Positions 1 through 57,137 of a stretch of 57,137 nucleotides of DNA are shown here, one piece after another (the stretch's first letter is position 1; the number at the start of each line of letters is the position of its first letter). The translations under genes were made by a program, and so were the position numbers. This DNA comes from Ignavibacteria bacterium RBG_16_34_14 (GTDB lineage: Bacteria > Bacteroidota > Ignavibacteria > Ignavibacteriales > Ignavibacteriaceae), in assembly GCA_001802865.1 (NCBI GenBank), contig MHAF01000021.1, positions 1 to 57,137 of the forward strand, read 5' to 3'. The notes beneath the pieces were generated by a model that did no database searches, was not told the DNA's origin, and saw only the letters and a program-made list of their open reading frames with translations.

Positions 1-257
1 AGTGCGGAGGAATTTTATAGTTGGCAGGGATCTTTGCGCGAACCGTAAAAGGTCCGGTTTTCATATCTCCTTCCAGCATAGCAACCTTCGCTCCTTTTGG
101 CAGAGATGCTGGTCCATCAACCCATGTTAAATCGCTGGGCACATGCATAATATGTGTAGTTTTATGCTCGTCCATTTTTTTATCCATTTTTTCCTGTGCG
201 TGGAGCATAACTGGTATGACGAGAAACAATCCTATTAAGAAAAGACGTAATGGCATA
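1..257 (-). CDS. Cupin-domain secreted protein (partial, runs off window start)
   Basis: Minus-strand reading from ATG at 257: MPLRLFLIGLFLVIPVMLHAQ...DLTWVDGPASLPKGAKVAMLEGDMKTGPFTVRAKIPANYKIPPH; signal peptide and ChrR/DUF4437-like cupin start; SD AGGAGG at ~263-269. Confidence 0.75.
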
Positions 258-475
258 GTAACCTCCTTATAATTAATCAGTTAAAAATGACTAACACGAA
301 AAATATGATTTTTATTAATTATTCCGCTTGTAAACCACTAAGTTATATTTAGAATTTTTAATTCAAAATAAAGTTAAATGTAATGTGTTATTCAACACAT
401 AACGGTTTTTACAAATGAGGAAAAAACTTTTAGAAAAAATTACCCCTATTGTAAGTCTCAATTGATTCAAAAAAA

Positions 476-1027
476 TTATTTGTCTTCTCTCTTCTCAAAA
501 TCCAGCGAAACAGAATTGATACAATAACGTAAACCAGTGGGTTCAGGTCCATCATCAAAAACATGCCCAAGATGACTACCGCATCTTGCACACATTACCT
601 CTGTTCTTATCATACCATAGCTCTTATCTTCCTTAAGGATAACTTTGTCTTTTGCAAGTGCAGTCCAGTAGCTGGGCCAACCACACCCCGAATCATATTT
701 TTTATCCGAACTAAAAAGTTCATTTCCACAGGCTGCACATTTGTAAATTCCCTTCTCAAAGAAGTGATCATATTTTCCTGTAAATGCTCTTTCTGTTCCT
801 TTCTCTCTTAAAACATGGTATTCTTCCGGTGTAAGCTCTTTCTTCCATTCCTCTTCTGTTTTTACTACTTTATTTTCCATGTTTTCTCCTTTGGAATTTT
901 TAGTTGAGTCAGACATCATTTGATTAATATAAGAACCCGCAGCATTATCTGATGTTTGTAATGCAGCATATACGGTAATCAGCAGCAATGGAATTAAAAA
1001 TAATAATTTGGGTTTTGTTCTCATCAT
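476..1027 (-). CDS. msrB: Peptide-methionine (R)-S-oxide reductase with N-terminal signal/anchor
   Basis: [52 protein letters not shown] motifs. Confidence 0.95.
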
Positions 1028-1164
1028 ATAAACTTTCTTTAAATTTTACATATGAATTATAGTAAAAACAAACCACGCATTCATCACAAAAAGTTCACAA
1101 ATGAATATATAGAGTAAAACAAGGAATTTGTTTATAATTACTACCAGGATTTAAGGAAATTAAA

Positions 1165-1707
1165 ATGATTAAAAAGATTTTCAGATACTTTATTTTGGGG
1201 GCAATAATATGTCTTTTATTTCAATCTCCTATTAAAGCACAATACACAATCGAGAAACATTATGCTGGTCCATCAATAGGCCTCTCCTTTTTAGGTTCAT
1301 CATTCCAATTTGGCGGCAATTATGAGTATGCTATTAATATTAATAACTTTGGTAATATTGGTATTGGTGGAGTTTTAAGATACTGGGGTTACAGCGATAG
1401 TTTTACCGGTGGTAAATGGAGCTACACAAATATTCTGATTGGTGCACAAGGGAATTATCATTTTACAATTCGGGGGAATGAACCACTTGATCCTTATGCC
1501 GGGATTGTTCTTGCTTATGATGGCGGCTCGGTTAGTTATAGCGGACCGGGGAGAAATTATCCGACACCTTCGCATGGTGGTTTATGGTTTGGTGTGCAAG
1601 GAGGAATAAGGTATTGGTTTAATTCAAATCTTGCTGTGACCGGCAGGGTTGGTTTTGGAACATTAAGCTATGGTGCATTGGAATTAGGACTGGATTTAAA
1701 ATTCTAA
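1165..1707 (+). CDS. Outer-membrane beta-barrel-like protein
   Basis: Signal peptide; alternating aromatic/glycine strands, terminal aromatic residue (DLKF). Confidence 0.65.
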   Translation: MIKKIFRYFILGAIICLLFQSPIKAQYTIEKHYAGPSIGLSFLGSSFQFGGNYEYAININNFGNIGIGGVLRYWGYSDSFTGGKWSYTNILIGAQGNYHFTIRGNEPLDPYAGIVLAYDGGSVSYSGPGRNYPTPSHGGLWFGVQGGIRYWFNSNLAVTGRVGFGTLSYGALELGLDLKF

Positions 1708-1741
1708 AAGACAATTCCTCAGAACTGAATTAAGAAAGCCT

Positions 1742-3061
1742 TTAATGAATTTTCTGCTCCCCTGAACGGGATTTCTTTTTTATAGAGCTGTAAATAAAAT
1801 AAAAAATTAATCCGGCTGCTATTACAATGGTTACATCACGTACTTCACGCCATGCACTACTAGAAAGTAACCATACACAAAGTAAAAGAGCAGTGATTGA
1901 AACAAATGTTCCCGCCGGTATTTTGAATATTGCTTCTCTTTCTTTACTATTGCGACGCAGAGCAAGCAGCCCGCCACATGTTGCAATGTAAATTATTAAT
2001 CTTGTAATTGTAGTAATAGTAAGTGCGGACATAAACGTATATGATAATGAAATTGTAAGAATTGCAGCCGATGAAAGAAGTATTGAAAGGTATGGTGTAT
2101 GAAAACGGCTATGAGTTGCTGAAAGAATTTTTGGAAGTTGTCCTTGTTCTGCTAACGCAAAAGGAAGCCGGGTAGAAGCGAGCATGGCAGAATTTAATGC
2201 GCCCGACATGGAAATGAGAGCACCAATTGAAATAATCGAAGCTCCTGCTCTGCCAAGAAAGCGGAAGCTCGCATCAGTAAGTGGTCTTTCCGAATTTGCC
2301 AAAGCAGGTAATGTGCCAATGCATACAAATTGTATTAAAACATAAAGCATCACAACCACACCTAAAGCCATAAACAACGCAAAAGGAAAATTTTTTCGAG
2401 GGTCTTTGACCTCTCCTGCAGTTATTGTTGAAGCTTCAAATCCTGTAAATGCAAAAACTAAAAGCATTACAGCTATTGAGAAAGAACTGTAATCCGGAGA
2501 AACTTCAAAAGAGTAATTTTCAAAATTGATAAAAAATATTCCAACTAAAATAAAAAGTATTAGAGGAGTCAGTTTACCTATTGTAAAAATATTACTAACA
2601 ATAGCTGTTTCCCGCACACCAAGAATATTTATTATTGTGAGCAAGACAATGATACCTGTTACAATAATTGTACGCCAAAATTCCGAACTTGCTTCAGGCA
2701 AGAAAAATGCAAGATAGTTGACAAGCAAATTACAGATAGTAGCAAAAGCGGTTATTCTTGTAAGCCAGGCTAGCCATGCAATCTCGAATCCAATGAATGG
2801 ACCAAAGGCTTTGCGTGCATAAAGATATGGCCCACCAGTTTCTGTAAAACGGCTGCTTACTTCTGCAAAACAAAAGATTATAAAGCAAATGACAATTGCA
2901 CAAACTAAAAATGCAACCAAACTATATGTATTTGTGAGGCTATAAATCTTTGCCGGCAGTCCAAAAATACCTGCGCCAATTGTTCCATTAATAATAAGAG
3001 CAACAAGATCCCACCTGCGGATCCCTCTGATAAGACCACTATGCGATGTTGACTTTATAAT
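1742..3061 (-). CDS. APC-family amino-acid permease (start extended upstream of ORF-track start; no canonical start codon)
   Basis: ORF track begins at 2920 (TTG), but in-frame upstream sequence encodes RRWDLVALIINGTIGAGIFGLPAKIY, the canonical APC TM1 motif; only ATT/ATA/CTT available before in-frame TAG at 3071-3073. Confidence 0.8.
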   Translation of the reverse strand: MIKSTSHSGLIRGIRRWDLVALIINGTIGAGIFGLPAKIYSLTNTYSLVAFLVCAIVICFIIFCFAEVSSRFTETGGPYLYARKAFGPFIGFEIAWLAWLTRITAFATICNLLVNYLAFFLPEASSEFWRTIIVTGIIVLLTIINILGVRETAIVSNIFTIGKLTPLILFILVGIFFINFENYSFEVSPDYSSFSIAVMLLVFAFTGFEASTITAGEVKDPRKNFPFALFMALGVVVMLYVLIQFVCIGTLPALANSERPLTDASFRFLGRAGASIISIGALISMSGALNSAMLASTRLPFALAEQGQLPKILSATHSRFHTPYLSILLSSAAILTISLSYTFMSALTITTITRLIIYIATCGGLLALRRNSKEREAIFKIPAGTFVSITALLLCVWLLSSSAWREVRDVTIVIAAGLIFYFIYSSIKKKSRSGEQKIH

Positions 3062-3321
3062 TGAAAGTTCCTAATGAGATTGGATAATTCTTTTTAATAT
3101 ATCATTTTATCTGAAACTCATTTTTAATACAAATTATCTCAAGCGATAACAAAAACAATAAGATATTTGAAAAAGAAATAATATCGATGTGAAAAATAGC
3201 CATGACAATTCAAGATTGCTCAAGGGATTTTTCATCAGGAGCGACTATATCGATCAAAAGGGCATATAATGTATCCGTTCTGTTGTTATTCATTTGACAT
3301 ACATAAATATTTTATTTCTTT

Positions 3322-6300
3322 TTATACATCATAATTAAGAATTGGCCCTAACCACTTTTCTATTTCTTCTACACTCATTCCTTTCCTTCGATGATAATCC
3401 AAAACTTGATCTTTCCCAATCTTACCAACATCAAAATATTTTGATTCTGGATGAGAAAAGAATAACCCCGATACAGATGCAGCAGGATACATTGCAAGAT
3501 TTTCTGTTAAATTAATTCCCGTATTTTTTTCAACATCAAGAAGATCAAAAATAATTTTCTTTTCGGTGTGATCCGGCTGGGCAGGATAACCTGGTGCAGG
3601 TCTTATTCCCTGGTAGGTTTCTTTTATCAACTCAGTGTTAGTGAATTTTTCTTCAGATGCATAAGCCCAGTATTTTTTTCTTACTATTTCATGTAAGTGT
3701 TCAGCGAAAGCTTCGGCTAACCTGTCCGCAAGAGCTTTAACCATAATTGAATTGTAATCATCGTGTTCTTTTTCATATTTCTTAATGAGCTTTTCAATAC
3801 CAATCCCTGCAGTAACGGCAAAAGCACCAATGTAATCGTCTTTACCGCTCTCTTTGGGAGAGATAAAATCAGCAAGTGCTAAGTTAGGAAGTTTATCAGA
3901 CTTTGGTGTTTGAGAACGCAAAGTATGTAAAACTCTTTTAACTCCTTCGCGAGTATCATCGGTATAGATTTCAATATCATCACAGCCAACTGTGTTGGCG
4001 GGGAACAAGCCAAACACCCCATTTGCCTTAAGTAGTTTTTCTGAAATTATCTTATCAAGAAGTTTATTTGCATCTTCATAAAGTTTTTTAGCCTCAACTC
4101 CATACTTTTCATTTTCAAAAATAGCGGGATATTTCCCTTTAAGTTCCCAGGTAAGAAAGAATGGTGTCCAGTCAATATATTTTCTTAAAGTTTCAATAGG
4201 GAAATTTTTTAGAACCATTATGCCAATAGTTCCCGGTTTTATAATTTTCGCTTTACTCCAGTCTGTTTTGAGATGATTCTCTCTCGCTTTTTCAATTGTA
4301 AGATATTTTTTCTCTCCAATCCTTTTTAAATGATTTTCTCTAAGGTGTTTATACTCATTCTTAATTCCTTTGCTAAAATTTTCTTTAACCGATTTATCTT
4401 CTTTTAGAAGGTTGCTGACAACCGGAACACTCCTTGAAGCATCCAGAACATGAATAACCGAACCGCTGTAGCTTGGGGCAATCTTTACAGCTGTATGAAT
4501 TTTAGAAGTTGTTGCACCACCAATCAGCAGGGGTAATTTAAATCCTCTTCTTTCCATCTCCTTGGCAACATTAACCATTTCATCGAGTGAAGGTGTAATT
4601 AAGCCGCTTAATCCGATTACATCAACTTTTTCATCAATTGCAGTTTGCAGAATTTTTTCTGCAGAGACCATTACTCCTAAATCAATAACATTATAATTGT
4701 TACAACCCAAAACGACACCAACTATATTTTTTCCAATATCATGAACATCGCCCTTTACGGTCGCCATTAAAACTTTTCCAATTTCGCGAGTGTCATTCGC
4801 TTCTGATTTTTCCTTTTCAATAAAAGGGATCAGATAAGCAACAGACTTTTTCATAACTCTTGCGCTCTTTACAACTTGAGGCAGAAACATTTTACCCGAA
4901 CCAAACAAATCGCCAACGACACTCATTCCATCCATTAAGGGACCTTCAATAACTTCAATTGGTTTGGGATAGAGCTTTCTTGCTTCCTCAGTATCCTGCT
5001 CAATGTAATCAACTATTCCTTTTATAAGTGCATGGTTTAATCTTTCCTGAACAGAAGAATTTCTCCATTCATCAACTTTTATTTCGGTTTTATCTTTCTT
5101 CTTAATATTTTCTGCAAAATCAACTAATCTTTCGGTGGCATCTTTTCTTCTGTTAAGAAGAACATCTTCTACAAGAACAAGAAGATCTTTTGGTATCTCT
5201 TCATATACTTCAAGCTGCCCAGAATTAACAATTCCCATATCAAGCCCGGCTTTAATAGCATGAAAGAGAAAAGCAGAATGCATTGCTTCGCGAACGATAT
5301 TATTCCCTCTGAAAGAGAAAGAGACATTACTTATTCCGCCGCTAACTTTTGCATGCGGAAGATTTTGCTTTATCCACCGGGTTGCTTCAATAAAATCTAC
5401 AGCATAATTATTATGTTCTTCAATTCCTGTTGCAACAGTTAAAACATTAGGGTCAAAAATTATATTTTCGGGAGTGAAGCCAATTTCTTCTGTAAGAATT
5501 TTGTACGCTCTTTTGCAGATTCCTGTTCTTCTTTCAAAAGTATCGGCCTGACCCTTTTCATCAAAAGCCATAACAATTACTGAGACACCATATTGCTGTA
5601 TTTTTTTTGCACGTTCTTTAAAAACTTCTTCGCCTTCTTTGAGACTGATAGAATTAACTATACCTTTCCCCTGCAAGCCTTTCAGTCCTGCTTCAATTAC
5701 GGTCCACTTTGAAGAATCAATCATAAAAGGAAGTTTAGCTATATCCGGTTCTGCAGAAAGAAGATTAAGAAATTTAGTCATTGCCTCTTCTGAATCAAGA
5801 AGACCTTCATCCATATTAATATCAAGAATTTGTGCACCTCCCTCAACCTGATTTCGTGCAACTGCAAGCGCTCCCTCATAATCTCCTGATAAAATAAGAT
5901 TGGCAAACTTCTTTGATCCGGTAACATTTGTTCTTTCACCAATATTTACAAAATTTGTTTGGGGATGAATAACAAGGGGTTCAATCCCGCTTAGTCTCAA
6001 ATATTTTTCAATAACAGGAATTTTTCTCGGCTTACATTTTGCAGCAGCCCGAGCAATTTGTCGTATATGCTCTGGGGTTGTACCACAGCAGCCGCCAATA
6101 ATATTTGCAAATCCGCTTGAAGCAAAGTCCTCGATCATTTTCGACATCGTTTCTGGAGATTCGTCATATTCTCCCATCTCATTAGGCAAACCGGCATTTG
6201 GATAAACACTTACATAAACGGGAGCTTTGTCTGCCAATTCCTGAATGAACGGTCTCATCTGCTTTGCGCCTAAAGAACAATTCAAACCAACACATAAAAG

Positions 6301-7023
6301 ATTTTTCGTATGAGAAACTGAAATTAAAAATGCCTCTGTTGTTTGTCCTGATAATGTTCTTCCGCTAAGATCTACTATGGTTCCCGAAACAATGATTGGA
6401 ATATATTTTTTAACTTCAGCACAATATTCTTCAAGAGCATAAATTGCAGCTTTTGCATTCAATGTATCAAACACTGTTTCAATTAAAAGGATATCTACTC
6501 CGCCATCAACAAGACCTTTTGCCGCATTATAATATGCTTTCATCATCTGATCGAATGTAACTGCACGGTAACCGGGATCATTTACATTTGGAGAGAGAGA
6601 CAAAGTTTTATTTGTCGGTCCTAAAGCCCCCGCAACAAAACGAGGTTTACTGCCGGGATTTTCTTTTAAGAATTCATCAACAGCCTGCCTTGCGTTAATT
6701 GCTGCCTGATAATTTAATTCATACGAAAGCTCTTCAAGCTTGTAATCAGCTTGTGAGATTGCAGTAGCATTAAAAGTATTTGTCTCAATTATATCTGAAC
6801 CGGCAGAAAGATAGGCTTTATGTATTTCCTTAATGACCGAAGGCTTCGTTATACTTAAAAGATCATTATTGCCTTTAAGATCATGTGGCCAATCTTTAAA
6901 TCGCTCACCTCTGAAATCATCTTCTGATAAGCGATATCTCTGAATCATTGTTCCCATAGCACCATCGAGAACAAGAATTCTCTCGTTTAATAACTTATTT
7001 AATATTTCGAATGTTGAACTCAT
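3322..7023 (-). CDS. metH: Cobalamin-dependent methionine synthase (four-domain)
   Basis: Hcy-binding ([22 protein letters not shown]), pterin-binding, B12 ([14 protein letters not shown]), activation domain ([17 protein letters not shown]). Confidence 0.98.
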
Positions 7024-7035
7024 ATCTTTTATTTA

Positions 7036-7070
7036 AAATGAAAAACCTCTTCCGATGATTAGAAGAGGTT
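7036..7070 (-). terminator. Rho-independent terminator of the riboswitch expression platform
   Basis: AACCTCTTC-N9-GAAGAGGTT followed by TTTTTCATTTT on minus strand, ending ~13 nt before metH ATG. Confidence 0.88.
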
Positions 7071-7079
7071 ACAAATGCA

Positions 7080-7206
7080 TCCGTCTTCATCTCATCTTTC
7101 CCCCGAACAATCGGGGGCAGGAATTAGCACCTGACATCCCGGTAAATCGGGATCGGTTGCTACGGCGTCTTCGGGCCTGTTCCCTCTGCCGTTCTTGATA
7201 AGGATA
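7080..7206 (-). ncRNA. SAM-I (S-box) riboswitch
   Basis: Minus strand: CTTATCAAGAACGGCAGAGGGAACAGGCCCGAAGACGCCGTAGCAACC...AGGTGCTAATTCCTGC...GATGAGATGAAGACGG; located directly upstream of metH. Confidence 0.95.
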
Positions 7207-7353
7207 AATTTTTGAAAGAACTAACTAAACTTTATTTCAAATATAAAAAATATTCCTGTCTTGTCAATTATAATAATGATAATCCTGTTTCTTTTGTAAA
7301 GGCAAACAAATATAATTAAATTAGATTCTATTAAAAACATATTGATTATAACA

Positions 7354-8325
7354 ATGATAATTGTAACGGGCGGCGCAGGCTTTATAGGAAGCGCAATTAT
7401 ATGGCGTCTTAATACTATTAATTTTGATGATATAATTATAGTTGACAGCCTTGGCAATGAAGAAAAATGGAAAAACTTAGTTGGATTGAATTTCAGAGAT
7501 TTCATTCATAAAGATGATTTTATAAATCTGACAGAGACCTCCGCTCTTGAGATTCCAACTGCTATTATTCATATGGGTGCAAATTCCTCCACTACTGAAA
7601 AAGATGCTGATTCTCTCTTAAGTAATAATTTTGAATATTCAAAAAAACTTGTCGAATATTGCTTAACAAAAGAAGTCCGGTTCATTTATGCTTCATCTGC
7701 TGCAACTTACGGAGATGGCTCTCTCGGTTTTGATGATCGCGAAGCAGACATGCATTTATTAAGACCATTAAATATGTACGGTTATTCTAAAATGATGTTT
7801 GATCTCTGGGCTTTGAAAAGAGGAATAACAAACAAGGTGGTTGGATTAAAATATTTTAATGTTTATGGCCCAAATGAATATCATAAAGGAGATATGCGTT
7901 CTGTTGTTCACAAAGCATATGAACAGATAAGCGATACAGGTAAAACAAGATTATTTAAATCTGCTGATCCAAAATACAAAGATGGCGAGCAGATGAGAGA
8001 TTTTATTTATATAAAAGATGCCGTTGATATGACTCTCTTCTTTCTTGAGCATCCAGACAAAAATGGTTTGTTTAATATTGGTTCCGGTAAAGCAAGAACA
8101 TGGAATGACCTTGTTAATTCACTGTTTAATGCTATGAATAAAAATGCAGAGATAGAATATTTTGATATGCCTGCTCATCTCCTTGAGAAGTATCAATATT
8201 TTACTGAAGCTAAAATGGATAAAATAAAAAAAGCTGGCTATTCCAAACCTCCAATGTCGCTGGAAGATGGAATAACCGATTATGTTCAAAATTACCTGCT
8301 AAAAGAGAAATTTCTTGGCTGGTAG
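7354..8325 (+). CDS. hldD: ADP-L-glycero-D-manno-heptose 6-epimerase
   Basis: MIIVTGGAGFIGSAI, GANSSTTEKD, YGYSKMMFD; ATG at 7354 preferred over TTG at 7342. Confidence 0.9.
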   Translation: MIIVTGGAGFIGSAIIWRLNTINFDDIIIVDSLGNEEKWKNLVGLNFRDFIHKDDFINLTETSALEIPTAIIHMGANSSTTEKDADSLLSNNFEYSKKLVEYCLTKEVRFIYASSAATYGDGSLGFDDREADMHLLRPLNMYGYSKMMFDLWALKRGITNKVVGLKYFNVYGPNEYHKGDMRSVVHKAYEQISDTGKTRLFKSADPKYKDGEQMRDFIYIKDAVDMTLFFLEHPDKNGLFNIGSGKARTWNDLVNSLFNAMNKNAEIEYFDMPAHLLEKYQYFTEAKMDKIKKAGYSKPPMSLEDGITDYVQNYLLKEKFLGW

Positions 8326-8328
8326 TTA

Positions 8329-8661
8329 TCAGTTATAAGGAACATCCTCGTCATCATCAAGAAGATCCTCGTCATCATCAAAATCAAAATCTTCTTCATA
8401 TAATTCATCTTCATCCGATGGTTCATCTTCAAAATCATCCTCTTCTTCAAAGTCATCTTCTTCCTCCTCAAACTCATTATCTTCGCTCTCGTCATCAAAG
8501 TCATCTTCTTCTTCATCTTCTTTACTTTTTTTCCTGCTCATTTTAGGTTTAAAATTTCTTTCATCTTCCCCTTCCGGAAAATGAAGCATAGATTCGGGTT
8601 CCGGTAAATCTTTTTCAGACTTTATATCCATATCCTCTGTTTCATTTTGAATACTGACCAT
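8329..8661 (-). CDS. Highly acidic low-complexity protein
   Basis: ORF of D/E runs after a mixed N-terminus (MVSIQNETEDMDIKSEKDLPEPESMLHFPEGEDERNF); tail-to-tail with hldD. Confidence 0.6.
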   Translation of the reverse strand: MVSIQNETEDMDIKSEKDLPEPESMLHFPEGEDERNFKPKMSRKKSKEDEEEDDFDDESEDNEFEEEEDDFEEEDDFEDEPSDEDELYEEDFDFDDDEDLLDDDEDVPYN

Positions 8662-8856
8662 TATAATATTAATCCTCCTGCTGAATATTATTTTGTGTTT
8701 TAAATTCTGTTCAAATATTTCTAAAATTAATTAAAGAGACAAATATATTTTATCTTTATATTTGAAAAGTATGAAATAAATTTGAACAAGAAAACATAAT
8801 CTCACGAGATAATAGTGTCAATACATTTTTCAATAAAATATAATTAAAATCTTATT

Positions 8857-9321
8857 ATGAAATTGGCAACTCTTTGTTATGTAATGGACAAAACAAATAA
8901 TAAAACATTAATGATACACAGAATTAAAAAGAAAGATGATTACCATGAGGGAAAATGGAATGGTTTGGGAGGAAAGTTTGATAAAGGCGAAAGCCCTGAA
9001 GATTGTGCAATAAGAGAAGTGTTTGAGGAATCTGGTTTAAAGATTAAAAATCCCCGGATGCATGGTTTTATTACCTTCCCGAATTTTGACGGAAAATACG
9101 ATTGGTATGTTTTCATCTTTACTGCAGATAATTATGTGGGTGAGCTTATTGATTCAACAGAAGGAAATCTTGAATGGATATCAAATGATAAACTAACTTC
9201 ATTAAATTTGTGGGATGGCGACAAAATATTTATGGAATGGATCTTCCGGGATAAGTTTTTCAGTGCGAAGTTTAAATATGAGAAAGGAAAGTTTATTAAT
9301 TATGAGGTTTTCTTTTATTAA
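8857..9321 (+). CDS. NUDIX hydrolase (MutT-like)
   Basis: Nudix box GKFDKGESPEDCAIREVFEESGL. Confidence 0.92.
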   Translation: MKLATLCYVMDKTNNKTLMIHRIKKKDDYHEGKWNGLGGKFDKGESPEDCAIREVFEESGLKIKNPRMHGFITFPNFDGKYDWYVFIFTADNYVGELIDSTEGNLEWISNDKLTSLNLWDGDKIFMEWIFRDKFFSAKFKYEKGKFINYEVFFY

Positions 9322-9323
9322 TA

Positions 9324-10010
9324 ATGAATTCTCCTATGCAAACCTTCTCTCAAAAAGCAATTAACTTTTTTACAAATCTAAAATCTCCAAAAACTTTACC
9401 TGGAAATATTAAAGTATTAAATCCTTACAAGGTTGAGGACGTGAAGATAATAGTTAAGGAATTTTATAACCGATTTTTTGATGACACCAATGAAAGAGTT
9501 TTTATTCTTGGAATTAACCCTGGAAGATTTGGTGGCGGAGTAACCGGAATTGCATTTACAGACCCAATTGTACTCGAAGAATACTGCGGAATAAAAAACA
9601 GCTTAATTAAAAAACCCGAATTATCAAGCAGGTTTGTTTATTCTTTTATCAATGAATTTGGCGGAGTGAAAAAGTTTTATTCAAAATTTTTTATGGGTGC
9701 TGTTTATCCTCTTGCTTTGCTGAGTGATGGAAAGAACTATAACTATTATGACAGTAAAGAACTTTACCGGATCCTGAAACCGCATTTAATTTCTTCTTTA
9801 CAAAAGCAGATAAATTTTGGCGCAAGAAAGGATATTGTTATTTGTCTTGGAAAGAAAAACTTTAACTACCTGAATGAACTTAATAAAGAATTTAAGTTCT
9901 TTGAAAGCATAATAATATTAGAACATCCACGTTTCATAATGCAATATAAGTTAAAGAAAAAAGAACAATACATTAAAAAATATATTGATACTTTCAATTC
10001 CTGTTATTAG
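9324..10010 (+). CDS. SMUG2-like uracil-DNA glycosylase family (DUF4918-type)
   Basis: FILGINPGRFGGGVTGIAFTDP motif. Confidence 0.75.
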   Translation: MNSPMQTFSQKAINFFTNLKSPKTLPGNIKVLNPYKVEDVKIIVKEFYNRFFDDTNERVFILGINPGRFGGGVTGIAFTDPIVLEEYCGIKNSLIKKPELSSRFVYSFINEFGGVKKFYSKFFMGAVYPLALLSDGKNYNYYDSKELYRILKPHLISSLQKQINFGARKDIVICLGKKNFNYLNELNKEFKFFESIIILEHPRFIMQYKLKKKEQYIKKYIDTFNSCY

Positions 10011-10069
10011 TTAGATGCAGCACGACCGACTAACAAGCATTATCTAAAATTGCTTCTACTTCTTGCTTT

Positions 10070-10870
10070 TTATTTTGGTTTTACTTTTCTGGAAAGAAAA
10101 TCTTTAATTATTTTATTTACAACCTCTGGTTTTTCAAGTGGAGTTATATGTCCTATACTCGGAATAACATGATATTCAGAGTCTGGAATTGATTGAGCCA
10201 TTTCCTCCATAATGTAGGGCGGTATTAGTTTATCTTTTTCTCCACAAATTAGAAGTACGGGGATTTTTATTTCAGAAAGAAATTCTGTTGTATCTGTTCT
10301 TCCTGCCATTGCAAGGAGGCATCCTTTAACTCCTTCCGCTGAAAAGCTTAAGCTTCTGCTCAATGTTTCTTTATAAATATTACCCGGTTTTGTAATTGAT
10401 TCATCAGCAAAACAGTTTGGAATAAATTCTTCAATAAATCTTTTCACACCAAATTCATTTATTTTTTTTATTCCCTCGGCTCTTTTCAATTTTGCATCAT
10501 TATTATCAGCAACAGATTTAGTATCACATAAAATAAGGGCATTGAAAAGATTCTCATTTTTTTCAACTGCTCTTTGGGCAATATATCCTCCCATTGAAAG
10601 TCCGCATACAACAGGCTTTATAAAATCATTTTCTTTTATAATATAGTGAATATCGTCCGCAAACATTTCTATAGTATATTGTCCATCCCCTACGGCGGAT
10701 TCTCCGAGACCCCTTAAATCATAAGAAATACAAAAATAATTCGAACTTAATGCTTCTATTTGAAAATTCCACATATTATGATCAAAGGGGAATCCGTGAA
10801 TAAAAATTATAGATTGGTTATTTGGATCACCCTTTGGAAATATTACAAAATTATTTTTATTTAGCTTCAT
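10070..10870 (-). CDS. Alpha/beta-fold hydrolase
   Basis: HGFPFDHNMW, GLSMGG nucleophile elbow, GEKDKLIP, GHITPLEKPE. Confidence 0.9.
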   Translation of the reverse strand: MKLNKNNFVIFPKGDPNNQSIIFIHGFPFDHNMWNFQIEALSSNYFCISYDLRGLGESAVGDGQYTIEMFADDIHYIIKENDFIKPVVCGLSMGGYIAQRAVEKNENLFNALILCDTKSVADNNDAKLKRAEGIKKINEFGVKRFIEEFIPNCFADESITKPGNIYKETLSRSLSFSAEGVKGCLLAMAGRTDTTEFLSEIKIPVLLICGEKDKLIPPYIMEEMAQSIPDSEYHVIPSIGHITPLEKPEVVNKIIKDFLSRKVKPK

Positions 10871-10914
10871 ACTTCTAAATTATTTCAATTTAAAACCATT
10901 CGGAAGGGAAAAAT

Positions 10915-11010
10915 ATGAAATTAACTGTTGCTATTTCTCTAATAATTTTATTAACTGCAAGCTTATATGCACAGCAAGATACAATTATTTTTTACAAATG
11001 GATACCTTAA
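10915..11010 (+). CDS. Possible 31-aa signal-peptide-only ORF (or remnant)
   Basis: Good SD (GGAAGGG at ~10902) then MKLTVAISLIILLTASLYAQQDTIIFYKWIP*. Confidence 0.35.
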   Translation: MKLTVAISLIILLTASLYAQQDTIIFYKWIP

Positions 11011-11191
11011 AACAGTATGGAAAACCTCCATACCTAATACCATAAACTTCCCATTTAATAAAAATTATTTATAAATTGAATCAATATTCGTAATACAAGA
11101 TTTATTCTGTTAATAATAGAACTAAGATGAGAGACCTATATTTAAAAATAAATTTCCTTATACCTATATACCATATACCTAAAACTGCTTT

Positions 11192-12658
11192 ATGAAAATT
11201 GCTTTTGTCTCTTCCGAAGTTGAACCTTACGCAAAAACAGGTGGACTTGCTGATGTTGCGGGATCGCTGCCAATTGCTCTTGAAAAGCTGGGCTGTGAAG
11301 TAAAGGTTTTTATGCCTAAATATTTTCAGATTAATGAAGATAAATATGAACTTCACTTTAGCTGGGATATTGGTGAAATGCTGATAGGGGTTGCCGGCCA
11401 TACTAGATCAGCTCATCTTCATCAGGCTACACTTCCAAATTCAAATGTCCAGATAAATTTTATAGACTGCCCTCACTACTATCACCGCGGGCATATTTAT
11501 ACTAATGATAGGGATGAAGACGAAAGATTCATTCTCCTTTGCAAAGGAGTTATTGAAACCCTTCAAAGAATGAAATGGGTTCCTGATATTATTCACTGCA
11601 ACGATTGGCAGACAGGTTTACTTCTTCTTTTTATAAAGGATAATTATGGTTGGGATCGTATGTTTGATAAAACAGCATTTCTATTTACAATCCACAATAT
11701 TGGTTACCAAGGAAGATTTCCAAAAGACACAATGTTCAAAGCTGAACTTAAGGGCGACTACTTTTACCCCGGGGGGCCTGTTGAATTAGATGGAACGGTT
11801 TGCTTTATGAAGGCTGGAATTCTTTTCTCTGAAATAATCAGTACTGTAAGTAAAACTTATGCAAATGAAATTATTACTCCAGAATATGGTGCGGGAATGA
11901 ATAATGTTCTTCTTACAAGAAAAAATGATCTTTATGGAATAATTAATGGCGTTGATTATAGCATATGGAATCCTGAGACTGACAAATTAATTCCATTCAG
12001 ATATTCAAGTAATTATCTTACAGGAAAATTGAAGAATAAAAAATTCCTTTTAGAACATGCCAATCTCCCTTTTGATGAGAATGTGCCGTTAATAGGAATT
12101 GTCTCAAGGATGGTTACACAAAAAGGATTTGATATTTTTGCCGATGCTATCGGAAATCTTGTTAATCTTCCGGCTCAATGGGCTATTCTTGGAAGCGGCG
12201 AAGACAGGTTTGAAGACTTATTCTTAAACATGACTCATCATCTGCCGGGTAAAGTTTTTACTTACATAGGATATAATAATGAACTTGCTCATCTAATTGA
12301 AGCTGCTTCAGATATTCTGCTGATGCCATCCCGTTATGAACCTTGCGGTTTAAACCAGATTTACAGTCTTAAGTATGGCACTGTCCCTATTGTAAGAAAA
12401 ACCGGGGGACTTGCAGATACTGTTCATGACTGGCACGAATACTTGGGCAATGGCGAAGAAACCGGAACAGGATTTTCATTTAATGATTATTCAAGCTATG
12501 CACTTTATACCACCGTGGAAAGGGCAATGCGAACTTTTTATGATAAAGAAACCTGGAGAAAGATCCAAAGAAATGGAATGGCTAAAAATTATTCCTGGGA
12601 TAAATCTGCAAAAGAATATATAGAGCTTTATAAGAAAGCTATAGAGAAGAGGAGATAA
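11192..12658 (+). CDS. glgA: Glycogen/starch synthase (GT5)
   Basis: MKIAFVSSEVEPYAKTGGLADVAGSLP, PSRYEPCGLNQ. Confidence 0.96.
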   Translation: MKIAFVSSEVEPYAKTGGLADVAGSLPIALEKLGCEVKVFMPKYFQINEDKYELHFSWDIGEMLIGVAGHTRSAHLHQATLPNSNVQINFIDCPHYYHRGHIYTNDRDEDERFILLCKGVIETLQRMKWVPDIIHCNDWQTGLLLLFIKDNYGWDRMFDKTAFLFTIHNIGYQGRFPKDTMFKAELKGDYFYPGGPVELDGTVCFMKAGILFSEIISTVSKTYANEIITPEYGAGMNNVLLTRKNDLYGIINGVDYSIWNPETDKLIPFRYSSNYLTGKLKNKKFLLEHANLPFDENVPLIGIVSRMVTQKGFDIFADAIGNLVNLPAQWAILGSGEDRFEDLFLNMTHHLPGKVFTYIGYNNELAHLIEAASDILLMPSRYEPCGLNQIYSLKYGTVPIVRKTGGLADTVHDWHEYLGNGEETGTGFSFNDYSSYALYTTVERAMRTFYDKETWRKIQRNGMAKNYSWDKSAKEYIELYKKAIEKRR

Positions 12659-12675
12659 CTTTTTAACTATATACT

Positions 12676-13215
12676 ATGCTGCGTTTTACAAAAAAATATA
12701 TTGAAAATATTTTCAGGAATTCAGATTCTCCGGATGAGCTTTTCGATACATTCAAAATTGCGTTAGCTCAAGGGATTCGGGATTCAAATATTTACAGATT
12801 GCTGCTTTGGAATAAGGCATTATCCCCCGATGAAATTATGATGTTTGCAGAAAAAATCTGTAAAGAAAATCCCGAATTATGTTACCAGATTTATTCCTGG
12901 GTTGGAAGAATTTTTTCAACAATTTCGGTTTATAGTGAATACAATGAAAAAGCTTTTGAATATTTTAAGAAGGCCGCCAAATCAAATCCCGCTGCATACG
13001 AGCCTTACATTTCAATCACTAAACTTTACAACGATGATTTAAATCTCCCGGATTTAAATCTTATAATAAAAGCTGTTGAGAAAGGATTAGAAACCGTAGA
13101 TAAAAAAAGTAAGCTTTGTTTTACAATTTCCAAACTATATAAATTAAATAGCGATATAGAATCAGCTAATGCCTACCAGAAGCTTGGGGAAAAATACCAG
13201 CGGGAAGGGAAGTGA
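12676..13215 (+). CDS. TPR-like repeat protein
   Basis: Helical repeats (EYFKKAAKSNPAAYEPYISITKLY). Confidence 0.6.
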   Translation: MLRFTKKYIENIFRNSDSPDELFDTFKIALAQGIRDSNIYRLLLWNKALSPDEIMMFAEKICKENPELCYQIYSWVGRIFSTISVYSEYNEKAFEYFKKAAKSNPAAYEPYISITKLYNDDLNLPDLNLIIKAVEKGLETVDKKSKLCFTISKLYKLNSDIESANAYQKLGEKYQREGK

Positions 13216-13229
13216 GTTTCAGCTGGCGG

Positions 13230-15938
13230 TTAATAGTAGTATCCTATGGAAAAGTAAAACAAAACATCTCCCCAGCTTATTGGATTATCCGGTAAGTCTT
13301 TTACAAATAGAAAGCTTCTTCCAATAGAAAAATCAGCAGGGCCAATTGGTGTTTCTAAAGAAATGGTTCCGCCAATTCCATGTTTTAAATCTTTAAATCT
13401 TATCTGTTCCTGTTCTTCCCAGGTTGAGCCAAGATCATATCTAAGACGAAGATATGTATCAAAAAAAATCTTGAATGGGAAGTGAAGAGTATACTCTAAA
13501 GAGCTCAGGAAAATTTGCCTTCCTCTAAACTCATTATCTCTCATTCCAAAGAAAGAATTTTGACCACCAAGAGAATATTGTTGGCTTATCGGCAGTGTCT
13601 TATCACCAAACCCCATCATTACTCTTGGCGCCAATGTATGAACATCGTTAATAGTGAAATAACTTTTATAATCAAAGCCAATATTAGTAAAACCTATTTC
13701 GCCGCCAAGAAAAGATGAGGCTGTTTCATAAGAACCGGTAAAATAAACTCCCTTGGTTGGATATGGATACCTATCCTGCGAATCTATTGTTGAATTTACC
13801 TTAAGACTAACAATTTTAGTTTTATATGGATCCTCCGGCGATTTATCCAGGTTTTTTATTTCATCAAACTGGTATTTACCTTTGAAAATAAGGTTGCCGA
13901 ATTTCTCAACCTGGGTCCCAACAGAAACGGACGATCCATAATAAATTTGCCTGTATTCCCCAATCCTTATTCTTGAAAAAGATTTCTCTGATGTTGTTGG
14001 TTCGTTTGTATAAACATGAACATCCTGAAACTGGTAGTATGCATCTATTTTGTAAGTAAGATAGGTATTAAATATTCTGTTTGCTCTGTGTTCCAAAATG
14101 TATCCTCTGTTTCTTGTCCCCCCATAAAGAAGAAGTCCAAGCTCGGTTGCTGTTCCAAAAAGATTTTCATCTCTTAAATCAAAACTAAATTGCGCATGAT
14201 ATTCATTATCGGCCCTGAATCCCAGTCGTAAAAGCCCTGCTGTCCTTTCAAGTACTTTAAGAACAACTATATTTCTCTCATTTTCTTTTTCAACTGTAAG
14301 AATTAAATCTTCAAAAAGATTAGTGCTTCTAAGATTTGTAAGCCCCTGCGATATTTCCTGGTAAAGGAAATAATCACCGGCTTTAACAGGAAACTCTCTT
14401 GTTATCACATTTGGGTTTGTGGTTTTATTTCCCTCAACTATAATTTGAGAAATAATCCCCTCATCAAAAGATAAAGAAAGCCTCCCGGTAACTCTATCAA
14501 AATTTATTTCTTCAAGTGCCGCAAGGGAATACCCATTAGAACGGTATAAATTTATTATGTCAACAATTAATGAATATGTTATTTTCCCATTATAGCTTCC
14601 ACCAATATATTTTCCTGTTATTAAATTCACACTATCTCTTTTGGGAATTGTTATTCCGAAGCATTCAATTTTTTTAATTTCGGGATAGTATTCCGGTACA
14701 AAGTGCAGCTCTGTATGTTTTCCTTCATTAGAAATCTCTGCTTTCAGATCTTTAAAATCTCCTTTTTCAAATAATGAATAAAGATCCATTTTTATTTCAC
14801 TTAAAGAAACAGAGTCTTCGGCGGCATATTTTTTAAGAAGTGGCTCTTCCCAAGGATAAGCAGAATTATTATTTTTTATATTTGTAAAATATTTTTCTTC
14901 CTCTGCGAAAGTGATGTTTTTATACTCTTCTGAGTTAATCTTATTTTGAATGTCCTTAAGTAACGGCAATGTGCTGAAATACCCGGTTGCTACAACATTA
15001 TCAAGATTATCAAAATCTGTTGCTGATCTTTCTTTTACATCAGGAGAAATTACAACATCCGCAAAAGATAGTTGGTTTTCATTCAGCAGTTTCATAGGAA
15101 TGCTGATCACCTGATCGGCAATTATCCAAGGAAGCTCGAGATCTTCTCTTGAATAAAGCTCGCTGGTAGTATTAACAGCAATCACTATGTTAGCACCAAG
15201 TTCCAAAGCAATTTTAACGGGAATATTGGCCACCAAGCCACCATCAACTAAAATTAAACTGTCTTTTAAAACCGGCGATAAGAAAAAAGAAACGCTTGAG
15301 CTTGCTCTCATTGCCTGGCTTAACGAACCTTTATCTAAAATAACCGGTTCGCCTGTAATAAGATTTGTGCAAACTGCTCTGAATTTTATTTTAAGATCAT
15401 CAAAACTGTAAGAATGAACCGGTGCCTGCAGTGTTAACAAGTTAAGATAATTTGAAAGCTTATGCCCGGTATTAATTGAGGTTGGTATTATAGGCGAAAA
15501 TCCATCGAGCCTTATTGTTAAGATTGCTTTATCTTCTGTAATTTTTTGATCTACAAATAATTCTCTTCTGTCGGTTTCGGCAGCAGGAGATAATAAATCA
15601 TCCCAGTCTGTATTTACTGCAATTGAATCAAGTTGGTCAATAGAATAACCTGCTGCATAAAGTCCTCCAATAATACTTCCCATACTTGTACCAACTATCA
15701 TATCTATTTTAATGCCTGCTTCTTCAAGAGCTCTTAAAACGCCAATTTGCGCCAGACCTCTAGAACCTCCGCCGCTTAAAGCTAGTGCAACAATTAGTTC
15801 CCTTTTGGGAATTTTTTCTTCAAGACCAAATGGAAGAGAGTTTGTTCTATAATCTATTCTAACAGTATATGGATTTTGACCCAAAGATTTGGAAAAGCAC
15901 AACAGGAATAGGAAAATTATTTTGGTTAATACTGACAT
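13230..15938 (-). CDS. Patatin-like phospholipase fused to POTRA and BamA-type barrel (PlpD-like)
   Basis: LALSGGGSRGLAQIGVLRALEEAGI, GTSMGS, DGG dyad; C-terminal surface-antigen barrel ending in aromatic. Confidence 0.9.
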   Translation of the reverse strand: MSVLTKIIFLFLLCFSKSLGQNPYTVRIDYRTNSLPFGLEEKIPKRELIVALALSGGGSRGLAQIGVLRALEEAGIKIDMIVGTSMGSIIGGLYAAGYSIDQLDSIAVNTDWDDLLSPAAETDRRELFVDQKITEDKAILTIRLDGFSPIIPTSINTGHKLSNYLNLLTLQAPVHSYSFDDLKIKFRAVCTNLITGEPVILDKGSLSQAMRASSSVSFFLSPVLKDSLILVDGGLVANIPVKIALELGANIVIAVNTTSELYSREDLELPWIIADQVISIPMKLLNENQLSFADVVISPDVKERSATDFDNLDNVVATGYFSTLPLLKDIQNKINSEEYKNITFAEEEKYFTNIKNNNSAYPWEEPLLKKYAAEDSVSLSEIKMDLYSLFEKGDFKDLKAEISNEGKHTELHFVPEYYPEIKKIECFGITIPKRDSVNLITGKYIGGSYNGKITYSLIVDIINLYRSNGYSLAALEEINFDRVTGRLSLSFDEGIISQIIVEGNKTTNPNVITREFPVKAGDYFLYQEISQGLTNLRSTNLFEDLILTVEKENERNIVVLKVLERTAGLLRLGFRADNEYHAQFSFDLRDENLFGTATELGLLLYGGTRNRGYILEHRANRIFNTYLTYKIDAYYQFQDVHVYTNEPTTSEKSFSRIRIGEYRQIYYGSSVSVGTQVEKFGNLIFKGKYQFDEIKNLDKSPEDPYKTKIVSLKVNSTIDSQDRYPYPTKGVYFTGSYETASSFLGGEIGFTNIGFDYKSYFTINDVHTLAPRVMMGFGDKTLPISQQYSLGGQNSFFGMRDNEFRGRQIFLSSLEYTLHFPFKIFFDTYLRLRYDLGSTWEEQEQIRFKDLKHGIGGTISLETPIGPADFSIGRSFLFVKDLPDNPISWGDVLFYFSIGYYY

Positions 15939-16014
15939 TTACTTAGAGAGATATTTTATGCTGCATAAAAATAGCATATTTCTATCCCTTTAATAAATAT
16001 AATATGGGGAGACC

Positions 16015-17865
16015 TTACCTCTTTTTTCTTTGCTGCTGCTGCTTTTGTTCAGCTGCTTCCATTAGTCTTGACATAAATCCTTTTTTCTTCTTAGGATTTT
16101 TTACGGGCTCAAGCACCATTCCATCATGCTTGTGGTTTATGTAATACTGCTGACCAATAGAAAGAATATTGAACATGAAATAATAAAGATTAAGTCCCGA
16201 TGGGAAGCTCATAAAAAGGATTGTAAGCATTACGGGCATTATATAAACAAGCGCCGCCTGTTTTGGATCTTTTATGCTCATCTTTTGTTGAACAAAAGTC
16301 GTAATCCCCATTAGAAGAGCAAGTCCGGCAATTTGGTCAATACCAAAAATCGGAAGTTTAAAAGGAAGTTTTGCTATTACATCTGGCCTCGAAAGATCCG
16401 TAATCCACCCAACAAAGTGCTGCTGTCGAAGATCAATCGCAATCTGGAACAATCCCCACAATGCAATGAAAATCGGCATCTGAAGAAGCAACGGGAAACA
16501 GCCCCCTGCTGGATTGACTCCATATGTGGAATATAATTTCATCGTTTCTTTGTTCATTTTTTGCGGATCATCTTTAAATTTCTCTTTAATCTCATTTATC
16601 TTTGGCTGAAGAAGCTGCATCTTTTTCATCGACTGCATGCTTTGTTTTGTAAGGGGATAAATAACTATTTTTATAATGATTGAGAAAACAATTATTACAA
16701 TGCCATAATTAGGAATGAATCCATGAAGAAAGTTGAATAGGGGAAGAAGCACAAACTCAGCAACTGGTCTTACAATAAATTTTAAACCAAAAAAGCTTCC
16801 GAAATCTACTATCGCTTCAAAATGATTTTCATATTCCTTCAAAATGCCATAATCTACAGGACCAATATAAATGTTAAAATATTTTGATTCGATGTCTGCG
16901 TTTTTAAAAGGAATTATAAATCTTCCACTGTAAACTTCTTTTATGCCGGCATTATCTGTCTGCTCTCTATATCCTTTAATGTAAGCTCCATCAACGCCTG
17001 AAGGATCCTGAGGGGCAATGATTGCAGCAAAATATTTGTTTCGTATTCCAAGCCAATCAACTCTACCAGTAAAATCTTCTTCAACTGTTTCACCAACATC
17101 TGAAGCATCTATAATTACCTGTTCCTCTCCATAATAAACACTTGCGTTTGAAAAGTTTGCTTCATCAACTGAGTTTTCTTCTACGAATCTAATTCCACTC
17201 TGCCAAACAAAATCATAAGCATTATTGCTTATAATGTTATTTAATCCGATTAACTGAATGTTAGAAAGAATGTTGTATTTGTTTCCATAAAAGGTGAACA
17301 TCTTTTTTATTTCGCCATTCTCACCAGCACGTACAGAGAATTCCAATGTTAGGCTGTCTGTATCGGTTAGTCTATAACTATCTCTATCTGCAGTTGAAGA
17401 AAAATTAAGTTTGTTGGTGTTTATTGCTTTTCCATCTGTTGTAACAAAAGCAAGGTCGTAAGGATTGCCCATTGAATGATTTATTAACTGCACCATTGTT
17501 TCATATGTTGCGGTGTCAGCTTCTGCAGAATACCAATTATTAAATTCCTTAAGAAAATACTTCCTTAAATTCGCACCGCGAGTTGATAACTCAATTACGG
17601 CAACGTCATTTTCAACTGTTATAATTCGCTCTTGTTTGTCTACATACTCAAAATATTTGCCAAGGCTCTGCGTATCTTTCTCGGCTTCTTTAAGATCAAT
17701 CTCCCTCTTCTGTTCAATTGTTTTTGCTATAGTGTCTTTTAGTACCTCGGTAGTATCTTTTTGTTGGATTACCTTTTGGGGTGGAGGTGTTGGTGTATTT
17801 AAATACAGCCATATAATCAGAATTGCCCCAATAATAACAAATGCTAATATTGTTTGTTTATCCAT
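16015..17865 (-). CDS. yidC: Membrane protein insertase YidC
   Basis: KIVIYPLTKQSMQSMKKMQLLQPKINEIKEKFKDDPQKMNKE, VNPAGGCFPLLLQMPIF. Confidence 0.97.
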   Translation of the reverse strand: MDKQTILAFVIIGAILIIWLYLNTPTPPPQKVIQQKDTTEVLKDTIAKTIEQKREIDLKEAEKDTQSLGKYFEYVDKQERIITVENDVAVIELSTRGANLRKYFLKEFNNWYSAEADTATYETMVQLINHSMGNPYDLAFVTTDGKAINTNKLNFSSTADRDSYRLTDTDSLTLEFSVRAGENGEIKKMFTFYGNKYNILSNIQLIGLNNIISNNAYDFVWQSGIRFVEENSVDEANFSNASVYYGEEQVIIDASDVGETVEEDFTGRVDWLGIRNKYFAAIIAPQDPSGVDGAYIKGYREQTDNAGIKEVYSGRFIIPFKNADIESKYFNIYIGPVDYGILKEYENHFEAIVDFGSFFGLKFIVRPVAEFVLLPLFNFLHGFIPNYGIVIIVFSIIIKIVIYPLTKQSMQSMKKMQLLQPKINEIKEKFKDDPQKMNKETMKLYSTYGVNPAGGCFPLLLQMPIFIALWGLFQIAIDLRQQHFVGWITDLSRPDVIAKLPFKLPIFGIDQIAGLALLMGITTFVQQKMSIKDPKQAALVYIMPVMLTILFMSFPSGLNLYYFMFNILSIGQQYYINHKHDGMVLEPVKNPKKKKGFMSRLMEAAEQKQQQQRKKR

Positions 17866-17900
17866 TTTGCCAATGCCATTCTTCGGTAAAATTCCAAACT

Positions 17901-18113
17901 TTAATGTATGGGGTCATATCCACCTTTACTGAAAGGATTGCATCTTAAAATTCTCCATGCCGTCTTTATTCCGCCTTTGATAATACCATATTTAGCAATA
18001 GCCTCTATTCCATATTCAGAGCAAGTGGGATAAAATCTGCAGGATGGCGGTAAAACCGGAGATATAATTTTTTGATATCCTTTGATAAGAAATATAAATA
18101 ATCCTTTCATCAC
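17901..18113 (-). CDS. yidD: Membrane protein insertion efficiency factor
   Basis: [27 protein letters not shown]. Confidence 0.95.
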
Positions 18114-18514
18114 AATGTTTTCTTTATAATGCTCAGTGCTTCTAAGACCCCCGGAACAATTTCATTTAAACCTATCTTCTTGTTTTTCTTTTCACTCAAA
18201 GCATATGCAGAAAAGATAAGTTTAATATTTTTTCCTGCATTTATACTTGATGAGATAATTTCCCGCTTATTCAATCTATATGCTTCTTTAATTAATCTTT
18301 TAACCCTATTTCGCCAGACAGCCTTTCCAAGTTTTTTTGAAACAACGGCGGCTATTTTTACAGCCTTTTCGGAATTTTCTTTTATAAGATATATGGCTTT
18401 AATTTTTTGATCGCTGGATATTAATATTTTACCGGAAGAGTAGAGTTCATCAAAATCTTTTTTACTTTTTATTCTTTCTCCTGAGGAAAGACCCTGTTGT
18501 TTCTTTGGAACCAT
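18110..18514 (-). CDS. rnpA: Ribonuclease P protein component
   Basis: [21 protein letters not shown]; position next to rpmH. Confidence 0.93.
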
Positions 18515-18531
18515 CTCTTTGCGAAAAGCAA

Positions 18532-18678
18532 TTATTTCTCATCGCTAACAGTTAATTTTTTTCTTCCTTTTGCTCTTCTGCTTGCCAGAACTTTTCTGCC
18601 ATTCTTGGTCTTCATCCGTTCTCTGAAACCATGTTTATTTTTTCTTTTACGATTGCTTGGCTGATATGTTCTTTTCAT
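18532..18678 (-). CDS. rpmH: 50S ribosomal protein L34
   Basis: [48 protein letters not shown]; below ORF-track length cutoff. Confidence 0.97.
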
Positions 18679-18679
18679 A

Positions 18680-19106
18680 AACTTGCCTTAATTGATTTTT
18701 CCTTAAAATTAGATTACAAAGATACTAAATAATAGAATCTCTGCCCAAATTTTAAACTAGTAAAAAATTTTTCTGTTTCAATGAAGAATTAATTTGCACG
18801 AATAAACTTTACTTCATATTTTTTGTAACAAGAGAGGCGCAATAAAATCTGTGAATATCTTGTGGATAATTTTTATTTGTGAAAACGTTCCACAGAATTC
18901 ACTTTACCGCCCGCTTAAAATTTAAATTCATACTTTGTGTGTGGTTTTTCAAAATAAATTCTGTAAGTATCTATGCATAAGGGGTTTCCCTTGCCGCATG
19001 TAATGTTAACATGTTGTGGATATCTTTTGGTGATTTGTTAATATTACGTTGCCGTAAGATAAATTCCGGGTTTTTAATAAAGATACTTGTTGTGGATAAT
19101 TAAAAA
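18680..19106. other. Probable chromosomal origin region (oriC) upstream of dnaA
   Basis: rpmH/dnaA strand switch; TTATCCACA boxes at 18861-18869 and 19091-19099 (minus), near match at 19015-19023 and weaker TTATGCATA at 18972-18980. Confidence 0.75.
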
Positions 19107-20498
19107 ATGCTTAATGCCCATTCTTCGAATAAACAAATTTATTCCGAACCAACTATTATCTGGAAAGAATGCTTAAAAGTTATAAAAGGTAACGTAACTT
19201 TAATGACATATAACACTTGGTTCTTGCCTATAAAGCCGCTGGAACTAAATGGCAATACTTTAAAGGTGCAGCTTCCCAGTCAATTTTTTTGGGAATGGAT
19301 TGATGAACATTTTAATACTTTAATTTCAAAAACAATTCATGATGTACTTGGTTCCGATTCAAAGCTTGCTTATATAATTAATGAAGAGAGTGATTCGGGA
19401 TCACATTTTATTTCTAAATCCTCACCTATAAATAAAGTTACAGAAAAGACCAAACAAAAAAATTTTGAGTCTCACTTAAACCTCAGATATACCTTTGAAA
19501 ATTTTATTAAAGGAGAGGGGAATCAACTTGCAAGAGCCGCTGCTTTGGCTATTAGTGATAATCCTGGTGGGACCTCATTCAATCCCCTTTTTATTTATGG
19601 TGGAGTGGGATTAGGAAAAACTCATCTTATTCAGGCCGCCGGAAATAAAATTCTTGAAATTAATCCCGATAAAAAAGTAATCTATCTTTCATCCGATACT
19701 TTTACTGTTGATTTCGTTGAATCAATTCAGTCCAATAAAATAAATGAGTTTTCAAACTTCTACCGTGGAATGGATGTTTTAATAATTGATGATATCCAAT
19801 TTCTTATTGGAAAAGAAAAAACACAAGATCTTTTCTTCCATATTTTTAATACTCTTCACCAAGCAGGAAAACAAATTATTTTATCAAGCGATAAGCCGCC
19901 CAAAGAATTAAAGGGTTTGGATGACCGCTTAACTTCCCGCTTTCAATGGGGATTGTCAGCAGATATTCAACCGCCCGAACTCGAAACAAGAATTGCCATA
20001 CTTAAAAGAAAAGCAAATGATTATGGGATGAATATTTCATCCGAAATTCTTGAGTATATTGCCAGTAATATAACAAATAATATCAGGGAGCTTGAAGGAT
20101 GCCTTATAAAATTGCTTGCAAATGCTTCACTCAATTCGGTAGCAATTGATTTTGAACTGGCAAAAAAAATAGTAAGGGAAATTGCAACAGATAGAAAAGT
20201 TAGTGTAACCGTTGAAAATATTACAAAAATTGTCTGTTCTTACTTAAATATAGCCGAAAATAAAATTAGAGATAAAACACGTAAGAAAGAGGTTGTTCTT
20301 GCAAGACAGCTTGCAATGTACCTTTCAAAAGAATTAACTAAATCTTCTCTTAAATCTATCGGTTTGCAGTTTGGAGGAAGAGATCATTCTACGGTTATAC
20401 ATGCATGCAATTCAATCGAGGAATCTATGGTCAGAGATCCTTCTATGAAAGACCTTGTTAAGACAATAAAAACTCAGATAGAATTAGTCTCTTCATAA
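19107..20498 (+). CDS. dnaA: Chromosomal replication initiator DnaA
   Basis: YTFENFIKGEGNQLARAAA, GGVGLGKTHL, FGGRDHSTVIHA. Confidence 0.98.
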   Translation: MLNAHSSNKQIYSEPTIIWKECLKVIKGNVTLMTYNTWFLPIKPLELNGNTLKVQLPSQFFWEWIDEHFNTLISKTIHDVLGSDSKLAYIINEESDSGSHFISKSSPINKVTEKTKQKNFESHLNLRYTFENFIKGEGNQLARAAALAISDNPGGTSFNPLFIYGGVGLGKTHLIQAAGNKILEINPDKKVIYLSSDTFTVDFVESIQSNKINEFSNFYRGMDVLIIDDIQFLIGKEKTQDLFFHIFNTLHQAGKQIILSSDKPPKELKGLDDRLTSRFQWGLSADIQPPELETRIAILKRKANDYGMNISSEILEYIASNITNNIRELEGCLIKLLANASLNSVAIDFELAKKIVREIATDRKVSVTVENITKIVCSYLNIAENKIRDKTRKKEVVLARQLAMYLSKELTKSSLKSIGLQFGGRDHSTVIHACNSIEESMVRDPSMKDLVKTIKTQIELVSS

Positions 20499-20640
20499 AA
20501 ATTTAAAAATACTCCCATATATATTTTTTTGGCTCCTTAAATGGAGTTTTTTAATTTTAAATTTGTTTATATATCTTTCTCAACATGTTAATAAAGTGAA
20601 TTTATTGTTTGTTTGTTGAGGTAGTCTTATAATCCCTTAT

Positions 20641-20664
20641 TTATTAACAAATTTTTGTTAATAA
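20641..20664. repeat. Perfect inverted repeat in dnaA-dnaN intergenic region
   Basis: TTATTAACAAA-TT-TTTGTTAATAA. Confidence 0.8.
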
Positions 20665-20891
20665 GTTTTTAAACTCTGTGCCCGTTTAATCGGGTAAAAT
20701 TTATGAACAAAGATTTCAACATTCTTATAATTATAATAATATTTTTTAAACATGATTTTTAAATTAATTATGTAATGTTGTTATCTTAGTAACGGAAATT
20801 TTATCCATGTTTTATGATTTATACAACTCATATTTCATTGAGATTAGCACTACATTTTAGTATCTTTACACGATCAAAAAGGAGATGTTAA

Positions 20892-22001
20892 ATGGAATTT
20901 AAAATTAATAGCAAGATGCTAGAAAAGCACCTTTCTAAAATAATTCCAGCTGTGCCATCCCGGACACCCATGCCGGTTCTCGAGAATTTTTTATTTGATT
21001 TAAAGGATGGTTTGTTAACTGTTTCTGCAACGGATTTGGAGATATCATTAAAATCCTCTATTAATGTTCCTTCTGATGAAAATTTAAGAATTGTGGTTCC
21101 GGCAAGACTCCTTTATGATGTAATAAGAAACTTAGGAGATGTTCAAATAACATTTAAAACAGAAGCTAACTCCAAACTTACTCTTTCAACAGAAACAGGG
21201 AAGTATAACTTAAGTTATTCCTCACCCGAAGATTTTCCGGAAATACCTGTAGTAACAAAAGAGAAAGAAATAAATCTTAGCGGAACCGATCTGAAAAAAG
21301 CACTGGATCAAACATCTTTTGCAATGAGCAAAGAAGATATGCGTCCGGCAATGACAGGAACATTGTTTGAACTTTCAGAAGATGGAGTTCGATTTGTAGC
21401 AACCGATGGACATCGCCTTGTAAAGTATGTTAATAAAAATCTAAAATTTAAAAAAGATGAACAGTATATAGTTCCAGAAAGAGCAATATCTGTACTTGCA
21501 AAATTGCTTGGTGAAACAGACGTAAAAATTTATTTAAGCAAAACCCATGCAGCATTTAACTTTGGCGATCTTGAATTTATTTCCAGGTTAATCGGCGAAA
21601 AATATCCGGCATATAACAGCGTTATACCGCTTGAGAATGATAAAATTTTAAAAGTAAAAACGGTGGACCTTCTTTCTACAATAAAAAGAATGCTGCTTTT
21701 TTCTACTGCCAATTCAAAACAAGTTAAGTTTTCTATAAAGGAAGATGAGCTTGAAGTCTCTGCAGAAGATATTGATCATGGTTCCAACGCAAAAGAAAGC
21801 GTATATTGCGAATACAAAGGAGAAACGATGGATATAGGATTTAATACTGCCTATGTAAACGATATTCTTTCTCATATAAATGATGATGAAGCTATTTTTA
21901 AACTGCATTCTCCTACAAAAGCATGTATAATTGAGCCCGGAGAAGTTAGTGAGAACGAAGAACTTATGTTGTTGCTAATGCCGGTACGGTTGAACAATTA
22001 A
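20892..22001 (+). CDS. dnaN: DNA polymerase III beta clamp
   Basis: Three-domain clamp; LLMPVRLNN C-terminus. Confidence 0.97.
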   Translation: MEFKINSKMLEKHLSKIIPAVPSRTPMPVLENFLFDLKDGLLTVSATDLEISLKSSINVPSDENLRIVVPARLLYDVIRNLGDVQITFKTEANSKLTLSTETGKYNLSYSSPEDFPEIPVVTKEKEINLSGTDLKKALDQTSFAMSKEDMRPAMTGTLFELSEDGVRFVATDGHRLVKYVNKNLKFKKDEQYIVPERAISVLAKLLGETDVKIYLSKTHAAFNFGDLEFISRLIGEKYPAYNSVIPLENDKILKVKTVDLLSTIKRMLLFSTANSKQVKFSIKEDELEVSAEDIDHGSNAKESVYCEYKGETMDIGFNTAYVNDILSHINDDEAIFKLHSPTKACIIEPGEVSENEELMLLLMPVRLNN

Positions 22002-22004
22002 AAA

Positions 22005-23117
22005 ATGATATTGAAATCCATTCAATTAAAAAACTTCAGAAAACATAAAAATATTTCTTTAGACTTTTCAAACAAATTGAATTACATTATCGGAGGGAAT
22101 GGAGAGGGTAAAACAACAATCCTCGAATCAATTTTTTATTTATGTACAACAAGAAGCCATAATTCAAAATCAGATAGCGAAGCTGTTACCTTTAACGAAA
22201 ATGCATTTGAAATTTCTGGAAGTTTCAAAGGAATGACAGAGAATAATTCAAAAGTTTATTACTCCCTAAACCAGAACAGGAAATATTATTTTAAAGATGA
22301 TAAACAAATTGTAAGGGCCTCAGATGTTGTTGGAAAATTCCCTATAGTTTTGCTTTCTCCCGAAGACCATTCAATTACACAAGGTTCCCCGGCAGAAAGA
22401 AGAAAGTTCGTTGATTCAGCAATTTCACAGGTCAACGAAACTTACCTGAGAAACCTTATTGATTATAATAAAATATTAAAACAGAGGTCATCTCTCTTAA
22501 ACCAATTAAGAGAAATAAGAAGCAAAACTCTAATTGAAGAACTGCAAGCCTGGTCCGCGGTTCTTTTACAAACAGGTTCATATTTAATAAGGCAGCGGAA
22601 AAAATTTATTGATGAGTTTAATGAATATGTAACCAGCTCTTATGAGATAATAATGGGTCATGAAGAAAAACCGGTAATAAAATATTCTTTTTTTAATGAT
22701 TATAAGAGAGATGATATAGAAGAAGAATTCAAAAGACAATTGGAAGAAAGAAAAGAAGAAGAAATAACCAGAGGAACTAACCTTGTTGGACCACAAAGAG
22801 ATGATTTTATTTTTAGCATTGATGGGTATAACTTAAAAACTTATGGTTCACAGGGACAGCATAAAACTTTCCAGGTCGTTTTAAGATTTGCAGAATTTTT
22901 CTATTTAAAGGAAATAACGGGAACAGAACCAATATTTCTTCTTGATGATGTATTTGGGGAACTTGATGCACAAAGAGCCGAAAGAATAAGCGATTATTTG
23001 ACAGGAGTTGGGCAGGCATTCATAACAGTAACAGATCTTTCTGATTTTTCTTTCCTGAAAAGGAACAAATCTGATAAAGTTATAAAATTGAATCAGGGGC
23101 AGGTAATGTATGCATAA
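22005..23117 (+). CDS. recF: DNA repair/recombination protein RecF
   Basis: LKNFRKHKNISLDFSNKLNYIIGGNGEGKT; LLDDVFGELD. Confidence 0.96.
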   Translation: MILKSIQLKNFRKHKNISLDFSNKLNYIIGGNGEGKTTILESIFYLCTTRSHNSKSDSEAVTFNENAFEISGSFKGMTENNSKVYYSLNQNRKYYFKDDKQIVRASDVVGKFPIVLLSPEDHSITQGSPAERRKFVDSAISQVNETYLRNLIDYNKILKQRSSLLNQLREIRSKTLIEELQAWSAVLLQTGSYLIRQRKKFIDEFNEYVTSSYEIIMGHEEKPVIKYSFFNDYKRDDIEEEFKRQLEERKEEEITRGTNLVGPQRDDFIFSIDGYNLKTYGSQGQHKTFQVVLRFAEFFYLKEITGTEPIFLLDDVFGELDAQRAERISDYLTGVGQAFITVTDLSDFSFLKRNKSDKVIKLNQGQVMYA

Positions 23118-23397
23118 CAAATTTGTTAGTATTAAAGAAGCTTTAAACACAAATCCGGAACTTTCAAATATCCGTAATATTGTAAAGCAATCGGAAGTGG
23201 TTGAAAAATTCTTTTCTGTTTTTCCCGAAATGGAAAAAGTAGTAACGCCCGTAAGAGTAAACAAAAAAGTTTTAATGTTAAAGGTTGAAAGCTCAGTCTT
23301 AAGAAGCGAATTGAAATTTAACGAATCGTTAATGGTAGAAACGATAAATAAATTTTTTAATGAAGAAAGGGTCAGATCAGTAAGATTTGCATCATAG
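23110..23397 (+). CDS. DUF721 family protein
   Basis: Conserved location between recF and gyrB; VESSVLRSELKFNESLMVETINKFF. Confidence 0.8.
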   Translation: MHNKFVSIKEALNTNPELSNIRNIVKQSEVVEKFFSVFPEMEKVVTPVRVNKKVLMLKVESSVLRSELKFNESLMVETINKFFNEERVRSVRFAS

Positions 23398-23407
23398 ACA
23401 ATGATAA

Positions 23408-25384
<1,977 letters not shown>

Positions 25385-25396
25385 TGAAGTAAGTTT

Positions 25397-25594
25397 ATGA
25401 AAAAGCAGAAAACACATATTTTAATGCTGGGAGAAGATGATCCCAAAAGAGAGTTGGAATTTGAAGTTGCATTTCAACTAAGTTTAACGGTTGAGCAGCG
25501 ATACAAGAGGATGAAGAAATTATTCAGCCAAACTATAGATACTATAAAAAAACATGACTATCCAAAAACTCCTGCGATCATTAGTAGAACATAA
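25397..25594 (+). CDS. Small protein paired with nucleotidyltransferase
   Basis: 65 aa, ELEFEVAFQLSLTVEQRYKRMKKL; 41-nt overlap with the next ORF. Confidence 0.7.
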   Translation: MKKQKTHILMLGEDDPKRELEFEVAFQLSLTVEQRYKRMKKLFSQTIDTIKKHDYPKTPAIISRT

Positions 25595-26012
25595 GGTAAT
25601 ATTTGTAGTAATTGGCGCATGGGCATTCCCAGCGTATGGTTATACACGCAATACATACGATATAGACATTTTTTTTAATCCGACAAAAGCAAATGTACAG
25701 CGATTGATAAGAGCTTTAAAAAATGTTGGATATGATGGCCTGGAAGATTTAACAATTGATCAATTGTTAAAACGAAAGACGCTTTTTCGTCAATATGTTT
25801 TGGATACCGATATTCATCCGTTTGTAAAAGGGGTAGAGTTTAAAGGGGTCTGGAAAACAAAAAAAGAAGTGGAAATAGAAAAAGTTAAAGTATTTGTTCC
25901 TTCTTTGGATAATCTTATATCAATGAAAAAAGCTACCGGTCGCACAAAAGATTTAGCGGATTTAGAATACTTAGAAGAAATTAAAAAACAAACCGCAAAG
26001 AAAAAGAAATAA
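25554..26012 (+). CDS. Nucleotidyltransferase-fold protein (AbiEii/DUF6036-like)
   Basis: VVIGAWAFPAYGYTRNTYDIDIFF; RTKDLADLEYL C-terminal motif. Confidence 0.8.
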   Translation: MTIQKLLRSLVEHKVIFVVIGAWAFPAYGYTRNTYDIDIFFNPTKANVQRLIRALKNVGYDGLEDLTIDQLLKRKTLFRQYVLDTDIHPFVKGVEFKGVWKTKKEVEIEKVKVFVPSLDNLISMKKATGRTKDLADLEYLEEIKKQTAKKKK

Positions 26013-26018
26013 AAGTTT

Positions 26019-28463
26019 ATGGCAACAATTTTCGAAAAGATAGTACCCGTATCGTTAGAAGAGGAGATGAAATCCTCATATATAGACTATTCGATGTCTG
26101 TCATTGTTGCAAGAGCATTGCCTGACGTAAGAGACGGATTGAAACCCGTTCACAGAAGAGTTTTATTCGGAATGCATGAATTGGGAGTTGCATACAATAA
26201 GCCATATAAAAAATCTGCAAGAATAGTCGGAGAGGTTCTTGGTAAGTATCATCCTCACGGAGACACGGCTGTTTATGATACAATGGTAAGAATGGTCCAG
26301 GATTTTTCTTTGCGCTATCCCCTTGTTGATGGGCAGGGAAACTTTGGCTCTGTAGACGGGGATTCGCCCGCAGCAATGCGTTATACTGAAGCCCGTCTCG
26401 CAAGAATAGCTGATGAGATGCTTCGTGACCTTGACAAGAATACGGTTGCCTTCATTCCAAACTTTGACGATTCTTTACAAGAACCCACAGTAATGCCGTC
26501 ATACCTTCCTAACCTGCTAGTGAACGGATCGAGTGGTATTGCAGTTGGAATGGCAACCAATATTCCCCCTCATAATCTGAGTGAAGTTGTTGATGGTCTT
26601 ATAGCATTAATTAAAAATCCCGACATCACAATTGAAAAACTGATGAAGCATGTTATAGCTCCGGATTTTCCTACAGCAGGAATTATTTATGGTTATGAAG
26701 GAGTTAAGGAAGCATTTAAAACAGGAAGAGGAAGATTAATTGTACGTGCCAGAGCAAACACTGAGACATTAAAAAACAACAGGGAAAATATTGTTATTAC
26801 CGAGCTTCCTTACCAGGTAAATAAAGCAAATCTTATTGAAAAGATTGCCGAGTTAGTTCGGGGCGGGAAGATTGATGATATCTCAAACATTAGGGATGAA
26901 TCCGACCGTGACGGTATGCGAGTAGTTATTGAGCTTAAAAGAGATGGCCAGCCGGCTATTGTTTTGAACCAGCTTTTCAAACATACACAGATGCAGACAA
27001 CATTTGGTGTTAATATGCTTGCTCTGGTTCATGGCGCTCCAAAGGTTCTTAATCTTAAAGAGATGATGCAGCACTTCATTACCCACAGGATGGATGTACT
27101 TATAAAGAGAACCAAATTTGATCTTGATGCTGCCGAAAGAAGAGCTCATATTCTTGAGGGTTACATAATTGCTCTTGATAACATTGATGCAGTAATCGAA
27201 ACGATCAAGAAATCTAAAGACGTTGATACTGCAAAAATCAACCTGATGAAAAAATTCAAGCTGTCTGAAATACAGTCAAAAGCAATTCTCGATATGCGTT
27301 TGCAGAGATTAACCGGGCTTGAAAGAAAGAAAATAGAAGATGAATATAAAGAGACAATAAAACTTATAGAAAGATTAAAAGGTATTCTCAAAAGTGAAGA
27401 GCAAAGATACCTAATCATAAAAGATGAACTGCTTGAAATAAAAAAGAAATACGGTGATAAAAGAAGAACAGAAGTAATTTATGATTATACAGAATTCTCT
27501 CTTGAAGATATAATTGCCGAAGAAGATGTTGTTGTTACAATTTCTCACCAGGGGTTTATAAAAAGGTTTCCTGCAAGCGGTTATAAGAAACAGGGACGCG
27601 GCGGAAAAGGCGTAACCGGCGCAGGAACAAAAGACGAAGATTTTATCGAGCATATGTTCATAGCATCTACACACCAGTATATTCTTTTCTTTACAGACAA
27701 AGGAAAATGTTACTGGCTAAAAGTTCACGAAATTCCTGAAGCAGGTCGTGCTGCAAGAGGAAGATCGATAATAAATTTGCTTCAAAAGGAGAAGGAAGAA
27801 AATATAACAGCATTTGTTGCCGTTAAGGAATTTACAGATAACCAGTATCTCGTAATGGCTACTGAGAAAGGTACTATTAAGAAAACAGTTCTCTCTGCTT
27901 ATGGTAACGTTCGTAAAGGTGGAATAAATGCTATTAATCTTAATACAGACGATAGGCTGATTGAAGTTAAGATGACAGATGGGAACAGCGACCTTGTGCT
28001 TGGAACAAGAAATGGCTTTGCCATAAGGTTTAATGAAAAAGACGTTCGCGATATGGGAAGAACAGCAACCGGCGTAAGGGGCGTAAGATTAGGAAAAGGG
28101 GATAGGGTTGTTGGACTTCTTGTAATTAAAAGGAATGACACCATTCTTGTTGTGACTGAAAAAGGCTATGGCAAACGTTCCGACATAAATGATTACCGTA
28201 TTACACACCGAGGCGGCAAAGGAGTTATCACAGTTAAGACAACAGATAAAGTCGGCAAGATGATTGCCTTGATGGAAGTTGTTGATGGCGATGAACTTGT
28301 TATTATTACAACTCACGGAATGGTGATAAGGCAGAGCGTTAGGGACCTTCGTGTAATGGGAAGAAACACGCAGGGTGTGAGAGTAATAAGACTTAAAGAC
28401 GATGACAGCATTGCAGATATTGCAAAGGTATTGCCTGAAGAAGAAGAGGGTGAAGAAGATTAA
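26019..28463 (+). CDS. gyrA: DNA gyrase subunit A
   Basis: [30 protein letters not shown]; GyrA-box QGRGGKG. Confidence 0.98.
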
Positions 28464-28642
28464 CCATTAAAAATTTTAAAGCAACAGCGCAGAATGAACC
28501 GAATGGGATCTGGTAGACCGCTTAGGAAGACTAAAAAAATAAATTTACACATTAATGTATTCGTGCCACATAAGGAGAGTCAACAATTGAATAAAATTAG
28601 TTTTCGGCTGCAAACCGTCGTAGGTTGTTATGAGTTAGAAAC

Positions 28643-29422
28643 TTATTTTATCAACAAAACCGAGGATATTGTCTGGTCATGTTTTGCAAATACTTTGTTT
28701 GCGGCAGGGTATTTTTTCAGTAGAATTGGGTCTGTTCGTTCATAAAACGCCTCTCGTACACCATCCGAAGTTCTACAAATTATTTTGGTGCCTTTTATTG
28801 ACTCATTCCATGCCCTGTACAATATTTTATCTTTAGGTTTGGCTAAGAGTGCAATTACAATTACAGAATATTTATTTTCATCTATGCCTTCTCCTTTTTT
28901 ATTGTAAATTTTGATTTTATTGGGAAGGGACATCTTTTTTATTACTCTTTCAGACACGTTCGCGAATATTTTATTTTTATCATAACAGTCTACAGAGCAT
29001 TTGGTAAACATACTTAAGAGAATAGCCGTTATTGGAAGTGGTCCACTACCTATAAAAAGCACACAATCTTTGTCTGAAATTTTTGCCAGATTCTTTTCGT
29101 TTGTTATTAGTTTAACAAATCTGTTATATAATGAATAATCTCTAAGCTCTTTTCTGCCATTTAGAAAATCATGTACAAATTCTTCTTCTAAGTGCGTTTC
29201 AAACAATTCATAGAAATGTTGTAATGGAGGAAACACCCGCCTAACCTTTTCATAACTTAGTATGGTTTTCTCTTCTCTTGCAGTTAGTTCCTCTTTCAAA
29301 ATTAGTGCTTCTAATTCGAGTATTTTTGATTTAATGAGCTTATTATCTGCGAGGCTTTTTGTCAGACAACTACAAATTTCAAACATCCCCCGCATTAATT
29401 TATCGGTCTTTGTCGTTTCCAT
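28643..29422 (-). CDS. Nicotianamine synthase-like methyltransferase-fold protein (NAS/CntL family)
   Basis: VLFIGSGPLPITAILLSMFTKCSVDCYDKN...YSVIVIALLAKPKDKIL...RTSDGVREAFYER. Confidence 0.72.
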   Translation of the reverse strand: METTKTDKLMRGMFEICSCLTKSLADNKLIKSKILELEALILKEELTAREEKTILSYEKVRRVFPPLQHFYELFETHLEEEFVHDFLNGRKELRDYSLYNRFVKLITNEKNLAKISDKDCVLFIGSGPLPITAILLSMFTKCSVDCYDKNKIFANVSERVIKKMSLPNKIKIYNKKGEGIDENKYSVIVIALLAKPKDKILYRAWNESIKGTKIICRTSDGVREAFYERTDPILLKKYPAANKVFAKHDQTISSVLLIK

Positions 29423-29643
29423 AATATGAATTATAGTTTACCATTAATTAGTCCTTCCGAGAAAATTTTTTTTAATCTCAATTTCACTATAGGCAGCAGG
29501 ATTTTGACTAAGATTCAATCGATCCAAACTGTGAAAAATGGAGAGTGAAAAGTTTTCTTTGAAATACATCTCACTCTTCCTTATTAAGTTAATCCGATTA
29601 AACTAAAAAAAATGATTGTTGCTTAAATTTAATCAGGCAGAAA

Positions 29644-30018
29644 TTATTTTTTCGTCGGTGTTTTTAATTCGATGACTAAAGCATGAATTTCAGTTTTTCC
29701 AATGTTTTCATTATCATGAGTTACTGCTTCATTCCAGCGTACCTCACCCGCTTTGGTGGTCATTTCAGAAGTTTTCCCATTAGATAACGTTGTCTTCGAG
29801 GTTCCGCCATTTAAGACATATAGAATATATTCAGGATGGGAATGCATACCTGTCTTTTCACCAGGTTTAAACTTAAAATCAAGCACCCTAACTTTATCGT
29901 TATCAAAAAGGACTTTGACTTTATCGGGTGCAACTTTAGCAGCATCCTGGGCGTGAACTGTTTTTCCACAAATTAGAAGCGCAATAATAAGAAAAGATAA
30001 CAGGACATTAGCTTTCAT
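29644..30018 (-). CDS. Secreted cupin-domain protein
   Basis: Signal peptide; FKPGEKTGMHSHPEYILYVLNGG. Confidence 0.9.
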   Translation of the reverse strand: MKANVLLSFLIIALLICGKTVHAQDAAKVAPDKVKVLFDNDKVRVLDFKFKPGEKTGMHSHPEYILYVLNGGTSKTTLSNGKTSEMTTKAGEVRWNEAVTHDNENIGKTEIHALVIELKTPTKK

Positions 30019-30217
30019 GGATAACCTCCTTGAATTATGTATGAATGATTTAGTACCTATGGTTTTAAAAATAAATCTAAATTTCTCAGCGTAGTTTTCG
30101 AGTTAAAGAGGATAAAAATTCGTCGTTCTGCTATTAATAATATAAATTACTTTTTTAGCAGAGTCAATAATTGAATAAAATAGTGACTCATCAATCACAA
30201 CTATAAGGGCAGGAAGG

Positions 30218-30490
30218 TTAGGGAATTCCGGAAAGCATCTTTGAGATTATTTTTTTTATTCTTCCCCAGAAATAATCAAACTTACCAAAGAGAAAAGCAT
30301 AACCAAGTAAAAGAAGATGATAGGTGGGGAATATTAAAAAGATGTAAACAAGGATATAAACCCAACTCCATTTTTCTAACCCAAAAAAATCTGTAATTAA
30401 AGATGAAACATAAACGGTTGTAAGCCCCGTTAAAGCAAACACAATAATTATTATTATAAGGTCTGCCGTATTTTTTTTAGTTATTTTCAT
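30218..30490 (-). CDS. Small two-TM membrane protein
   Basis: ORF with two hydrophobic segments and GYAFLFGKFDYFWGRIKKI tail (resembles DUF6787-type proteins). Confidence 0.6.
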   Translation of the reverse strand: MKITKKNTADLIIIIIVFALTGLTTVYVSSLITDFFGLEKWSWVYILVYIFLIFPTYHLLLLGYAFLFGKFDYFWGRIKKIISKMLSGIP

Positions 30491-30713
30491 TTAATAAAAA
30501 AGCTGTCACAATCTAAAATTATAACAGCTTGTAATACTGATTATAATAATACTAAAAGAAAAAGATTAATAAAAAGTCGCAATCATATTAAAATTAAGGG
30601 TAGTTTTATAAAGACTAACAAGCGTAATATCAGGGTTGTATTCTTGACAAATGGATTTGCATTAACTAAGTTTTCGCAACAAAAGTAATTTATTCCAAAA
30701 ATTAGGAGAAATC

Positions 30714-31211
30714 ATGAAATTCTTAAAAATGGTTTTGTTGTTACTTACGGTTTATATATTCATATCTGAAAGCTCACAAACTTATGCTCAGGCTAAATGG
30801 GTTGTGGGAGGCAGATTCGGAATGTCTATTTATAGCGCTGGTGGTGGCTCATCAGCAGGTCTCCAATTCGGACCAATGGCGGAAGTTTTATTTAACAGGA
30901 ATATGGCTGTAGGCACAGAATTTAATATTAATACACAGGGCGGTACACCAATTGAATGGGCGAATCAATTCAAATATTATTTTGATGTTCCTCAATCAAA
31001 TATAAAGCCTTATGCTGATGGTGGGTTTAACTTGTTCTTTATTACCGGAGGACCATATTTCGGAATCCGTTTCGGAGGAGGAGCTAATTTCCCGATTGCA
31101 CCTAATCTTTATATTCCCGCTGATTTGCAGCTCGGTCCCGTTTTTGCGTCCGGTTCAACCGTATTCTATATCGCAATTACAAGCGGAATCAGATATGAAC
31201 TTCCTAATTAA
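30714..31211 (+). CDS. Outer-membrane protein, small barrel
   Basis: Signal peptide, Gly/aromatic-rich strands. Confidence 0.65.
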   Translation: MKFLKMVLLLLTVYIFISESSQTYAQAKWVVGGRFGMSIYSAGGGSSAGLQFGPMAEVLFNRNMAVGTEFNINTQGGTPIEWANQFKYYFDVPQSNIKPYADGGFNLFFITGGPYFGIRFGGGANFPIAPNLYIPADLQLGPVFASGSTVFYIAITSGIRYELPN

Positions 31212-31246
31212 ATAATTTTCAATAATATTACAGGAGATATCTGTTT

Positions 31247-31888
31247 ATGAAAAAAATACTATTCACATTATTGGTTTTGTTTTTAATTACTGCCAGCACA
31301 ACACTTGCACAGTTTAGCATAGGTCCGCGTTTCGGAATAAATATGGGAAGTATATCTGATGATCCCGATTATAATTCAGCCGTAGATCAGTCTAATCACT
31401 TAGGATTATTGTTTGGTGCAGCAGCCGAAATAGGAATTGCTGGCCCAATCTATGTTGAGGTTTCGGTTATATATATACAAAAAGGAGAAGAGTTAAAAGG
31501 ACAAGATCAACAAGGGCAGCAAGCCGAACAAAAATTGACAGCAAATTATCTTGAGATACCTATTTTAATTAAAGCCAAATTTCCTGTTGGGGTTGTTAGC
31601 CCCTATGTATTCTTAGGCCCAAATGTTGGTTTATTACTTTCAGCAAATAGTGAATTTAAAGCGGGAGGACAAACTCAGGATACCGACATTAAGGATAATT
31701 TAAGCTCAATTGATTTTGCTTTGGATTTTGGAGCTGGTATTGGCATACCAGTAGCCCCATTCGTTTCTATTGTTTTTGATGCCAGATATTCTTTAGGATT
31801 AAGTAATATTATAAAAAATCCTCAACAGAATGAATCTGGTAAAACCAGAGGAATTCAATTTATAGTTGGAGCCATGTTTGGTTTATAA
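31247..31888 (+). CDS. PorT-like/porin family outer-membrane protein
   Basis: FSIGPRFGINMGSIS...YLEIPILIKAKFP...VGAMFGL. Confidence 0.8.
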   Translation: MKKILFTLLVLFLITASTTLAQFSIGPRFGINMGSISDDPDYNSAVDQSNHLGLLFGAAAEIGIAGPIYVEVSVIYIQKGEELKGQDQQGQQAEQKLTANYLEIPILIKAKFPVGVVSPYVFLGPNVGLLLSANSEFKAGGQTQDTDIKDNLSSIDFALDFGAGIGIPVAPFVSIVFDARYSLGLSNIIKNPQQNESGKTRGIQFIVGAMFGL

Positions 31889-31911
31889 ATGGTTTTCTTA
31901 AACTGTTTAGT

Positions 31912-31943
31912 GGGCGAGGTTAGATCTCGCCCTTTTCTGTTTT
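31912..31943 (+). terminator. Rho-independent terminator
   Basis: GGGCGAG-N7-CTCGCCC-TTTTCTGTTTT. Confidence 0.85.
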
Positions 31944-33231
31944 AAATAATTGCTTTCAATGATGAGTAATTTGCTTTTATAGTCTTGTCTAAATCTTCTT
32001 TAGAGTGAGCAGTTGAAATAAAAAAGGCTTCAAACTGTGCCGGAGGCAGATAAATTCCTCTTCTCAGCATTTCATGAAAATATTTACCATAAAGTTTTGT
32101 ATCTGATTTTACTGCTGAGTTAAAATCGGTTACTTCATTTTCTGTAAAGAAAAGAGTAAGCATAGAACCAACTCTGTTAAGCGTTAGTTTCTTTTTCAGA
32201 GTTTTCAGATTTTCTTTTATCCCCTGTTCAAGGTATGCTGATTTTTCTTCAAGCTCAATATAAAGATTTGGATGATTTTTGATATAGCTTAATGCCGCAT
32301 AACCCGCAGACATTGCAAGTGGATTTCCGCTCAAAGTTCCTGCCTGGTAAACAGCACCAGCAGGAGCTATCATTTCCATAATCTCTTTCTTACCGCCAAA
32401 CGCACCAACAGGCAAACCCCCGCCAATTATTTTTCCGAAAGTACTCAAGTCAGCCCTGACTCCCAAAACTTCCTGGGCACCTCCTTTTGCCATCCTAAAA
32501 CCCGTCATCACTTCATCAATTATTAAAACTATTTTTTCGTTATCGCATAAGGTTCTTAGTTCTTTAATAAATCGGTCATCACCTTTAACAACTCCCATAT
32601 TGCCAACACTCGCTTCAATTATAACTGCGGCAATTTCATTTTTATTTGCTTTAATCAGATTCTTTACCGAATCTATATTATTGAAATCTGCAATTAAAGT
32701 ATCCACCGCATTATTTTTTGTTACACCTGGACTTGTTGGGATTCCAAGCGTTAAGGCTCCCGAACCGGCTTTGATTAAAAAGAAATCTGCATGACCATGG
32801 TAGCAACCTTCAAATTTTATAATCTTATCTTTCCCGGTATAACCCCTTGCAGCACGAACAGCACTCATTGTTGCTTCTGTACCACTGTTTACCATTCTTA
32901 CCATCTCAACCGAAGGAACAAGTTCTGTAATAAGCTTTGCAATTTTTACTTCAAGTTCTGTCGGTGCGCCAAAGCTCGTTCCATTTTCTATCGCATTAAG
33001 CAAAGCTTCTTTAATAAATGCAGGATTATGTCCGAATAGATGAGGTCCCCAGCTTCCTATATAATCTATGTATTGGTTTCCATCAACATCATAAATTTTA
33101 GAGCCCTCTCCTCTTTTAATAAAAAGCGGATAGCCGCCGACAGATTTAAAAGCCCTTACCGGAGAGTTTACACCGCCGGGAATATATTTTTTTGCTTCTG
33201 CAAATAGTTTTTTGCTTTTTTCGATATTCAT
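31942..33231 (-). CDS. hemL: Glutamate-1-semialdehyde 2,1-aminomutase
   Basis: [43 protein letters not shown]. Confidence 0.97.
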
Positions 33232-33295
33232 TGTTTTCTCAAAATAGTTTTTGCTTTGATTTGTTTTGAGTGATTAGCTTGACGAAAGCTTTTAC

Positions 33296-33970
33296 TTAGA
33301 TATTTTTTACCAGCCACTGATGAAGAGGAAGCATATTCTTGAATTTTTTCAATGAAAATTTCACCATATCTTCTTTCTGCAATTTCTTTAGATCTTTTAT
33401 TTCTTCATAAACATAGAAACCATTATAAAGAAGGTAGTCAGAGAACGGATATTCTGCATCAAAACCTTTTGGTATTCTTTTATATACCTTCCCACCAAAA
33501 AAATATCCCCTTTTCTTCAGCTTATTTATAATTGAATCAAGTTCTTTTGCTTTATCAGGGTTGTAAATAACATCCCTGTATTTTTTAAGCAGGGCATCAT
33601 TGAACATATATATTCCTGCACCAAAGAACATATAATCGGGTTCTGCGTGAAAATAAAAACCAGAGCACTCCATCTTTTTTCTTTCCCCTTCCCAGAATAA
33701 TATTCCCAGGTTGGTTTTATAGGGCGATTTTTCTTTACTGAATCTTACATCTCTGTGGAGCCTGAAGATTGATTTATCTGTTTTGGGGATTGCAATAATA
33801 TCCGGCGCAATAGTTCGCAACAATTCTCCCAGCACCACAACGAACTCCTGCGCCGGCTCAAATAGTAAATTATTAAATTCTTCCCTGTGGTATTCGAACC
33901 ATTCTTTAGTATTGTTTCTTTTCAATTTTGAAAGAAACTTAATTGCTTCAAAGGGGAAACCAGTTAACAT
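33296..33970 (-). CDS. DUF2461 domain protein
   Basis: FLSKLKRNNTKEWFEYHREEF; FRLHRDVRFSKEKSPYKTN. Confidence 0.9.
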   Translation of the reverse strand: MLTGFPFEAIKFLSKLKRNNTKEWFEYHREEFNNLLFEPAQEFVVVLGELLRTIAPDIIAIPKTDKSIFRLHRDVRFSKEKSPYKTNLGILFWEGERKKMECSGFYFHAEPDYMFFGAGIYMFNDALLKKYRDVIYNPDKAKELDSIINKLKKRGYFFGGKVYKRIPKGFDAEYPFSDYLLYNGFYVYEEIKDLKKLQKEDMVKFSLKKFKNMLPLHQWLVKNI

Positions 33971-33972
33971 TA

Positions 33973-34464
33973 TTATTTAAAAACTAATTGCAATAAATGA
34001 ATATCTAAAAGCTTTCCGAATTTTTTACCAACTTCTCTCATTACACCAACATATTCGAATCCTGCGTTCTTATGAAGCCGGATGCTTGCTTCACTCCCTT
34101 CTGAAATTCTTGCAAGCACAGTATGAATCCCGGCTTTCTTTCCTTCCTCTAATACTTTCATCATCAGTTTTGTCCCAACACCTTTGCCGCGGTAACCATC
34201 CTTTATATAAATTGATATTTCTGCCGTATCGGAATATGCACAACGCCCCGACCATTTACTTAAAGATGCCCAGCCAATTACTTTTCCGGATTTTTCAGCA
34301 ATAAATATAGGGAACTTATCATTATGCTCTGCAAACCACAACCTTTGTTCATCAAGTGAAATAGGTTCTGAGTCGAATGTAGCTGTTGTTGTTAAAACAG
34401 CCTGATTATAAATATCAGTTATATCTATAAGATGATCTGTTGATGCCCGAAGAAATGTAATCAT
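33973..34464 (-). CDS. GNAT acetyltransferase (phosphinothricin acetyltransferase-like)
   Basis: YNQAVLTTTATFDSEPIS; GYRGKGVGTKLM. Confidence 0.9.
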   Translation of the reverse strand: MITFLRASTDHLIDITDIYNQAVLTTTATFDSEPISLDEQRLWFAEHNDKFPIFIAEKSGKVIGWASLSKWSGRCAYSDTAEISIYIKDGYRGKGVGTKLMMKVLEEGKKAGIHTVLARISEGSEASIRLHKNAGFEYVGVMREVGKKFGKLLDIHLLQLVFK

Positions 34465-34553
34465 ATACTGGTTAATGTTTTATTCAAAATAGCGTAAAAG
34501 ATTTTCATAAATCAAGTTAATTAAAACTATTTTTTTCTTTAAGAAGAAATAAA

Positions 34554-36200
34554 TCATCTAAAGCCGGCGGGATGTTTTTTATGAAAATCAGTCACATCCT
34601 GGAATGCTTTGGCAATCGCAATAATTTTTCCTTCGTCAAACAATCTTCCAATAAATGATATACTCGTAGGCGTACCATTTTCAGTAAAACCATTTGGGAG
34701 AACAACGCATGGATGCCCTGTTAAATTAGTTAGCAATAAATTTTCTCCTTCCCAGGAAGGAGCGATATAAAGATCAACTTTTTTCATCAGCTTTCCCATT
34801 TCCTGATTTAGCTGGAAGCGGATTCTATTCGCATTTATATATTCAACCGCCGGAATAAACCTTGAAGCCCGAAACGAATTTGGCCAAGCATTTTTAATTT
34901 GCCTTTCCAGCAGGTCATCTTTGTTGCTGCGGGTAAGCTCATCAAATGCTGCAGCCGCTTCAGCACTTAGAATAATTGCAAGATCATTAATAGGAAACAC
35001 TGGTAATTCAATAGGGATGAGATTGACCCCAAGGTTTTTTAGCATGGCAAGAGTAAGAGAGTCATTCCTGTGAAAATCATATTCTTTATCAAAATCTTTT
35101 TTAAGATAACCAACCTTCAGATTTTTGAGATTAATCTGTGGATTATAATTAAAGGGAACATCATACAACGACTGGTCAATCCCATCCTGACCATAAATTG
35201 CATTAAATACAATTGCAAGATCTTCGGCTGTGCGGCAAATTGTGCCAATTTTATCCATAGACCAGCTTAAAGCCATTGCACCTGTTCTGCTCACCCTACC
35301 ATAAGTAGGTCTCAACCCGGTGGTTCCACAAACCGTAGAAGGCGAAACTATAGAACCCCACGTCTCCGTTCCAATTGCGAATGGAAGTAAACCAGCAGAC
35401 ACAGAGGAGGAAGAACCGGCCGAAGAACCGCTTGAACCTTTAGTTGTATCCCAGGGATTGCGGGTCATCCCACCGAACCATACATCGCCCCAGGCAAGTG
35501 CACCCATTGTTAATTTTGCACATAGCACAGCACCGGTAACTTCAAGTTTTGTAATAACTGCAGCATCTTCCGGGATAAATTGATCTTTAAATGGCATTGC
35601 ACCCCACGTTGTTTTATAATCTTTAGTTGATAGAAGGTCTTTTACACCAAACGGAATACCATGAAGCAATCCCCTGTATTTACCAGTGGCTATTTCTTCA
35701 TCCATTAGTTTTGCCTGTCTTAAAGCGCGTTCTTCTGTAATGGTAATTACGCAATGAAGGACAGGATCATATTTTTTAAGACGTTCAATAAAAAACTTTG
35801 TAAGCTCAGTTGAAGTTATCTGTTTTGTTCTTATTAATTCAGCAAGCTCACCGATTGAATAAAATGCCAGAGCGTTTTTATCGGCAGACATTTTAACATA
35901 AGTATAATTACTGAATTGAACAGGATCCTGCTCTTTGGGAAATTCAAACCCAACCGGAATAGGATTAAAAAGAATTGCAGGAGAAACACTATTTGCCAAT
36001 TCAACTTCACGTATCTTTTGATAATTACCCAACTGTTCATCAAGTAATGTAAGCATCGAATCTCTTTCGGCATCAGTAAAATCTATCCCAATAATTTTTT
36101 CTGCATTCTCAATAATCTCTTTTGTTATGGATTGAGGAAGAATGTTAGAAGAAATGAGTATGGAAAAGAAAACATATAAAAATAACAGTTGGGTTTTCAT
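34554..36200 (-). CDS. Amidase-signature hydrolase, secreted
   Basis: Signal peptide; GIPFGVKDLL, GSSGSSAGSSSSVSAGLLPFAIGTETWGSI. Confidence 0.93.
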   Translation of the reverse strand: MKTQLLFLYVFFSILISSNILPQSITKEIIENAEKIIGIDFTDAERDSMLTLLDEQLGNYQKIREVELANSVSPAILFNPIPVGFEFPKEQDPVQFSNYTYVKMSADKNALAFYSIGELAELIRTKQITSTELTKFFIERLKKYDPVLHCVITITEERALRQAKLMDEEIATGKYRGLLHGIPFGVKDLLSTKDYKTTWGAMPFKDQFIPEDAAVITKLEVTGAVLCAKLTMGALAWGDVWFGGMTRNPWDTTKGSSGSSAGSSSSVSAGLLPFAIGTETWGSIVSPSTVCGTTGLRPTYGRVSRTGAMALSWSMDKIGTICRTAEDLAIVFNAIYGQDGIDQSLYDVPFNYNPQINLKNLKVGYLKKDFDKEYDFHRNDSLTLAMLKNLGVNLIPIELPVFPINDLAIILSAEAAAAFDELTRSNKDDLLERQIKNAWPNSFRASRFIPAVEYINANRIRFQLNQEMGKLMKKVDLYIAPSWEGENLLLTNLTGHPCVVLPNGFTENGTPTSISFIGRLFDEGKIIAIAKAFQDVTDFHKKHPAGFR

Positions 36201-36385
36201 TAAATTTCCCTTTGAATTTTATCGAAAGCAAAAATATAAATAAATGATTTAAAGGTTACAGCTTCGAAAAAAAATAACTCACCCCTATCAACTATTATTA
36301 ATTATCAAGTATATTCATACTCTTTTTTACACTTGCAAATCAGGCTTTAATTTTTTTAGTTAGAATAGGTTAAACCAGAGGAAAT

Positions 36386-37303
36386 ATGAAACCACCTATC
36401 ACTCTTTTAACGATTCTTATTTGTTCAGTTTTCTTTACGAATAATTTAACCGCACAAAGTGATTCCTCAAAAATTAAAGAAGCCTCATTTGAATTCCCGC
36501 ATACTTTAAATAGGTTATTTTCTGTTTCTACCTCAAGAGTTATGAACTCCCTGGATTTTAGCTTACTCCTTGGCAACTCTTTTGGGTTTTCCGAAAATAC
36601 AGGATTTCTTGGAACTTTAGGTCTGGGTCTTGGCGGATATGGTGATATTGAGCTTGGGAGTGAGTCACTCGTTGGATCAATGTTTAATAGTAAGGATGCA
36701 TTTACAAATGTTGGGATGAGAATAAAATTATTGACCGATGGCGAATACCTTCCGGGACTTTCAATCGGGTTAAGAACTAATAATGAGTGGAATTCATCAA
36801 GGAATGACAGCAGATTTATTTTTGAAACCGCTGAAGATTTATTTGGACAAGGTTTGCGGACAGCTAATTATGATTCAAGGCTAACGACTTTATTCGTGGC
36901 TCTAAGCAGAACACTAAGACCTGATTTTAATGTGCATTTGGGAGTTAGTTATTCTGATTTACGTTTTAAAAATGTTTATACCGTATATCTCACAAACCAA
37001 ATCTATTCAAACGAAGAAGAAAAGAAAGATAACATTTTTAACTTATTTGGTGGATTAGAGTACCAGTTAAGCAATAGAACCATTTTAATTTTTGAAGCTC
37101 AATCCTTTCCATATTTAAAAGTAAGCACACAAGATGGAACACTATCTGCAGCAAGGAGAGTTGTTACAGGTTTTGGTATTAGATTCTTTGTAAGCAAATG
37201 GCTGCTTGTTGATTCAGGTATAAGATACCAGGATAATTACACTGGTCTTGCAGATGCTGAGCTAAGAGTTGGTCTTAATGGAATATGGAATGCCGGATTT
37301 TAG
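36386..37303 (+). CDS. Outer-membrane protein, unknown function
   Basis: Signal peptide; beta-barrel-like sequence. Confidence 0.6.
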   Translation: MKPPITLLTILICSVFFTNNLTAQSDSSKIKEASFEFPHTLNRLFSVSTSRVMNSLDFSLLLGNSFGFSENTGFLGTLGLGLGGYGDIELGSESLVGSMFNSKDAFTNVGMRIKLLTDGEYLPGLSIGLRTNNEWNSSRNDSRFIFETAEDLFGQGLRTANYDSRLTTLFVALSRTLRPDFNVHLGVSYSDLRFKNVYTVYLTNQIYSNEEEKKDNIFNLFGGLEYQLSNRTILIFEAQSFPYLKVSTQDGTLSAARRVVTGFGIRFFVSKWLLVDSGIRYQDNYTGLADAELRVGLNGIWNAGF

Positions 37304-38538
37304 TTCGATATAATTTGCTTTTTATCATTAAGTATTATAACAGTTACTTCGGGAGTTGAATTATACCTGAAAGGTACAAGAGACATTCCCAAACCTCTTG
37401 TTACTATCATAAGCATATTACCAAAATAAAAATCACCTCTCATATATCTGGTCTCAAACATTGTGGGAGAAATTTGTAAATATGGAAAAATAAAAGTTAC
37501 CTGACCTCCGTGCGTATGTCCTGCAAGGAATAAGTTATAGTTATAAAATTTGGCTTTTTGTATTAAAGAATCACCAGGCTGATGAACGATAAGTATTTTA
37601 AGATCATATCCTTTATTGTTCAGAAGAGTGTCAAGAGAATTCCCGGTTAGCCGGTTTACATATGTATTTGTAACAAAGGTTAGTCGCATAAGAGAGCGGC
37701 CAATGACCAAATCAATTTTATTATTATCGACCATTTTAATATTATATTTAGCCAAAGCAGTAGTCATCTCCCGAACACTTCTTTTAGTATCATCCCTGTA
37801 AGACCAATGGTCATGATCTCCTACACAAGTATAAATACCATACTTCGCTTTTATCTTCCCAACCATTTCTGCCGCTAGATTTATATAGTTAGGTGTTGAT
37901 GTGATAAGGTCTCCTGCTATTAATACAAGATCAGGATGAGTTGAATTTACTTTCTCAATATAATTTTCTAAACGAGCCCTGTCTGTATATCTATCTGCCT
38001 GTATATCTGCAATAAAAGTGATTTTTAATCCCCGCAGATCAGGATGAAGATTTGCAACTTTAAATTCTTTTATTCTTATAGAGACAGTATAGTAATCATA
38101 AATAATTCTTCCGGGGACATAAAGAATAAAAAATGAAACAAGAACGAATGTAAACCTGCGGGAATATGAATTAATTTTATTTTTGTATTTTTTAAGAAAT
38201 GGGGAAAATATAATTCTTAAAAGATCAACCGCTAATAAAATTAATATTGATTGAATAATAATAAGAATACCAACCCAGAATGGATAAACAATAAAATAAT
38301 GAAACCAAATAGTGTCCGGCAAATCAACTCTTGTTTGAGAAGAAAGAAACCAGGCTATAACAAGGTAAAGAGGATAGATGTTTATATACGCCATAACTAT
38401 CCTGATAATCCGTTTAATCTTTTTTGGATTAGTTTTTGGAAAGAAGATTTGAATTCCGTTTACAATTTTCCTCATGAAATAAAATTCAATGAGAAAGATT
38501 ATGAGGAAGGCGAGTATTATTCTAAGTGCAAAGGACAT
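37300..38538 (-). CDS. Membrane-anchored metallophosphoesterase
   Basis: N-terminal TMs; LKITFIADIQAD, LIAGDLI, VGDHDHW, AGHTHGGQ. Confidence 0.85.
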   Translation of the reverse strand: MSFALRIILAFLIIFLIEFYFMRKIVNGIQIFFPKTNPKKIKRIIRIVMAYINIYPLYLVIAWFLSSQTRVDLPDTIWFHYFIVYPFWVGILIIIQSILILLAVDLLRIIFSPFLKKYKNKINSYSRRFTFVLVSFFILYVPGRIIYDYYTVSIRIKEFKVANLHPDLRGLKITFIADIQADRYTDRARLENYIEKVNSTHPDLVLIAGDLITSTPNYINLAAEMVGKIKAKYGIYTCVGDHDHWSYRDDTKRSVREMTTALAKYNIKMVDNNKIDLVIGRSLMRLTFVTNTYVNRLTGNSLDTLLNNKGYDLKILIVHQPGDSLIQKAKFYNYNLFLAGHTHGGQVTFIFPYLQISPTMFETRYMRGDFYFGNMLMIVTRGLGMSLVPFRYNSTPEVTVIILNDKKQIISN

Positions 38539-38540
38539 AT

Positions 38541-39287
38541 TTAGGAAATGTTATTTTTTATTTTCAAAATTAGTTCGTTCATTTTTTCGTAATGACTCCC
38601 TTTCCAGTAAATCCTGTTGCATTGCGGGCATAAGTAAAATTCGTTGTGCCATTCTTTTACTTTTGAAGGAAGCCGATCTAAGACCTTTTCTTTTTCAATT
38701 GTATTCAACAAAATATTGCATTCAAGGCATCTTGTAAATTCTTTAATATGATTTCTGAGATCAAATCTCTCGATAATTTCTTTTAATTGTTCTTCGGGAT
38801 TTTCATTTCGTACCCAATAGCCATGAGTTACATCATTTCTTTTTAATATTCCTCTGTCTCTTGTAAGGATAGTGCTTTTATTATTAAGAGATATTTTAAC
38901 TAGTTCATCATCTTTATAATTATTTTTATAAATAGAATCGAAGCCCAGCATACGCATATATCTTGTCAGTTTTCCAAGATGAACATCAAGAACAAACTTT
39001 GGTTCGCGCAGAGGCTGTGGCCTGAGATGCTGTACATCAGATATATCAAGAGATTCAAAAACAGGGTAAACACTTATTTCATCTTTATCATTTACTATAT
39101 ATGAAAAATCTACAGATTTTCCGTTAACCAATATTAAATCAATTTCTGTATGAGGAATACCAAAAGATTCAATAACATCTTTAACCGAAGTTCTGTCAAT
39201 AAATGAATGTTCAAATTTTATTTTTCTTTTTTCGGGAGGAAGGAAATCATTAAGCTCTTCATAAAAGCGGAAATAAACTTTTTTCAT
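38541..39287 (-). CDS. Ubiquitin-like plus Mut7-C RNase domain protein
   Basis: KFVLDVHLGKLTRYMRMLGFDSIY; ILTRDRGIL; CLECN/CPQCNRIYWKGSHYEKM. Confidence 0.9.
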   Translation of the reverse strand: MKKVYFRFYEELNDFLPPEKRKIKFEHSFIDRTSVKDVIESFGIPHTEIDLILVNGKSVDFSYIVNDKDEISVYPVFESLDISDVQHLRPQPLREPKFVLDVHLGKLTRYMRMLGFDSIYKNNYKDDELVKISLNNKSTILTRDRGILKRNDVTHGYWVRNENPEEQLKEIIERFDLRNHIKEFTRCLECNILLNTIEKEKVLDRLPSKVKEWHNEFYLCPQCNRIYWKGSHYEKMNELILKIKNNIS

Positions 39288-39306
39288 CTGTTATTCTTTA
39301 AAAGGA

Positions 39307-39339
39307 GATTCTTCAGTCGCTTCGCCCTTTCAGAATGAC
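39307..39339 (+). repeat. Intergenic dispersed repeat, GATTCTTC...AGAATGAC family (copy 1)
   Basis: GATTCTTCAGTCGCTTCGCCCTTTCAGAATGAC; related copy at 56941-56971. Confidence 0.55.
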
Positions 39340-39355
39340 AATAAAAAACAATTTA

Positions 39356-40351
39356 TCATTTTCTGTTTTTATCTATCCACCTTGCAGCATCTTTTGCAAA
39401 ATAGGTTAGGAACATATCTGCCCCGGCTCTTTTAATTGCAGTAAGCGATTCTATCATTACTCTCTCTTCATCAATCCAGCCATTCTTTCCTGCAGCTTTA
39501 ATCATTGCATATTCTCCGCTTACCTGGTAAGCAGCAGTCGGCATTCCAAATTTATCTTTGACTCTTCTTATAATATCAAGGTAAGGTCCTGCGGGTTTAA
39601 CCATAACTATATCAGCACCTTCTTCAATATCTGATTCAACCTCTCTCAAAGCCTCATAAGCATTTGCAATATCCATCTGGTGAGAACGTCTGTCACCGAA
39701 AGCAGGAGCGGATTCTGCGGCATCTCTGAAGGGCCCATAATAACCGGATGAATATTTAGCCGCATAACTCATAATGGGAATTTTTTCAAATCCATTTTCA
39801 TCAAGAGTTTTTCTTATTGCAGCAACTCGTCCATCCATCATATCTGAAGGAGCAATAATATCTGCACCTGCCTGAGCATGTGTTAGTGATTCTTTAGCAA
39901 GCAGCTCTACTGTTTCATCATTGAGAATCTCTTCTCCCTTTAATAAACCGCAATGCCCATGAGAAGTATATTCACACATACATACATCTGTAATTACAAG
40001 TAAATTTTTTACTTCTGATTTAATTGCTCTAACTGCTCTCTGGATTATTCCATCCGGGTCATAAGCTTCAGAACCTTTTTCATCCTTATGTTTTGGAATA
40101 CCAAAAAGAATTACTGCTGGAATTCCAAGCGAAGAAACTTCTTTGCATTCTTTGATAAGATTATCAATCGAAAGCTGGTATACTCCAGGCATTGATTTAA
40201 CTTCCTTCTTTACATTATCTCCGGGCACAACAAACAAAGGATAAATAAAATCGTTCTTTGAAAGTTCGGTTTCTCTCACCATATCCCGTATTAACGGGTT
40301 GTATCTTAATCGTCTTAACCTTTTTATTGGAAAGTTTGCCATTTTATTCAC
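39356..40351 (-). CDS. hemB: Porphobilinogen synthase
   Basis: [47 protein letters not shown]. Confidence 0.97.
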
Positions 40352-40358
40352 TCCGTTC

Positions 40359-40393
40359 TAATTAACAATTAAAAATTAACAATGAATAATTAA
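40359..40393 (+). repeat. AT-rich flanking repeat A of four-helix-bundle gene
   Basis: TAATTAACAATTAAAAATTAACAATGAATAATTAA; inverted relative is at 40761-40795. Confidence 0.6.
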
Positions 40394-40752
40394 GATTTTA
40401 TTTTGACATTCTTTATAATTGAAGTCAGAAGTTTTATTAATTCAAGACAATCTTCCGAAAGACTTTGGAATTCTTTATCATCAAGAATTTCGGTTTCAAA
40501 AAACAGCTTGAGCCAGAATTCGGTTTCATAAGCTTCTTTCAAACTAATTCTTAATTTATTTCTAAAATCTGTTTTACTGGCGGCAGCCTGAGATTCTGCA
40601 ATATTGGCCCCAATAGAGGTTCCCGAATCAAGTAATTGATTATATAAAGATCTCAAATCCTTATCTTTCTTAACCAAATATTTATAACACTTCACTATAC
40701 GTACAGAAAAACTAAAACTTTTTTCGACCACTGGATTACTAAGATTCTTCAT
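40390..40752 (-). CDS. Four-helix-bundle protein (23S rRNA IVS-protein family)
   Basis: YKYLVKKDKDLRSLYNQLLDSGTSIGANIAESQAAASKTDFRNKLRISLKEAYETEFWLKL. Confidence 0.92.
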   Translation of the reverse strand: MKNLSNPVVEKSFSFSVRIVKCYKYLVKKDKDLRSLYNQLLDSGTSIGANIAESQAAASKTDFRNKLRISLKEAYETEFWLKLFFETEILDDKEFQSLSEDCLELIKLLTSIIKNVKIKS

Positions 40753-42197
40753 TTTGCCCCCAAATTGTTAATTATAAATTGTGAATTGTTAATTAGCTTC
40801 TGACAAAGAGCTTCAGAACTCTTTATACAATCCCCAACTGAAATTCCTCCGCGGTAATTACCGCTTAAAAATATTCCGGGATTCTTCTTCTCAAATTCAT
40901 CAAAATATCTATCGTGTTCAATGTATCCAATATTGTATTGCGGAATTGCTTTAGACCAATACTTGTATGTTTGAAATACCGGCTCGTCTGAGATTTTCAT
41001 TATTTGCTCAAATTCTTTTCTAACTTTCCCGATTAAAATCTCTTTATCAATACTTCCGATTTCAGGATTTCTTGCACCACCAACAAATAGAGTGAAAACA
41101 GTTTTATCTTCAGCAGTCTCACCGTTTATAATTCTGTTTGGAAATATTATTGAGCTCCATATTGCACCGAGAAAAGATTTTTTTTCTTTAGATGGAATAA
41201 GAAAACCAAAACCATCCAGTGGCTGGCCAACAGCTGATTTTTTATAAGCCAGATAAAGAACAAGCACCGGGGGATAATAAATTTCATTTAAATGTTTAGT
41301 CAAACCCTCATCAAAATGAGCAAAAAGTTTTGATGCAGCAAAAGCCGGAACTGTTGATATAATTTTATCGCAATCAATAACTTGCGGTTCTCCTTCCCGC
41401 ATATAATTAATCTGAAAACCGCCATTATTTTTTTTAATTGATGTTACATCGCACTGAAATTTAACTTTATTTCCAAGATGCTTTGCAATTGCGTTTGGAA
41501 GTATTTGCATCCCATCCCTGAACGAAAGCATCTTTGCGCTCTGCTTGGATTTTTCTGCTCTCTTTTTTCTTTCTTTTATACTTCTGATAGTTCCAATAAT
41601 AAGCCCGCCATACTTTTCTTCAAGTTCATATAATTTTGGGAAAGCAGACTTAACACTGAGCTCTTCGGGATTGCCGGCATAAACTCCGGCAACAAAAGGA
41701 TTGATTGCATAATCAAGAAATTCTCTACCCAGCCTTCTCGTTACAAAATCAGAGATACTTTGGTAGTAACCATCTTTCGATCTTCCGAAAAAAGGTTCTG
41801 CCAATAACCTTAACTTAGCTGCAGGTGAGAAAAGTTTGGTTTTAAAGAAAGCTGGTGGAGATAATGGCAAAGCATGAAGCTGATTGTTTTTTAAGATGTA
41901 TCTTTTATTAGCTTCCTTGCTTGCATAAACAAGCTGTTCATTAAGATCAAGCTCTTCAATTATTTGTCCTATTAAAGGATGAGTTTCAAGAGCGCTGTTT
42001 GGTCCTTTGTCAAATAAAAATCCTTTCTCAACAACCGTTTCAATTGAACCGCCGGGTTCTTTTTTCTTTTCAATAACTGTTATATCATAACCAAGCTTAT
42101 TTAAAAGATAAGCGGTTGTTAAACCGGAAATACCAGCCCCGATTACTATTATTTTATTGTTTATTTGTCCTTCCCCCGATTCCACTGTAATATTCAA
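40749..42197 (-). CDS. hemG: Protoporphyrinogen oxidase (HemY/HemG type)
   Basis: IIVIGAGISGLTTAYLLNKLGYDITVIEKKKEPGGSIET; ISVGDCIKSSEALC. Confidence 0.93.
   Translation of the reverse strand: MNITVESGEGQINNKIIVIGAGISGLTTAYLLNKLGYDITVIEKKKEPGGSIETVVEKGFLFDKGPNSALETHPLIGQIIEELDLNEQLVYASKEANKRYILKNNQLHALPLSPPAFFKTKLFSPAAKLRLLAEPFFGRSKDGYYQSISDFVTRRLGREFLDYAINPFVAGVYAGNPEELSVKSAFPKLYELEEKYGGLIIGTIRSIKERKKRAEKSKQSAKMLSFRDGMQILPNAIAKHLGNKVKFQCDVTSIKKNNGGFQINYMREGEPQVIDCDKIISTVPAFAASKLFAHFDEGLTKHLNEIYYPPVLVLYLAYKKSAVGQPLDGFGFLIPSKEKKSFLGAIWSSIIFPNRIINGETAEDKTVFTLFVGGARNPEIGSIDKEILIGKVRKEFEQIMKISDEPVFQTYKYWSKAIPQYNIGYIEHDRYFDEFEKKNPGIFLSGNYRGGISVGDCIKSSEALCQKLINNSQFIINNLGAK
40761..40795 (-). repeat. 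AT-rich flanking repeat B (inverted relative of repeat A)
   Basis: Minus strand: CTAATTAACAATTCACAATTTATAATTAACAATTTG; encodes the hemG C-terminal tail NNSQFIINN. Confidence 0.6.
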
Positions 42198-43175
42198 TTA
42201 GTTTAACCTTTCAGTAACAAGTTCGTAAAGTGCATCAACAAATAATTGAGAATCATTTAATCCCTTCATAACAATATAATTTTCTATTCCAACTTTATCT
42301 GCAACGTGCCTGTATTCGATATCTAGTTCAAACGAAGTTTCAATATGATCAGAGACAAAACTTATTGGAATTAAAAGAAGATGTTTCTTTCCTTTGGATG
42401 CAAGTTCCTCAATCATAGTTGCAGTTGAAGGCTCAAGCCATTTTGCGGGACCTACTTTACTCTGGAAACACAAATGATGTTCGTGAGGATTATTTCTAAG
42501 CCTCATAACTCCCGCTATTGTTTCCTTAATTTGATGATTGTAGGGATCTCCTTTTTTAACATAACTAACAGGAGTTCCATGTGCACTGAAAACAAGTTGA
42601 ACTTCGCTTCTTACATTTTCAGGAAAACGAAGAAGAGACTCATCTATCCTTTCATTTATTGCTTTCAAATAAAGAGGATGTGTCTGGTAAGATTTTATAT
42701 AAATTAATTTTGAATCATCACCCTTATAAAATCTTTTCCATTCATTAAAAGAAGAACCTGTTGTTGAAACCGAATAATGAGGATATAATGGAAGCAGAAT
42801 TATTTTATCATAATTTTCTTTTTCTGTTTTTGCAACCGTCTCTTTAGTTAAAGGTTTCCAATAGCGCATTGCAATAAAAACATCAATCCGTCTCTTTTGA
42901 GACGGATCAACATCTTTTCCGGGATTATGCAGTTTACTCTCAAGCATTGAACGTTGCTTTTCTGTCCACTCATTTATAGGAGATTTGCCACCAATCAATT
43001 CATATTCTTTTTTAACTTTTGGCGCTCTCTTTTTAGAAATGTACTTAGCAAATTTTTTTTGAAAAGGCAGCTTAAAAATATCCGGATCATTAAAAAGGTT
43101 TTCTAAAAAAGGTTGAACAGCTTCGAGAGAATCAGGTCCGCCAAGATTTAGTAAAACCACAGCAGTTTTTAACAT
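42198..43175 (-). CDS. hemH: Ferrochelatase
   Basis: VVLLNLGGPDSLEAVQPFLENLFNDPDIF; VFIAMRYWKP; FSAHGTPVSYV. Confidence 0.96.
   Translation of the reverse strand: MLKTAVVLLNLGGPDSLEAVQPFLENLFNDPDIFKLPFQKKFAKYISKKRAPKVKKEYELIGGKSPINEWTEKQRSMLESKLHNPGKDVDPSQKRRIDVFIAMRYWKPLTKETVAKTEKENYDKIILLPLYPHYSVSTTGSSFNEWKRFYKGDDSKLIYIKSYQTHPLYLKAINERIDESLLRFPENVRSEVQLVFSAHGTPVSYVKKGDPYNHQIKETIAGVMRLRNNPHEHHLCFQSKVGPAKWLEPSTATMIEELASKGKKHLLLIPISFVSDHIETSFELDIEYRHVADKVGIENYIVMKGLNDSQLFVDALYELVTERLN
42886..42907. repeat. Perfect 22-bp hairpin inside hemH
   Basis: ATCCGTCTC-TTTT-GAGACGGAT, encoding DPSQKRRI. Confidence 0.75.
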
Positions 43176-43367
43176 TTCGTAATCACGGTAAGTTTATTCA
43201 TCAATACAAATTTACCAAAAAATGAACATTGAAGTGGGTGTTTTAAGCATTTCAACTTGCTGTTTATTATTAACTAGCAGACGTTAATTATTCTAATTGC
43301 AAGTATCCTTAATATTTGGGAAGTTCAGGTGAGTATTTTGCTTTAATTTTATAATTAAAGTTAGTAA

Positions 43368-46300
43368 ATGCGGAATTTAATTTTTAAATATGTCTGTACT
43401 ATCCTTCTCTTCAGTTTCACTCTCGCTGTATACATTTATGCCCAAACAAAACAGTTTGGGTTTTGCGTCTCAATTGCTTCCCTGTTTGTAATGCTGTCCA
43501 ATCAGACTTTTCCCCAATCTCATATTCCAGAAGGTGACGTAAACGGTAAATGGCTTAAGCAAAACTCTCCTTACTACATTGATGGTGAAATAAAAATACC
43601 CCACGGTAAAAAATTAATTATTGAGCCGGGAGTAAAAATAATTTTTACCGGACACCACAAGTTAATTGTTAACGGAATACTCGAAGCAAAGGGGACTGAA
43701 CAAGACTCAATTTATTTCTTCCCGAGTGATACTTCAGTTGGTTGGCACGGAATAAGATTTATTGAAGCTGAAGATTTCAGTACTCTTGAGTATTGTGTTT
43801 TGAAATATGGGAAGACAGCAACACAAAAAGAACTTGCAGAAATAATAGATTGTCAATCAATAGATTATAACGATTGTAACGAACTTTTTGATGCTGACGG
43901 CGGTGCAATTCTAATAAATAAATCTCATCCATTTATAAACCATTGTCTCATTGAAAATAATTTTGCAGCACTTAGTGGTGGAGGAATCGCAATAAAAAAT
44001 CATTCAAACCCTGTAATTAGCTATTGTTTTATTCGGAATAACATCGCACGACAAAACGGAGGGGGAATCCAATGTGTTTCGGAATCCAATCCGATTATTG
44101 AAAATTGCACAATAGAAGGAAATAGTGCTTTTGACTTAGGAGGCGGAATTAATTCCCAGGATTACTGCAATCTGGTCATAGATAATTGTATTATAAAAAA
44201 TAATAGAACGGGTTTGCGAGGTGGCGGAATCTGTTTTTATACAAATCTGAAACCAACCGTTAAGAATTCGAAAATTATAAACAATACAGCTCCTTTAGGT
44301 GGAGGGATTTATATTGATGAATTCTATAATGAATTCAGAGAACAATTGGGTAAGATTGATATTAAAATAATTAATGTAAGAATTGAGAATAATTCTGCAG
44401 AATACGGTGGTGGTATATGGATCAGGGATTCAATGGGGGAATTAAGAGGTGTTACCATTTGCAATAACCGAGCAGTGGTAGGAGGAGGTGTTCATATAGA
44501 ACATAATCCAATGTATTTTAAATTCTCCTCCGAATATCTCTGTAATGTTTATATGAACTTTGCACGAATAATGGGCAATGATTTCTTCAGGCTTGGTGGC
44601 GGAAAATTTATGATTATTCCACTGGATACATTCACTGTTAAATATTATAGTGCACTAAATGCTGAACCAATTGAGAAATTTGTGTTAGGTATCAAGAACT
44701 TCAAATTAACACAAGTGAATGCAGACCTTTATGTAAATCCCGATGGAGAAGATTCTAATTCCGGTCTTTCCACCGATGATCCATTAAAAACATTGAAGAT
44801 TGCTTTTTTAAAAATTTTAGCAGACAGTATATCTCCAAGGACAGTTTATATGGATGAGGGGGAATACATTTTCACTGAAACAAATGATGCATTGATGCTC
44901 GATAAACATAAATATGTAAGCTTGAAGGGAGCTGGTTTCACCGAAGTAATATTTGGTAAAGATAGAATATCAGTGTTTTCTCCCTGGTGGATAGCTACCT
45001 GGGCATTAGCAATATATGCTTCTGTTCTATTATCCGTTATTTTGATTGTATGGAATGTGCGAATGAGACGAATTAAAATAAAAAACGAATTAGAGAGAGA
45101 AAAATTTGAATCTAAGAAACTACAAGAGGTAGATGAAATTAAAACAAGATTCTTTACAAATATCTCTCACGAATTCAGGACTCCACTTACGCTTATTCTT
45201 GGACCAGTTAAACAAATAATTGAAAGAATAAAAGATGAGAAAACCAAAGACGAGCTGAGTATAGTTCACAAGAATGCAAACAAACTGCTCGAACTGGTAA
45301 ATCAATTGCTGGATATATCCAAACTTGAGTCAGGTAATATGAAGCTTAAAGCGGTTCCTCGTAACATAATTCCGCTATTAAAAGCATTAGTGCTGTCATT
45401 CACTTCTTATGCAGAAAGAAAAAGAATAACACTGAAATTCAATTCAACCTGCCTGCCGGCAGGCAGGGCTGAGGATGAAATTATTGTCTATCTGGATAAA
45501 GACAAAGTAGAGAAGATAATCACCAACATTCTTTCAAACGCATTTAAGTTTACTCCCGATGAAGGAAGGATTGAAGTGACTGTGACACGTTCTTTTTCTT
45601 CGTCTGATGGTCACAGTCATTCCGAACTTGATTCGGAATCTCCTAGTGAAATGAAGAAGCTGAAACGAGTTCAGCTTGACGATCACGAATTTGTCAAAAT
45701 ATCCATCAGCGATTCCGGAATCGGGATTCCAAAAGAAAAGATGTCAAAGATCTTCGATCGCTTCTATCAGGTAGATGGAAGTCATACAAGAGAACAGGAA
45801 GGAACGGGCATCGGTTTAGCTTTAACAAAAGAATTAGTAGAGCTGCATAAAGGAAAGATTGAAGTAGAAAGCGAAGAAGGCAAAGGGACAACTGTAACTA
45901 TTAGTCTTCCTTTGGGAAAAGAGCACTTAAAACCCGAAGAGATCTGTGAGCCAGCTAAAGAGGAAGTTTCCTTTGCGCCAAAGGAATCAATGTACATTGA
46001 AGAAACAAAAACAGACCTGTCTGCCGACAAGGCAGAGAGACTTGACCTCGGTTTAATCACTGATACAGAAAAACCACTTCTGCTGATTGTGGAAGACAAT
46101 TCAGACGTAAGAAAATACATTAAAGATAATTTGATAAAGGATTATAGAATTCTGGAAGCGATAGACGGAGAAGATGGCTGGAATATATCAATTGAGCATA
46201 TACCCGATCTGATAGTAAGTGACGTAATGATGCCTAGGATGGATGGATTCAAACTTTGTGAAAAACTGAAGACTGATGAAAGGACAAGTCACATCCCGGT

Positions 46301-46832
46301 AATACTGCTTACAGCAAAGGCAGCGAAGCAGGATAAGATAGAAGGATATGAAACAGGTGCAGACGATTACATAATGAAACCGTTTGAACCTGATGAATTA
46401 AGAGCAAGAATAAAAAATCTTATTGAGCAAAGAAAGAGACTTCACGAGCATTTTCAGAAAAATGGAATATTTGAATTAAACCAAACGAAAATCACTTCAG
46501 TTGATAAAAAGTTTCTGCAGAAAGTATATGAGATAATAAACAGTAATATTTCCAATACATCATTCAATATTGATGTATTTGTTGAACATTTAACTGTTAG
46601 TAAATCACTTCTCCACAAAAAGATTGTTTCGTTGACAGGTGAACCTCCAGGCGAATTAATCAGGAGGATAAGACTTAAAAGGGCTGCAGAGTTGATTGAA
46701 AAGAGATTCGGAAATTTATCGGAGATAGCACTTGAAGTTGGATTTAACAATCCGGCTTATTTTTCGGAATGCTTCAAAAAACAATTCGGTGTTGCTCCTT
46801 CGCAGTATCATCGCAATAATAAAACATCCTAG
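43368..46832 (+). CDS. Hybrid two-component regulator: parallel beta-helix sensor, TM, HisKA, HATPase, REC, AraC HTH
   Basis: NNIARQNGGGIQCVSESNPIIENCTIEGN repeats; SHEFRTPLTLILGP; DSGIGIPKEKMSKIFDRFYQ; LIVSDVMMPRMDG; AraC C-terminus GFNNPAYFSECFKKQFGVAPSQYH. Confidence 0.93.
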   Translation: MRNLIFKYVCTILLFSFTLAVYIYAQTKQFGFCVSIASLFVMLSNQTFPQSHIPEGDVNGKWLKQNSPYYIDGEIKIPHGKKLIIEPGVKIIFTGHHKLIVNGILEAKGTEQDSIYFFPSDTSVGWHGIRFIEAEDFSTLEYCVLKYGKTATQKELAEIIDCQSIDYNDCNELFDADGGAILINKSHPFINHCLIENNFAALSGGGIAIKNHSNPVISYCFIRNNIARQNGGGIQCVSESNPIIENCTIEGNSAFDLGGGINSQDYCNLVIDNCIIKNNRTGLRGGGICFYTNLKPTVKNSKIINNTAPLGGGIYIDEFYNEFREQLGKIDIKIINVRIENNSAEYGGGIWIRDSMGELRGVTICNNRAVVGGGVHIEHNPMYFKFSSEYLCNVYMNFARIMGNDFFRLGGGKFMIIPLDTFTVKYYSALNAEPIEKFVLGIKNFKLTQVNADLYVNPDGEDSNSGLSTDDPLKTLKIAFLKILADSISPRTVYMDEGEYIFTETNDALMLDKHKYVSLKGAGFTEVIFGKDRISVFSPWWIATWALAIYASVLLSVILIVWNVRMRRIKIKNELEREKFESKKLQEVDEIKTRFFTNISHEFRTPLTLILGPVKQIIERIKDEKTKDELSIVHKNANKLLELVNQLLDISKLESGNMKLKAVPRNIIPLLKALVLSFTSYAERKRITLKFNSTCLPAGRAEDEIIVYLDKDKVEKIITNILSNAFKFTPDEGRIEVTVTRSFSSSDGHSHSELDSESPSEMKKLKRVQLDDHEFVKISISDSGIGIPKEKMSKIFDRFYQVDGSHTREQEGTGIGLALTKELVELHKGKIEVESEEGKGTTVTISLPLGKEHLKPEEICEPAKEEVSFAPKESMYIEETKTDLSADKAERLDLGLITDTEKPLLLIVEDNSDVRKYIKDNLIKDYRILEAIDGEDGWNISIEHIPDLIVSDVMMPRMDGFKLCEKLKTDERTSHIPVILLTAKAAKQDKIEGYETGADDYIMKPFEPDELRARIKNLIEQRKRLHEHFQKNGIFELNQTKITSVDKKFLQKVYEIINSNISNTSFNIDVFVEHLTVSKSLLHKKIVSLTGEPPGELIRRIRLKRAAELIEKRFGNLSEIALEVGFNNPAYFSECFKKQFGVAPSQYHRNNKTS
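45448..45467. repeat. Perfect 20-bp palindrome in kinase coding sequence
   Basis: CCTGCCTGCCGGCAGGCAGG, encodes CLPAGR. Confidence 0.9.
45619..45639. repeat. Inverted repeat within HATPase coding sequence
   Basis: ATTCCGAA-CTTGA-TTCGGAAT, encodes HSELDSES. Confidence 0.75.
46019..46035 (+). repeat. Dispersed 17-mer copy 1
   Basis: GTCTGCCGACAAGGCAG; 15/17 identical to 48458-48474. Confidence 0.6.
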
Positions 46833-46877
46833 ATAATCAAAAATCTGTTGCTGTACAGAGAATCCAATTTTATTATG

Positions 46878-47060
46878 AATCCTCTACGAGGATTAAATGA
46901 TATCGTGTCGATTATGTTTCTGCAAATATATGACCTCTACGAGGTCATGTAAAAACACATGTTTCAACAATTTTATAAATTTATTCACCCAAAACATCGT
47001 AGATGTTTTATAATTGTAGAAAGCAATTTTACCATAAAGAATAGATCCTCGTAGAGGATC
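46878..47060. repeat. Left four-hairpin array of Y1 transposase element
   Basis: AATCCTC-TAC-GAGGATT (46878-46894); TGACCTC-TAC-GAGGTCA (46931-46947); AAAACATC-GTA-GATGTTTT (46991-47009); GATCCTC-GTA-GAGGATC (47044-47060). Confidence 0.9.
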
Positions 47061-47076
47061 AATAGAAGGAGGGTAA

Positions 47077-47541
47077 ATGAAACCGGGTGCATTTACACAA
47101 TTGTATATTCATATAGTGTTTGCCGTAAAATACCGCGAACGATTATTGACTAAAGAAATGCGTGATGAATTATATAAATATGTCAGCGGTATAATAGCTA
47201 ATCGAAAACACAAAGTGATAATTATAAACGGAATGGCAGATCACATTCATATATTGATTGGAGTAAATCCTAACGATAAAATATCAGACCTGATTGCCTG
47301 TATAAAAAGGGAATCATCTTTTTTTATAAATTATAAGAAATGGTTTCGGGGAAAATTTCATTAGCAGGATGGATATGGTGCTTTCTCTTATGGACGATCA
47401 CAATTAGATGATATTTATAAATACATAGCAAATCAGGAGAACCATCACAAAATGCGAACGTTCAAGGAGAAGTATATAGAATTATTGAAGAGGTTTGATA
47501 TAAAATATGATGAAAAATTTTTATTTGATTTTTTCGATTAA
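47077..47541 (+). pseudogene. Y1 (HUH) IS200/REP-type transposase interrupted by one in-frame TAG
   Basis: MKPGAFTQLYIHIVFAVKYRERLL...MADHIHILIGVNP...KWFRGKFH*QDGYGAFSYGRSQLDDIYKYIANQENHHKMRTFKEKYIELLKRFDIKYDE; stop at 47362-47364. Confidence 0.88.
47077..47541 (+). mobile_element. IS200/IS605-superfamily-like (HUH/Y1) element core
   Basis: Transposase plus flanking hairpin arrays (46878-47060 and 47588-47765). Confidence 0.8.
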
Positions 47542-47587
47542 ACAATGCAAAATTTAATTGTTGATGATTACAATTAGATACTTTATA

Positions 47588-47765
47588 AATCCTCTACGAG
47601 GATTAAGATGGAGGTCGCTGTTTTATTTTTTACAACAATATGACCTCTACGAGGTCAGATAAAAATCCCTGGTTGAAAATTTCGTTAGGCTGTTCGTAAA
47701 ACATCGTAGATGTTTTACAGTTGTAAAAGAAAATATTTCTCCCCAAAAGATCATCGTAGATGATC
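47588..47765. repeat. Right four-hairpin array of Y1 transposase element
   Basis: AATCCTC-TAC-GAGGATT (47588-47604); TGACCTC-TAC-GAGGTCA (47641-47657); TAAAACATC-GTA-GATGTTTTA (47697-47717); GATCATC-GTA-GATGATC (47749-47765). Confidence 0.9.
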
Positions 47766-47838
47766 AATAATGAAAATTTTACAGAAAAATTACAAACAAT
47801 TGATAATTGTGAAATTCTTTTGGATATGAATTACATAA

Positions 47839-47859
47839 AAGTGTAAGTTTTTTACACTT
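47839..47859. repeat. Inverted repeat / hairpin downstream of transposase element
   Basis: AAGTGTAA-GTTTT-TTACACTT. Confidence 0.6.
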
Positions 47860-47945
47860 ATCTGGTAGAAAATCCATCTCTAAAAACTTATCATATAAGC
47901 AGAAAATAAATTTTATTGGACCTTGAAATCCGAAAGAGGATTTAA

Positions 47946-48266
47946 TTGCACAATCCTGACATAAGTAGGGATATGAATAATTTAGTTCCATCAGAGTTTT
48001 ATCTGGGTCAGAATTACCCCAATCCGTTTAAGGAGAAAACAACAATTAAATATTGTGTTGCTTATAAAACCAAAGTGCAAATAACAGTTTATAACTCTGA
48101 AGGTAAAGAGATAGAAAAACTTGTTGATGAAGAAAAAAATCCCGGCACTTATGAAGTTGAATTCCAGTCGGCAGTGGGCAGTAGGCAATTGGCAAAAGGA
48201 AATTACTTCTACCGTTTAGAAGCCGGTTCTTATTCAAGTGAAAAGAAGATGCAAATAATTAAATGA
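47946..48266 (+). pseudogene. Orphan T9SS type A C-terminal sorting domain (passenger missing)
   Basis: FYLGQNYPNPFKEKTTIKYCV...VYNSEGKEIEKLVDEEKNPGTYEVEF...GNYFYRLEAGSYSSEKKMQIIK; no signal peptide or passenger. Confidence 0.75.
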
Positions 48267-48282
48267 CACAACTAATAATAAA

Positions 48283-48385
48283 AACTGTTAAAACGGTTCA
48301 TAGAAAGTTTTCGGATATCGTTCTCAACGGGATTAATCCCGTTGAGAATACAAGGACAAAAAATGTCCTAACTGTTTCAACAGTT
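48283..48385. repeat. Type II four-hairpin cassette, copy 1
   Basis: AACTGTT-AA-AACGGTT; TTCTCAACGGGATTAATCCCGTTGAGAA (48321-48348, perfect 28-bp palindrome); AGGACA-N5-TGTCCT; AACTGTT-TC-AACAGTT. Confidence 0.88.
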
Positions 48386-48431
48386 TTCTGTGAGAAAAAC
48401 AATTACCTTAAAATTTATAAAGGAGGTTATT

Positions 48432-51365
48432 ATGTTGAGTTTTACGAAATCCCGCCCGTCTGCTAACAAGGCAGGCTTTACGGGAAAAAAGTTATTTCAA
48501 ACTTTGTTTTTCTTTTTATTGGTAACACAAATTTGTTTGGCACAAACGGATCAGCCAAATGGCAGTGATAATTTACTTTCATTTGTATTGGAAGATTTTG
48601 AGAGTGAAATTTTTCCACCCCCAGGATGGATTCTTGAGTATAACGGTCTTTTGTTTTGGGGACACTATCGCGGAGCGAGTGGATACGGAATAGGGACAGG
48701 ATCTGCGCAGTTCAATTTCTTTCTGGCACCAACAGGCACTACACAGTCAATTGTATTGGCTTCACTTGGAACAACTATAGCGGGTGACTCATTGAGTTTC
48801 GACCATGCTTATGCCACATATATATCAGAAATTGATAAACTCATTATTGAAACTTCCAGCAATGGCGGAAACACATACACCACCTTAGTTACTTTGAACG
48901 GTGGTGTATCTGGACCTTTAGTAACAGCACCTCCAACTACTTCGATGTTTGTCCCAACAGCCTCTCAATGGGCTACTAAACATTATGCTTTGCCTGTTGG
49001 AACAAATAAGATTCGTTTTAAGGCAGTTGCCGCTTATGGTAACAACCTATATTTAGATAATTGCTCAATAGGTTCACAATTCTCAATTGATGTTGGTGCT
49101 CAATCAATTGATATCTCAAACCCCACATTGACATTACCACAGATTCCAAAAGCCATAGTTAAAAATCATGGTACTACAGCACAGTCTTTCCTGGTTACAA
49201 TGCTCATTTCACCCGGCCAGTATAATTCAACCAAAACAGTAACAGCATTGAATAGTAATGAGTTTTCAGAAGTATTGTTCGATGAATGGATTCCAGTGGT
49301 TGGATTGTATGATGCAACAGTATTTACAAACCTTGCTGGTGATATGGACAATTCGAATGATACAGTAAGATCAACAATACAGGCAAACCAACCACAATCG
49401 GTACAAAATATTAATGCTTTGTATAAGGACGGGCAGATATTTGTAACCTGGGATAATTTGCAGACAACGAATGTTGTATATACACTTTACAAGTCTTCAA
49501 CTCCTATTCAATATGGATATCAGCTTAGTACTGCACAAAACCTGGGAAATGTTCGTGATAATTCTGGACTCAACAAACGCCTTACAGATATAATAGGAAC
49601 TGCAACATATTTGAAGATCGATTCAGCTTCAGCACCTCTTGGGAGTAATAAAGGATTGTTCGTTGCCACATCAACAGATAATGGTTCTTACTATTACGCT
49701 TTAACTACAAATTTTGATGGTTTCGAAGATACCACGATTTTATTTGGATCAAATTCACTTGCATCTTCAATAAATGAATCTATTTTGATGCCCAAACCAG
49801 TATGGCAGCAGAACAGAACTGTAAGCGGAAAAATTTTTGAAATATATGTTCTATATGCTACTAAAGTTACTTCATCAATATATCCTCAGATGACGAATGC
49901 CGGAACATTTCCATATAATTTTGCTGTTGTGAAATCAGGAACCGCTGCCATACACCCATTAACAATTTACCTGCATGGCGGCGATCTGAACTTTCTACCA
50001 ACATCAACTTACTTTAAAACACTCGGTGATCCTGATGAGTGGGTTGTTAGCATTGATGAATGGATTCCAACAATGGAAAATACTACTTACTATTATGGAT
50101 TTCATGAAGACTATGATGTGCTCTCCTATATGAATCAAGTTCCTACATCAGGAATACTTTATAACTATACTTCAAAGAAAATAGAATTTATCGTTGATTG
50201 GGCAACGCGTAACCTTCCGGTTGATAGCACCAGAATATATATGACGGGATGGTCAATGGGTGCGATTGGTTCACTGTTTAATTCTATTATGCTTCGGGAA
50301 AAGATTGCTGCTATTCTTATTTATGCCCCGGTTTTCGATCTGGCTTCTTTCCGTGTTGGTTATATGGACAGGGCATGGGGAACCTATCAATCAAATTTAC
50401 TAACAAACGAAGGTTACGCAATGAATGAAAGGCTTGACGCAATATTTATGCTTGGTGCTAATAGGATGAATTCACTACCTCTATTATTCACTTTCTGCGG
50501 AAAAAATGATGATATAGTTGGATGGTCAGAGAAACCAGCATTTTATGACTCTGTGTCTGCATTTCGGCATGGAGGCTTCCACTTCTGGAGTCCAAGAGAT
50601 CATTGGGGAACGTTTGCTAACTCACCCTGGGTGTTAAGCTTTCCAAATTTCAGTTTCTTTACACGATACAAAACAAATCTTTCATATCCAGCTTTTTCAA
50701 ATTGTTCGACCGACGACGATCCCGGAAATGGCACACCATCAAACGGAGATCCAATAGGCACCATTAACGGACATCTTGATTGGACTGATGATATTGTTGA
50801 TGAAACAGGAAGATGGGAAATAACTCTTTATGTGAAGGATCTTCTTACAACAAGCGGAACATTAGTTGCCCCAGATTCAGCAACAACAGACGTAACTCTA
50901 AAAAGATTACAAAATTTTGTCGTTCCATCAGATTCATTAATCTCTTGGGAAAATCGTCGAAACGGTATTGTAGCACAACAAGGTTCATTTGTACACAACG
51001 GTGGATTGATTACACTTCAAGGAGTAAAAGTATACAAAGACTCGAGTCGTATCGTATTATCATATTTCCCAGTATCTGTTGAAGAACAAATTACTTTACC
51101 TACGGAGTTTGCGCTAGCACAGAACTTCCCCAATCCTTTCAATCCGAGTACAAAAATTAAATACTCAATTCCACAATCAGCTAATGTTGAGTTGAAAGTA
51201 TTTGACATCCTCGGTAACGAAATTGAAACATTAGTGAATGAAGAAAAACCAGCAGGCACTTATGAGATAACCTGGTACGCAGAGAATCTTCCAAGCGGTG
51301 TGTATTTCTATCAATTGAGAGCGGGTTCTTTCATTGAGACAAAAAAGATGTTATTGCTGAAATAA
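48432..51365 (+). CDS. T9SS-secreted protein with choice-of-anchor-like N-terminus and esterase-like alpha/beta domain
   Basis: SD AGGAGGTTATT before ATG 48432 (ORF-track start 48390 is upstream); YMTGWSMGAIGS; C-terminal LAQNFPNPFNPSTKIKYSIPQSANVELKVFDILGNEIETLVNEEKPAGTYEITW. Confidence 0.85.
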   Translation: MLSFTKSRPSANKAGFTGKKLFQTLFFFLLVTQICLAQTDQPNGSDNLLSFVLEDFESEIFPPPGWILEYNGLLFWGHYRGASGYGIGTGSAQFNFFLAPTGTTQSIVLASLGTTIAGDSLSFDHAYATYISEIDKLIIETSSNGGNTYTTLVTLNGGVSGPLVTAPPTTSMFVPTASQWATKHYALPVGTNKIRFKAVAAYGNNLYLDNCSIGSQFSIDVGAQSIDISNPTLTLPQIPKAIVKNHGTTAQSFLVTMLISPGQYNSTKTVTALNSNEFSEVLFDEWIPVVGLYDATVFTNLAGDMDNSNDTVRSTIQANQPQSVQNINALYKDGQIFVTWDNLQTTNVVYTLYKSSTPIQYGYQLSTAQNLGNVRDNSGLNKRLTDIIGTATYLKIDSASAPLGSNKGLFVATSTDNGSYYYALTTNFDGFEDTTILFGSNSLASSINESILMPKPVWQQNRTVSGKIFEIYVLYATKVTSSIYPQMTNAGTFPYNFAVVKSGTAAIHPLTIYLHGGDLNFLPTSTYFKTLGDPDEWVVSIDEWIPTMENTTYYYGFHEDYDVLSYMNQVPTSGILYNYTSKKIEFIVDWATRNLPVDSTRIYMTGWSMGAIGSLFNSIMLREKIAAILIYAPVFDLASFRVGYMDRAWGTYQSNLLTNEGYAMNERLDAIFMLGANRMNSLPLLFTFCGKNDDIVGWSEKPAFYDSVSAFRHGGFHFWSPRDHWGTFANSPWVLSFPNFSFFTRYKTNLSYPAFSNCSTDDDPGNGTPSNGDPIGTINGHLDWTDDIVDETGRWEITLYVKDLLTTSGTLVAPDSATTDVTLKRLQNFVVPSDSLISWENRRNGIVAQQGSFVHNGGLITLQGVKVYKDSSRIVLSYFPVSVEEQITLPTEFALAQNFPNPFNPSTKIKYSIPQSANVELKVFDILGNEIETLVNEEKPAGTYEITWYAENLPSGVYFYQLRAGSFIETKKMLLLK
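48458..48474 (+). repeat. Dispersed 17-mer copy 2, in the signal-peptide region
   Basis: GTCTGCTAACAAGGCAG. Confidence 0.6.
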
Positions 51366-51395
51366 AAAAACATCATACATTAATAGGAGATTGTT

Positions 51396-53513
51396 ATGAA
51401 ACAATTATTACAAACTTTGTTTTTCTTTTTGATGGTAACACAGATTTGTTTTGCGCAGTGGGTGCAAATCAACGGACCAGCTGCAGGGGAGGTATCTGCA
51501 TTGGTGATTAATGGAACAAATCTCTTTGCTGGTGCTGAATATGGCAGTATAGCTTTTTCAACAGATAACGGTACAACTTGGGCCGATGCCAGCATTGCAA
51601 TGACTAACCAGGGTATAGTGGCACTTGTAGTTTCTGGTACGAATCTATTCTCAGGAAATTCAGATGGTGTGTTTCTTAGTACCAACTACGGTACAAGCTG
51701 GGATTCAGTAAATAATGGAATCACAGAAGGTATTCGGACTCTGGCTGTGAGCGGGGTGCAGATCTATGCTGCTGGTGGCGGTGATGTCTTTGGAGGTGCC
51801 GTATATGTTACAACCAACAATGGCACAACTTGGACTGATATTCGCATTACTTCGACCTATCACCCCGTTAGTGCACTTGCAATTTCTGGAAATAACATAT
51901 TTGCCGGTACTTGGGGAGGTGGCGTGTTCTTATCAACAAACAATGGAGCAACATGGGTCTCTGTTAATGAGGGACTGACAACTCTCGAGGTTAACGCTCT
52001 CGCTGTATCTGGCACAAACCTTTTCGCTGGAACAGAGGGTGGTGCCGGAATTTACCTGTCAACAAACAACGGTACAACGTGGACTGCTGTTAATAACGGT
52101 TTGACAACTAATTGGGTTAATACTTTTGCTGTATCGGGGCAATATTTATTTGCAGGAACTCAGTTTGGAGGGGTGTTTCTTTCAACCGATAATGGTACAA
52201 ATTGGATGGTAGTCAATACTGGTTTAACAGATTTGATTGTTAAGAGTCTTGCTTTCAATGGAACGAATCTCTTTGCCGGCGGATACGGGATATTTCAGTC
52301 GACCAACAACGGTACAAACTGGATTCAGATCAGTCACAGTCTAACCAACCTAGGTGTCAGCGCCATTATTTTTAGTGATTCGAATCTTATAGTTGGAACT
52401 TATTCATCAAATTGGTGGACTCCATACTCGAGCCGAGTCTTTATATCAACTAACAACGGCACTGATTGGAGAGCGGGGGGTTATTTTACTCAAAATTGGG
52501 TTAGTTCCTTTGCAGTTATCGACACGCATCTGTTTGCCGGCGCTATTTGGGACGGCGTCTTTCTCTCCACCAACAGTGGTGAAAGCTGGACTGTAGTCAA
52601 TAATGGTTTGACAGATACATATATTACTTCTCTGGCAGTTATTGATACCATTATCTTTGCAGGGTGCGAAATCGGTGTCTTTCGTTCAACAAACTATGGA
52701 GAAACCTGGAGTGCTGCCAATAATGGTATGACAGATATTAGTATTTCTTGTTTAGCAGTTAAGGGTAATGACCTCTTTGCGGGATGCGGTGATGGAGTCT
52801 TTCGTTCTACTGACTTTGGTGCAAACTGGTTCGCAGCAAACAGTGGTTTACCTTCGGCTCCATGGGCTGCACTAATTGCCTCAGAGGCAAATATCTTTGC
52901 AGGATTCTGGGATGCTGGCGTTTTTCGGTCCACCAACAATGGTATGAGCTGGTCAGCGGTCAATAATGGGTTACCAATTGGTCCTTTGTTTGCCCTCGGA
53001 GTATCAGGTACAAATCTTTTTGCAGGAGTGCATACCGTTGACAGTAGTATTTTTCTCACAACAAACAATGGCGGGAATTGGACTGCAGTTAATACAGGAT
53101 TGATCAACACAAACGTAAGTTGTTTTACTGCAAACGAAACATATCTCTTTGCAGGGAGTATGGAGACAAATCGGACAATGGGGACTGGCGTCTGGAACCG
53201 TCCGTTGTCCGAGATGATAACGGATGTTGATGACATAGAACAAATACCAACCGGTTTTTTTCTTTCACAAAATTATTCCAATCCATTTAATCCGAGTACA
53301 AAAATAAAATACTCAGTTCCGCAATCATCTAATGTTGTAATTAAAGTATTTGACATACTCGGCAACGAAATAGAAACACTCGTTAACGAAGAAAAACCTG
53401 CAGGCACTTATGAGATAACCTGGAATGCAGCCAATCTGCCAAGTGGAGTTTACTTTTATCGTTTACAAGCTGGAGATTATATAGCAGTAAAGAAAATGTT
53501 ATTGCTTAAATAA
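51396..53513 (+). CDS. T9SS-secreted protein with tandem BNR/Ycf48-like propeller repeats
   Basis: Repeats such as ALAVSGTNLFAGTEGGAGIYLSTNNGTTWTAVNNGLT; T9SS sorting tail. Confidence 0.9.
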   Translation: MKQLLQTLFFFLMVTQICFAQWVQINGPAAGEVSALVINGTNLFAGAEYGSIAFSTDNGTTWADASIAMTNQGIVALVVSGTNLFSGNSDGVFLSTNYGTSWDSVNNGITEGIRTLAVSGVQIYAAGGGDVFGGAVYVTTNNGTTWTDIRITSTYHPVSALAISGNNIFAGTWGGGVFLSTNNGATWVSVNEGLTTLEVNALAVSGTNLFAGTEGGAGIYLSTNNGTTWTAVNNGLTTNWVNTFAVSGQYLFAGTQFGGVFLSTDNGTNWMVVNTGLTDLIVKSLAFNGTNLFAGGYGIFQSTNNGTNWIQISHSLTNLGVSAIIFSDSNLIVGTYSSNWWTPYSSRVFISTNNGTDWRAGGYFTQNWVSSFAVIDTHLFAGAIWDGVFLSTNSGESWTVVNNGLTDTYITSLAVIDTIIFAGCEIGVFRSTNYGETWSAANNGMTDISISCLAVKGNDLFAGCGDGVFRSTDFGANWFAANSGLPSAPWAALIASEANIFAGFWDAGVFRSTNNGMSWSAVNNGLPIGPLFALGVSGTNLFAGVHTVDSSIFLTTNNGGNWTAVNTGLINTNVSCFTANETYLFAGSMETNRTMGTGVWNRPLSEMITDVDDIEQIPTGFFLSQNYSNPFNPSTKIKYSVPQSSNVVIKVFDILGNEIETLVNEEKPAGTYEITWNAANLPSGVYFYRLQAGDYIAVKKMLLLK

Positions 53514-53514
53514 A

Positions 53515-53615
53515 AACCATTGAAATGGTTAAATAAAATTTTTTCATTCTGTTCTCAACGGGATTAATCCCGTTGAGAGCCTGAAGGCAAAGGCTTTATA
53601 ACCGTTTTAACGGTT
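53515..53615. repeat. Type II four-hairpin cassette, copy 2
   Basis: AACCATT-GA-AATGGTT; TCTCAACGGGATTAATCCCGTTGAGA (53553-53578); AGCCT-N8-AGGCT; AACCGTT-TT-AACGGTT. Confidence 0.88.
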
Positions 53616-53727
53616 TATAAAACGAACGGTTAGTAAAATAAAAAACATTTAGAGTGTTCAATCATACTGTAAACACTCGCGACTGAACACCCTAATAATT
53701 TAATAATCAATTTATGAGGAGGTTCTT

Positions 53728-55338
53728 ATGAAACGGTTACTGGTTCTTTTAGTTGTTCTTTTTACAGTGTTTAGCTCTAACACTGTTGTTGCTCAGAATT
53801 GGCTAATGCAAAATTCAAACTTCCCTGCAGACGTTTTTGTTATAAACTTTTCTGCTGTTAACAACCAAGTTTGCTGGGCTGTAGGACAAAAATACCCGGC
53901 TAATTCAACTCCCTACGCTGGTTATATTCGAACAACAGATGGTGGAACCAATTGGACTCTTAATACGATTCCCGGAATAACCAATGGTTATCTGGCCGAA
54001 ATCTTTGCCATTGATGCAGATACAGCTTATGTCACTTGCTATAAATTAGTAGGAACCACAGGAACTATTGGTATTTATAAAACCACAGATGGAGGTGTAA
54101 CGTGGAATAGACAAGATGCCTACAACTCATCGCAAACCGGTCCGGGGTTTATTTATTTCTTTGACTCACAAAACGGTGTAGTGATTGGGGATTATCTGGA
54201 GACATATACAACTACCAATGGCGGAACAAACTGGAATCCGGTGACGATGCCAACTCCATTAACAAATGAATGGACGTGGTTAGGAGAAAGCCGCTTTACA
54301 GTCTCTGGAAATTCAATTTGGTTTTGCACCAACAAGGGTCGTATCTTCAAAAGCACAGATAAAGGTTACACTTGGGCAGTTATCTTATCTGAATCTCAAT
54401 ATTATGACTGGCGTCCATGCATTGCATTTCAGAATGAGCAGATTGGTATTTATTCCTTAAATATGGCTGCTAATGCAACTGATCATATCGTTAGAAAAAC
54501 AACTGATGGAGGAACTACATGGAGTGTTATTTCTGATCCTGTGCTTGCTAATTTGGCACCGTCAACAATCCAATATATACCCGGGACAAGTTCAACATAC
54601 ATTTTAGTTGCAGGGAGAGTTGCGACAATGAAGGGTACTGCAGTAACTTTTGATGCTGGTGAAACCTGGACTTTACTTGATACAACAGGTTGTTTTTTGG
54701 TTAACTTCGCATCCTATGCTGGTGGATGGGGTTCACAGTTCGAAACAAACGTTGTTTATAAATACGTTGGTCCCCCTTTACCCGTTGAATTAATTTCCTT
54801 CACAGCAACTTCAAACGGTCAAAAGGTAATACTTAACTGGTCAACTGCAACGGAGCTTAACAATCTTGGTTTTGAAATACAGAGAAGCGCAGAAGGAAAA
54901 GAATTTTTCACCGTTGGATTTGTCAATGGTCATGGTACAACTACCGAACAGCAGAATTACAGTTATGCAGATAAAAATTTAAATAATGGAAAATACTTCT
55001 ACAGATTAAAACAAGTTGATTTCAATGGTAGTTATGAATACTCAGATGTAGTAGAAGTAGAGTGGCGTGCATTCAACTCATACTTGTTAGAACAGAACTA
55101 TCCCAATCCTTTTAACCCGACAACTACAATTGGGTTTGGTGTACAAAATAAATCCAATGTAAAGATCACGATTCTAAATGCAATAGGAGAAGATATTGCA
55201 GTAGTATTGAATGAAGAAAGAGAACCAGGATTTCATCAGGTAGAGTTCAATGCTGCTAACCTTCCAAGCGGAGTTTATTTCTATCAAATAAGAGCTGGAA
55301 GTTTTACAGAAACAAAGAAGATGATTCTCCTTCGTTAA
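53728..55338 (+). CDS. T9SS-secreted Ycf48-like propeller protein
   Basis: Signal peptide; TTDGGTNWTLNTI, TTDGGVTWNRQDA repeats; LEQNYPNPFNPTTTIGFGVQNKSNVKITILNAIGEDIAVVLNEEREPGFHQVEF. Confidence 0.9.
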   Translation: MKRLLVLLVVLFTVFSSNTVVAQNWLMQNSNFPADVFVINFSAVNNQVCWAVGQKYPANSTPYAGYIRTTDGGTNWTLNTIPGITNGYLAEIFAIDADTAYVTCYKLVGTTGTIGIYKTTDGGVTWNRQDAYNSSQTGPGFIYFFDSQNGVVIGDYLETYTTTNGGTNWNPVTMPTPLTNEWTWLGESRFTVSGNSIWFCTNKGRIFKSTDKGYTWAVILSESQYYDWRPCIAFQNEQIGIYSLNMAANATDHIVRKTTDGGTTWSVISDPVLANLAPSTIQYIPGTSSTYILVAGRVATMKGTAVTFDAGETWTLLDTTGCFLVNFASYAGGWGSQFETNVVYKYVGPPLPVELISFTATSNGQKVILNWSTATELNNLGFEIQRSAEGKEFFTVGFVNGHGTTTEQQNYSYADKNLNNGKYFYRLKQVDFNGSYEYSDVVEVEWRAFNSYLLEQNYPNPFNPTTTIGFGVQNKSNVKITILNAIGEDIAVVLNEEREPGFHQVEFNAANLPSGVYFYQIRAGSFTETKKMILLR

Positions 55339-55370
55339 AATTTCAGTTGTTGATGAAACCATAGAAAATT

Positions 55371-55406
55371 AGAGATGACATCTCGTTCGCAAAAGATGTC
55401 ATCTCT
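55371..55406 (+). terminator. Strong hairpin downstream of 53728 ORF (possible terminator; no clear U-tract)
   Basis: AGAGATGACATCT-N10-AGATGTCATCTCT. Confidence 0.55.
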
Positions 55407-55501
55407 TAATAATATTGACAATTGAAATAAATATTTGAAACCCTTGCCTCTTTCAAAATAAAAAACTAAAATAACCTCAGTCATATCCCAAGGTGTGTCC
55501 A

Positions 55502-56710
55502 ATGGATAAAAATAAACTGACAATCCTTTGTATTTCCAGCTATGAAAAGGGGCATGATTTCATGAAAGAATGTAAGACACAAGGATGCAGAGTAATTCTC
55601 CTTACTTCCAAAAGCCTGGAAAATGCACCCTGGCCCAAGGAAAGTATAGATGAAATTTTTTATATAACCGATAAAAATAAAGACTGGAATATGCGGGATG
55701 TTATTTATGGTGTAAGCTTTATGGCAAGGAAAGAACAAATAGACAGGATTGTAGCGCTCGATGATTTTGATGTTGAACGTGCTGCAGCTTTGAGAGAGCA
55801 TTTAAGAACTCCGGGAATGGGAGATACAACCGCAAGGCATTTCAGAGACAAGCTTGCTATGAGAATAATTGCTGCAGAGGCAGGAATTCCTGTCCCTGAT
55901 TTTATTCACATTCTTAATTATAATAATATAAACGAATTCACAAAAAAAGTTCCTTTTCCTTATATGGTTAAAGCAAGAATGCTTGCCGGGGCGTATGGAA
56001 TCAAAAAGGTGCATAACGAACAGGAATTATGGGACAGAATAAATTTTTTAGGAGATGAACAATCTTTCTTTTTAATTGAAAAATTCATACCGGGAAATAT
56101 CTATCATGTTGATTCTATTATTTATGAAAGAGAAATGAAATTTGCCTGTGCATCAAAATATGGTACACCCCCTTTTGAAGTTGCACACAAGGGCAGAGTG
56201 TTTACAAGTATGAATCTCGACAGAAAAACAGATGAAGCAAAGAAACTTTTTGAATTAAATACTGAATTGCTCGATGTGCTTGGAATAGTTCGCGGTATTT
56301 CTCACTCAGAGTTTATAAAAGATGAGACCGGCAAATTTTATTTTCTTGAAACATCCGCAAGAGTTGGCGGCGCTAATCTTTCGGTTCTTGTTGAAGCAGC
56401 ATCTGGAATAAATCTCTGGCGGGAATGGGCTAAAATAGAAATCCTTAAAGGGGAAGGAGAATATAAATTACCGGCAGTTAAAGATAATTATGCAGCAATA
56501 ATTGCTTCACTTGCAAAACAGGAAACCCCTGATCTCTCATCATATAATGATCCTGAAGTTGTATGGCGGCTGAATAAAGAATACCATGCCGGGCTGATAG
56601 TCAAATCTCCAAAAATTGAAAGAGTGAAAGAACTTGCCGAAAGTTATACTCAAAGATTTTACAATGATTTCTTTGCTACAGCAAAGATGGGAGAAAAGCC
56701 AAGCAGTTAA
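55502..56710 (+). CDS. ATP-grasp domain protein
   Basis: FPYMVKARMLAGAYGIKKV, FFLIEKFIPGNIYHVDSI, FYFLETSARVGGANL. Confidence 0.88.
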   Translation: MDKNKLTILCISSYEKGHDFMKECKTQGCRVILLTSKSLENAPWPKESIDEIFYITDKNKDWNMRDVIYGVSFMARKEQIDRIVALDDFDVERAAALREHLRTPGMGDTTARHFRDKLAMRIIAAEAGIPVPDFIHILNYNNINEFTKKVPFPYMVKARMLAGAYGIKKVHNEQELWDRINFLGDEQSFFLIEKFIPGNIYHVDSIIYEREMKFACASKYGTPPFEVAHKGRVFTSMNLDRKTDEAKKLFELNTELLDVLGIVRGISHSEFIKDETGKFYFLETSARVGGANLSVLVEAASGINLWREWAKIEILKGEGEYKLPAVKDNYAAIIASLAKQETPDLSSYNDPEVVWRLNKEYHAGLIVKSPKIERVKELAESYTQRFYNDFFATAKMGEKPSS

Positions 56711-56914
56711 TTTCCCCTTTTTTTTCAATAGAAGAATGTTCTTAACAAAATGCTTCTAAACGGGTACAATTTTCAGAGTATAAATAGAAGAGCGCATTCC
56801 GATACAACCTTTTGGAGAGCAGTATAATAATTATAAATCAAAAGTACCCGCTTTGATCTCACATCTTTTTTAATACAATTATGGAAAATATTTTAGCGGG
56901 CAAACTCACTTAGT

Positions 56915-56971
56915 GAAGAATCTCTTTGCAGTTCAATAGTGATTCTTCGTCATTGCATTCCTGAGAATGAC
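56915..56971 (+). repeat. Intergenic dispersed repeat, GATTCTTC...AGAATGAC family (copy 2) with inverted GAAGAATC arm
   Basis: GAAGAATC...GATTCTTCGTCATTGCATTCCTGAGAATGAC. Confidence 0.5.
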
Positions 56972-56984
56972 TCAATCATTAAAT

Positions 56985-57013
56985 AAAAAAGGGATAGCAT
57001 AATTTGCTATCCC
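56985..57013 (-). terminator. Rho-independent terminator for minus-strand gene at window end
   Basis: GGGATAGCA-N5-TGCTATCCC then TTTTTTATTT on minus strand. Confidence 0.88.
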
Positions 57014-57048
57014 TGCTTAAATGCTGGTCTTAAGTGGCGAAATAAAAT

Positions 57049-57137
57049 TTATCTGCCTCTTCCGCCTCCGCCGCCACGGCTGAATCCTCTTCCACCACCA
57101 CCACCGCCGCCAGGTCTTCTTCCGCCTCCGCCGCGGC
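57049..57137 (-). CDS. Partial CDS: RGG/glycine-rich C-terminal tail (likely RNA-binding protein or helicase)
   Basis: Minus strand ...RGGGGRRPGGGGGGGRGFSRGGGGGRGR*. Confidence 0.65.
   Translation of the reverse strand, partial: RGGGGRRPGGGGGGGRGFSRGGGGGRGR

Follow-up and report, generated by a model that had tools for sequence, protein, structure and literature searches.

Inverted four-hairpin arrays around a subclass 1.2 Y1 transposase gene: an apparently undescribed REP-like repeat family in several bacterial phyla

Palindromic repeats maintained by a Y1 transposase are known from the REP/REPIN-RAYT systems (the TnpAREP REPtrons, e.g., the E. coli REPtron), whose enzyme belongs to class 2 and is marked by Y---NP. 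A Y1 HUH transposase also occurs in the IS200/IS605 insertion sequences, such as IS608 and ISDra2; these are mobilized as a whole, frequently have a linked tnpB, and possess a single subterminal hairpin at each end, both in direct orientation. For a further branch, TnpAY1 subclass 1.2, Quentin et al. (2018; PMC6006769) give a Y---Q--HH motif, a low copy number, and "no" REP sequences. The published REP screen required a GTAG/GTGG (GTRG) foot, and the hairpins described below were missed earlier because they lack this motif.

The locus that we examined lies in a contig of 57,137 nucleotides from Ignavibacteria bacterium RBG_16_34_14, the whole of which is called the window. A hairpin scan identified two collinear four-hairpin arrays (46878-47060 and 47588-47765) bracketing a Y1 transposase gene (47077-47541), with the following features.

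46872..47066, no strand: left four-hairpin array with its end boxes (hairpin scan; single-stranded DNA fold; order and spacing matched in relatives and solo copies)
46878..46894, plus strand: left H1, AATCCTC-TAC-GAGGATT, outer, forward
46930..46948, plus strand: left H2, ATGACCTC-TAC-GAGGTCAT, inner, forward, with a degenerate TTTCTGCAAATAT box ahead
46991..47009, minus strand: left H3, AAAACATC-GTA-GATGTTTT, inner, reverse, with the box ATAATTGTAGAAA after it
47044..47060, minus strand: left H4, GATCCTC-GTA-GAGGATC, outer, reverse
47077..47541, plus strand: tnpA, 154-codon Y1 (HUH) transposase gene of TnpAY1 subclass 1.2 (Pfam, NCBIfam, and PDB matches; motifs)
47582..47771, no strand: right four-hairpin array, in the same order as the left one
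47588..47604, plus strand: right H1, AATCCTC-TAC-GAGGATT
47641..47657, plus strand: right H2, TGACCTC-TAC-GAGGTCA, with the box TTTTTACAACAAT ahead
47696..47718, minus strand: right H3, GTAAAACATC-GTA-GATGTTTTAC
47749..47765, minus strand: right H4, GATCATC-GTA-GATGATC, with a paired change relative to left H4

Both arrays share one order of perfect hairpins with 3-nt loops, TAC in H1 and H2 and GTA in H3 and H4, and the scan confirmed the eight hairpins that the first-pass annotation had described on the two flanks. All of them are variants of a single palindrome, C(C/A)TC-TAC-GA(G/T)G, read twice forward and then twice in reverse. The same annotation was correct as to the array lengths (183 and 178 bp) and the compensated H4 stems (GATCCTC/GAGGATC versus GATCATC/GATGATC), while the first spacer, given as 36 nt in both arrays, has that length on the right; the left one reaches it only when H2 is taken with a 7-bp stem and measures 35 nt with the 8-bp stem. 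Between 46700 and 48000, we counted 8 hairpins with a stem of at least 7 bp and a loop of 3 nt, whereas 1,000 dinucleotide-preserving shuffles averaged 0.14 and did not exceed 2; in the whole 57-kb window there are only 11, 3 of which are in the other 56 kb. Moreover, the arrays fold as single-stranded DNA better than shuffled sequences do (z = -5.8 for the left array and -4.8 for the right one). The two arrays are identical at 69 of 72 hairpin columns (96%) and at 77 of 115 spacer columns (67%), which bears out the earlier remark that the hairpins are near-identical and the spacers diverged. Elsewhere in the window (48321-48348 and 53553-53578), we could notice two copies of a perfect 11- to 12-bp hairpin, TCTCAACGGGA-TTAA-TCCCGTTGAGA, perhaps belonging to another dispersed palindrome family.

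The window TnpA matches Pfam Y1_Tnp (PF01797; 4e-29), scores above the cut-off of NCBIfam transpos_IS200, and finds ISDra2 TnpA (2e-11) and IS608 TnpA (3e-7) among the PDB structures, while its score with NCBIfam REP_Tyr_transpos (25.8 bits) is far under the cut-off of 80. Its motifs are DHIH, YIANQENHH, and (TAG)QDGY, followed by a C-terminal extension. The features used to recognize subclass 1.2 (Y---Q--HH, HUH, WQ, and a short C-terminal extension) are all found in it, and Y---NP, the mark of class 2 TnpAREP, is absent, its place being taken by Y---Q--HH; the corresponding Y...Q..HH pattern occurs in 75 of 80 relatives. A single internal in-frame TAG (47362-47364) replaces the conserved W codon of WQDGYGAF, and therefore this copy is probably broken; most of its relatives elsewhere have an intact frame, one example being L045 (JACZKK010000114), which is 84% identical. 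No tnpB is present in the window element, and the clade of the window tnpA has about one copy per genome in a survey of 97 genomes, all or nearly all of which are draft or metagenome-assembled (MAG) assemblies.

Relatives of the gene that are at least 69% identical bear the window hairpin family in their flanks, and their hosts are members of Ignavibacteriota, Bacteroidota, Calditrichota, and Planctomycetota, the carriers in the last phylum being Ca. Scalindua and Brocadiaceae; their distribution over several phyla points to horizontal transfer. In close relatives, H3 and H4 are found upstream of the gene and H1 and H2 downstream, and two loci with little flank (L051 and L060) show two hairpins only. 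H4 begins 32 to 39 nt ahead of the tnpA start in relatives with an intact start (32 nt in L055) and 85 nt ahead in the truncated L060. In the window (47044-47076), as in nearly all close relatives, H4 lies just 5' of the tnpA ribosome-binding site, a possible site of self-regulation. A phage or plasmid origin was rejected, since viral contigs yielded no relative and the best plasmid relative is 58.6% identical.

The repeat module is about 80 bp long and opens with an end box TTTAT-A and the hairpin CCTC-TAC-GAGG; after some 40 nt come a TTTCTACAATAAT box and the hairpin AC(C/A)TC-TAC-GA(G/T)GT. Two modules in inverted orientation form the four-hairpin array of about 140 to 190 bp. In particular, the consensus of 87 nonredundant modules reads tTTATtaATCCTCTACGAGGATt, a core-to-core gap of 38 to 45 nt in nearly all cases, and then TTtcTACAATAATnnaACnTCTACGAnGTt. 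Stem covariation was assessed in 368 unique contexts, picked by the 7-mer TCTACGA alone: four variable positions pair in 72 to 82% of cases versus 28 to 54% after shuffling, a comparison that is not a strict probability, since many of the contexts are mutually related. Pairing drops to background past the seventh pair, so that the stem is 7 bp long and the loop is 3 nt. Inner hairpins have the TACAATAAT box ahead of them in 116 of 127 cases and outer ones in 7 of 151, and the box is a candidate recognition or cleavage site. Canonical REP repeats are ruled out, as are CGTC repeats, since none of 278 unique hairpins has a GTAG/GTGG foot and none has CGTC. A structured RNA family was likewise rejected, with only two sub-threshold matches to miRNA models and no Rfam match above chance.

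Arrays without a transposase, which the first-pass annotation had proposed to look for, are present in the genomes of relatives, at about 25 loci in genome G005, about 20 in G017, and about 18 in G002, which belongs to the same genus as the window; smaller sets occur in G010, G022, G075, G001, G029, and G059. The expectation of further copies in the genome or in relatives was thus borne out in relatives (G002, G001, G005, G010, G017, G022, G029, and others) and not in the window's own genome, a 2.74-Mb MAG that is 78.6% complete, where we found no further hairpin copy and no solo array. The order of solo arrays is always + + - -, with 51 to 54 nt within pairs and a middle of 19 to 102 nt in most of them. 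Within the genus of G005, a 162-bp unit recurs between differing flanks with 94 to 98% identity in three species (G005, G056, and G098) and 84 to 88% in a fourth (G102). A gapped two-hairpin pattern gave about 135 matches in 23 of the 97 genomes, compared with about 9 for the reversed control. Of the 10 genomes having a close tnpA, 9 contained the pattern, as did 14 of the 87 lacking one (Fisher p = 5e-6), some of the 14 being chance matches. In the assemblies of about eight genomes, solo arrays are present and a close tnpA is missing, which implies loss of the gene or mobilization by a different enzyme. Tandem clusters of many arrays, resembling BIMEs, are seen at L184 (G075, contig C11, 82-84 kb) and L221 (G102, contig C141).

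Sites with and without an array were compared at a few positions. G002 has a 157-bp array in the spacer of a gene pair read from its sequence as trpD- and trpC-like, and the window genome (G000), in a comparison at only about 70% identity, has the two genes with a short, array-free spacer; from these two forms it follows that the array was inserted or was precisely lost. In G001 (L276, contig C203), the same slot is filled by an unrelated palindromic insert, CCACGACCTTCAGGTCGTAG, so that one slot hosts different repeat families. With respect to the window site, neither the gene nor the arrays are present in G055 (C227) and G002 (C134), where 21 to 30 nt stand in place of about 940 to 1,000, though these may be paralogous sensor-kinase loci. 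When arrays of G010 were checked for an empty site in G035, a decayed array was found at the orthologous place. The L166 slot has conserved flanks and is occupied by other sequence in G000 and G001.

Hairpin arrays mark the whole of TnpAY1 subclass 1.2, far beyond the window. In the sample of 80 relatives, 66 had enough flank, and an identical 5-bp inner stem was found on both sides within 400 nt at 37 of these 66 loci versus 0 of 294 control positions on the same contigs. When the nearest hairpin on the left is set against that on the right at 29 decidable loci, the loops are reverse-complementary in 23 cases and identical in 6 (p = 0.002). The stems are clade specific, with TGGC in Pirellulaceae, GGGC mostly in Verrucomicrobiota, and CCTC/CATC in the window clade, and on the TnpA tree, a quick one with many weak forks, the stem type changes 23 times versus 36 to 43 times in 200 shuffles. 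These comparisons show that the hairpin sequence goes with TnpA phylogeny, not with the phylum of the host. Up to ten hairpins with GGCCCC stems surround one tnpA at L068, and eight with CCGGTGGC stems surround the gene at L123, both at a near-regular spacing of 50 to 65 nt. Four canonical IS605-type loci have no stem common to both sides.

On this basis, we consider it likely that the locus in the window is where a REP/REPIN-like repeat system resides, one with a class 1 (IS200-side, subclass 1.2) Y1 HUH enzyme, and the palindromic repeats are apparently an undescribed mobile family that follows its own transposase branch across several phyla. The comparison of loci and genomes shows that the arrays move and follow the subclass 1.2 enzyme family; that TnpA mobilizes them is suggested by analogy with TnpAREP and the IS200/IS605 enzymes, which serve as the model for its action on hairpins (PMC8266576). 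In this model, TnpA, probably a dimer occupying a pair of hairpins, would recognize them in single-stranded DNA and would cleave beside them, near the conserved boxes, the arrays being presumably copied or moved in trans. The inverted pair-of-pairs would make the unit readable on either strand. The gene tnpA has an array on either side, and at other places the array is a stand-alone, nonautonomous element inserted between genes; the hairpin adjoining the ribosome-binding site may have a role in tnpA regulation as well. In the window genome, the system looks dead because of the stop codon in tnpA and because no solo array was found. The suggestion of a REP/BIME-type, REPIN-like system is upheld by the solo arrays, the stem covariation, the conservation of stems over spacers, and the array-free orthologous site; the absence of the GTRG foot makes it REP-like and not REP.

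The spread of the arrays could in principle be due to DDE-type MITEs, the outer terminal inverted repeats being what moves and the hairpins being cargo. Many arrays of G005, G017, G056, G098, and G102 belong to larger units whose CATAGGCGTCAACTTAAG ends lie some 83 nt away on either side, many of those in G002 belong to units with GGGTCTGTTGCATAAC ends, and a search for an array-free form of the G005 unit found none; given outer inverted repeats at fixed distances in G005, G017, and G002, part of the spread may be hitch-hiking on such MITEs. That the hairpins are passengers altogether seems unlikely to us: the array occurs with two kinds of outer end and with neither in G010, G022, and parts of G002, several G005 copies stop, at one end or both, precisely where the array does, and the different palindromes held by other CATAGGCGTCAACTTAAG-ended units (L290, L295, and L297) imply that ends and arrays assort independently. 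As to the content of these three MITE-like units, found in G017 and G005, central TCCC-type and CCCACGA/AACCGAT-type arrays were observed, and their middles look like landing sites for several hairpin families. At L164, L170-L172, L175, and L178-L181 of G002, the arrays in GGGTCTGTTGCATAAC units are nested centrally in a palindrome, CCCACGACTTAAGTCGTGGG, with AACCGTT..AACGGTT hairpins further out.

The transpos_IS200 match, the annotation of relatives as IS200/IS605 transposases, and a spread over phyla that points to horizontal transfer would also suit an ordinary IS200/IS605 insertion sequence with complex left and right ends. We hold this to be very improbable, given about one clade copy per genome, the lack of tnpB in the window element, inverted hairpin arrays on both sides, solo arrays that exceed tnpA many-fold, and the canonical IS605-type loci without shared stems. 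The collinear window flanks, with their partly similar spacers, could instead mean that a structured intergenic region (a terminator or a regulatory RNA) was duplicated locally around a dead transposase gene, which we judge extremely improbable: identity is 96% in hairpins versus 67% in spacers, solo copies occur in other genomes, the stems covary, the link between hairpin family and TnpA clade holds across several phyla, and Rfam gave no match above chance. A segmental duplication is ruled out by the hairpin-versus-spacer identity together with the solo copies.

A repeat population is now tied to an enzyme branch that stands next to the true IS200 transposases and was formerly listed as repeat-less, and this bears on how single-strand Y1 transposases became REP-maintaining enzymes and on how REPINs move. 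The array with the gene, the array alone, and the array-free site provide a test bed for the step from insertion sequence to REP system, and the association gives annotators of Bacteroidota and Planctomycetota genomes a simple rule for labelling much of the scattered palindromic DNA. We lean towards the view that in subclass 1.2 as a whole a REP-like symbiosis arose independently for a second time, with class 1 enzymes each keeping their own co-diversifying inverted hairpin arrays, recognized with no GTRG guide, and with the gene still crossing phyla; its scope would comprise Bacteroidota, Ignavibacteriota, Planctomycetota, Verrucomicrobiota, and Acidobacteriota. No description of repeats with subclass 1.2 was found in the openly accessible journal literature that was searched.

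Compared with subclass 1.2 as presented in PMC6006769, the window TnpA and its relatives are alike in Y---Q--HH, WQ, DH[IV]H, a length of about 150 aa, the C-terminal extension, the low copy number, and the occurrence in Bacteroidota. However, that study reports no REP and generally no IS200-type ends, whereas here arrays surround most loci with enough flank, and, different from that account, the members are also found in Planctomycetota, Verrucomicrobiota, Acidobacteriota, and Calditrichota. The subclass 2.6 and class 3 TnpAY1 with "atypical secondary structures" resemble the present system in having GTRG-less hairpins beside a Y1 gene and, for subclass 2.6, hairpin copies elsewhere in the genome, but they represent other protein classes, and four-hairpin inverted arrays are without description in the consulted parts of PMC6006769. 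With IS200/IS605, the system shares a homologous Y1 HUH transposase and hairpins near the ends; as the first-pass annotation had rightly remarked, the layout is not that of simple single-hairpin ends, since each side has four hairpins, in inverted orientation, and arrays are found without tnpA. Several near-identical copies per genome, as in IS200/IS605, were not seen, the clade being present at one copy per genome in the 97-genome survey. The likeness to REP/REPIN-RAYT extends to a low-copy Y1 gene flanked by inverted palindromes, to palindromes dispersed between genes that outnumber the gene (in relatives, not in the window's genome) and track its clade, and to inverted pairs around the gene (REPIN/BIME), represented here by + + - - arrays. 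Different from REP/REPIN-RAYT, the enzyme is of class 1 (Y---Q--HH) and not of class 2 (Y---NP), and the repeat has no GTRG foot, a 7-bp stem, a TAC loop, a four-hairpin basic unit, and the extra TACAATAAT box. Thus, the system works like REP/REPIN-RAYT yet departs from that family in two of its defining features.
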